Origin: an uncultured Clostridia bacterium
Lineage (GTDB): Bacteria; Bacillota; Clostridia; Lachnospirales; Anaerotignaceae
Assembly: GCA_944377425.1 (NCBI GenBank)
Contig: CALWEX010000046.1
Span: 1-37,603, forward strand
DNA: 37,603 nucleotides
Reading direction: 5' to 3'
A program made the translations under genes and the position numbers. The notes beneath the pieces are model-generated. The model did no database searches and was not told the DNA's origin. It saw nothing but the letters and a program-made list of their open reading frames with translations. Of the stretch, positions 1-37,603 are shown piece by piece (within the stretch, counting starts at the first letter, position 1; every line of letters begins with the position of its first letter).

Positions 1-37
1 ATTCCCACTTTGTATGTGCTAAACTACTATTATTCAT
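1..37 (-). CDS. tnpA: IS200-type transposase TnpA, N-terminal fragment (runs off window)
   Basis: Only the first 12 codons are in the window: MNNSSLAHTKWE, starting at the ATG on 37-35. The N-terminus S-L-A-H-T-x-W is highly characteristic of IS200-type Y1 transposases, where it is normally followed by a K-Y-H-I-V-F segment. A ribosome site AGGAGG lies at 46-51 on the minus strand with good spacing. The catalytic HUH motif and Tyr lie outside the window, so activity cannot be judged. Confidence 0.8.
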   Translation of the reverse strand, partial: MNNSSLAHTKWE

Positions 38-38
38 A

Positions 39-99
39 AAAAATCCTCCTTTGTTTTCGTGTCTTGCCGGACTCTTTATTATAACAAAGGAGGATTTTT
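39..99 (-). promoter_or_regulatory. RBS-sequestering 5'-UTR hairpin of tnpA
   Basis: A perfect 17-bp inverted repeat (39-55 with 83-99) flanks a 27-nt loop. Its 3' arm contains the AGGAGG of tnpA, so in the mRNA the ribosome site is fully paired. Such 5'-UTR sequestration is known for IS200 and keeps transposase synthesis very low. It is not a terminator for tnpA because it lies upstream of the start codon. Confidence 0.7.
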
Positions 100-167
100 C
101 TTGAAGCTGAAGCTTTTTTACTCCACCGGCATAGCCGGTGGTTTTGTCTTGCTTAAGCGCACAATAA

Positions 168-193
168 AAAGGCAGCCACTTTCGGCTGCCTTT
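168..193 (-). terminator. Terminator downstream of spoVB
   Basis: The stem AAAGGCAGCC (168-177) pairs with GGCTGCCTTT (184-193) around a 6-nt loop. On the minus strand it is followed by a T-rich run. It lies about 45 bp past the spoVB stop codon at 240 and should end that transcript. It also separates spoVB from the IS200 element. Confidence 0.8.
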
Positions 194-239
194 AATGTTT
201 AATAAGAAATAAAATATGCATAAATAAAACTATCATTTG

Positions 240-1607
240 TTAATGTTTAGGGTTTAATTTTTTAAATCCAGTAATTTCTGAAAAAATACCTGTAAATATT
301 ACTCCGGCTAAATATATTAAACCCATAAAACACATTTGGTAAAGTATATTGTTTAACGGCATTAACCTTGATACAAAGGCTGCTAAAATGGCGCACATGC
401 CGCATAAGAAATAATATTTTAATATAGCACGCTTTATTCTGAAATACTTTGAGCTTATAACAACAGCTGGTATAACAGAAGAAGCTGTTGAAACAAAAGC
501 GCCTATTATGTATGCAGGTATGCCCATTAGAGGCATTAAAAAATATATAGTGCCTATACTTAAAAGAGAAGATATAATGCCAGTTATAAATAAATGAAAG
601 TGTTTTCCAAGACTGTTTAAAATACCGTTTAATGTAATTTGAGAATACATAAGCGGGCAAAGCAGAGCAAGTGGTTTTAAAATGTTTCCAAGCTCAGGCA
701 TTGAATATACAATCTGGCATATATCATTTGAAAACGCGTAAAAGAAAACGGCAGCAGCACAGGAAGTAGCAGCTGTAAAGCATATACTTCTGTTAACTGT
801 AGCTTCGGCTATGTTTTTGTTTGAATAAGTTCTCTGCTTTGAAACAGCAGGTATTATACTTACCGAAACAGCACCAAGCATTGATGATGGAAAATGCACA
901 AGGGGCATAACCATACCTGTAAGATGACCATACTGGCTTAAAGCGTCTGTACTTTTTGGATACAGTGAAAGACGCAGTGGTATAAGTATGTTTTCAACAG
1001 CCATTAAAAACGATGAAGCCGCTCTTGACGCTGAAAGAGGAAGAGCCATTGACACAATTTTTTTAAAACAAGATGAAAGGCTTATGCTGCGGCGATTTTT
1101 GTTATACTGTTTTTTGTCTGTTGAAAAAAATAAAAAAGCGGCTGTAAGCAAAAACGAAAACGTTTCTCCAAGCACAACTCCAACTACTGCGGCAGAACAA
1201 GCGCTTTCTATGGTGTCAGGTGAATAAACAGCCATAATGGCAGCTAAAGACAACATTCTTACTGCCTGCTCAAAAATTTGGGATAATGCTGGAAAAATAT
1301 TGTTCTGTCGGCCTAAAAAATATCCCTTTATACATGAGCCTGCGGCCATAAAAGGCAGACAAAGGCTTAATATTTTTAAAGGTGCTGCACCTCGAATGTC
1401 TTTAATAAAGTATTCAGCTGCAAAACCTGCATTAAAGTACATAAGAATACTTATAGTTATACTTAATGACAGACTTATGCCAAGGGCGGCTTTAAGTATT
1501 GTAATTGAGTTTGAAACAGAGTTTTCATTTGTCTGCTCAGCAGTAAGTTTTGATACAGTTGTTGTTATGCCTGAAGCTGTTATGGAGTAGCATAATATAT
1601 ATAAAGG
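240..1607 (-). CDS. spoVB: SpoVB/MurJ-like flippase, 3' part of an interrupted gene
   Basis: This is the C-terminal 454 residues of a multispanning protein of the MATE/MOP flippase superfamily (Polysacc_synt, SpoVB branch). SpoVB acts in the mother cell and is thought to move lipid-linked peptidoglycan precursors for the spore cortex. The reading frame stays open upstream of the first ATG (1442) to the stop at 1617-1619. The extra residues (LYILCYSITASGITTTVSKL...) are typical SpoVB helix 2 sequence, so the gene is cut and does not start at 1442. The matching N-terminus is 7.6 kb away at 9199-9342. Joining at the shared CCT (1605-1607 and 9199-9201) gives 502 residues, a normal family length. 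As it stands there is no promoter or proper start here, so the fragment is probably silent until the element is excised. Confidence 0.9.
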   Translation of the reverse strand, partial: PLYILCYSITASGITTTVSKLTAEQTNENSVSNSITILKAALGISLSLSITISILMYFNAGFAAEYFIKDIRGAAPLKILSLCLPFMAAGSCIKGYFLGRQNNIFPALSQIFEQAVRMLSLAAIMAVYSPDTIESACSAAVVGVVLGETFSFLLTAAFLFFSTDKKQYNKNRRSISLSSCFKKIVSMALPLSASRAASSFLMAVENILIPLRLSLYPKSTDALSQYGHLTGMVMPLVHFPSSMLGAVSVSIIPAVSKQRTYSNKNIAEATVNRSICFTAATSCAAAVFFYAFSNDICQIVYSMPELGNILKPLALLCPLMYSQITLNGILNSLGKHFHLFITGIISSLLSIGTIYFLMPLMGIPAYIIGAFVSTASSVIPAVVISSKYFRIKRAILKYYFLCGMCAILAAFVSRLMPLNNILYQMCFMGLIYLAGVIFTGIFSEITGFKKLNPKH

Positions 1608-1640
1608 TGCTGTTTTTTAATAAGGAAAAATTAAAACAAG
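1599..1640 (-). repeat. Element end / attachment site at the spoVB 3' part
   Basis: On the minus strand this site reads element arm, then CCT (1607-1605), then spoVB codons TTA TAT ATA. The element arm (1608-1634) is an inverted copy, with a few single-base indels, of the arm at the other end (9173-9198). Both contain CAGC, TTATTAAAAA and TTAATTTTTCC blocks. The in-frame stop TAA at 1617-1619 lies in the element arm just upstream, so element transcripts cannot make a fused product. The layout fits a hybrid attL/attR of a large serine recombinase. Confidence 0.75.
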
Positions 1641-1756
1641 CTTTTTAATAAAATTTTTCAAGCATAATAAAACATAAATTATGTTGTTAACCTAAAGCTT
1701 TTTTGAAAGCTTTACAATGATTGTATAATTAATTATATTTTGATATTTTTTATATA

Positions 1757-1790
1757 ACAAAAACAGACAGGGTGGGCTGTCTGTTTTTGT
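1757..1790 (-). terminator. Bidirectional terminator downstream of ilvD
   Basis: A 14-bp perfect stem (1757-1770 with 1777-1790) with loop GGTGGG is flanked by A and T runs on both sides, so it can work in both directions. It follows the ilvD stop by about 60 bp. The remaining 1640-1756 stretch up to the element end is AT-rich; I see no gene in it. Confidence 0.85.
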
Positions 1791-1848
1791 AATTAAAACA
1801 TAAATTAAAAACTGAATAAAAAATTATGCTTAATTCTGTGTTAAATTT

Positions 1849-3513
1849 TTAGTCCATAAATACGGCGCCTGTGTTAGCACTTGTTACAAGCTGTCTGTAA
1901 CGTTTAAGGTAGCCGTTAGGAACTTCTTTAAGTATTGGCTTAAAGTTTTCGCGACGTTTAGCAAGTGTTGCTTCATCAACTTCAACATTAAGTGTGTTAT
2001 TATTCATATCTATTGATATAATGTCGCCTTCTTCAATAAGGCCTATAGGGCCGCCAGCAGCTGCCTCAGGTGAAATATGACCTATTGAAGCGCCTCTTGA
2101 AGCACCTGAAAAACGTCCGTCTGTAATAAGAGCAACTGAGCTGTCAAGACCAAGACCGGCAAGTGTTGCTGTTGGAGCAAGCATTTCTCTCATACCAGGG
2201 CCGCCTTTAGGTCCTTCATATCTTATTACAATTACGTCACCAGGAACAATTTTGCCTGCTGTCATTGCCTCAATACATTCTTCTTCGCTGTTAAATACTC
2301 TTGCAGGTCCTTTATGCACAAGCATTTCTGGAAGAACAGCACCTTTTTTAACAACGGCGCCGTCTGGAGCTATATTGCCCCATAAAACAGCAAGTCCGCC
2401 GTCTGGTGAGTAAGCTGTTTCTTTGCTTCTTATAACCTGTGGGTTACGTACTTTAGCGTTTTTGATATTTTCTGCTATTGTTTTGCATGTACATGTAATA
2501 AGGCTTGTGTCAAAAAGACCATAGCTTTCAAGCTCTTTCATAAGAGCGCTTAAGCCGCCAGCTTCTTCAAGGTCAACAAGGCAGTCAGCACCAGCAGGGG
2601 CCAATTTAACCAAATGTGGTGTTTCTTTGCTTATTCTGTTAATGTCTTCAAAATCTATTGTAAGTCCAGCCTCATGAGCTATAGCAGGAAGGTGCAAAGC
2701 TGTGTTTGTGGAGCAGCCAAGAGCCATATCTGCATGAAGGGCGTTTTCAAGAGCCTTTGCTGTAACAATATCTCTTGGTCTTAAGTCTTTTTCAAGTATT
2801 TCCATTATTTTCATTCCGGCTTCTTTAGCAAGACGTATTCTTCCTGAATTTACGGCAGGAATTGTGCCGTTTCCTGGAAGGCCCATGCCTATAATCTCTG
2901 TAAGGCAGTTCATAGAGTTAGCAGTGAACATACCAGCACAGCTTCCGCAGCCTGGACAAGTGTTGTTTTCAACGTCCATAGCTTCTTCTTCAGTGCATAA
3001 TCCCTGTTCAAGCTTTGGAATAAACTCGTATCCATTGGAATATGTAGTTTTTGAGCCGTCCATAAGCTTACCTGGCATCATAGGGCCGCCGCTTACAAAT
3101 ATACTTGGCAGGTTAAGTCTTAAAGCAGCCATAAGCATGCCTGGAACAATTTTATCGCAGTTAGGTATAAAAACAAGAGCGTCGAATGGGTGGGCGTTAG
3201 CCATAATCTCTACGCTGTCGGCAATATGCTCACGGCTTATAAGTGAGTAGTGCATACCGTCGTGGCCCATAGCAAGGCCGTCGCATACGCCTATAGCTGG
3301 AAATTCAAAAGGTGTACCGCCGGCAAGACGTATTCCGTCTTTAACAGCCTGTGAAATTAAACCAAGGTGCATGTGGCCAGGTATAATATCGTTTTTGGCA
3401 CTTACAACACCTATAAGAGGTCTTTCTATTTCGGCATCAGTAAGGCCTAATGCCTTTAATAATGTTCTGTGAGGAAGTTTTTTAGGTCCTTTTTTAATAG
3501 CATCGCTTCGCAT
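1849..3513 (-). CDS. ilvD: Dihydroxy-acid dehydratase
   Basis: IlvD removes water from 2,3-dihydroxy-isovalerate or -methylvalerate, the third common step of valine, leucine and isoleucine synthesis. At 554 residues it is full length for the bacterial IlvD branch. Fe-S and active-site landmarks are visible: GVCDG (C77), PNCDK (C119) and CPGCGSC (C186, C189, C192). The N-terminal loop reads PGHMHL, with Gly where the [2Fe-2S] type has Cys. This resembles the E. coli oxygen-sensitive [4Fe-4S] type and suits an anaerobe. AAAGGAGAT lies upstream of the ATG. It sits alone as cargo of the spoVB element, divergent from a FadR-type regulator that probably controls it. A sugar-acid dehydratase role (IlvD/Edd superfamily) is less likely given the close IlvD features. 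Confidence 0.92.
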
Positions 3514-3539
3514 TTGAACATCTCCTTTATTTTAAAATC

Positions 3540-3588
3540 AGTCATACAACTTTGTATTGATATTAACTAAAAATTCCTTAAATGTCAA
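3540..3588 (-). promoter_or_regulatory. ilvD promoter with FadR-type operator
   Basis: On the minus strand a -35 TTGACA (3588-3583), a 17-nt spacer and -10 TAATAT (3565-3560) form a near-consensus sigma-A promoter. GTCATAC at 3541-3547 matches the GT-N3-AC core of FadR-subfamily operators and lies just past the expected start point (about 3553). It is part of the repeated block AGTC(A/T)TACAACTTT (3540-3553), which recurs at 3626-3639. Binding there should repress ilvD. Confidence 0.65.
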
Positions 3589-3595
3589 CAGTATA

Positions 3596-3639
3596 TAGAC
3601 AATTTTATTGTTTTTTGGTAAAATTAGTCTTACAACTTT
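3596..3639 (+). promoter_or_regulatory. Promoter and operator of the FadR-type regulator
   Basis: TAGACA (3596-3601), a 17-nt spacer and TAAAAT (3619-3624) make a plausible sigma-A promoter for the divergent regulator. The second copy of the operator-like block, with GTCTTAC at 3627-3633, sits at the expected start point. This is the same placement as at the ilvD promoter, which suggests autoregulation. Confidence 0.55.
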
Positions 3640-3673
3640 AGTTTTTGATTATTTTTTGTAAAGGGTGAATAAT

Positions 3674-4360
3674 ATGAAAGGCCAGTTTATACCGGTAAGC
3701 CAGACAATAGCAAACAGAATAAGTGATATGATTTTTTTAGATAAAAAATATATGCCTGGCAGCAAACTGCCTAATGAATACGATTTAAGCGCTGAATTGG
3801 GTGTAAGCCGTGCCTCCTTAAGAGAGGCTATTAAGATTTTAGCCGCAAAAGGTATTCTTGTTATAAAAAGGGGAAGCGGAACTTTTGTTTCTAATTCAAC
3901 AGGGGAAAGCGATGACATTTACGGAATGAAATACCTTGAGGACAAGAAAAAACTTGTTAAACATTGGTTTGAGTTTAGGCTGATATTAGAGCCTAAAAGT
4001 GCTCGGCTTGCTGCAGAAAACGCCGATGAAAACCAAATTGAGAAAATTTGCGCTGTTTCAGAAAAAATAACCCAGTTAATTAAATCAGGTGAGCCGTTTA
4101 CAAAAGAAGACCAGCAGTTTCATGCTTTAATTGCCGAAGCTACTAAAAATGATGTAATTAAGCTTACAATGCCTTCTATAGAAACTGCCGTAAGCGATGC
4201 TATACAAACATCAACCAAAGCAGGGCATACAGAAAAATCCAACGAAAACGCTCTTTTGTATCATCCATCAATAGCACGATTTATAAAATATCGCGACGGT
4301 GATGGAGCTGAAATGGCAATGAGATTTCATATTTTAAGAGGTTTAAAGGATTTGGAATAG
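3674..4360 (+). CDS. GntR-family regulator, FadR subfamily (FCD domain)
   Basis: A DNA-binding transcription factor of about 228 residues. The N-terminal winged helix-turn-helix is clear (SKLPNEYDLSAELGVSRAS, then LREAIKILAAKGILVIKRGSGTF in the wing). The C-terminal part (from about residue 85) is a helical FCD ligand domain (FRLILEPKSARLAAE, FHALIAEAT, FHILRGL at the end). The ATG at 3674 is preferred to a GTG at 3665 because AAGGGTG (3661-3667) is the ribosome site of the former. It is divergent from ilvD with operator-like repeats between, so ilvD and itself are the likely targets; the ligand is unknown. It is followed 59 bp later by the recombinase genes without a visible terminator, so read-through into them is possible. 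Confidence 0.85.
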   Translation: MKGQFIPVSQTIANRISDMIFLDKKYMPGSKLPNEYDLSAELGVSRASLREAIKILAAKGILVIKRGSGTFVSNSTGESDDIYGMKYLEDKKKLVKHWFEFRLILEPKSARLAAENADENQIEKICAVSEKITQLIKSGEPFTKEDQQFHALIAEATKNDVIKLTMPSIETAVSDAIQTSTKAGHTEKSNENALLYHPSIARFIKYRDGDGAEMAMRFHILRGLKDLE

Positions 4361-4419
4361 TATTTATTATTTCTAATTTGAATATAAATGTAAAAAACAG
4401 TTGAAGGGTATACATTAAT

Positions 4420-5871
4420 TTGAAACAGTGCGGTGTTATAGCTTTTTACATGCGTCTTTCGGCACAAGATGAAAACAACAGAGAAAGCGAAAGCATATCA
4501 AACCAAAGAAGGCTATTACATGATTTTATAAACTCAAAATATGAATTTAAAGAGTGTCATGTTTTGGAATTTGCTGATGACGGATATACTGGTACAAATA
4601 CCTGCCGGCCAGGACTTATAAGTTTAATTAAAGCCATAAAAAGAAATAATATAGACTGTGTTATAGTAAAAGACTTTTCCAGGCTTTCAAGAAATTATAT
4701 TGATTTAGGCAGTTTTGTGGAGTATCTTTTTCCTGCTTTTAGTGTAAGACTTATATCTGTTAACGACTGCTACGACAGCTTAAACTGCCAAATACCATAC
4801 TTGGATATACCTTTTAAAGGTATTATGAATGAGTATTACAGCAGGGATTTATCGGAAAAAATTAAAACAACAAAGCGCCAGTTAATAAAAAACGGCGAAA
4901 TTAAAATAAGCCGGTCTTTTTACGGTTATAAAAAGGACGAAACAGGAAAGACGTATGTTATTGATGAAAAAACTGCCAATGTGGTTAAGTTTATATTTGA
5001 GTGTGCACAAAATGGTATAAGTATTGGGCGCATTGCTTCACTTCTTAATGAAAAAAATATTCCCACACCTTACGAGTATATAAATAAAAAAGAATCAAAA
5101 AGATTATGGAATACAACTAAAATACGAGATATTTTAAATGATGAACGCTATACCGGAACACTTATATTAGGTCGGTATATGTCAAAAGATATAAAAACGC
5201 CTGTAAAAGTGCCTGAAGAAAACTGGCATAAGTTTTACGGGCGATTTGAGCCTATAATTGAAAAAGGGCTTTTTTTTAATATTCAAAACCAGCTGAATAA
5301 AAGCAGAATAAAAAAAATCAAAGAACGTAGAGAGTATCACCCGTTTTACAGAAAAGTTTACTGCGGTGTATGCGGAAAAACTCTTTATCACTCAGGCTAT
5401 GGCCAAAAAGAGTACTTTTACTGCAAAAGAGGCATAGAAAATAAAGAAAGCAAGTGCTTTAAACATACTTTAAAATACAGCGCTTTGGAATTTGTTGTAA
5501 CTAAAATACTTAATCTTAATGTTTCAGTTTTAGGATTTAACACGTACTTTAATAAGGATATAGATTTATGCACTAATAAAAATAATAATGAATTAAAAAA
5601 CACAGCAAAAGCCGCTAAATTAAAAGCTCAAGCTTATGAAATGTATAAGTTTGGAAAAATAGAACCAGATGAATTTTTACAAGAGATAAATTATATAAAC
5701 AAAACTAAAAATGAAATTACCGATAAAAATAACTTTTTTAATTTATCCGTCAGTGAAAATAATAATTATTTTTTAAAATGCGCCATAAAAGTATTTATAA
5801 ACAGAATAAATGTTTACAGTCCTAAAGAAATAGAAATATTTTTAAACTTTTCAAATCCGTTTAAACAATAA
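4420..5871 (+). CDS. Large serine recombinase 1
   Basis: A 483-residue site-specific recombinase of the large serine family (TnpX/SpoIVCA/CcrAB type). The resolvase domain carries the nucleophile Ser14 in YMRLS and the block VIVKDFSRLSRNY (about 81-93). A Recombinase domain follows (YGYKKDETGK, about 168-177, to YTGTLILGRY). Then come a zinc ribbon with Cys315, 318, 335 and 346 and a lysine-rich helical tail typical of the coiled-coil region. The start is TTG, with GAAGGGTA about 10 bp upstream. It is the first of three non-identical recombinase genes in the spoVB element. All catalytic landmarks are present, so it is probably active or was recently. Confidence 0.92.
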   Translation: MKQCGVIAFYMRLSAQDENNRESESISNQRRLLHDFINSKYEFKECHVLEFADDGYTGTNTCRPGLISLIKAIKRNNIDCVIVKDFSRLSRNYIDLGSFVEYLFPAFSVRLISVNDCYDSLNCQIPYLDIPFKGIMNEYYSRDLSEKIKTTKRQLIKNGEIKISRSFYGYKKDETGKTYVIDEKTANVVKFIFECAQNGISIGRIASLLNEKNIPTPYEYINKKESKRLWNTTKIRDILNDERYTGTLILGRYMSKDIKTPVKVPEENWHKFYGRFEPIIEKGLFFNIQNQLNKSRIKKIKERREYHPFYRKVYCGVCGKTLYHSGYGQKEYFYCKRGIENKESKCFKHTLKYSALEFVVTKILNLNVSVLGFNTYFNKDIDLCTNKNNNELKNTAKAAKLKAQAYEMYKFGKIEPDEFLQEINYINKTKNEITDKNNFFNLSVSENNNYFLKCAIKVFINRINVYSPKEIEIFLNFSNPFKQ

Positions 5872-5951
5872 ATTAATAACAGCATTATCAAAGCTCATAT
5901 TTTTTTATAGACAAAATATAATTAATTAAAAAGTTATTGGGGAATTTTTGT

Positions 5952-6164
5952 ATGACCGAAAATAACGGAGAAATAAAAGATATTCAAAACATTGTGTTTA
6001 CGGATAAAATGACTAAAGAAGAAAGAATGGCATATTTTATTGAGCAAATAGGAAATCCTTATGTTTTTAAATGCGGCGATATAACTGTTAAAATTAAATA
6101 TGCTGAAAACGGACCGTCTTTTGAGGACTGTTTTAAAGAATATGTGGACTCTTTGGACTTTTAG
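5952..6164 (+). CDS. Small acidic protein between recombinases (TnpW-like / possible directionality factor)
   Basis: A 70-residue protein, using the ATG at 5952 behind GGGG at 5939-5942 (a TTG at 5937 overlaps that ribosome site). The sequence has a helical, charged N-half and a GDITVKIKYAENGPSFEDCFKEY block. That block (G-x-T-x-K/V-x-I-x-Y/F then S-x-E-D) resembles the short proteins found beside large serine recombinases in clostridial elements (TnpW-like). It ends 2 bp before recombinase 2, so the two are translationally linked. By size and position it could be a recombination directionality factor that allows excision; this is inference. No DNA-binding motif is obvious. Confidence 0.6.
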   Translation: MTENNGEIKDIQNIVFTDKMTKEERMAYFIEQIGNPYVFKCGDITVKIKYAENGPSFEDCFKEYVDSLDF

Positions 6165-6166
6165 GT

Positions 6167-7651
6167 ATGGTAAAAAAGTATAGAGCCGCCGCATATTTAA
6201 GACTTTCAAAAGACGACGGGGATAAAGACGAGAGCAACAGCATTCAAAGCCAAAGAAAAATTATATCTGAGTTTATAAAAAGCAGAACTGATATTGAGCT
6301 TATTAATGAAAAAATTGATGACGGTTTTTCAGGTGTAAGTTTTGAAAGGCCAGCTTTTAAAGCTTTAATTGAAGATATAAAAAATGGTAATATTAACTGT
6401 GTTATAGTTAAGGATTTATCCCGGCTTGGGCGAAACTATATTCAATCAGGGTACTACATAGAGCGTTTTTTTCCTTCGGAAGGCGTAAGATTTATTGCTG
6501 TAACTGACTGTATAGACAGTTTAAAAAAAGGTTTTGGCGACAGCCTTTTAATACCATTTAAAAACCTTCTGAATGATTCCTACAGTGCTGATATATCATC
6601 TAAAATACGTGCCAGCCTTGATATAAAGCGCAAAAATGGTGAGTATATAGGTGCTTTTGCACCATATGGATATAAAAAAGATATTGAAAATAAAAACCTT
6701 CTTGTTAAAGACGAATATTCATCTTTTGTAGTTAAAAATATATTTTTAATGGCTTTTTTTGGTGTAGGCTGTGGCCGAATAGCTGAAAGACTGAATAATA
6801 TAGGTGTTTTGCCGCCTAAGGGATATTTAAATACAACATCGAAAACATCAAAAGAAGCTATCAGCTGGAGCGGAGCAGAGGTTAAAAACATACTTACTAA
6901 TGAGGTTTATACAGGAACCCTCGTTCAAGGCAAAAAAAGTACACCTAATCATAAAATAAAAAAATACACTTTAAAGCCAGAAGATATGTGGTTTAAAGTA
7001 AGTGGAACGCATGAGGCTATTATAAATAAAAATATTTTTAATACAGTAAACAGAGTAATAAAAATTTCGGCAAGAACGTCTTTAGACGGCCAAAGATTTT
7101 ATCTGCTTTCAGGTATTATGTTTTGCGGAAAATGCAAAAGTAAAATGATTCATCATACAATAAATTCAAATGGTATTAAATACATGTATTATATGTGCTC
7201 AGGCTACAAAAAAGGCTTATGCAAAAGCAGTGCCGTGGACAGTATAAGCATTGAAAATACAGTTGCAAGCGTTATAAATATGTTTGCATACTTATATTTA
7301 GGCAATAAAAAAGTATATGAAAATAACTCAAAATTGAAAAACTTAAGCAGTATTTTAAATGCTGAGTATGAAATAAAACTTCTTGAAGAAAGAAAAAAAG
7401 ACATAAACAGAATTGTAGGGTATATTGATTCAGACAGAAAAAAAGGTCTTATTTCAGAAAATGATGCTAAGGAATTGAAAAATTTTTATATAAAAGAAAC
7501 AGAAACAATTATAAAAAGGGTAAACGGACTTTTAAATTCAAAACATAAATATGATATTGGCCATCAAAGAACGGCATTGGCAGAGCTTATAAACAATATA
7601 TTTTTACACAGCAGTAATTTAGTAGAAATTGAGCTGAAATTTAGTTTATAG
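6167..7651 (+). CDS. Large serine recombinase 2
   Basis: A 494-residue large serine recombinase. Nucleophile Ser14 is in YLRLS, followed by ESNSIQSQR, VIVKDLSRLGRNY (about 79-91) and FAPYGYKK at the start of the Recombinase domain (about 164-171). The zinc ribbon has Cys320, 323, 344 and 352. A long charged helical segment (about 385-470) fits the coiled-coil motif that controls synapsis. It starts 2 bp after the small protein, without a good ribosome site of its own, which points to coupled translation. Its sequence differs clearly from recombinases 1 and 3, so the set is not a recent tandem duplication. Confidence 0.93.
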   Translation: MVKKYRAAAYLRLSKDDGDKDESNSIQSQRKIISEFIKSRTDIELINEKIDDGFSGVSFERPAFKALIEDIKNGNINCVIVKDLSRLGRNYIQSGYYIERFFPSEGVRFIAVTDCIDSLKKGFGDSLLIPFKNLLNDSYSADISSKIRASLDIKRKNGEYIGAFAPYGYKKDIENKNLLVKDEYSSFVVKNIFLMAFFGVGCGRIAERLNNIGVLPPKGYLNTTSKTSKEAISWSGAEVKNILTNEVYTGTLVQGKKSTPNHKIKKYTLKPEDMWFKVSGTHEAIINKNIFNTVNRVIKISARTSLDGQRFYLLSGIMFCGKCKSKMIHHTINSNGIKYMYYMCSGYKKGLCKSSAVDSISIENTVASVINMFAYLYLGNKKVYENNSKLKNLSSILNAEYEIKLLEERKKDINRIVGYIDSDRKKGLISENDAKELKNFYIKETETIIKRVNGLLNSKHKYDIGHQRTALAELINNIFLHSSNLVEIELKFSL

Positions 7652-7665
7652 GCAGGTGGTTTGGC

Positions 7666-9114
7666 ATGTATAAAGCAGGGTTATATATACGTGTTTCTGT
7701 GCTTGAATGTAAATATGAAAATGAGTGTCAAAGTGCTGAAAACCAGTTTAAAATTTTGAATGATTATTTAAAAAACAATACTGATATAACTATATATAAT
7801 ACATATTTCGATTTGGGAAAAAGCGGAATGACAAGCCAAAGAGACGGACTTAAAAATATGCTTTCGGATATATATTCGGGTTTAATAAACTGTGTTTTAG
7901 TAAAAGATGTTTCGCGTTTAGGGAGAAATTATACTCAAACAGGAAATTTAATAGAAAAAGTGTTTCCTTTTTGGGGTGTAAGGTTTATTTCAGTTAATGA
8001 CAATTACGACAGCGAAAAAAATTTTAAATACAATAATTGCTTAATGGGGCTTAAAAATATACTTAATGAAGGATATGTACGGGATATATCAAAAAAAGAA
8101 AAAACAGCTTTAAGAGTATTAATGAAAGAAGGGCAGTTTTTAGGCTCTTTAGCCCCATATGGATATATAAAAAACGGTAAAAAACTTGAAATAGATTGCG
8201 AAGCGGCGCATGTGGTTAGGCGGATATTTGAAATGGCAAAAACCAATGTAAGCTGTTATAAAATAGCTAAAACGCTGAATGAGGAAAAAGTTTTAACACC
8301 ATATGCTTATAAAATATCCAAGGGTATTGTTAAAGAAAAAGAATTTCAAAGCTTTTTTTGGCGTGAAAGCGGAATAAAAAGGATACTCAAAAATAGGGCA
8401 TACATTGGAGATATGGTTCAGTCTGTTACTACAACCCTAGCGCCTAAAGGAAAAAATATCAGACTTCCAAAAGAAAAATGGATAGTAGTAGAAAATACCC
8501 ATAAGGCCATAATCAGCAGAAAAGACTTTGAGCTGGTGCAAAATATTTTAAGCCAAAACAGTAAAAAAATAAGTATACCAATAAATAGAGGTGACAGTAC
8601 AGATTTTAATATTTACTGTGGTATGTGTGGTTTTAAAATGAGCCTTAAAAGTATTAAGAGTGGGAGTAGGAAAACAGGATATTATATTTGCTCTGCTAAA
8701 TCATCGGGCGGTGTATGCCAAAACACTGGAATAAAAAGCTCTGTTTTGGATAAAACAGCTTCAAAAGTATTTAAAACATACTGCTTGTTGCTTTTGGTAG
8801 AAACAAACTATACTACATCAGAAGTTAAGCATAAAGTTCAGTGTGCAAAAAGATATACGGTTTTAAAAAAAGCAAATTTATACGAGAAGCTGAAAAGTAA
8901 TAAAATAAAGCAAAATGATTTCGATATAAAAAGCAAAGAGCTTAGTTTAAGAGAAATAAAGTCAAATGAAAAACAAAAATATATTTTAAATACAGAAGAA
9001 ATGCTTTTGAGTAATTCCTATGTTCTGTTGAAAGCCTTTACTGAAAGAATAACTGTTTTAGGCAAAAACGAGATAGAGATTAAAATGAGATTTATTAATC
9101 CTTTTAACTTTTAA
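7666..9114 (+). CDS. Large serine recombinase 3
   Basis: A 482-residue large serine recombinase and the last gene before the element end. Nucleophile Ser11 is in YIRVS, then VLVKDVSRLGRNY (about 77-89) and LAPYGYIKN (about 162-170). The zinc ribbon has Cys318, 321, 342 and 351, and the tail is lysine-rich and helical. The ATG follows GCAGGTGG and lies 14 bp after recombinase 2, so all three recombinases and the small protein form one operon. The stop codon is only about 60 bp from the element's inverted arm, a usual location for the integrase that acts on that site. Confidence 0.93.
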   Translation: MYKAGLYIRVSVLECKYENECQSAENQFKILNDYLKNNTDITIYNTYFDLGKSGMTSQRDGLKNMLSDIYSGLINCVLVKDVSRLGRNYTQTGNLIEKVFPFWGVRFISVNDNYDSEKNFKYNNCLMGLKNILNEGYVRDISKKEKTALRVLMKEGQFLGSLAPYGYIKNGKKLEIDCEAAHVVRRIFEMAKTNVSCYKIAKTLNEEKVLTPYAYKISKGIVKEKEFQSFFWRESGIKRILKNRAYIGDMVQSVTTTLAPKGKNIRLPKEKWIVVENTHKAIISRKDFELVQNILSQNSKKISIPINRGDSTDFNIYCGMCGFKMSLKSIKSGSRKTGYYICSAKSSGGVCQNTGIKSSVLDKTASKVFKTYCLLLLVETNYTTSEVKHKVQCAKRYTVLKKANLYEKLKSNKIKQNDFDIKSKELSLREIKSNEKQKYILNTEEMLLSNSYVLLKAFTERITVLGKNEIEIKMRFINPFNF

Positions 9115-9144
9115 AAGGTAATGTTGTTTTTGTTGCCTGATAAA

Positions 9145-9342
9145 TTATAAAGAATTATAATGTTTACTAAGCTTAATTTTTCCCTTATTAAAAACAGCAG
9201 GCATTATCAGTTGGTAAAGACCCATGCCGCCGGCGCCTATTGATTTTGACATATAAACCCTGTAAAAAAAGCCCATAAACCGGGTTATAATATTGGCGGC
9301 CATTAATATAATACAGCCAACAGCAAAGCTGTTTTTACGCAT
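9145..9342 (-). CDS. spoVB: SpoVB/MurJ-like flippase, 5' part of an interrupted gene
   Basis: The first 48 codons are the true N-terminus of SpoVB. They hold the first membrane helix (FAVGCIILMAANIITRFMGF) and the family signature RVYMSKSIGAGGMGLYQLIMP. After Pro48 the frame enters the element and adds 17 unrelated residues (AVFNKGK...) before a stop at 9145-9147. As it stands the gene makes a 65-residue dead-end peptide. AAAAGGATT lies upstream of the ATG at 9342. The gene is divergent from uvrC and its promoter lies in 9343-9425. A CATAATAA there could be a sporulation-sigma -10, but this is weak. Excision would put codon 48 directly before TTA TAT ATA of the 3' part. Confidence 0.9.
   Translation of the reverse strand: MRKNSFAVGCIILMAANIITRFMGFFYRVYMSKSIGAGGMGLYQLIMPAVFNKGKIKLSKHYNSL
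9165..9210 (-). repeat. Element end / attachment site at the spoVB 5' part
   Basis: On the minus strand this site reads spoVB codons CTG ATA ATG, then CCT (9201-9199), then the element arm (9198-9173). The arm is the inverted partner of the one at 1608-1634. Joined through CCT in an excised circle, the two arms make a near-palindrome of about 56 bp. The spoVB sides of the two junctions do not resemble each other or the arms. That is the expected asymmetry between attB and attP for a serine integrase. Confidence 0.75.
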
Positions 9343-9425
9343 AAAATCAATCCTTTTTAGATATTCTTTATATTATTATGTAGTCTTTATGTTTTAAATT
9401 ACTTGTTTGTTTACGGAGAAAAACT

Positions 9426-11291
9426 ATGTTTGACATTAATGAGGAATTAAAAAAGCTGCCGTCTAAACCCGGCGTATACATAATGAAAAATGCTGACGAC
9501 GAGATTATATATGTAGGTAAGGCCATAAGCCTTAAAAACCGTGTTCGCCAGTATTTTCAGTCAAATAAAAATCATTCGGCTAAAGTTATAAGTATGGTTA
9601 AGCACATAGCCGAGTTTGAATATATTGTAACTGACAGCGAGATGGAAGCACTTATTTTGGAATGCAATCTTATAAAAGAGCATAGGCCGAAATATAATAT
9701 AATGCTTAAAGATGATAAAATGTATCCTTATGTTAAGGTTACAGTTAATGAGGACTTTCCAAGGGTTTTTATGGTGCGCAAAGTTTTAAAAGACGGAGCA
9801 AAGTATTTTGGACCTATAACAGATGCTTACGCAGTTAAAGAAACCATAGAGATGATTAATAAAATGTGGCCTTTAAGGAAATGCAGAAAAGTTCTTCCAA
9901 GAGATATAGGTAAGGAAAGGCCATGTCTTAACTATCATATAGGCCAGTGCTGTGCGCCGTGTCAGGGAAATGTAAAAAAAGAGGATTATGCAGTGTATGT
10001 TAATGAGGCTTTAGATTTTCTTGAAGGTAAGCACAATGATATTATTCAAAAAATGCAGGAAAAAATGGAAGAAGCCTCAGAAAATCTTGAGTTTGAGAAA
10101 GCGGCTCAGTACCGTGACAAAATAAAATATATTAAAAGTGTGGAGCAAAGGCAGAAAATGGCTAACACTGGATTTAACGATAGTGATGTTATAGCTTTTG
10201 TGCGTGCCTTTGATGAAGCTCTTATACAGGTATTCTTTATAAGAGGCGGAAAAGTTATGGGCCGAGAGCATTTTTTAATAAATAATACCGAAGGAATGAC
10301 AAGAAACGAGATTATAACTGAGTTTATAAAGCAGTTTTACAGCGGAACGGCTTTTGTGCCTAAAGAGCTTATACTTTCGGAAGATATTGTGGAAGACGAG
10401 AAAGATGTTATACTGGGCTTTTTGTCTAATATAAAAGGAAGCAAAGTAACTGTTACTGTGCCTGTAAAAGGCGAGAAAAAACAGCTTGTAGAGCTGGCTT
10501 ATAAAAATGCATCTATAACATTTGAGCAGTTTGGCGAAAAGCTAAAAAAAGACAACGCCAGAACAAAGGGCGCTGTTGAGGAAATAAGTCAGGCTTTAGG
10601 ACTTGAAAACTTGCCGGAAAGAATAGAGGCTTACGATATTTCGAACATACAGGGATTTTTTTTTGTTGGTGCTATGGTTGTGTTTGAAAATGGTATGCCT
10701 AAAAGAAGTGATTACAGAAAGTTTAAAATAAAAACTGTTGTGGGTGCAAATGACTTTGCCAGTATGCAGGAAGTTTTGACAAGAAGAATAAACCACAGCA
10801 TTAAAGATAAAATGGACAACAAAACAGGCGGTTTTGCAAGGCTTCCGGATTTAATACTTATGGATGGCGGTAAGGCTCAGGTTAAGGCGGCAAAGCTTGT
10901 TTTAGCTTCTTTTGGCATGGATATACCTGTATGTGGTATGTTTAAAGATGATAAACACAGAACAAAAGGTTTGCTTTATGAAGATAGGGAAATAATGCTT
11001 CCTGCTAATTCTGAAGGCTTTAAGCTTGCTACACGTATACAGGATGAGGTTCATCGTTTTGCTATTGAGTACCATAGAAAATTAAGAGAATCTTCACAGG
11101 TTGACTCAATTTTAAACCATATACCAACCATAGGACCGGCAAGGAGAAAGGCGCTCCTTAAGCATTTTGGTGATATTGAAAAGATTAAAAATGCGGAAGT
11201 CAGTGACTTACTGGAAGTAGAGGGTATGAACATACGCTCAGCCGAAACGGTTTATAGCTTTTTTAGGCAGGAAAATCCCGAAACTAAATAA
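9426..11291 (+). CDS. uvrC: UvrABC excinuclease subunit C
   Basis: UvrC makes both incisions around bulky DNA lesions in nucleotide excision repair, together with UvrA and UvrB. At 621 residues it is normal length. Domains in order: GIY-YIG nuclease at the N-terminus (PGVYIM ... IIYVGKAISLKNRVRQYF), a Cys-rich segment (CLNYHIGQCCAPC, about residues 164-176), the UVR UvrB-binding helix pair (LEFEKAAQYRDKIKYI, about 221-236), the RNase H-like nuclease (EAYDISNIQG ... DLILMDGGKAQV), and C-terminal helix-hairpin-helix motifs (HIPTIGPARRKALLKHFG). The ATG follows CGGAGAAAAACT. It is divergent from the spoVB 5' part, and no clear terminator follows. Confidence 0.96.
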   Translation: MFDINEELKKLPSKPGVYIMKNADDEIIYVGKAISLKNRVRQYFQSNKNHSAKVISMVKHIAEFEYIVTDSEMEALILECNLIKEHRPKYNIMLKDDKMYPYVKVTVNEDFPRVFMVRKVLKDGAKYFGPITDAYAVKETIEMINKMWPLRKCRKVLPRDIGKERPCLNYHIGQCCAPCQGNVKKEDYAVYVNEALDFLEGKHNDIIQKMQEKMEEASENLEFEKAAQYRDKIKYIKSVEQRQKMANTGFNDSDVIAFVRAFDEALIQVFFIRGGKVMGREHFLINNTEGMTRNEIITEFIKQFYSGTAFVPKELILSEDIVEDEKDVILGFLSNIKGSKVTVTVPVKGEKKQLVELAYKNASITFEQFGEKLKKDNARTKGAVEEISQALGLENLPERIEAYDISNIQGFFFVGAMVVFENGMPKRSDYRKFKIKTVVGANDFASMQEVLTRRINHSIKDKMDNKTGGFARLPDLILMDGGKAQVKAAKLVLASFGMDIPVCGMFKDDKHRTKGLLYEDREIMLPANSEGFKLATRIQDEVHRFAIEYHRKLRESSQVDSILNHIPTIGPARRKALLKHFGDIEKIKNAEVSDLLEVEGMNIRSAETVYSFFRQENPETK

Positions 11292-11330
11292 AACGTCTTT
11301 TTGTTATTGTATTAAATATTTTTAATTAAG

Positions 11331-11358
11331 TTGACAAATATATTTGATTTTATATACT
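11331..11358 (+). promoter_or_regulatory. Promoter of the hprK operon
   Basis: TTGACA (11331-11336), a 16-nt spacer and TATACT (11353-11358) form a strong sigma-A promoter about 105 bp upstream of hprK. The leader contains an imperfect hairpin (CCGTAAATTCG near 11420 with CGGAATTTTATGG at 11441-11453) that reaches the edge of the hprK ribosome site and could affect its translation; this is weak. Confidence 0.65.
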
Positions 11359-11464
11359 TGGTGTGTTAATATTTGGAATATAAAATAATACTTTATATGA
11401 TGTTTTTTGGTATTTTTTACCGTAAATTCGAATTTATATTCGGAATTTTATGGAGGTATTAAAA

Positions 11465-12406
11465 ATGTATTCTGTATCTGTTGAGAAACTATCCGACGAG
11501 TTTAAGCTTAAAAATGAGCTTCCTGAAATTTCTCTTGAGGGCAGGATAATTAAAAACTCGGCGGTAAATAGACCGGCTTTACAGCTTGCCGGTTTTTTTG
11601 ATTACTTTGAAAGTGATGCCATACAGGTTATAGGTAAGGTTGAACATGCTTATCTTGAAAGGCTTGAGCCAGTTTTTAGAGAACAGATTTTAAGAGAGCT
11701 GTTTTCATACAGGTTCCCTTGCTTTATTGTTTGCGGTGGTCTTAATATTTTTCCTGAGATACTTGTTTTCAGTGAAGAATTTAATGTGCCAGTATTTTCT
11801 ACAGAAGCACCTGAGCCGGATTTTATAGAAAATGCCACAAGATGGCTTAAAAACGAATTGGCTCAAAGAGTGACTGTTCATGGTGTATTAGTTGATATAT
11901 ATGGTGTTGGTGTACTGATAATAGGCGATAGCGGTATAGGCAAAAGCGAAACAGCCCTTGAGCTTATTAAACGTGGGCACAGGCTTGTGGCCGATGATGC
12001 GGTTGAGATTAAAAAACTGTCTTACGATAATCTTCAAGGAACATGCCCGGAGCTTATAAAGCACTTTATAGAAATAAGGGGTATTGGCGTAATAGATGTT
12101 AAAGAGCTTTTTGGCGTAGGCTCTGTAAAGCAGGTTAAGAATATTGAGCTTGTAATTAAGCTTGAAATGTGGGAAAACGGAAAAGTCTATTCAAGAATAG
12201 GCCTTAATGATGAGTACCATGATATTATGGGTGTAAAAATACCTTCTAATACCATACCTGTAAGGCCTGGAAGGAATACAGCCGTTATATGTGAAGTGGC
12301 GGCCATGAATGTAAGGCAGAGACTTGTGGGTTACAGTGCTGAGGAGATACTTAACGAACGCTTAAAAGCTATGTCTGAAAATAAAGATAATGGAGGTGCG
12401 GAATAA
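11465..12406 (+). CDS. hprK: HPr kinase/phosphorylase
   Basis: HprK phosphorylates and dephosphorylates the regulatory Ser46 of HPr and Crh, setting carbon catabolite repression in Firmicutes. The protein has 313 residues. The P-loop GDSGIGKS is at about 154-161, preceded by the conserved VHGVLVDI (catalytic His about 139), and the HprK signature EIRGIGVIDV is at about 203-212. The ATG at 11465 is preferred to one at 11450 because TGGAGG lies between them. It opens a gene run with a ROK protein, murB, rapZ, whiA and a Crh-like HPr. Its probable substrate is thus encoded in the same cluster. Confidence 0.96.
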   Translation: MYSVSVEKLSDEFKLKNELPEISLEGRIIKNSAVNRPALQLAGFFDYFESDAIQVIGKVEHAYLERLEPVFREQILRELFSYRFPCFIVCGGLNIFPEILVFSEEFNVPVFSTEAPEPDFIENATRWLKNELAQRVTVHGVLVDIYGVGVLIIGDSGIGKSETALELIKRGHRLVADDAVEIKKLSYDNLQGTCPELIKHFIEIRGIGVIDVKELFGVGSVKQVKNIELVIKLEMWENGKVYSRIGLNDEYHDIMGVKIPSNTIPVRPGRNTAVICEVAAMNVRQRLVGYSAEEILNERLKAMSENKDNGGAE

Positions 12407-13360
12407 ATGTATAGACTGGGTGTAAATTTTGATTTGACATATATTACTGCCGGTATTGTAGACGAAACGGGCAAAATACTTATTAAGGAATCTATACCAA
12501 CCCTTAAATACAGAAAATTTGATGAAATAATTAAAGATATGGCGCATCTTTGCATACGAATAGTTAATAAATATGGTCTTGATATAAATAAAGATATTGA
12601 ATTTATAGGCATTGGATGCTATGGAAGTATTGACTGCCATACAGGGGTTATGATTTACTCCAGTTATTTTGGCTTTAAAAACGCGCCTATAGCTGATGAA
12701 ATGAAAAAGTATGTTAATATACCGGTTATATGCGATAATGACGCCAACTGCTATGCTTTGGCAGAAAGCCGCATAGGCGCTACAAAAGGTTTGAAAAATA
12801 CAATAATTATTACTATAGGTACAGCCATAAGCGGCGGTATTATTATAGATAACAATATTTACCATGGTTTGGCTTACGGCGCAGGAGAATTTGGCCACCA
12901 TGTAATAGTATTCCGTGGAGAAAGGTGTGAGTGCGGAAGAAATGGCTGCTGGGCGGCTTATGCTTCTACAAATGCTCTTGTAAGAGATTCAAGAATTATG
13001 GCCGTAAGACATCCTGAAAGTATGCTTTTTAAGATGGTAAATGGCGATATACGCCTTATGTCTTTTAGAACACCTTTTGAAGCTGCTAAAAAAGGCGATA
13101 TTTACGCCAAAGAGATAATTGATGAATATACAAAATATGTTGCACTTGGTCTTATAAATGTAGTAAATGTGCTTCAGCCAGAAGCTATTGCTATAGGCGG
13201 AAAGATAAGAAAAATAGGCCAAGAATTTATAGATAATGTTAACAAAATAGTTGACGAAAAAACATTTGGCCAGTACGAAGGCGATAAAAAGACTAAAATT
13301 TTAATGTGTGACCTTGATTATGATGCCGTTATTATAGGCTCTACTATGCTTAAACACTAA
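12407..13360 (+). CDS. ROK-family protein with degenerate phosphate loop
   Basis: A 317-residue protein of the ROK family (sugar kinases and repressors). The catalytic-Asp motif DNDANCYALAE (about 107-117) and the zinc site GEFGHH ... CECGRNGCW are present. The N-terminal phosphate motif, normally D-x-G-G-T, reads GVNFDLTYITAGIV. The second nucleotide motif, usually GTGIGGG, reads GTAISGG. ATP binding may therefore be weak or altered. There is no N-terminal HTH, so it is not a classical ROK repressor. The ATG directly abuts the hprK stop and GGAGGTG lies just upstream, so it is co-translated with hprK. A divergent glucokinase or a carbon-state sensor are both possible. Confidence 0.8.
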   Translation: MYRLGVNFDLTYITAGIVDETGKILIKESIPTLKYRKFDEIIKDMAHLCIRIVNKYGLDINKDIEFIGIGCYGSIDCHTGVMIYSSYFGFKNAPIADEMKKYVNIPVICDNDANCYALAESRIGATKGLKNTIIITIGTAISGGIIIDNNIYHGLAYGAGEFGHHVIVFRGERCECGRNGCWAAYASTNALVRDSRIMAVRHPESMLFKMVNGDIRLMSFRTPFEAAKKGDIYAKEIIDEYTKYVALGLINVVNVLQPEAIAIGGKIRKIGQEFIDNVNKIVDEKTFGQYEGDKKTKILMCDLDYDAVIIGSTMLKH

Positions 13361-13378
13361 TTTTGGAGGCTTTTGCTG

Positions 13379-14284
13379 ATGGATATTTTTGAAATGCTTG
13401 TTGATTTGGCGGGGAAAGAGGCTGTTATTAAAAACGAGCCAATGAAAAACCATACTTCATTTAAAACAGGCGGATGCGCCGATTACTTTATATCGCCAAA
13501 AGACGGACAAAGTATTATAAAAATAATAGATGCGCTTAATAAAAACAATATAAAGTACTATGTTTTTGGTAACGGCAGCAACATGCTTGTTTCAGACAGA
13601 GGAATAGAAGGCGCTGTTATTTATATCGGCGAAAATTTATCAAATATTGAAATTGAAGATACCAAAATTATTATAGGCGCTGGAACACTTCTTTCTTCAG
13701 CGGCAAGTGCGGCACAAAAGGCTGGGCTTTCAGGCTTTGAGTTTGCCTCAGGTATACCGGGAAGCTTTGGCGGAGCTGTGTTTATGAATGCAGGAGCTTA
13801 CGGCGGCGAGATAAAAGACGTTATTGAATGGGTAAATGTTATTGATGATGAGCTGAAAGAAAGAAAGCTGTATAAAGATGAGCTGGAGCTTGGATACAGA
13901 AACAGTATTTTTCAGAAAAAGAGCTATATTATATTAAACGGCTGCATAAGCTTAAAAAAGGACAATCCAGATGAGATTTTATCAAGAATGAATGAGCTTA
14001 GTTTAAAGCGCCGTGAGAAACAGCCTTTAAACTATCCAAGCGCCGGAAGTACATTTAAAAGGCCGGAAGGATATTTTGCAGGTAAGCTTATTGAAGATAG
14101 TGGACTTAAAGGCAAAAGTATAGGTGGTGCACAGGTTTCTGAAAAACATGCCGGTTTTATTGTAAATACAGGCTGTGCCACTACAGATGATATTTTAGAG
14201 CTTATAAAATATTGTCAAGATACGGTTTATGATAAGTTTGGTGTTAAAATTGAGCCGGAAGTTAGATTTATAGGCAGGAAATAA
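13379..14284 (+). CDS. murB: UDP-N-acetylenolpyruvoylglucosamine reductase
   Basis: MurB reduces UDP-GlcNAc-enolpyruvate to UDP-MurNAc using FAD and NADPH in cytoplasmic peptidoglycan precursor synthesis. The protein has 301 residues from the ATG at 13379 (GGAGG 13365-13369). Family marks: NHTSFKTGGCADYF at the N-terminus, YYVFGNGSNMLVSDRG for FAD, ASGIPGSFGGAVFMNAGAYGGE, the catalytic Ser in YPSAGSTFKRP, and the catalytic Glu in EPEVRFIG at the C-terminus. The lack of an extra Tyr loop and the short form place it with type II MurB. Its place in the hprK-rapZ-whiA cluster is conserved in Firmicutes. Confidence 0.96.
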   Translation: MDIFEMLVDLAGKEAVIKNEPMKNHTSFKTGGCADYFISPKDGQSIIKIIDALNKNNIKYYVFGNGSNMLVSDRGIEGAVIYIGENLSNIEIEDTKIIIGAGTLLSSAASAAQKAGLSGFEFASGIPGSFGGAVFMNAGAYGGEIKDVIEWVNVIDDELKERKLYKDELELGYRNSIFQKKSYIILNGCISLKKDNPDEILSRMNELSLKRREKQPLNYPSAGSTFKRPEGYFAGKLIEDSGLKGKSIGGAQVSEKHAGFIVNTGCATTDDILELIKYCQDTVYDKFGVKIEPEVRFIGRK

Positions 14285-14329
14285 CAAAAATGAATAAAAC
14301 ACTAAAAAGTAACAAAAGAGGTGGTTGAT

Positions 14330-15199
14330 TTGAAGTTTATTATTGTAACGGGAATGTCCGGAGCAGGAAAAACAACGGTGCTTAAGTTTCTTGAGGACAT
14401 AAATTACTTTTGTGCCGATAATATACCGCCTATGCTGCTTTTGAAGTTTGCTGAGCTTTTTGAGCAAAGCAATGAAATAGATAAAATTGCTTTAGGTGTT
14501 GATATTAGAGGCGGCAAAATGTTTAAAGACCTTTTTGAAGGCTTAAAACAGCTTACCGACAGTGGTTTTGAATATGAGATTTTATTCCTTGACGCTTCGG
14601 ATAGGACACTTATAAACAGGTTTAAAGAAACAAGGCGCAGTCATCCGCTTTCAAAAAATGGCTCTATTGAAGATGGTATTAAAATGGAGCGCGAAATTTT
14701 AAAAGATGTAAAAAAGCGGGCTGATTATATTATCGATACTTCAAAAACACTTACTAAAGAGCTTAAAGAGCAGATTAATAATATTTTCCTTTTAAACGGA
14801 AATTATGAAGGCCTTATTATTACTGTATGCTCTTTTGGTTTTAAATACGGTATACCGGCTGATGCGGATTTGGTGTTTGATGTAAGATTTTTGCCTAACC
14901 CATATTATCTGCCGGAGCTTAAAGACTTTACCGGAAATGACAAGCCGGTTTATGATTATGTTATGAGTTTTGAAGAAAGCCGGATATTTATTGATAAATT
15001 AATGGATATGCTGGAGTTTCTTATTCCTCAATATGTTAAGGAAGGCAAAACAAGGCTTGTTATATCTATTGGCTGCACAGGCGGAAGGCATCGCTCTGTT
15101 ACTATAGCTAATGCATTGTTTGAAAGAATTTCTTTGAAGCGAAAAAATGTTACACTTAAACATTTGGAAATAGGCGAAGGCGGAAGGACAAGACGATAA
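14330..15199 (+). CDS. rapZ: RNase adaptor / nucleotide-binding protein RapZ (YvcJ)
   Basis: A P-loop protein of about 289 residues. Walker A GMSGAGKT is at about 8-15, followed by the typical [15 protein letters not shown]. The C-terminal domain has the signature [16 protein letters not shown] (about 240-255) and VRFLPNPYY. In gamma-proteobacteria RapZ guides RNase E to the glmZ small RNA and binds GlcN6P. In Firmicutes the homologue YvcJ is a nucleotide-binding protein with a less certain role. TTG at 14330 is chosen over GTG at 14321 because AGAGGTGG overlaps the latter. It is followed closely by whiA and the Crh-like gene, the usual order. Confidence 0.95.
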
Positions 15200-15244
15200 A
15201 TTATATTTAAGTTTATATCTTAAATATATGGAGGTGCGTAATTT

Positions 15245-16201
15245 TTGTCATTTTCTTCTAATGTTAAAAGTGAATTACTGCATTGTTTTGGAGAAGAACA
15301 ACATTGTGATTTGCTGGAATTGACAGCTGTGCTGAATTTATGTGGTCAAATAATAGAAAATGAAAATAAAATTTGTGTAAAAGTTCAGACGGAAAATGTT
15401 GTTGTTGCAAGAAAGAGCTTTACATTAATTAAAAAAAATTTTAAGATAGATTGTAGTATTACGGTAAGAAGAAATAGCCAGCTAAAAAAGAATAGGGTAT
15501 ACATTCTTTCGGCAGGTGAAAATGAATCAAAGGCTAAAATGCTGGAATTATTGGAGCGCTGTGGTATATACCGAAACGGCTTAAATTGCATTGAATTTGT
15601 TCCGGCACAAAATGAATTGTTTTATGGAACTTGCTGTAAGAAGGCTTATATTAGAGGAGCTTTTCTTGCCTCAGGTTCAATTAATGACCCTGAGAAAACT
15701 TACCACATGGAATTTGTATCACAAAGCGAAAAATTTAGCTTACGTCTTATGGAAGTTATTAATTCTTTTGGAATTGAGTCAAAATGTATACAGCGGAAGG
15801 AGCATTTTGTGGTATACATAAAAGACGGAGAACAAATTTCGGATTTGCTTAACATAATGGGGGCGCATGTATCTCTTATGGATTTTGAGAATATCAGAAT
15901 ACTTAAGGATATGCGCAACAATGTAAACAGGAAAGTTAATTGTGAAACTGCAAACTTGAATAAAACCGTTAACGCGGCAGTAAAGCAAATTGAGGATATA
16001 GAATTTATACGTGATAATTACGGACTTTCTTATCTTCCGCCGGCGTTATATAATACAGCAGTGGCAAGGCTTGAGTATCCTGACGCAAGTTTAAAGGAGT
16101 TAGGTGAAAAAATGTCGCCGCCGGTTGGAAAATCAGGTATTAATCACAGGCTTCACAAAATAAGTGAGATAGCAAAAGAACTTATGAAGGGAATGGGATG
16201 A
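15245..16201 (+). CDS. whiA: WhiA-family DNA-binding protein
   Basis: A 318-residue protein of the WhiA family, a LAGLIDADG-homing-nuclease-like fold fused to a C-terminal helix-turn-helix. Seen here are SFSSNVKSELLH at the start, CCKKAYIRGAFLASGSINDPEKTYHMEF in the middle and YPDASLKELGEKMSPPVGKSGINHRLHKI in the HTH. In actinobacteria it regulates sporulation and division; in Firmicutes it acts in cell division and chromosome segregation. The start is TTG, with GGAGGTG seven bases upstream. It overlaps the next gene by 4 bp (ATGA at 16198). Confidence 0.95.
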   Translation: MSFSSNVKSELLHCFGEEQHCDLLELTAVLNLCGQIIENENKICVKVQTENVVVARKSFTLIKKNFKIDCSITVRRNSQLKKNRVYILSAGENESKAKMLELLERCGIYRNGLNCIEFVPAQNELFYGTCCKKAYIRGAFLASGSINDPEKTYHMEFVSQSEKFSLRLMEVINSFGIESKCIQRKEHFVVYIKDGEQISDLLNIMGAHVSLMDFENIRILKDMRNNVNRKVNCETANLNKTVNAAVKQIEDIEFIRDNYGLSYLPPALYNTAVARLEYPDASLKELGEKMSPPVGKSGINHRLHKISEIAKELMKGMG

Positions 16202-16449
16202 CAAAAATGACTGAAAAATCTGTTATTGTTAAAAAGACATTAGACACACGTACAGCCGCGCTTTTTGTTCAGACAGCAAGCAAATTCGAGAGTATGGTTA
16301 AGGTATCTCTTGAAGACAAAATTGTAAATGCAAAAAGCCTTATGTGTATAATTTCTTTAGGTATCAACCCTGATACCGAGATAAAAATTACAGCTGACGG
16401 TGCAGATGAAAAAGAAGCTGTAAACGAAATTGCTGAAATATTAGAATAA
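16198..16449 (+). CDS. crh: HPr/Crh-like protein lacking the active-site His
   Basis: An 83-residue HPr-fold protein. The PTS phosphocarrier site, normally LHARPAA, reads TLDTRTAAL, so the His is Asp (residue 16) and PEP-dependent phosphotransfer should be impossible. The regulatory serine is kept in NAKSLMCIISLGI (Ser47, matching Ser46). This is the Crh pattern: a substrate for HprK and a candidate CcpA co-repressor without sugar transport function. Crh of Bacillus has Gln at the His position. The ATG overlaps the whiA stop. Co-occurrence with hprK six genes upstream supports the role. The symbol is used by analogy. Confidence 0.8.
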   Translation: MTKMTEKSVIVKKTLDTRTAALFVQTASKFESMVKVSLEDKIVNAKSLMCIISLGINPDTEIKITADGADEKEAVNEIAEILE

Positions 16450-16557
16450 TATAAGTGGGTTGAGGGGGAAAAGGAATAAATTAAGCTTTAGGTTTGATGG
16501 TTTCCGTTTTAGAAGTATTTACGGTATTATTAATTACATTATTTAAAAGTAAAAAAC

Positions 16558-16592
16558 AAGGCTGGCGGTATTTTATACCTCCGGCCTTTTTA
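16558..16592. terminator. Bidirectional terminator between the crh and PH-like genes
   Basis: A hairpin with arms at 16558-16570 and 16575-16588 (AAGGC...GGTA with TACC...GCCTT) is flanked by A and T runs. It overlaps the last codons of the minus-strand gene ending at 16573 and can also stop the plus-strand crh transcript. I see no gene in 16450-16557. Confidence 0.7.
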
Positions 16593-17040
16593 GATGCTCA
16601 ATGTTTTGTTTTATATTTTCGGCTGATTCTTTATTAAAAATCATGTACTGGTTTATAAAAGATGCAGTTTTTTGTATTTGTGGCTCTTTTGAAAGAATTA
16701 TTATTTTTACTGTATATACGTTAAACAATTTTTCTATTGGGTTTTGGCATATTTGTAAGCTATCAATAACAGAATAATCTATAGTTGTTGATTTATTTCG
16801 GCCAAAGTCAAGATTTAGCGTAATACCGCTTTTTTCCAAAACAATTTCGGCATTTTTTGCTGTCATAATCATATATATCGATGCTATAACAACTAAAGGT
16901 ATGAATATTCTTAAATAAAATATAGCTGTATATATTTTTGCCGGAGATATAAGTATAGCTATTAAATAAAATATGCCAAGGGCAAAAGTAATTTTTAAAA
17001 TAGGAAAAACTGGCTGGATTTTATGTGTTTTAAAATTCAT
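16573..17040 (-). CDS. Small membrane protein with PH-like domain
   Basis: A 155-residue protein I cannot name. Two membrane helices near the N-terminus (about 13-33 and 43-60) are followed by a soluble, beta-rich part of about 95 residues (EIVLEKSGITLNLDFGRNKSTTIDYSVIDSLQICQNPIEKLFNVYTVKI). This arrangement of a helix pair, then a strand-rich domain with I-D-x-L-x-I/V and a G-x-x-x-V-x-I-like line, recalls bacterial PH (bPH2/YdbT-like) proteins. GAGGTT lies upstream of the ATG. It stands alone on the minus strand between two plus-strand operons. Function unknown. Confidence 0.65.
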   Translation of the reverse strand: MNFKTHKIQPVFPILKITFALGIFYLIAILISPAKIYTAIFYLRIFIPLVVIASIYMIMTAKNAEIVLEKSGITLNLDFGRNKSTTIDYSVIDSLQICQNPIEKLFNVYTVKIIILSKEPQIQKTASFINQYMIFNKESAENIKQNIEHLKRPEV

Positions 17041-17132
17041 ATTTATAACCTCGTATTCTTTAGTTTTATATTATTTTAGCAATACATTTATATTGGGGCA
17101 ATAGCTTTAACTTAATTTTACAAAAATTTTGG

Positions 17133-17161
17133 TTGACGTAAATTAAAGAAAATAATATACT
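17133..17161 (+). promoter_or_regulatory. mgtE promoter
   Basis: TTGACG (17133-17138), a 17-nt spacer and TATACT (17156-17161) give a strong sigma-A promoter. The predicted start near 17168 leaves an untranslated leader of about 240 nt before mgtE, long enough for the control structures described next. Confidence 0.75.
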
Positions 17162-17216
17162 GTTAATGATATTTGTTGTTTAATTGTTTTTTAATCATTT
17201 TTGGAGGTGAATTTTT

Positions 17217-17321
17217 ATGGATAATGGCGAAAGTTATGCTGCGGAACCTGTTCCTTTATGCAATTTTAAACTTAATTTACATTTTTATAGCTATGGCATA
17301 AAAATTCAGCTAAAGGTATAA
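17217..17321 (+). CDS. 34-residue leader ORF upstream of mgtE
   Basis: A short ORF, ATG at 17217 behind a strong ribosome site (TTGGAGGTG, 17201-17209), encodes MDNGESYAAEPVPLCNFK followed by an aromatic-rich tail (LHFYSYGIKI). It ends at 17321 inside the first leader hairpin. Its position between promoter and terminator, and its good ribosome site, fit a regulatory leader peptide whose translation decides between leader structures. The AEPVP segment recalls proline-containing Mg2+ leader peptides such as mgtL, but there is no sequence homology that I can claim. Confidence 0.55.
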   Translation: MDNGESYAAEPVPLCNFKLNLHFYSYGIKIQLKV

Positions 17322-17381
17322 CTATTTTGGTATACCTTCCGTTTTTACGCCACAGCGGTTTAACGCTGTTTTTTTTATGCC
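17295..17381 (+). promoter_or_regulatory. mgtE leader: candidate attenuator with competing structures
   Basis: Three pairings are visible. First, a hairpin AAGGTATA (17313-17320) with TATACCTT (17331-17338). Second, an intrinsic terminator ACAGCG (17352-17357) with CGCTGT (17364-17369) followed by eight T. Third, GGCATAAAAA (17295-17304) is perfectly complementary over 10 bp to TTTTTATGCC (17372-17381). The third would pair the terminator's U-tract and so compete with it. A ribosome on the leader ORF would cover 17295-17304. It matches neither the M-box nor the yybP-ykoY riboswitch that I know. Confidence 0.55.
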
Positions 17382-17409
17382 CAAAATTCAGAAACGGAGG
17401 TAACTGAAA

Positions 17410-18759
17410 ATGGAAGAAAGCAATGTAGAGTTCAGAGAGTGGCTTGAACTTCTTGACGAATGCAAGTATGCTCAGCTGAAAGAAGAAATAAACGAAGAAA
17501 ATGCCGCTAACCTTGCGGAATTTTTTGAAGAAGTACCAGAGGAAAAACGTCTTCTTGTTTTCAGACTTTTAACAAAAGATAATGCCGCTGAAACATTCTC
17601 TTATATGGACAGCGATATGCAGGAGGATATTTTAAATTCCGTTACAGATAACGAAGTTCAGACAATTATTAACGAGTTAAGTGTGGATGATGCCGTTGAC
17701 TTTTTAGGTGAGCTTCCAGCTAATGTAATTACAAGAATACTTAAAAATGTAGACGAGGACAGAAGAAAGATTATAAACCGTTTCCTTAACTATCCTGAAG
17801 ACAGCGCCGGCTCTATTATGACAATAGAGTTTATGGAGCTTCATTGGGACTATACTGTAGGTAAGGCTATGGAGCTTATAAGAAAAACTGGTATAGACAA
17901 GGAAACAATTTATTCATGTTATGTTGTAGACAGCCGCAGAAAGCTTGTTGGAATGGTATCATTAAGAACGCTTCTTTTGTCAAAAGACGACGAGAACGTA
18001 TCGGATATTATGGAAGACGATGTTATATTTGTGCGTACTCTTGACGACCAAGAGGACATTGCCAATATATTCAAAAAATATAACCTTATAGCACTTCCGG
18101 TAGTTGATAACGAGCAGAGGCTTGTAGGTATTATTACAGTTGATGATATCGTAGATGTTATTGAAGAAGAAAACACAGAGGATATTGAGAAAATGTCCGC
18201 TTTGCTTCCTTCAGAAGATGAATATCTTAAAACAAGCGTATTCCATTTGGCAAAAAACAGAATTGTATGGCTCCTTGTTCTTATGATTTCTGGTACTTTG
18301 TCAAGCGCAATAATAAGCGGTTATGATGAGGTGTTATCGTCTTCGGTTTTACTTGCAGCATTTATTCCTATACTTATGGATACAGGCGGAAATGCAGGCT
18401 CTCAGTCTTCAACACTTATTATCCGTGGTATGGCTGTAGGAGAAATTGAGCTTAGCGATGTATTAAGTGTTATTTGGAAAGAACTTAGAGTAGGCGTAAT
18501 ATGCGGTATAATATTAAGTTTAGTTAATTTTATCAGAATATTGGTTTTAGGCGGCACACCTGTTATGGTTAATCTTACAGTAAGCTTAAGCCTTTGCATA
18601 ACTGTTATTATATCAAAATCAATAGGCTGTCTTCTGCCTATGGCCGCAAGAAAGCTGCACTTTGACCCGGCAATAATGGCTGGTCCGCTGATTACAACTG
18701 TAGTTGACTCAGTTTCACTTGTAGTTTTCTTTAATGTTGCTAAAATGTTTGTGCTTTAA
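17410..18759 (+). CDS. mgtE: MgtE magnesium transporter
   Basis: MgtE is a dimeric Mg2+ channel that closes at high cytosolic Mg2+. All domains are present in 449 residues: an N-domain of helical repeats (about 10-130), two CBS domains (SIMTIEFMELHWDYTVGKAMELI from about 138, then DIMEDDVIFVRTLDDQEDIANIFKKYNLIALPVVD), the acidic plug region, and five membrane helices (from about 282). The pore motif PILMDTGGNAGSQSSTLIIRG (about 318-338) is intact. GGAGG lies ahead of the ATG. It is a single-gene unit behind a long structured leader and is closed by its own terminator. Confidence 0.95.
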   Translation: MEESNVEFREWLELLDECKYAQLKEEINEENAANLAEFFEEVPEEKRLLVFRLLTKDNAAETFSYMDSDMQEDILNSVTDNEVQTIINELSVDDAVDFLGELPANVITRILKNVDEDRRKIINRFLNYPEDSAGSIMTIEFMELHWDYTVGKAMELIRKTGIDKETIYSCYVVDSRRKLVGMVSLRTLLLSKDDENVSDIMEDDVIFVRTLDDQEDIANIFKKYNLIALPVVDNEQRLVGIITVDDIVDVIEEENTEDIEKMSALLPSEDEYLKTSVFHLAKNRIVWLLVLMISGTLSSAIISGYDEVLSSSVLLAAFIPILMDTGGNAGSQSSTLIIRGMAVGEIELSDVLSVIWKELRVGVICGIILSLVNFIRILVLGGTPVMVNLTVSLSLCITVIISKSIGCLLPMAARKLHFDPAIMAGPLITTVVDSVSLVVFFNVAKMFVL

Positions 18760-18780
18760 AATACGAAAAGTAAAAATATA

Positions 18781-18818
18781 AAGGCATCTAAAGTTTATAC
18801 TTTGGATGCCTTTTTTGT
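18781..18818. terminator. Bidirectional terminator after mgtE
   Basis: AAGGCATC (18781-18788) pairs with GATGCCTT (18805-18812), extended inside by AAAG/CTTT, and is followed by a T run. It serves mgtE on the plus strand and the DUF362 gene ending at 18831 on the minus strand. Confidence 0.85.
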
Positions 18819-18830
18819 ATATTTAAAAAT

Positions 18831-19982
18831 TTAAAGCTTTGACATTAGTTTTAATATAATTGGTCTTTTAATTTTAACGGCTTTTTGTGGGCATAGCTCC
18901 TGACAGCAGAAACAGTGTATACATTTTTTTAAATTAGCCTTAGCGTGACGATTTTTTATTTTTATAATCTTAGCTGGACAGCTTTCGGCACATATTCCGC
19001 AGCCAACGCATTTTTTTGTAAAAACTGGGTGTGGATATATGTGTGTACTGGCAAAATCAAGAACAAATTTAGGTGTGTTTTTGCCAAAAAAGTGAACGCT
19101 TTTGTTTTCTGGTACAGCAAAATCTTTTATAATGCAATTGTCTAACGGTTCACCAAAAAATTCTGTTTTGCTTAAATCGCTGGAGCAGAGTTTTCTGTCT
19201 ATAGCGCATTTTAAAAGAGGTATCTCTTCTGGCGGTGTATTAATAACTTTTGCTGCTGCCATGTCAAGCTCAAAAGGATTATCACCAGCCATAATAAGAC
19301 CTATTTGCCGTGGTTTTCCGGTTGTTGGGCCATTGCCTTCCATGCCTGTTACAGCATCTAAGAATGAAAGAACAGGGTTTACAAAAGAGCATATATCGCA
19401 AAGGCAGTTTACAAAACTTTCTATGTCCTGGCAGTTAAAGTGGTACTCAGTTTTTTTGCTTCCAGGTATTGCACCAAACATGTTTTTAACTGCTCCTGTC
19501 ATTCTTGTCATACAATGGGTTTTAAGCTTGCCAACAGAAATAACTTTATCGGCTTTTAAAACCATGTTTGTAAGTGTAAGTTCTTTTAGTTTAACACCAT
19601 CTGGATTTTTGACTGTTTTTGATGTTGTGTCAAACGAAAGCTTTGCGCCGGATTTTTTGGCGGCGCTTTCCATGCCTGTATGTTTATATATGCTTTTTAA
19701 AAGAACTTCGTTAAAAGGACCGCCGGGGCTGTCACCTATTTCAACATAGGCACCGTAATCAGTAAGTATTTCCGCAATGGCCGCAATAACAGCAGGGTGG
19801 GTTGTAGCGGCCTCTTTGGGCTCTTTACGCATTACAAGGTTAGCCTTTAAAAGAACACGGTCCCCTTTTTTAATATATTTTTCTATACCGCCTAAGTTGT
19901 CAAAACACTGTTCAACGGCTTTTTTTACGTTTTCATAATTATAGTTTTTGCATTTTTTTATTGAAACAGAAATTTGTATCAT
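18831..19982 (-). CDS. DUF362 protein with C-terminal 2x[4Fe-4S] ferredoxin domain
   Basis: A 383-residue protein common in anaerobes. The DUF362 part covers about residues 1-300 (KGDRVLLKANLV, ATTHPAVIAAIAEIL, GDSPGGP, VGKLKTHCMTRMTGAVKNMFG). The C-terminus has two [4Fe-4S] motifs: CVGCGICAESCP (Cys325-335) and CIHCFCCQELCP (Cys354-364). The family is thought to act in iron-sulfur electron transfer, but no reaction is firmly known for this architecture. The only in-frame ATG lies directly against AGGAG, an unusually short spacing, and an in-frame stop just upstream rules out an earlier start. Translation may be weak or may begin at a nearby non-ATG codon. Confidence 0.88.
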   Translation of the reverse strand: MIQISVSIKKCKNYNYENVKKAVEQCFDNLGGIEKYIKKGDRVLLKANLVMRKEPKEAATTHPAVIAAIAEILTDYGAYVEIGDSPGGPFNEVLLKSIYKHTGMESAAKKSGAKLSFDTTSKTVKNPDGVKLKELTLTNMVLKADKVISVGKLKTHCMTRMTGAVKNMFGAIPGSKKTEYHFNCQDIESFVNCLCDICSFVNPVLSFLDAVTGMEGNGPTTGKPRQIGLIMAGDNPFELDMAAAKVINTPPEEIPLLKCAIDRKLCSSDLSKTEFFGEPLDNCIIKDFAVPENKSVHFFGKNTPKFVLDFASTHIYPHPVFTKKCVGCGICAESCPAKIIKIKNRHAKANLKKCIHCFCCQELCPQKAVKIKRPIILKLMSKL

Positions 19983-20103
19983 CTCCTAATAATTCAGAAT
20001 TTAATAATGTAAGGATACCACAGTTTATAATTTTAAACTATACTATATTTTAAGTCTTTGTGCTAAAATAAATATAATGTTTTCTAAAAGGAGATAATCA
20101 CAA

Positions 20104-21333
20104 ATGAAAGAAAATTTTATACTTAACAGAAAAAAGTTTTTAAATAAACTGGAAAATAACGATTTAGCTGTTTTATATGCTGGCAAAGCGCCTGTAAAGC
20201 GTGGAGACGAGTTTTATCCATTTACTCCGGACAGAAATTTTTATTACGTAACAGGAATAGACAGAGAAAATTTAATACTTGTTATGGGAAAAACAGAAAA
20301 AGGCTGTTTTGAAAGGCTTTATATTGAGCCGGATAATGGTCAGATGGCGCGCTGGGTTGGTGCCAACATAACAGCAAAAGAAGCAGAAGAAATAAGCGGA
20401 ATTAAAGATATAAAATTTTTATCTGATTTAGCTGAGGATTTAAAAAATTTATCTTCCGGCACAAAACGCCTTTTTATGGATTTTGAAAGAAAAGATTTAA
20501 ACATAAAAGAATTAACAGAAGAAATGCGCGGCATTTTTGGTGGCATACCTTTTGAGGATTTATTCCCTGTATTTGCGCAGATGCGTGTTATTAAAGAAAA
20601 CTGGGAAATTGAGCTTATACGCAAAGCCGGTGATATAACAAGGCTTGGTATTGAAGAAATGATGAAAAACGCAAAACCGGGAATGATGGAGTACGAAATA
20701 GAGGCATATTATGACTTTGTTTTAAGGAAAAACGGTGTTAAAGATAAGGCTTTTCAAACAATAGCGGCTTCTGGTATGAATGGCACTGTGCTTCATTACA
20801 TGAATAGCAGCAAAAGAACAGAAGAAAACGACCTTATATTAATTGACGCAGGAGCACAGTGGGGATATTACAGCGGCGATATATCAAGAACTTTCCCTGT
20901 AAGCGGTAAGTTTACGCCTTTGCAGAAAACAGTTTACAACATTGTTTTAAAAGGCCAGCAGCTTATTATAGATAACATTAAGCCGGGGGTAATGTATCCA
21001 GAGCTTAACGAAATGCTTAAGGAGTATTATTTTGATGAGCTTAAAAAGCTTGGTCTTGTTAAAACAAAAGAAGAAGTATTTAACTATTATTTCCATGGTG
21101 TAAGCCACTTTATAGGTGCCGAAACCCACGATGTAGGCGACAGAAGCCAAAGCTTAAAGCCGGGTATGGTTATTAGTGTTGAGCCGGGACTTTATATTGA
21201 GGAATGGGGCATAGGCATAAGAATAGAGGATGACGCCCTTGTAACTGAAAACGGCTGTGAGATACTTACCAAAAACATGATTAAAACAGTTGAAGATATA
21301 GAAAGATTTATGGCGGAGAGTAAAAATGCCTGA
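20104..21333 (+). CDS. pepP: Xaa-Pro aminopeptidase (M24B)
   Basis: A cytoplasmic metallo-aminopeptidase that removes N-terminal residues before proline. The N-terminal AMP_N domain (about 1-150, GDEFYPFTPDRNFYYVTGI) is followed by the pita-bread catalytic domain. All metal ligands are visible: Asp248 and Asp259 (LIDAGAQWGYYSGDISRTFP), His335 (HGVSHFIG), Glu360 (SVEPGLYIEE) and Glu375 (IRIEDD), with His342 also conserved. The 409-residue length is normal. AAAAGGAGATAATCACA lies ahead of the ATG. It overlaps the next gene by 8 bp, so the two are co-translated. Confidence 0.94.
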   Translation: MKENFILNRKKFLNKLENNDLAVLYAGKAPVKRGDEFYPFTPDRNFYYVTGIDRENLILVMGKTEKGCFERLYIEPDNGQMARWVGANITAKEAEEISGIKDIKFLSDLAEDLKNLSSGTKRLFMDFERKDLNIKELTEEMRGIFGGIPFEDLFPVFAQMRVIKENWEIELIRKAGDITRLGIEEMMKNAKPGMMEYEIEAYYDFVLRKNGVKDKAFQTIAASGMNGTVLHYMNSSKRTEENDLILIDAGAQWGYYSGDISRTFPVSGKFTPLQKTVYNIVLKGQQLIIDNIKPGVMYPELNEMLKEYYFDELKKLGLVKTKEEVFNYYFHGVSHFIGAETHDVGDRSQSLKPGMVISVEPGLYIEEWGIGIRIEDDALVTENGCEILTKNMIKTVEDIERFMAESKNA

Positions 21334-22051
21334 TTTTAAAGAAACTGATTTATATTTACCAGTTAAAAGCTTGTTTGAGGATATGGGCTTTACTGTTAGG
21401 GCTGAGGTTAAAGACTGCGACCTTTTTGCTGTTATGGATGACAAAACAGTTGTGGCAGAATTAAAAAAAAGCTTTAATATAACCCTCGTGTATCAGCTTT
21501 TAGACCGTCAGACATTTTGCAAAAATGTTTATGCAGTTATACCGCGGCCTAAAAAGGGCGCTAAAGACAAAAACTTTAAAAGTATGGTTAAACTATGCAG
21601 AAAGCTTGATTTTGGTTTAATAACGGTTGCTTTGGATAGTCCTGTAAAGTTTGCTGAAATTATAATTTCCCCAAATGAAATAAGCAATATAACAAATTAC
21701 AAAAAGAAAGCATTAGCAGCAAAAGAAGCTGATTTAAGAAGCGGAGACTATAATATCGGCGGAAGTACTGGTAAAAAAATAATTACAGCCTACAGAGAAA
21801 AATCTATTGAGCTTTTATGTCTTATTAGTGTTTTTGGGCCTGTAAGCGGTGCCAGTCTGCGTGAAATGGGCTATGAAAAAGGTGTATATTCAATTTTATA
21901 CAAAAACTATTACAAATGGTTTAAAAAAGAAGGAAAAGGTATATACGGCATTTCTGAAAGCGGAAAAAAGGCTGTTTATGATGAGAAGTATAAAAGTATT
22001 GTTGAGTATTATATGAACAAATTTAATAACCAAAAAACAAAAGAGCCCTAA
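21326..22051 (+). CDS. DUF2161 protein (PD-(D/E)XK nuclease-like)
   Basis: A 241-residue protein matching the DUF2161 family, annotated as a PD-(D/E)XK-type phosphodiesterase fold. The N-terminal segment (LPVKSLFEDMGFTVRAEVKDCDLFAVMDDKTVVAELKKSFN) shows the nuclease-like pattern: an acidic D-x-x-A/V, then E-x-K (AELKK, about 46-50). The C-terminal third is a wHTH-like region (ELLCLISVFGPVSGASLREMGY ... YGISESGKKAVYD). The substrate is unknown. The start lies inside pepP (GCGGAGAG as ribosome site), so it is translationally coupled to the peptidase. Confidence 0.8.
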   Translation: MPDFKETDLYLPVKSLFEDMGFTVRAEVKDCDLFAVMDDKTVVAELKKSFNITLVYQLLDRQTFCKNVYAVIPRPKKGAKDKNFKSMVKLCRKLDFGLITVALDSPVKFAEIIISPNEISNITNYKKKALAAKEADLRSGDYNIGGSTGKKIITAYREKSIELLCLISVFGPVSGASLREMGYEKGVYSILYKNYYKWFKKEGKGIYGISESGKKAVYDEKYKSIVEYYMNKFNNQKTKEP

Positions 22052-22063
22052 GGCTCTTTTATT
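22038..22063 (+). terminator. Terminator overlapping the DUF2161 stop codon
   Basis: AAAGAGCC (22040-22047) pairs with GGCTCTTT (22052-22059) around a CTAA loop, followed by T residues. The stop codon of the DUF2161 gene is in the loop, so the stem contains the last codons. It closes the pepP operon. Confidence 0.85.
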
Positions 22064-22130
22064 TTGCAGTTTAAACTATAATATTAAATAAATTTGGTGG
22101 AGTATTTTTTAAACACCAAAATAAATATTA

Positions 22131-24086
22131 TCAGTTTGTATATAACAAAACTTCTGTTGCTGAATCAATTAAGGAGCCTTCTTTTGGAAACTGATTTATA
22201 ATTGTTTTGCCGTTGCCTAAAATTTGGTAATTTATATCCATTGAAGAAAGCTCTTTTTCAGCTTCTGTTGTATTTTGTAAAATATAATTTTTAATAAAAA
22301 TGCCTTGGGCAGAACTGCTGTTTTGAGTATTATAAGATGGTTCTATACAAAGGTATTTTATTGACTTTTCAATTATGTTTTTAAATATTGGTGCTGCCGT
22401 TGTTACTCCGTCAGCGTATTCTTCCGGCTTATGAATTACAACAATAGCGGCTAAAGACGGATTTTCAGCAGGCAGAAACCCTGCGAAAGTTATTGTATAC
22501 ATATCTTGGCTTCTGTCGCCTTGCTCGCCTGTACCGGATTTTCCGGCTATGTTGTAGCCGTCTATTTTGGCTTTTTTGCCTGTGCCTGAATTAACAACAG
22601 TTACCATGTATTTTTTTACAAGCTCACAAGAGCTTTCTGAAAGTACATATCTGCGTATTTGCGGTTTGTTTTCTTTAATGGTATTGCCGTTTTTATCAAT
22701 AACAGCAGAAACAACATAAGGCTGCATAAGCTTTCCGCCGTTGGCTATTGAACACAGGGCAGTTAATGACTGTAGTGCTGTAGCATTAAAAGACTGACCA
22801 AAAGAACAGGTTGCAAGCTCTACAGGCCCTAATTCTTCTTTTGAGTAAATAAGTGCTGACGCGCTTTCTTCAAAAGGAAGGTCTATACCGCTTTTTTCAC
22901 CAAAGCCGAAACTTTTTTGATATTCATAAAACTTATTCCTGCCCATTTTTTCAACAATATCCATCATGGCACAGTTGCAGGAGCTGGATATGGCTTCTTC
23001 TAATGTTTCGGCAAAGTGTCCTGTTCTTCTTATACAGTGTATTTTTCTGTCTTCTATCTGCTTAAACCCAGCACAATAGAATGTTGTGGAATTGGTTATA
23101 TTTTTTTCGTCAAGGGCGGCACCTGTTAAAAGGGGTTTAAATATAGAGCCAGGCTCAAATGTAGAGCTTATATTGTAGTTTTTCCACATAAGACTTAAAT
23201 ACTCAGACTGTTCCTGAGGTGTTAAAGTGTTGTATTTTTCTTGAGTTATATTAACAGGCTTAGAAGGATTGTTTAAATCAAAATCATATGAATCCGCCAT
23301 AGCCAGAATTTCGCCTGTAATTGGATTCATCATTATAACTGAAGAATACTGGCAAGGAAACATTTCCATAGCTTCTTTAACGCCATCAGAGGCTATTTTC
23401 TGTAAATTTATATCTATTGTTGAAACAACAGTGCATCCGTCTTCAGGGGTAATAGTTACTGTTTGTGATGATGAATTATTTATTTGTTTAAATGAGCGGC
23501 CGTCTTTTCCTGTTAAATAATAATTGTAGGTGTTTTCAATGCCGTATAAACTGCCGCCATGGCTAAAGCCTATTACCTTAGAGCCTTTGTCGTTATATGG
23601 ATAATACCGTTTTTGTTTTTCCTCAATATATACACCTTTTAGATTTAATGAGCGTATTTTTTCAGCTGTTTTACTGTCTATTGATTTGGCTATAACTTCA
23701 TAATAAGGGCTGTATTTTAAAGAGCCATCGCTATTAAGTGAAATATATTCATTAAGCTCTTTAATAGGTATTGATAAAATACTGCTTAGGTTGGAAAGAG
23801 TTTTTTGCGTTTCATCACTTTTTGAAGCAGAGTTAAGCTCTATAAGAGTTTGAGGCTCAAGTATAATATCGTATATAGGTATGCTTTTAGAAAGCACATT
23901 TTTGTTTCTGTCAAGTATTTCGCCGCGCTTTGCAGTAAGTGTTACATCGTATCCGCTTATTTGCTGATTTATAGCCATTTGTGTGTATTCCTTGCCGTAG
24001 CAGACTTTTAAATACAAAACTCTTATTGCAAGGCAGAAAAATGCAGAAAAAAATACTGCAAATACAAAATATAATTTACTTTTCAT
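22131..24086 (-). CDS. Class B penicillin-binding protein (SpoVD/PBP2 type) with PASTA-like tail
   Basis: A bitopic DD-transpeptidase of 651 residues. One N-terminal membrane anchor (YFVFAVFFSAFFCLAIRVLYL) is followed by a PBP-dimer domain (LTAKRGEILDRNKNVL on). The transpeptidase domain has SxxK in GSIFK (Ser314), SxN in SSCN (about 369) and KSG in AGKSGTGEQ (about 516). A short C-terminal region (about 590-651; YNTQNSSSAQGIFIKNYIL, then NQFPKEGSLIDSATEVLLY) resembles a PASTA domain. The ATG at 24086 is preferred because GGAGGG lies 4 bases upstream; a TTG at 24098 overlaps that site. It is divergent from blaI, with BlaI-type dyads over its promoter. That points to beta-lactam induction and not to a sporulation role, though the sequence resembles SpoVD. 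Confidence 0.9.
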   Translation of the reverse strand: MKSKLYFVFAVFFSAFFCLAIRVLYLKVCYGKEYTQMAINQQISGYDVTLTAKRGEILDRNKNVLSKSIPIYDIILEPQTLIELNSASKSDETQKTLSNLSSILSIPIKELNEYISLNSDGSLKYSPYYEVIAKSIDSKTAEKIRSLNLKGVYIEEKQKRYYPYNDKGSKVIGFSHGGSLYGIENTYNYYLTGKDGRSFKQINNSSSQTVTITPEDGCTVVSTIDINLQKIASDGVKEAMEMFPCQYSSVIMMNPITGEILAMADSYDFDLNNPSKPVNITQEKYNTLTPQEQSEYLSLMWKNYNISSTFEPGSIFKPLLTGAALDEKNITNSTTFYCAGFKQIEDRKIHCIRRTGHFAETLEEAISSSCNCAMMDIVEKMGRNKFYEYQKSFGFGEKSGIDLPFEESASALIYSKEELGPVELATCSFGQSFNATALQSLTALCSIANGGKLMQPYVVSAVIDKNGNTIKENKPQIRRYVLSESSCELVKKYMVTVVNSGTGKKAKIDGYNIAGKSGTGEQGDRSQDMYTITFAGFLPAENPSLAAIVVIHKPEEYADGVTTAAPIFKNIIEKSIKYLCIEPSYNTQNSSSAQGIFIKNYILQNTTEAEKELSSMDINYQILGNGKTIINQFPKEGSLIDSATEVLLYTN

Positions 24087-24100
24087 AATGCCCTCCAAAA

Positions 24101-24152
24101 ATTACAAGTGTAATATTTATTAAATATTACAACTGTAATAATAAAAAGTCAA
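24101..24152 (-). promoter_or_regulatory. PBP promoter with two BlaI-type operators
   Basis: On the minus strand -35 TTGACT (24152-24147), a 17-nt spacer and -10 TAATAT (24129-24124) form the promoter. The dyad ATTACAACTGTAAT (24126-24139) covers the -10, and a second one, ATTACAAGTGTAAT (24101-24114), sits just downstream of the start point. BlaI/MecI repressors bind TACA-N2-TGTA-type dyads, so this promoter should be shut by the neighbouring BlaI. Confidence 0.8.
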
Positions 24153-24165
24153 TATATTGGCTTTG

Positions 24166-24213
24166 TTGACAGAATGGGCAAAAGTGTTATAATAAAAATA
24201 TTACAGATGTAGG
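24166..24213 (+). promoter_or_regulatory. blaI-blaR1 promoter with BlaI-type operator
   Basis: TTGACA (24166-24171), a 16-nt spacer and TATAAT (24188-24193) give a near-consensus promoter. The dyad ATTACAGATGTAGG (24200-24213) lies at the start point and reaches the ribosome site. It is less perfect than the PBP operators, suggesting looser autorepression. Confidence 0.75.
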
Positions 24214-24223
24214 AGATGATTGT

Positions 24224-24610
24224 GTGTCCGGAAGTATTAAAATTTCAGAGGCGGAGTATGAAATTATGAAAGTAATTTGGAGCTCTTATCCTATAAGCAC
24301 AAATGAAATTGTTTTAAAATTTAAAGATAAGAACGAATGGAGCCCAAGAACAATTCAAACCCTTATTTCTAGGCTTGTTAAAAAGGGAGCTATTAGCTTT
24401 ACAAAAAGAAGCCGTGAATTTGTTTATACACCGCTTATTAACGAAAATGATTACATAAGCGAAGAAAGCGAAAGCTTTTTGAATAAGTTTTATAACGGCA
24501 CAATTAATTCTATGGTTATGAATTTTATTGAAAATGACAAATTAAGCCATGATGATATTGAAGAATTGAAAAAAATTCTTGATAATCACGATTTAAACGG
24601 GGGAGTTTAA
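24224..24610 (+). CDS. blaI: BlaI/MecI-family repressor
   Basis: A 128-residue winged-helix repressor. The DNA-binding part is clear (ISEAEYEIMKVIWSSYPISTNEIV, then WSPRTIQTLISRLVKKGAI with the wing KRSREFVYTPLI). The C-terminal helices (SESFLNKFYNGTINSMVMNF) form the dimer and carry the usual cleavage region. In known systems BlaR1 signalling leads to BlaI proteolysis and derepression. The start is GTG behind AGGAGATGATT. It overlaps blaR1 by one base (TAATG). Confidence 0.95.
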   Translation: MSGSIKISEAEYEIMKVIWSSYPISTNEIVLKFKDKNEWSPRTIQTLISRLVKKGAISFTKRSREFVYTPLINENDYISEESESFLNKFYNGTINSMVMNFIENDKLSHDDIEELKKILDNHDLNGGV

Positions 24611-26385
24611 TGAGCTTGTTTATAGCTGGTTTTATTAAAAGCACTGTTTTTGTATCAATATTCATTGTTTTTTTACTTGCAGTTAAAGGCATATTTAAAA
24701 ACAAAATTAATTCCAACTGGAATTTTAAAATGTGGTATGTACTGTTATTTTTAATGGCTGTTCCACTATTTCCAGCGGATTTTATCTCTTTGCCTTTTAT
24801 AAACAAAATTGGCACTGCTGCGGCAGCAAACGGCGCTTATTACGGTACTCAAGGCACAGCGGCAGGCATTACAGCTGCTGAAAATTATTTAGCTAACGAT
24901 TTTTATGTTTCGGTAAATAAAGTATTTACTGAAGATTTTTATAAAGCTTTAGGTTTTATTTATTTAATAGGTGTAGCTGTATTAGTGTTTGTAATGGCAA
25001 AAAATTATATAAAAATAAGAAATATACTTAAATTATCTTTTGAGCCGGAAAAAAGGATAAAAGCAATATTTAATAAAAGCCTTGAAGACTTTGGAATAAA
25101 GAGAGGAAGAATAAAGCTTATTGTTTCAGACAATGTAAAAAGCCCATTTTTAACAGGTTTAATAAACCCTGTTGTGGTTTTTCCTTTCTCTTACGGTGGT
25201 CTTAGTGATGATGAAATAAGCTATATAATGCTGCATGAGATTGCTCATTATAAAAGCAGGGATATTATAAATTGTTTTTCTGTTTGTTTTTTTCAGATTG
25301 TATATTGGTTTAACCCAATAGTTTATATTGGATTAAGAGAAATGAAGTCCGAAATGGAAATAAGGTGTGACAGGCTTGTTATTGAAAAAATAGGCCGTAA
25401 TAATGCCAAAAGCTATGGCTTAACTATTATTAAATCAGCACAAAAGGGCGTATTTGAGCCTCGTATAAGAGCTTATGCCGCTTTTGGCTCCGATAAGAGC
25501 CTTTTAAAAAGGCGTATAGAAGGTATTGCGCGTATTTCTTACGAAAAGAGCAGGAATAAAATAAAAAGTGCTGCTTTGTTTTTTATTGTGTTTGCTTTTG
25601 GGATTTTCCAAATACCTTTTGCATTTAATGTGTATGGTTTTAATGAGTATCATAAAGCAGAGAATGAAAAAATTGTTTCTGAGGATTTATCGGCATTTTT
25701 TAACGACTCATCAGGTTGTTTTGTGCTTTATAATCCACAGGAAGATATATATCATGTGTATAATGCCGATTATGCCAAAAAGCGTATTTCGCCAAACTCT
25801 ACATACAAAATTTACAGTGCTGTTATAGCACTTGAGGAAGGTGTGATAACTCCTGAAAACTCATTTATGAAATGGGACGGAAAATATAATACTTTTGATT
25901 CGTGGAATATGGACCAAGACCTTAGAAGTGCTATGGAAAACTCTGTTAACTGGTATTTTAATACTCTAAATGAAAAAATCGGTTTAGACAAAACAGAGGA
26001 ATATTTAAAACTAATTAAATATGGAAATGAGGATTTAAGCGGAAACAGTAATTTTTATCTGGAGTCATCTCTTAAAATTTCCGCTATTGAGCAGACAAAA
26101 ATTTTAAGTAATTTATTTAACGGTGAATATGGTTTTGACAAAGAAAATATAAATGCCGTTAAAGAGGCCATAACTGTTGATGAAGATAACGGAAAGGTTT
26201 TATATGGCAAAACAGGAACAGGAAACATAAATGGAAAAAATGTAAACGGTTCTTTTGTTGGCTGTGTGGAAAAAGACGGAAAAGAATACTTTTTTGCTGT
26301 TAACTTATATTCTCCAGACGATGCAACAGGTGCTAATGCTTACAATAAGGCGTTGGAAATATTAAACTATATGGGTATTTATTAA
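24610..26385 (+). CDS. blaR1: BlaR1/MecR1-type beta-lactam sensor-transducer
   Basis: A 591-residue membrane signalling protein. N-terminal membrane helices (about 4-24, 42-60, 112-130) frame an M56 metalloprotease domain with HEIAH (His209-His213) and a distal E-x-x-x-E (EMKSEMEIRCD, about 244). A further helix lies at about 321-340. The extracellular sensor domain resembles a class D beta-lactamase/PBP: STYK (Ser397-Lys400), SVN (445-447) and KTG (534-536). Beta-lactam acylation of Ser397 should activate the protease and release BlaI repression. All motifs are intact. Confidence 0.95.
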   Translation: MSLFIAGFIKSTVFVSIFIVFLLAVKGIFKNKINSNWNFKMWYVLLFLMAVPLFPADFISLPFINKIGTAAAANGAYYGTQGTAAGITAAENYLANDFYVSVNKVFTEDFYKALGFIYLIGVAVLVFVMAKNYIKIRNILKLSFEPEKRIKAIFNKSLEDFGIKRGRIKLIVSDNVKSPFLTGLINPVVVFPFSYGGLSDDEISYIMLHEIAHYKSRDIINCFSVCFFQIVYWFNPIVYIGLREMKSEMEIRCDRLVIEKIGRNNAKSYGLTIIKSAQKGVFEPRIRAYAAFGSDKSLLKRRIEGIARISYEKSRNKIKSAALFFIVFAFGIFQIPFAFNVYGFNEYHKAENEKIVSEDLSAFFNDSSGCFVLYNPQEDIYHVYNADYAKKRISPNSTYKIYSAVIALEEGVITPENSFMKWDGKYNTFDSWNMDQDLRSAMENSVNWYFNTLNEKIGLDKTEEYLKLIKYGNEDLSGNSNFYLESSLKISAIEQTKILSNLFNGEYGFDKENINAVKEAITVDEDNGKVLYGKTGTGNINGKNVNGSFVGCVEKDGKEYFFAVNLYSPDDATGANAYNKALEILNYMGIY

Positions 26386-26391
26386 AATAAG

Positions 26392-26427
26392 ACACGTATG
26401 TTGAATAAAACATGCGTGTTTTTATTT
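26392..26427 (+). terminator. Terminator after blaR1
   Basis: ACACGTATG (26392-26400) pairs with CATGCGTGT (26411-26419) with one wobble and is followed by a T-rich run. It separates blaI-blaR1 from the second PBP operon, which has its own promoter. Confidence 0.8.
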
Positions 26428-26437
26428 TTCAATTTAA

Positions 26438-26487
26438 TTGACTTTTAAATATTACGGATGTAATATATTAAATATCACAAACGTAAT
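26438..26487 (+). promoter_or_regulatory. Second PBP operon promoter with two BlaI-type operators
   Basis: TTGACT (26438-26443), a 17-nt spacer and TAATAT (26461-26466) repeat exactly the -35, -10 and spacing of the other PBP promoter. The dyad ATTACGGATGTAAT (26451-26464) covers the -10, and ATCACAAACGTAAT (26474-26487) lies just downstream. Both are near matches to the BlaI sites at 24101-24213. Confidence 0.8.
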
Positions 26488-26502
26488 ATTTGGAGGTCAG
26501 AT

Positions 26503-28977
26503 ATGATTTTTAAAAGACTATTTAAAAATAGAATAGCAGTTTTGCTCTTTGCTGTTGCGGCAATGTTTACAGTTGTAACAGTAAGACTTTATTTGGTACA
26601 GATTTTAAACGGAGAGGAGTATGAACAAAGTGCAGCGGCAACTGTAATAAGGAGTGTAAGTACTTCTTCTCCAAGGGGCACTATTTATGACAGATATGGA
26701 AGGGTTCTGGCACAAGACAAGGTTATGTACAATGCAGTAATTGATTTAAGCACTGAAAAAAGCGGCAGTATTGAAGATATGGAAAATCTTTTAAATGCGC
26801 TTGACAATTACGGTATAGAGTATAATGCCGATGAACTGCCTATTATTAAAACACAAAACGGTTTTGAGTTTGATTTTGCTTCGAAAGAAGCCGAAAAAAG
26901 GTGGAAATCTGATTTGGGTTTGGATAAGGATATTTCTGAGTATACAGCTGAAGAAACATATAATTATCTAAAAGAATATTTTGAAATATCTGACGGTATG
27001 AGCAGTGAAAATGAGAAAAATATAATTAATTTAATGTGCAGAATAAGGCTTCAAAGGTATAAAAAATATCAGTCTGTTGTTGTGGCAGAAGATGTTAATG
27101 ATGGTTTTATAGCTTATATTGAGGAAAACAGCAGGTATTATCCGGGTGTTTTTGTAGAACAGAGCTGGTACAGGTATTACCCATACGGCGAATGTATGGC
27201 ACACATACTGGGGTATACCGGAAACATAAATTCAGATGAATTAGAGGAGTATGAAAAGTACGGCTATACATCGGATGATGTTATAGGCAAAAGCGGAATT
27301 GAAAAAACTTATGAGCTGGAGCTTAAAGGTACAGCAGGAAAGGAAATTATTGAAGTTGACGCCTATGGTAGGCGTGTAAGCCAAAAGATAGCTCTTAAAG
27401 CTCAAAAGGGGAATGACATTTACCTAACTATTGATGCTGAGCTTCAAAAAAAGGTATATGATGCCCTTAATGAAAACCTTAAAAATGTTTTGTTCGATAA
27501 TATTTCTTATGGCAGTGTAACTATAAATGATGTTATTGTTTCTATGGCAGAAAATAATATTTTAAACCCCACTGAGCTTTTAAATGCCAAAAGCGGAGCA
27601 CAGCTTAAAATAGGCAATGTTTTAAGGGACAACGGCATAAAAAGTGAAAATACTGATAGTGCTGGTGAAGTAATAGCTTTAGAGATTAAAAACGGTGGCA
27701 TTGATATTAAAGAATTTACCCAATGCCTTATTGAACAGGAGATAATAAGCCTTACTGATGAAGAAAAATCCGCTTTTAATAACAACACATATACGGTTTA
27801 TAATATTATTAAAGATAAAATTAAGAGCAACGAAATAGGCATAAATAATATAAACATGGACCCATGCACAGGCTGTGCTGTTATTGAGGATGTAAACACA
27901 GGCAAAATACTTGCTATGGTTTCTTTTCCATCTTATGACAATAACAAACTGGCAAATGATTTTGATAGTGAATATTATTCCAGTCTTTTGCGTGATGAAA
28001 CGTCACCGCTTATTAATAGGGCTACTATGGAAAGAAAAGCCCCAGGTTCTGTTTTTAAAATGCTCTCAGCTATTGCCGGTCTTGAGGAGGGTGTTATAAA
28101 TGAAAATTCAATTATATACGACCGTGGTGTTTTTAAAGATGCTGGTGTGCCTTATGCCAACTGCCTTATATACACAAATTACGGCATAACACACAGTGCT
28201 GTTGATGTTAAAAAGGCTATTGAAGTATCATGCAATTATTATTTTTACGAAATGTCTTTAAGGGTTGGCAAAACCGATAATTCAAATGCAAATGAAGCCA
28301 TAGAAACACTTAATGGATACATGGAAAAGTTTGGCTTAAATGATTATTCCGGTGTTGAAATAGAAGAATATAAGCCACAAATGGCCTCTCAAAAAGCAAA
28401 AGAGAATTTTGTTAATACTTACTACGAAAATCCGTCTGAAAGCGCTATAAAGTGGAATGACGGTGATACCATAAGAACGGTAATAGGCCAGTCATACAAT
28501 AACTATTCCGCAGTTAATATAGCCAAATATATATCAGCTTTGGCCAACGGCAGTAATTTATATAAGTCAACTCTTATTGAAGGTATAAGCAGTAAGGGTG
28601 TTTTTAATGAAAATAAGCCTTTATCCGAGATAGAGCTTGGATTTTCTCAGGAAAACATAAATACTGTCCATGAGGGTATGCTTCAGGTTACTACAGGCAG
28701 TCAGGGCACATTAAGAAATTATTTTGATGATTTTCCTGTAGAAACAGCGGCTAAAACTGGTACTGCTGAGGAAAACAAAAATAGGCCGTCACATTCATGG
28801 TTTGCAGGTTTTGCACCATATGACAACCCACAGATAGCTGTTGTTGTGCTTGTTCCTTTTGGTGAAGGCTCGTCAGCACCTGCTATTAAAACAGCAAAAG
28901 ACGCTATATTTGAGTATATGGGCTGCAATATGACATATGATAATGGCGGAATTTTTGAAAATAAGTTAGCGGAGTGA
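26503..28977 (+). CDS. Large class B penicillin-binding protein (PBP2 type)
   Basis: An 824-residue DD-transpeptidase. It has an N-terminal anchor (about 10-32), a dimer domain (SPRGTIYDRYGRVLAQ at about 57, YYPYGECMAHILGYTG at about 225) and a catalytic domain with SxxK in APGSVFK (Ser516-Lys519), SCN (576-578) and AAKTGTAEE (KTG 751-753). About 120 residues (roughly 325-445) are inserted between the usual IDAELQKKVYDAL and TGCAVIEDVNTGKILAM segments; the insertion is helical and acidic. GGAGG precedes the ATG. It is first in an operon behind two BlaI dyads, so it is probably made under beta-lactam stress as an alternative transpeptidase. Low drug affinity is not visible from sequence. Confidence 0.92.
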   Translation: MIFKRLFKNRIAVLLFAVAAMFTVVTVRLYLVQILNGEEYEQSAAATVIRSVSTSSPRGTIYDRYGRVLAQDKVMYNAVIDLSTEKSGSIEDMENLLNALDNYGIEYNADELPIIKTQNGFEFDFASKEAEKRWKSDLGLDKDISEYTAEETYNYLKEYFEISDGMSSENEKNIINLMCRIRLQRYKKYQSVVVAEDVNDGFIAYIEENSRYYPGVFVEQSWYRYYPYGECMAHILGYTGNINSDELEEYEKYGYTSDDVIGKSGIEKTYELELKGTAGKEIIEVDAYGRRVSQKIALKAQKGNDIYLTIDAELQKKVYDALNENLKNVLFDNISYGSVTINDVIVSMAENNILNPTELLNAKSGAQLKIGNVLRDNGIKSENTDSAGEVIALEIKNGGIDIKEFTQCLIEQEIISLTDEEKSAFNNNTYTVYNIIKDKIKSNEIGINNINMDPCTGCAVIEDVNTGKILAMVSFPSYDNNKLANDFDSEYYSSLLRDETSPLINRATMERKAPGSVFKMLSAIAGLEEGVINENSIIYDRGVFKDAGVPYANCLIYTNYGITHSAVDVKKAIEVSCNYYFYEMSLRVGKTDNSNANEAIETLNGYMEKFGLNDYSGVEIEEYKPQMASQKAKENFVNTYYENPSESAIKWNDGDTIRTVIGQSYNNYSAVNIAKYISALANGSNLYKSTLIEGISSKGVFNENKPLSEIELGFSQENINTVHEGMLQVTTGSQGTLRNYFDDFPVETAAKTGTAEENKNRPSHSWFAGFAPYDNPQIAVVVLVPFGEGSSAPAIKTAKDAIFEYMGCNMTYDNGGIFENKLAE

Positions 28978-28981
28978 TAAT

Positions 28982-29992
28982 ATGAAAAAATATATTTTTG
29001 TTGCGGTTTTAGCCCTTTTAGTGTTTTTAATGCTTTTTATTATTAATTGGCATAAAAATCAGTTGACAAAAGAGATAAAAAGTGTTGGTACTGTTTCAAA
29101 AGAAATAAAAAGCACTGAAAGTTTTGAAATTGAGTTTGACACTTTGGATAATATAAGAAAGCTGTATGAAAGCTTTCAGGAAAGCAAATATAAGGCACAG
29201 GATGCGGAAGAATATTTTTATAATTCTGATTTTTACAAAGAATTTGTTAATTATCTTTCAGATAAAGAAAGCATTAATGAAGATATAGCATATATCGGCT
29301 CTAAAATAAGTTATAATAAAGGCAGCATTGATTTAAAAGGCAAAACAGAAAGCTTTACTTTTAATGGTGACAAATACAATATACGCCTTATTTGCTACAC
29401 TGCTGATTATTATGTTAAAAACCTTACAGATTCAGCTATGAGCAATAAAAATATATATGTTCAGATTTATAACAACAATGAGTTTTATTTTTATACTCTT
29501 TGCCAAAGAGATAGTAATTATGTGAATGACTTTAAAGTTATTGAGTATAACGGAAATATTTATATAGTTGTTTTAGGCTCAAACGGAGCGTATTATCCCG
29601 GCTCGGCGTTTATAGGCTCTCTTATGTGGGACGGTGAAAAAATATACAAAGCTGAGCTGCTTAATTTGTCTGAAAATGACGATATATTATTTTTTAGAGA
29701 AAATAACGGTGATATGTGGTATACTGAAAAAAACATAAGCTGTCATGTAAATGATTTTAATTGGTATAACTCTTTTAATTACAACAGTAAGATTATAAAT
29801 AAATTTGCATTTTATGGCAGAGATGACTACGCTTATGTTGTAAGATATAACAATACCGATAATGAGTTTACAGACCTTACTTTTGTAACAGCTGAGTTTG
29901 AGGGAAATAATCTTGTTCTTTCATCAGAAAGCTTTGACGGAGTTAAAACAAGCGTTAAGCTTATGTTTGAAGACGGTAAGTATATAAACTGA
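28982..29992 (+). CDS. Membrane-anchored extracytoplasmic protein of unknown function
   Basis: A 336-residue protein I do not recognise. One N-terminal membrane helix (FVAVLALLVFLMLFIINW) without a lipobox Cys anchors a soluble domain. That domain is rich in Tyr, Asn and Asp, with beta-strand patterns (YNGNIYIVVLGSNGAYYPGSAFIGSLMWDG, VNDFNWYNSFNYNSKIINKFAF). It begins 4 bp after the PBP stop and is surely co-transcribed with it. The context suggests a partner of the inducible PBP or a wall-stress accessory protein. No enzymatic motif is seen. Confidence 0.7.
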   Translation: MKKYIFVAVLALLVFLMLFIINWHKNQLTKEIKSVGTVSKEIKSTESFEIEFDTLDNIRKLYESFQESKYKAQDAEEYFYNSDFYKEFVNYLSDKESINEDIAYIGSKISYNKGSIDLKGKTESFTFNGDKYNIRLICYTADYYVKNLTDSAMSNKNIYVQIYNNNEFYFYTLCQRDSNYVNDFKVIEYNGNIYIVVLGSNGAYYPGSAFIGSLMWDGEKIYKAELLNLSENDDILFFRENNGDMWYTEKNISCHVNDFNWYNSFNYNSKIINKFAFYGRDDYAYVVRYNNTDNEFTDLTFVTAEFEGNNLVLSSESFDGVKTSVKLMFEDGKYIN

Positions 29993-30012
29993 TTTTTAAG
30001 GAGGGGCAAAAT

Positions 30013-31656
30013 ATGAAAAAGTTAATTGCGGCACTATCTGCCTTTGCTTTATGTTTAAGTATGCCAATAGCGTCTTTTGCAGGAAGTTACAAGGATGTAC
30101 CAACTGACCACTGGGCATACAGCCAGATACAAAAGGCTACAGAAGAAGGATTTATGAGCGGTATGGGTGACGGAACATTTGGCTTAGGCCAGAAAGTTAC
30201 AAAAGCCCAGTTTGTGTCTATGGTAGTAAGACTTTTTGGCTGGGATAAAATTGATTATCAGTTTAGCTCTATAAACGATAACCAGGATAAATCACAATGG
30301 TATTACAGCGATGTTGAAACGGCGGCGTATAATGGGGCAATAGAAAGCGGCGGATATTTTAACCCAAACTCAAATATAACCCGTGAGGAAATGGCTGTTA
30401 TACTTATAAAGGCTTTGGGCTATGACTACTTGGCTCAAGATGCGCAGAGGGAAAGCTTGCCGTTTAATGATGTTACAAACAACAAAGGCTATATAGCCTT
30501 AGCCTATAACTTTGGTATTATAAGCGGAAGAAGCGAAAACACATTTGACCCAGCTGGACAGGCATCAAGAGAGGAAGCGGCAGCTATGATGGTGCGCTGT
30601 TTTGAAAAATTAAATGCCCCAACGGATTTTGTTCATGGATTTTACGCTTTTTCTTCTTACAATCAAAAAGACATGGCAGCTTTGATGGATGCAGTGTCTT
30701 TCGGTTGGAGCAGAATGGAGTACACCAACGAAAACGGTGTAATACTTGATACATTGTCCAAAAACGGCAATGAATGGATTGTGCCTCAGGGATATGAAGA
30801 TATAGTTACATATCTTAAAGAAAACAATGTAAAGACACACCTTAATGTATATATGTCAAATGGTGAAAGCGCAATGTGTGAAAAAATACTTAATAATGCA
30901 CAAAACCGTTCAGCGGCTGTTGATGCTATTATGGAGGAGCTTTCACTTACATACAAAAATCTCGGCTATAATCCTTATGACGGTGTAACAATAGATTTTG
31001 AGAACCTTAAAGGAAGCGAAATAAGACAGAACTTTAATGCTTTTCTGTCGGAGTTAAACTCAAGGCTTGATTCTGAGGGTAAAACTTTGTATGTTGCTGT
31101 TCAGCCGGCGCTTAAAAGCGGCTCATATTTTGATGGATATGATTTTAAAACAATAGCGGATACAGCGGATAAAATTATATTAATGGCTTATGACTATTAT
31201 CCAAAAACTATTTCGGCAGATGTTATGGACAGCGGCTTTACAACTACGCCTGTAACACCTTTTGATGAGGTTTATTATGGTATTAAAGCTATATGCGACA
31301 GTGGAGCGGACAAAAACAAAATTGTTCTGGGTCTTAGTATTGACAATGTTGGATGGAAGGTTGAAAATGGCGTAATTGTTAATTCAACAGGTATGAGCCT
31401 TGACCAGAACACAATTATAAATGATATTAAAAGTGGTGCTGAGGTTAAATATTCTGAAAAATACAAAAGCCCATATCTTAATATAAATGACGGAAGCGGA
31501 AATACAGTCATTTGGTTTGAAAATGCTCAAAGTATTAAAGATAAAATACAGCTTGCTAAAATGTTTGGAATTAATGGTGTTTCTGTATGGCGTTTAGGCA
31601 TTATACCACAAGATAGCTTAACAGGTATGGATATTTGGAGTGAGATAAATAAATAA
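30013..31656 (+). CDS. Secreted SLH-GH18 wall hydrolase
   Basis: A 547-residue exported protein with a classical signal peptide (MKKLIAALSAFALCLSMPIASFAG). Three S-layer-homology repeats follow (about 25-75, 85-140 and 148-200; YKDVPTDHWAYSQIQKA, YYSDVETAAYNGAI, FNDVTNNKGYIALAYNFGIISG) and tether it to the wall. From about 205 on there is a glycoside hydrolase 18 barrel with YDGVTIDFEN (Asp323, Asp328, catalytic Glu330) and IILMAYDYYP. The GVTIDFE form is like spore-cortex and wall glucosaminidases (SleL/YaaH type) more than chitinases. AGGAGGGG lies ahead of the ATG. It follows the unknown gene by 20 bp with no terminator between, so it probably belongs to the BlaI-controlled operon. Confidence 0.9.
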   Translation: MKKLIAALSAFALCLSMPIASFAGSYKDVPTDHWAYSQIQKATEEGFMSGMGDGTFGLGQKVTKAQFVSMVVRLFGWDKIDYQFSSINDNQDKSQWYYSDVETAAYNGAIESGGYFNPNSNITREEMAVILIKALGYDYLAQDAQRESLPFNDVTNNKGYIALAYNFGIISGRSENTFDPAGQASREEAAAMMVRCFEKLNAPTDFVHGFYAFSSYNQKDMAALMDAVSFGWSRMEYTNENGVILDTLSKNGNEWIVPQGYEDIVTYLKENNVKTHLNVYMSNGESAMCEKILNNAQNRSAAVDAIMEELSLTYKNLGYNPYDGVTIDFENLKGSEIRQNFNAFLSELNSRLDSEGKTLYVAVQPALKSGSYFDGYDFKTIADTADKIILMAYDYYPKTISADVMDSGFTTTPVTPFDEVYYGIKAICDSGADKNKIVLGLSIDNVGWKVENGVIVNSTGMSLDQNTIINDIKSGAEVKYSEKYKSPYLNINDGSGNTVIWFENAQSIKDKIQLAKMFGINGVSVWRLGIIPQDSLTGMDIWSEINK

Positions 31657-31670
31657 TAATTAAAATAAAA

Positions 31671-31710
31671 AACAGCCTTGTATAAAGTACTTATACAGGG
31701 CTGTTTTTAT
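31671..31710. terminator. Bidirectional terminator closing the PBP-GH18 operon
   Basis: AACAGCCTTGTATAA (from 31671) pairs with TTATACAGGGCTGTT (31691-31705), flanked by A and T runs. It serves the plus-strand operon and the minus-strand aldolase gene that ends at 31752. Confidence 0.85.
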
Positions 31711-31751
31711 TTTGTTTTATTTGCAATAAATATTAAAATAAGAATTAAAAC

Positions 31752-32786
31752 TTAAAGAGCAGCTATGTCTTTTACAAGCTCATCAATTTCGGCATCTGTT
31801 GTAGCCCAGCTTGTGCAAAAACGCACATTGCTGTGGTTTTCATCAACTCTTTCTTCGTACTCATAAAAATATTTTTTGCCTAATTTTTCAAGGTCGCTGT
31901 CTTTCATTATTACAAACTGCTGATTTGTAGGGCTGTCGCTGGCAAGGGTTATGCCTTTGTCTTTAAATGCCTTTTTAATTCTTAAAGCTTGTTCTACGGC
32001 TTTTTTGCCTATTTCAAAATACAGTCCGTCTTTAAACATTTCGTTAAACTGTATGCCTAAAAGCCAGCCTTTAGCCAGCATTGCGCCTTTTTGCTTCATA
32101 TAATGCCTAAAGCATGGTTTAAGCTCATCGTTTGTTATTACAACGGCTTCGCCGAAAAGGAGACCGCATTTTGTGCCGCCTATAAAGAAAACATCAGAAA
32201 GGGCAGCTATGTCTTGTATTGTAACATCGTTGTTTTCTCCAGATAAGCCATAGCTTAATCTAGCGCCGTCTACAAAAAGATAAAGGCCATGTTTATGGCA
32301 TACATCACTTATTTCAGTAAGCTCTTTTTTGCTGTAGATTGTTCCAAGCTCTGTTGGAAATGATATGTATACAAGTTTAGGCTCTGTAATATGCTCCTTA
32401 ACACCGCTTGCCTCGTAATCAGCAGCTATTTTCTCAATTTCGGAAGCTTTGATTTTGCCTTCTTCTCCAGGCGCAGTTAATATTTTAAATCCGCAGTTTT
32501 CAACAGCACCTGTTTCATGGGCGTTAATGTGGCCGCTTTCAACACATACAGCGCTTTGATAAGGGCGCAGTGCAGCTGATATAACAAGAAGGTTTGTCTG
32601 TGTTCCGCCTACAATAAAATGAACGTCGGCATTAGGGGCATTACATGACTTTTTAATGTTTTCGGCAGCCTCTTTGCAGTGGTCATCAAGGCCATAGCCG
32701 GGATTTGCCTCATTATTAAGCTCACAAAGTGCCTTTAATATGTTTTCGTGGGCGCCAAAGCAGTAGTCGTTGTTAAGCCTTATCAT
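31752..32786 (-). CDS. ltaE: Threonine-aldolase-family PLP enzyme
   Basis: A 344-residue fold-type I PLP enzyme of the beta-eliminating lyase/threonine aldolase family (threonine to glycine plus acetaldehyde). Seen: NDYCFGAHENILKAL at the start, GGTQTNLLVISAALRP for cofactor phosphate, ESGHINAHETGAVE, the PLP-N Asp in LFVDGARLSYG, and the Schiff-base Lys in FFIGGTKCGLLFG. This branch is common in clostridia and is often annotated low-specificity L-threonine aldolase; the exact substrate is not certain. AAAGGAGAG precedes the ATG. A promoter TTGACG - 17 nt - TATCAT lies on the minus strand at 32849-32821. Confidence 0.85.
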   Translation of the reverse strand: MIRLNNDYCFGAHENILKALCELNNEANPGYGLDDHCKEAAENIKKSCNAPNADVHFIVGGTQTNLLVISAALRPYQSAVCVESGHINAHETGAVENCGFKILTAPGEEGKIKASEIEKIAADYEASGVKEHITEPKLVYISFPTELGTIYSKKELTEISDVCHKHGLYLFVDGARLSYGLSGENNDVTIQDIAALSDVFFIGGTKCGLLFGEAVVITNDELKPCFRHYMKQKGAMLAKGWLLGIQFNEMFKDGLYFEIGKKAVEQALRIKKAFKDKGITLASDSPTNQQFVIMKDSDLEKLGKKYFYEYEERVDENHSNVRFCTSWATTDAEIDELVKDIAAL

Positions 32787-32820
32787 TATAATCTCTCCTT
32801 TTAAAGTAGTTAATAATTAA

Positions 32821-32849
32821 ATGATATAACGTAATAATACGCCCGTCAA
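32821..32849 (-). promoter_or_regulatory. Promoter of the aldolase gene
   Basis: On the minus strand, -35 TTGACG (32849-32844), a 17-nt spacer and -10 TATCAT (32826-32821) lie about 35 bp upstream of the start codon. Confidence 0.6.
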
Positions 32850-32916
32850 CTTAAAGAGGAATTATATTTAATATTAAGCAATAGAATTGAAATAACCATT
32901 ATTACAGGTGGTAAAT

Positions 32917-33174
32917 ATGGAAAGGTTTTGTGAGTTTAAAAAGAAGGAAGTAATTAATATATGTGATGGAATGAAAGTGGGGTATGTTTATGATTTGGAG
33001 ATAGATATAAGAACAGGCAGGATTTGCAGTATTATTATACCCGTAGGCAACAGATGTTTAAGTTTTTTATGTGTTAACAGTGTATATGTTATTCCATGGG
33101 AAAAAATAGTACGTATAGGCGATGATATTATACTTATAGATGTATGCCTTGCCAATTATGAAAGAGACTGTTAA
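32917..33174 (+). CDS. YlmC/YmxH-family PRC-barrel protein
   Basis: An 85-residue protein of the YlmC/YmxH family, small PRC-barrel-like proteins linked to sporulation in Firmicutes. The pattern KKEVINICDGMKVGYVYDLEIDIRTGRICSIIIP ... YVIPWEKIVRIGDDIILID is typical. The ATG at 32917 follows AGGTGG; a GTG at 32908 overlaps that site. It is a single gene between converging minus-strand genes. The role is not established, though membrane or RNA association has been suggested for PRC barrels. Confidence 0.85.
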   Translation: MERFCEFKKKEVINICDGMKVGYVYDLEIDIRTGRICSIIIPVGNRCLSFLCVNSVYVIPWEKIVRIGDDIILIDVCLANYERDC

Positions 33175-33175
33175 A

Positions 33176-33205
33176 AAAGAGCGGTTATTTAAAAACCGCT
33201 CTTAA
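33176..33205. terminator. Bidirectional terminator
   Basis: AAGAGCGGTT (33177-33186) pairs with AACCGCTCTT (33194-33203), with A/T runs on both sides. It is shared by the YmxH-like gene and the converging acetyltransferase gene. Confidence 0.85.
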
Positions 33206-33210
33206 AGCCA

Positions 33211-33690
33211 TTATTCGGCTAATTTCTTAATTTTGTCCTGTGTAAGACGATATACTGTCCATTCGCTCATAGGTACAGCACCTATATGAGTATAAAAATC
33301 AATGCTTGGTTTATTCCAGTTTAAACAGCTCCATTCCATTCTGCCACAGCCGCGTTCAACGGCTATTTGAGCAAGCTTTTTAAACACGGCTTTGCCATAA
33401 CCTTTTTTCCTGTATTCTGGCATTATGTACACATCTTCAACATATAAGCCAGCTCTGCCAACAAATGTAGAAAAATTATGGAAAAATAAGGCAAATCCTA
33501 TTTCTTTGTTATTTTCAAGCACAAAGAAAACCTCAGCCTTTTTTTCCTCAAATATCCAGTGGTTTAAAATCACTTCTGTGGCTATTACTTCATCGAGCAT
33601 TTTTTCATAAGACGCAAGCTCTTTAATAAAATGAAGTATAAGCGAAATGTCATTTTTTTCCGCGTTGCGGAATGATAAACCATTATTCAT
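33211..33690 (-). CDS. GNAT acetyltransferase (diamine acetyltransferase-like)
   Basis: A 159-residue GNAT-fold N-acetyltransferase. The acetyl-CoA motif A is VEDVYIMPEYRKKGYGKAVFKKLAQIA (about 85-111), and the C-terminal WSCLNWNKPSIDFYTHIGA (about 119-137) is the motif B region. The N-terminus (FRNAEKNDISLILHFIKELASYEK) and the W-x-x-x-N-x-x-x-I-x-F-Y line match the spermidine/diamine acetyltransferase group. The substrate is not certain. AAAGGAGAA precedes the ATG. Confidence 0.85.
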   Translation of the reverse strand: MNNGLSFRNAEKNDISLILHFIKELASYEKMLDEVIATEVILNHWIFEEKKAEVFFVLENNKEIGFALFFHNFSTFVGRAGLYVEDVYIMPEYRKKGYGKAVFKKLAQIAVERGCGRMEWSCLNWNKPSIDFYTHIGAVPMSEWTVYRLTQDKIKKLAE

Positions 33691-33806
33691 CTAAATTCTC
33701 CTTTAATGCAGTATTTAAAAAATATAATAACATAGCATTAAAAATGGAGCAATTAAAAAAACGCATAAATCAATAAAATTAAATTTCTGCAAAATGTATT
33801 ATTTAG

Positions 33807-33836
33807 TTGACAAAAAGTGATGTTTAATTATATTAT
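33807..33836 (+). promoter_or_regulatory. nrdR promoter (candidate)
   Basis: TTGACA at 33807-33812 with an AT-rich -10 (ATATTAT, 33830-33836) 17-18 bp downstream. The leader would be about 95 nt. The rest of 33691-33938 is AT-rich and holds no ORF or clear NrdR box that I can see. Confidence 0.5.
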
Positions 33837-33938
33837 ATTTCATTAGAGTGTTGTATTTTTGTTTTACAATAACAATTTTATTAATATATTTTCTGTTGAC
33901 TTAAGGCATGTTATATAGTCGGTAGGAGGTTAAATTAT

Positions 33939-34406
33939 ATGAAATGCCCTTTCTGCAATTACGAAGATACCAAAGTAATAGATTCCAGAAGCCAAGATGA
34001 CAATACTACTATACGCCGCAGAAGGTATTGTGAAAAATGTGGAAAAAGATTTACTACTTATGAGAGAATAGATACAATACCAATGACTGTTATTAAAAGC
34101 AATGGTACAAGGGAAACTTTTGATAAAAACAAACTTATAAGCGGTATTATGAAAAGCTGCAACAAACGGCCTATAACAGCAAAACAGATTCAGGAAATAG
34201 CCGACGATGTGGAAAATGCTGTAATGAGCTCAATGGATAAAGAAATAGAAAGCAAGGAAATAGGCAGTATGGTAATGGACAGGCTTAAAGATATAGACGA
34301 GGTAGCTTATGTAAGGTTTGCTTCAGTTTACAGACAGTTTAAGGACATTAACACATTTATGGAAGAACTTAACAAAATTATGGACGAAAAGAAAAAAGAA
34401 AAATAA
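33939..34406 (+). CDS. nrdR: Transcriptional repressor NrdR
   Basis: NrdR represses ribonucleotide reductase genes in response to ATP/dATP. At 155 residues it is normal length. The N-terminal zinc ribbon has CPFC (Cys3, Cys6) and CEKCGKRF (Cys31, Cys34) with the DNA-binding TTYER between ribbon and cone. The ATP-cone domain ([24 protein letters not shown] ... [19 protein letters not shown]) fills the rest. GGAGG precedes the ATG. No nrd gene is adjacent, so it acts in trans. Confidence 0.97.
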
Positions 34407-34411
34407 AAATT

Positions 34412-34450
34412 ACAGCACGGAATATTTGCTAAAATTCCGTGCTGTTTTTT
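34412..34450. terminator. Bidirectional terminator between nrdR and rqcH
   Basis: CAGCACGGAAT (34413-34423) pairs with ATTCCGTGCTG (34434-34444) and is followed by a run of T. The rqcH stop at 34454 on the opposite strand is adjacent. Confidence 0.88.
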
Positions 34451-34453
34451 AAT

Positions 34454-36235
34454 TTAATTATCTTCTTTTTGCATTTGATTAACCATGTTTTCATCTGGTG
34501 TAATGTAAATGGTGCTGTTTGTTTCGTAAATTACCATACCAGGTTTTGCGCCGGATGGCTTTTTAACATATTTTTTAAGCGTGTAGTCAACAGGTACGTT
34601 TGTACTGTTTTTAGCCTTGCTGAAATAAGCCGACAAGTTTGCAGCTTCAAGAAGTGTTTTATCGGGAACTTTGCCGGCGCCATTTGTAAATATAATAACG
34701 TGTGAGCCAGGAATGTTTTTTGTATGAAGCCAAATATCACTGTTTCTTGCTGTACGCAGTGTAAGCTCATCGTTTTGGGTATTGCTTTTGCCTACAAGAA
34801 TATCAAATCCGTCGGAGGATATAAAGTGATACGGTTTTGACTTTTTAACCTTTATGCCTTTATTTTTATTTGTATTTTTATTTTTATTTTTCATAAAACC
34901 TTGACTTATAAGCTCAGCTTTAATTTCATTTAAGTCTGCTTCTTCATTTGCGGAGTCTATATAAGACAAAACACTTTCAAGATATGCCATTTCCTCATCA
35001 TTTTGCTTTTTCTGAATTTCAATGGCGGCAAGAGTTCTTTTAGCTTTATTGTATTTATTGTAGTATTTTTGTGCGTTTTCAGAAGGAGTCAGGTTTTCGT
35101 CAAGAATAATTTCTATCTCAGGCATATTTTCGTCATAGTAATTAACAGCTTTAATTTTTTTCATGCCTTTTTCAATGGCAAATATATTTGCTGTTATAAG
35201 CTCACCTTTAAGGCGCCACAAATCCATATTTTCTGTGTCCTTAATTGTTTTAAGCTGTATGTCTTTCTTTTTGGCACAGCGCTCAATATTGTTAAGCACA
35301 ACACGGCGCATATCGTGAGCTTTTTGCTGAATATGGTATGCGTTATCCTTTGAGTAATAAAACTCCTCAAGAAGCTGGCTTATAGAATTGTATTTCTTTT
35401 TTACAAAACCAGTAAACTGTTTTGACTCGAAAGGGAAAAACTCTATGACTTTGTTTGAGTTTGAATCCAGTATAATTTCAGGTGCAAAACTACCACTTTT
35501 TACGCTATTCATTATATTATTGAAAGAGTCAAAAAGTTTTTTAAGTCCTTCTTCCGAAATCTGTGCTGTATAGTCATCACCGTTTATACCAGCATCAAAA
35601 GCTATTTCATTTGCTGCTGCTGGACTTATGCCAGTATAATTTTTATATATAAACTGCTGTACTTTTACGCCTTCATTATTATAAAAATTATTTTTGAATA
35701 TTTCATAGTTCAGTTCCAAAGGGTTTAATTTGTTTTGAGAAGGCGGAAGGGTATAAGCTTTACCAGGAAGCACTTCTCTTACGGAGCTGGTTTCGTGTGT
35801 TATATGCTTTATTGAGTCCAGTATTTTTCCGTTCTCGTCTACAAGTATAATATTGGAGTGTTTACCCATTATCTCTATAATAAGACTGCGTTCTACCATA
35901 TCGCCCATTTCATTCATTGCTTCAAGCTGTATTTTAGCTATTCGCTCAAGGTCAAACTGGGATATATTTATAATACGGCTGCCAGCAATATGCTTTCTTA
36001 AAACCATACAGAACATAGGCGCTGTAGCCGGATTATCTCGCTGTATATTAGTAATGTGCAGTCGTGGATGGCTTGGGTTTGCAGAAAGAAGAAGTTTATA
36101 AACCTGCGAATTATTCCTTACCGAAATTACTATTTCGTCTTTCTGTGGTTGATAAATTTTATCCATCCTGCCGCCTTTAAGCAGTGAGCTGAGCTCATAA
36201 ACAATATTTGATACGGTTATACCGTCGAGTGCCAT
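34454..36235 (-). CDS. rqcH: RqcH/NFACT ribosome quality control protein
   Basis: A 593-residue NFACT-family protein (formerly fibronectin-binding protein FbpA). RqcH binds stalled 50S subunits and adds C-terminal alanine tails that mark nascent chains for degradation. The NFACT-N domain (MALDGITVSNIVYELSSLLKGGRMDKIYQP, SANPSHPRLHIT) is followed by helix-hairpin-helix and coiled-coil parts (about 220-440). The NFACT-R domain (KPYHFISSDGFDILVGKSNTQNDELTLRTA, DIWLHTKNIPGSHVII) is at the C-terminus. AAGGAGG precedes the ATG. The spacer region at 435-455 is a Lys/Asn low-complexity stretch. Confidence 0.95.
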   Translation of the reverse strand: MALDGITVSNIVYELSSLLKGGRMDKIYQPQKDEIVISVRNNSQVYKLLLSANPSHPRLHITNIQRDNPATAPMFCMVLRKHIAGSRIINISQFDLERIAKIQLEAMNEMGDMVERSLIIEIMGKHSNIILVDENGKILDSIKHITHETSSVREVLPGKAYTLPPSQNKLNPLELNYEIFKNNFYNNEGVKVQQFIYKNYTGISPAAANEIAFDAGINGDDYTAQISEEGLKKLFDSFNNIMNSVKSGSFAPEIILDSNSNKVIEFFPFESKQFTGFVKKKYNSISQLLEEFYYSKDNAYHIQQKAHDMRRVVLNNIERCAKKKDIQLKTIKDTENMDLWRLKGELITANIFAIEKGMKKIKAVNYYDENMPEIEIILDENLTPSENAQKYYNKYNKAKRTLAAIEIQKKQNDEEMAYLESVLSYIDSANEEADLNEIKAELISQGFMKNKNKNTNKNKGIKVKKSKPYHFISSDGFDILVGKSNTQNDELTLRTARNSDIWLHTKNIPGSHVIIFTNGAGKVPDKTLLEAANLSAYFSKAKNSTNVPVDYTLKKYVKKPSGAKPGMVIYETNSTIYITPDENMVNQMQKEDN

Positions 36236-36290
36236 AATAAAAACCTCCTTATGTCTGTATTTATACAGGGCATAAATTTTTTTAATATCT

Positions 36291-36334
36291 CTTGATTATA
36301 TCGAAAAAGTGTTAAATAATCCGATAAAATCAAG
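36291..36334. repeat. Inverted repeat between rqcH and the integrase gene
   Basis: CTTGATTATATCG (36291-36303) and CGATAAAATCAAG (36322-36334) form a 12-of-13 inverted repeat with an 18-nt gap. It lacks a T-run and is therefore not a clear terminator. It could be an integrase arm or core site, or an operator of rqcH, whose likely -10 (TATAAT on the minus strand) lies within it. A short direct repeat CGTACT (36361-36366, 36371-36376) lies nearby. Confidence 0.45.
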
Positions 36335-36365
36335 GAAAAATACAATTAAGTTATAAAAAGCGTAC

Positions 36366-37451
36366 TCAAAACGTACTATTTTTAAAAGTTTTCTGTAGCT
36401 TATCAGCAAGTTGAACATGTTCTGTACTATACAAATGGCTGTAAGTGCCTAAAGTGGTTTGAATATCTTCATGTCCTAATCTTTCTTGTATAAGCAATGG
36501 AGACACTCCCATGTTGATTAGAAGGGAAGCGTGGGAGTGCCTTAAATCATGAACACGAATTTTTTTAACACCGGATTTAAGACAGCCAGTTTTTATAAAA
36601 TAGTTTATAGCACTCCTGTTAATCATAAATAAGCGTTCTTTAGGATTGTAGCCATATATTGTATTTGTGTAGCTATGTATAATATCTTCTAAAAATTTAG
36701 GTATTGATATTGTGCGATTGCTTTTTTCTGTCTTTGGAAGATGAATTAAGTCATTGCCCTTAAACCTTGTATAGGACTTATTAATTGAAAGTGTATGGTT
36801 TTCAAAATCAAAATCAGAAAGGGTAAGAGCAAGAAGTTCACCAACACGAATTCCTGTCCAAAACATAATTTGAACAGCAACATATTGTGGTAAAAATTTT
36901 CTTTGAACACATTTATTAACTTCCATAAATTTATTAAATTCATCAATAGTCCAATAATCTACATTTGAAGAAGATTTAGAACATATTTTGCCACATTCTT
37001 TTACTGGATTGGATTTCAAGTTGTAATATTTAACTGCATAATTAAATATTGCCGAAAGATAGCCGTTTATTAATCTTAAGTAATTAGCAGAGTGCTCTTT
37101 ATCAAGCGACATTATGTTGTTTTGCCATAACCTTATTGTTTTAATATCTATTTGATTAATAGGCATTTCTTCAAAATAAGGCAGTATATGCTTCTCTATG
37201 ACTAAATACTTAGTATTATAGCTTGTTGGTCTTTGCCTTGTTTTGCAGTCGTTTAAATATAGTTTTACCAAGTTTTTAAACTTTACATTACAATCTGACG
37301 AATGAAGTTCAATAAAAGAACGCTCAAATTCTAATGCGTCTTTTTTTCTTTTGAATCCTTCCTTCTTTTTTTGCTTTTTACAGCCAGTCCAATCAACATA
37401 ATAGAATTTGCAGAACCATGTTTCTTTTTCTTTGTCTTTGTATACAGGCAT
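36366..37451 (-). CDS. Tyrosine recombinase / phage-type integrase
   Basis: A 361-residue integrase. The N-terminal part has an AP2-like arm-binding segment (WFCKFYYVDWTGCKKQKKKEGFKRKKDALEFE) and a SAM-like core-binding domain (about 55-165). The catalytic domain shows Arg in WTGIRVGELLAL, Lys in LPKTEKSNR, HDLRHSHASLL, LGHEDIQTTLGTYSHLY with the nucleophile Tyr. All active-site residues are present. AGGAGG lies upstream of the ATG. It belongs to the Tn916/phage integrase type usual in Firmicute ICEs and prophages. The rest of such an element would lie to the right of the window; none of it is seen here. Confidence 0.92.
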   Translation of the reverse strand: MPVYKDKEKETWFCKFYYVDWTGCKKQKKKEGFKRKKDALEFERSFIELHSSDCNVKFKNLVKLYLNDCKTRQRPTSYNTKYLVIEKHILPYFEEMPINQIDIKTIRLWQNNIMSLDKEHSANYLRLINGYLSAIFNYAVKYYNLKSNPVKECGKICSKSSSNVDYWTIDEFNKFMEVNKCVQRKFLPQYVAVQIMFWTGIRVGELLALTLSDFDFENHTLSINKSYTRFKGNDLIHLPKTEKSNRTISIPKFLEDIIHSYTNTIYGYNPKERLFMINRSAINYFIKTGCLKSGVKKIRVHDLRHSHASLLINMGVSPLLIQERLGHEDIQTTLGTYSHLYSTEHVQLADKLQKTFKNSTF

Positions 37452-37550
37452 AATTTAAGACCTCCTTTTATTTTTGGGTATAGCAAATAAAAGCGGTCTG
37501 TGATATACTTAACTTGCGATATAGGTTCTCACAGAACCACTTATATTTTT

Positions 37551-37588
37551 AAGATTCCCTGTGTTGGCGCACAGGGAATCTTTTATTT
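37551..37588. terminator. Strong terminator at the right edge
   Basis: A 13-bp perfect stem (37551-37563 with 37570-37582, loop TTGGCG) is followed by TTTTATTTTA. It lies upstream of the integrase gene. The 37452-37550 stretch holds the integrase promoter area and a small hairpin GGTTCT-CAC-AGAACC (37524-37538); no gene is seen there. Confidence 0.75.
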
Positions 37589-37603
37589 TATTTATTTATA
37601 ATT

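What the first reader, a model, noticed from the sequence alone, without database searches (positions are those of the whole stretch)
240..9342. spoVB split by a 7.6-kb excisable element; exact excision restores the gene in frame
Seen: SpoVB N-terminal sequence (ending GLYQLIMP) and C-terminal sequence (starting LYILCYSITASG) lie on the same strand, 7,594 bp apart. The intervening DNA encodes three serine recombinases. Both junctions contain CCT as a whole codon (9201-9199 and 1607-1605), so recombination there yields one 502-codon ORF with no scar. Known: skin in sigK and similar elements in other sporulation genes are excised in the mother cell by large serine recombinases. Inference: this is a spoVB counterpart, where flippase production for the spore cortex would need DNA rearrangement. 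I do not recall spoVB as a described target.
Basis: partly seen in the sequence, partly recalled or inferred. Interest (0 to 1): 0.95.

Follow-up and report, generated by a model that had tools for sequence, protein, structure and literature searches.

The report
Excisable element splitting spore gene spoVB
In three related Clostridia the spore gene spoVB is cut in two by a DNA element that carries its own recombinases, yet both halves have stayed intact while the species diverged, so the element is likely cut out precisely when a spore forms, and other spore genes of the group are split in the same way.

Summary
SpoVB codons 1-48 (9342-9199) and the remaining 455-codon piece (1607-240) flank a 7,594-bp element at a shared CCT. 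Two sister species carry the same element at the same codon; three other species of the genus have an uninterrupted spoVB with no scar. Both halves are under strong purifying selection (dN/dS 0.03-0.08), including 55 codons of the second half that lie before any usual start codon in the window's species. The element ends form an attP-like inverted repeat. The element shows no phage genes: it has three serine recombinases, a DUF6870 gene, ilvD and a GntR/FCD regulator. Context makes developmental excision likely. spoVB is split at three further codons in other genera. The same cassette abuts sigK in five genomes and spoVT in two. In the window's own genus the cortex gene cwlD is split in five of six species, the window's genome included. 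Excision, its timing and the acting recombinase are unproven. Filed as a new variant of gin/skin-type elements: new targets, compact, with metabolic cargo.

The parts
9199..9342 (-). spoVB 5' half, codons 1-48
   Evidence: TIGR02900 positions 2-44
240..1607 (-). spoVB 3' half, 455 codons and stop
   Evidence: TIGR02900 positions 43-483
9199..9201 (-). shared core CCT at the 5' junction
   Evidence: identical in G000, G001, G002
1605..1607 (-). shared core CCT at the 3' junction
   Evidence: identical in G000, G001, G002
9170..9198 (-). inner attachment arm next to the 5' half
   Evidence: inverted repeat with the other arm, score 21, 0 of 2000 shuffles
1608..1636 (+). inner attachment arm next to the 3' half
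   Evidence: inverted repeat with the other arm
1849..3513 (-). ilvD, dihydroxy-acid dehydratase (cargo)
   Evidence: TIGR00110 over its cut-off
3665..4360 (+). GntR/FCD transcription regulator, 59 bases before recombinase 1 on the same strand
   Evidence: PF00392, PF07729
4420..5871 (+). serine recombinase 1 (TTG start)
   Evidence: PF00239, PF07508, PF13408
5895..5922 (+). sigma-E-like site before DUF6870 (weak)
   Evidence: 20 of 22 points against a recalled consensus, 0 of 200 shuffles
5937..6164 (+). DUF6870 ORF (TTG 5937 or ATG 5952), candidate directionality factor
   Evidence: PF21757
6167..7651 (+). serine recombinase 2
   Evidence: PF00239, PF07508, PF13408
7666..9114 (+). serine recombinase 3
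   Evidence: PF00239, PF07508, PF13408

Best explanation
spoVB is split at codon 48 by a 7,594-bp element with its own serine recombinases, and the element is predicted to excise precisely, likely in the sporulating mother cell, so that the gene is rejoined in frame. Shown: the split, the shared CCT core, the inverted repeat at the element ends, the same arrangement in three species, continuity in three others, and purifying selection on both halves and on the recombinases. Inferred: one of the three recombinases, probably with the DUF6870 protein as directionality factor, recombines the two sites at the central CC; the products would be an intact 502-codon spoVB and a circle with ilvD and the regulator; the reaction would be switched on in the mother cell, whose chromosome the spore does not inherit. 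The regulator, in line with the recombinases, and a sigma-E-like site before DUF6870 are candidate switches.
For: Same codon, core and gene order in G000, G001, G002; read-through in G003, G004, G005. dN/dS 0.031-0.054 (5' half) and 0.054-0.077 (3' half), no stops; 0.073-0.092 for codons 1-55 of the 3' half, which have no ATG, GTG or TTG in the window's species. attP-like inverted repeat. Genome has sigE, sigF, sigG, sigH, sigK in single frames. spoVB split at three other codons (G027/G014, G134, G161). Related cassettes abut sigK (5) and spoVT (2) among 22 examined. cwlD split in 5 of 6 species of the genus.
Against: No excised molecule was seen; the circle junction has 0 matches in viral contigs and in 190 loci. 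The sigma-E-like site is weak: 10 of 200 shuffles do as well in G001, and in the sigK cassettes 20-64 of 200. 10 of 22 related cassettes abut genes of other mobile elements, so the class is not confined to spore genes. G027's recombinases have no DUF6870 hit. G014 lacks its 3' spoVB half in the assembly. G060 and G071 have frameshifted spoVB, so the gene may be dispensable in places. Recombinase proteins diverge fast (58-73% identity).
Confidence: 0.75

Rival explanations
1. The element excises and rejoins spoVB, but at random in growing cells (ordinary mobility or phase variation), not as a developmental step; selection acts through the cells that carry the empty site.
For: Purifying selection and precise sites fit equally; 10 of 22 related cassettes abut genes of other mobile elements.
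Against: Repeated hits on sporulation genes: spoVB at four codons, sigK, spoVT, cwlD.
Confidence: 0.15
2. The insertion killed spoVB; the halves are relics and the C47 paralogue does the work.
For: An intact SpoVB-family paralogue exists; G060 and G071 have frameshifted spoVB.
Against: dN/dS 0.03-0.08 and no stops in three species, whereas neutral change at 0.3 per site would give 14.1 stops on average, at least 4 in each of 500 runs.
Confidence: 0.04
3. The two halves are translated separately and work as a split protein without excision.
For: Both halves are open frames; G001 has a TTG at codon 5 of the 3' half.
Against: In G000 the first start codon of the 3' half is at codon 56, and in G002 at codon 52, yet codons 1-55 are conserved; the 5' frame runs into tails that differ between species. 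Unusual starts are not excluded.
Confidence: 0.04
4. Misassembly.
For: All three carriers are drafts of about 40 to 180 contigs.
Against: Both junctions lie inside one contig in each of three assemblies, with the same core and order and 15-18% divergence in the 3' half.
Confidence: 0.02

Closest known systems
gin element in gerE of Bacillus cereus ATCC10987 (PMC5595907; abstract and passages read)
   Same: Non-phage element with three serine recombinases in a spore gene; short shared core; imperfect inverted repeats at the sites.
   Different: 28.6 kb, target gerE, recJ and a restriction system; excision by GirC with GirX shown in the laboratory. Here 7.6 kb, target spoVB, ilvD and a regulator as cargo, the three recombinases in a row, excision not shown.
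skin elements in sigK of Bacillus subtilis and Clostridioides difficile (as described in PMC5595907 and PMC10747680 passages)
   Same: Spore gene split, serine recombinase inside the element, rejoining in the mother cell is the proposed purpose.
   Different: skin is prophage-like with one recombinase and targets sigK. Here no phage genes, three recombinases, target spoVB; the window's sigK is whole.
Prophage(-like) elements in spsM (SP-beta), spoVFB (vfbin) and yabG (yin) (PMC10747680 passages)
   Same: Other sporulation genes split by excisable elements.
   Different: Described there as prophage-like; none is in spoVB, cwlD or spoVT.
fdxN element with XisF of heterocyst-forming cyanobacteria (recalled; HMM hits)
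   Same: Developmental excision by a serine recombinase rejoins a gene in a terminal cell (recalled).
   Different: Other phylum, gene and cell type; XisF model scores 77-100 bits against a cut-off of 375.

Membership tests
Sporulation gene-intervening element (skin/gin kind) | Splits the coding region of a sporulation gene | tested here: met
   TIGR02900 halves around the element
Sporulation gene-intervening element (skin/gin kind) | Exact recombination at a short shared core restores the frame | tested here: met
   Shared CCT; relatives continuous with no extra codon. By sequence only.
Sporulation gene-intervening element (skin/gin kind) | Encodes a large serine recombinase | tested here: met
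   Three
Sporulation gene-intervening element (skin/gin kind) | Attachment sites with inverted-repeat arms around the core | tested here: met
Sporulation gene-intervening element (skin/gin kind) | Encodes a recombination directionality factor | tested here: inconclusive
   DUF6870 is a candidate by position only
Sporulation gene-intervening element (skin/gin kind) | Recombinase or directionality factor under sporulation control | tested here: inconclusive
   Weak sigma-E-like site
Sporulation gene-intervening element (skin/gin kind) | Excision during sporulation | not testable with these tools
   Needs cells or reads
Prophage-like skin | Phage-derived gene content | tested here: not met
   Pfam and NCBIfam hits of the element's seven ORFs show no phage structural or replication gene
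gin proper | Located in gerE, with recJ | tested here: not met
   Target spoVB; no recJ among the element's annotated ORFs. Orthology to girC or girX not tested.

The most novel reading that the evidence does not exclude
In this clade of Clostridia mother-cell DNA excision is a general switch for building the spore cortex: spoVB and cwlD are both split in the window's genome, sigK and spoVT in neighbouring genera, and the elements carry housekeeping genes (ilvD, a pst-pho phosphate operon, an arginine operon), so that a cell committing to sporulation discards biosynthetic genes while it assembles its cortex genes.
Probability: 0.35. Interest if true: 0.93.

Novelty: new variant of a known kind. 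Interest (0 to 1): 0.82.

Why it matters
Programmed DNA rearrangement in bacteria is known from a handful of genes. A cortex flippase gene as target, hit at four codons in three families, together with cwlD, sigK and spoVT, would make it a frequent way of gating spore formation in these Clostridia. It is also a caution for genome annotation: such genes look broken although they probably work, so the ability to sporulate may be under-called. The cwlD case looks testable soon: one carrier, G004, is recorded as Lachnospiraceae bacterium NSJ-143, a strain name and not labelled MAG.

Tried and rejected
Considered and rejected: (1) dead gene after insertion; (2) 3' half translated alone (unusual starts not excluded); (3) separate insertion in each of the three species: between G000 and G002 ilvD, uvrC, hprK and the recombinases have comparable dS (0.53-0.86), so I read the element as ancestral, although recombinase proteins are only 58-73% alike and their dS to G001 is higher (0.93-1.54). 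Unexplained: in G004 the fadR-ilvD pair lies between uvrC and an intact spoVB that are about 40 kb apart, so how the pair came into the element is open.

Led nowhere: circle junction in viral contigs (0); tblastn of recombinase 2 in phages and plasmids gives only matches under 60% identity, TndX among the names. Paper searches, open-licence library only: spoVB + intervening + serine recombinase + sporulation 0; sigK + serine recombinase + spoVT 0; DUF6870 0; cwlD + serine recombinase 0; spoVB + interrupted + prophage + excision 1, a B. subtilis transcription paper, listing only. No structure prediction was run.

Bad or partial runs: one search is empty and one search lacks recombinase hits because a wrong record was read; redone. 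Four extra queries were out of frame; their short hits were ignored. Target genes of the 22 cassettes were read by eye from translations, with HMM confirmation for L159, L173 and L175 only. Of 29 fetched loci with rec2-like genes, 7 had no DUF6870 hit and were left out of the 22. In one search I followed up G134, G161 and G098; other partial matches (G089, G144, G189) were not.

Full report
What is there. The window is contig C46 of a 2.4-Mb genome in 107 contigs. On the minus strand, spoVB codons 1-48 (9342-9199) and 455 further codons (1607-243) are 7,594 bp apart, with CCT in frame at both junctions. The pieces cover complementary parts of TIGR02900. From the 3' half on, the element holds ilvD (-), a GntR/FCD regulator (+), recombinase 1, a DUF6870 gene, recombinase 2 and recombinase 3. 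Recombinases 2 and 3 are 33 and 30% identical to recombinase 1, and all three keep the YxRxS motif (that this is the active site is recalled).

Relatives. A search of 59 genomes with the 3' half found matches in 57. Of the six genomes of the genus, G000, G001 and G002 are split at the same codon with the same gene order; G003, G004 and G005 read through with no extra or missing codon. Junction cores are identical in the three carriers. The element ends form an inverted repeat around CC: scores 21, 14 and 15, reached by 0 of 2000 shuffles each, and by 0, 1 and 0 of 2000 random pairs drawn from the window's element.

Selection. Among the carriers dN/dS is 0.031-0.054 for the 5' half, 0.054-0.077 for the 3' half, 0.015-0.040 for uvrC and hprK, and 0.20-0.30 for the recombinases, with no stops in these genes. 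Codons 1-55 of the 3' half give 0.073-0.092; in G000 they hold no ATG, GTG or TTG (G001 has a TTG at codon 5, G002 an ATG at 52). Neutral change at 0.3 substitutions per site would give 14.1 stops on average and at least 4 in each of 500 runs. The simplest reading is that the protein is made from the rejoined gene.

Redundancy. Another full-length SpoVB-family protein lies at C47 (293 bits; it also hits MurJ at 79 bits, below that cut-off). The uvrC-linked spoVB group is found in 56 of 58 family genomes at E <= 1e-20, often with a second, weaker match. G060 and G071 have frameshifted copies with no recombinase seen in the part inspected. Sporulation sigma factors E, F, G, H and K are present in single frames; SigF is below its cut-offs, SigG, SigH and SigK pass one model and miss another.

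More spoVB splits. G027, another genus of the family, is split at about codon 284 with three serine recombinases on the contig of its 5' half; the halves are on two contigs, cores and frame fit exact rejoining, and the inner arms share AGGGAAAC. G014 of that genus has the same 5' junction, but its 3' half is not in the assembly. An order-level survey found SpoVB in 109 of 147 genomes at E <= 1e-32. G134 is split at about codon 51 by an element of about 14 kb with DUF6870, three serine recombinases and an arginine operon (names by eye), while its genus-mate G098 is continuous. That makes four codons in three families.

Other sporulation genes. Of 29 fetched loci with recombinase-2-like genes, 22, all outside the genus, have DUF6870 with the recombinases. 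Next to the last recombinase lies sigK in 5 (G070, G072, G073, G075, G076, cut after GISRSY), spoVT in 2 (G067, G077), a subtilase in 1 (G008), a truncated tyrosine integrase in 6, the rest of another serine recombinase in 4; 4 are unresolved (by eye). The sigK tail lies about 35 kb away in G072 and G073; it was not found in G075 and not looked for in G070 and G076; the spoVT start was not found in either genome. HMMs confirm SpoVT in both and SigK in G072.

A second cortex gene in the same genome. The serine recombinase on contig C70 runs up to a CwlD piece. In 5 of 6 species of the genus cwlD is split at DAGHGGW; G005 is whole (TIGR02883 219 bits, just under its cut-off of 221.55). The halves lie on one contig and strand about 11.5 kb apart in G001, G002 and G004, and on two contigs in G000 and G003. 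The element holds a phosphate operon with phoU, regulator and kinase, a Na/Pi symporter and one recombinase (several names by eye). dN/dS among G000, G001 and G002 is 0.039-0.043 for the 3' half and 0.085-0.28 for the short 5' half, a weaker constraint. In the family survey 52 of 58 genomes have cwlD at E <= 1e-28; outside the genus I saw no such split (G012 stops at a contig end, G079 looks frameshifted).

How it likely works. In gin, excision needs recombinase GirC and the small factor GirX (PMC5595907, abstract and passages). DUF6870 stands beside the recombinases in 22 of 29 loci and in the spoVB elements of G000, G001, G002 and G134, so it is my candidate factor; the G027 set has none. 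A sigma-E-like site precedes it in the three sister spoVB elements (19-20 of 22 points against a consensus that I recalled; 0, 10 and 3 of 200 shuffles as good), which is suggestive only. SpoVB as lipid II flippase and CwlD as cortex amidase are recalled.

Novelty. Searches of an open-licence library found no paper that joins spoVB, spoVT or cwlD with such elements; subscription papers were not searched. The kind of system is known. The targets, the compact form with metabolic cargo and the repetition across cortex genes are, as far as these searches go, new.

Noticed in passing
L048:2348-4426 (G000:C70); L221, L222, L223, L224: cwlD split by an element of about 11.5 kb with a phosphate operon and one serine recombinase in 5 of 6 species of the genus, the window's genome included.
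   Followed up: partly
L160, L162, L167, L170, L175; L187:4310; L189:16105: sigK cut after GISRSY beside a DUF6870-recombinase cassette in five genomes of one genus; the tail lies about 35 kb away in two.
   Followed up: partly
L159:3401-3892; L173:5060-5551: spoVT lacks its first codons beside a DUF6870-recombinase cassette in two genomes; the other half was not found.
   Followed up: partly
L157:5500-5600 (G008:C40): A subtilase frame is cut at DDNGHGTH beside such a cassette.
   Followed up: no
L156, L158, L166, L171, L174, L176: Related cassettes sit in tyrosine-integrase genes, cut near the H-LRH motif: one mobile element nested in another.
   Followed up: no
L072:5942-8498 (G004:C9): The fadR-ilvD pair of the element lies outside spoVB in G004, between uvrC and an intact spoVB about 40 kb apart.
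   Followed up: partly
window 36366-37451: A tyrosine recombinase of the integrase type near the end of the contig, perhaps the edge of another mobile element.
   Followed up: no
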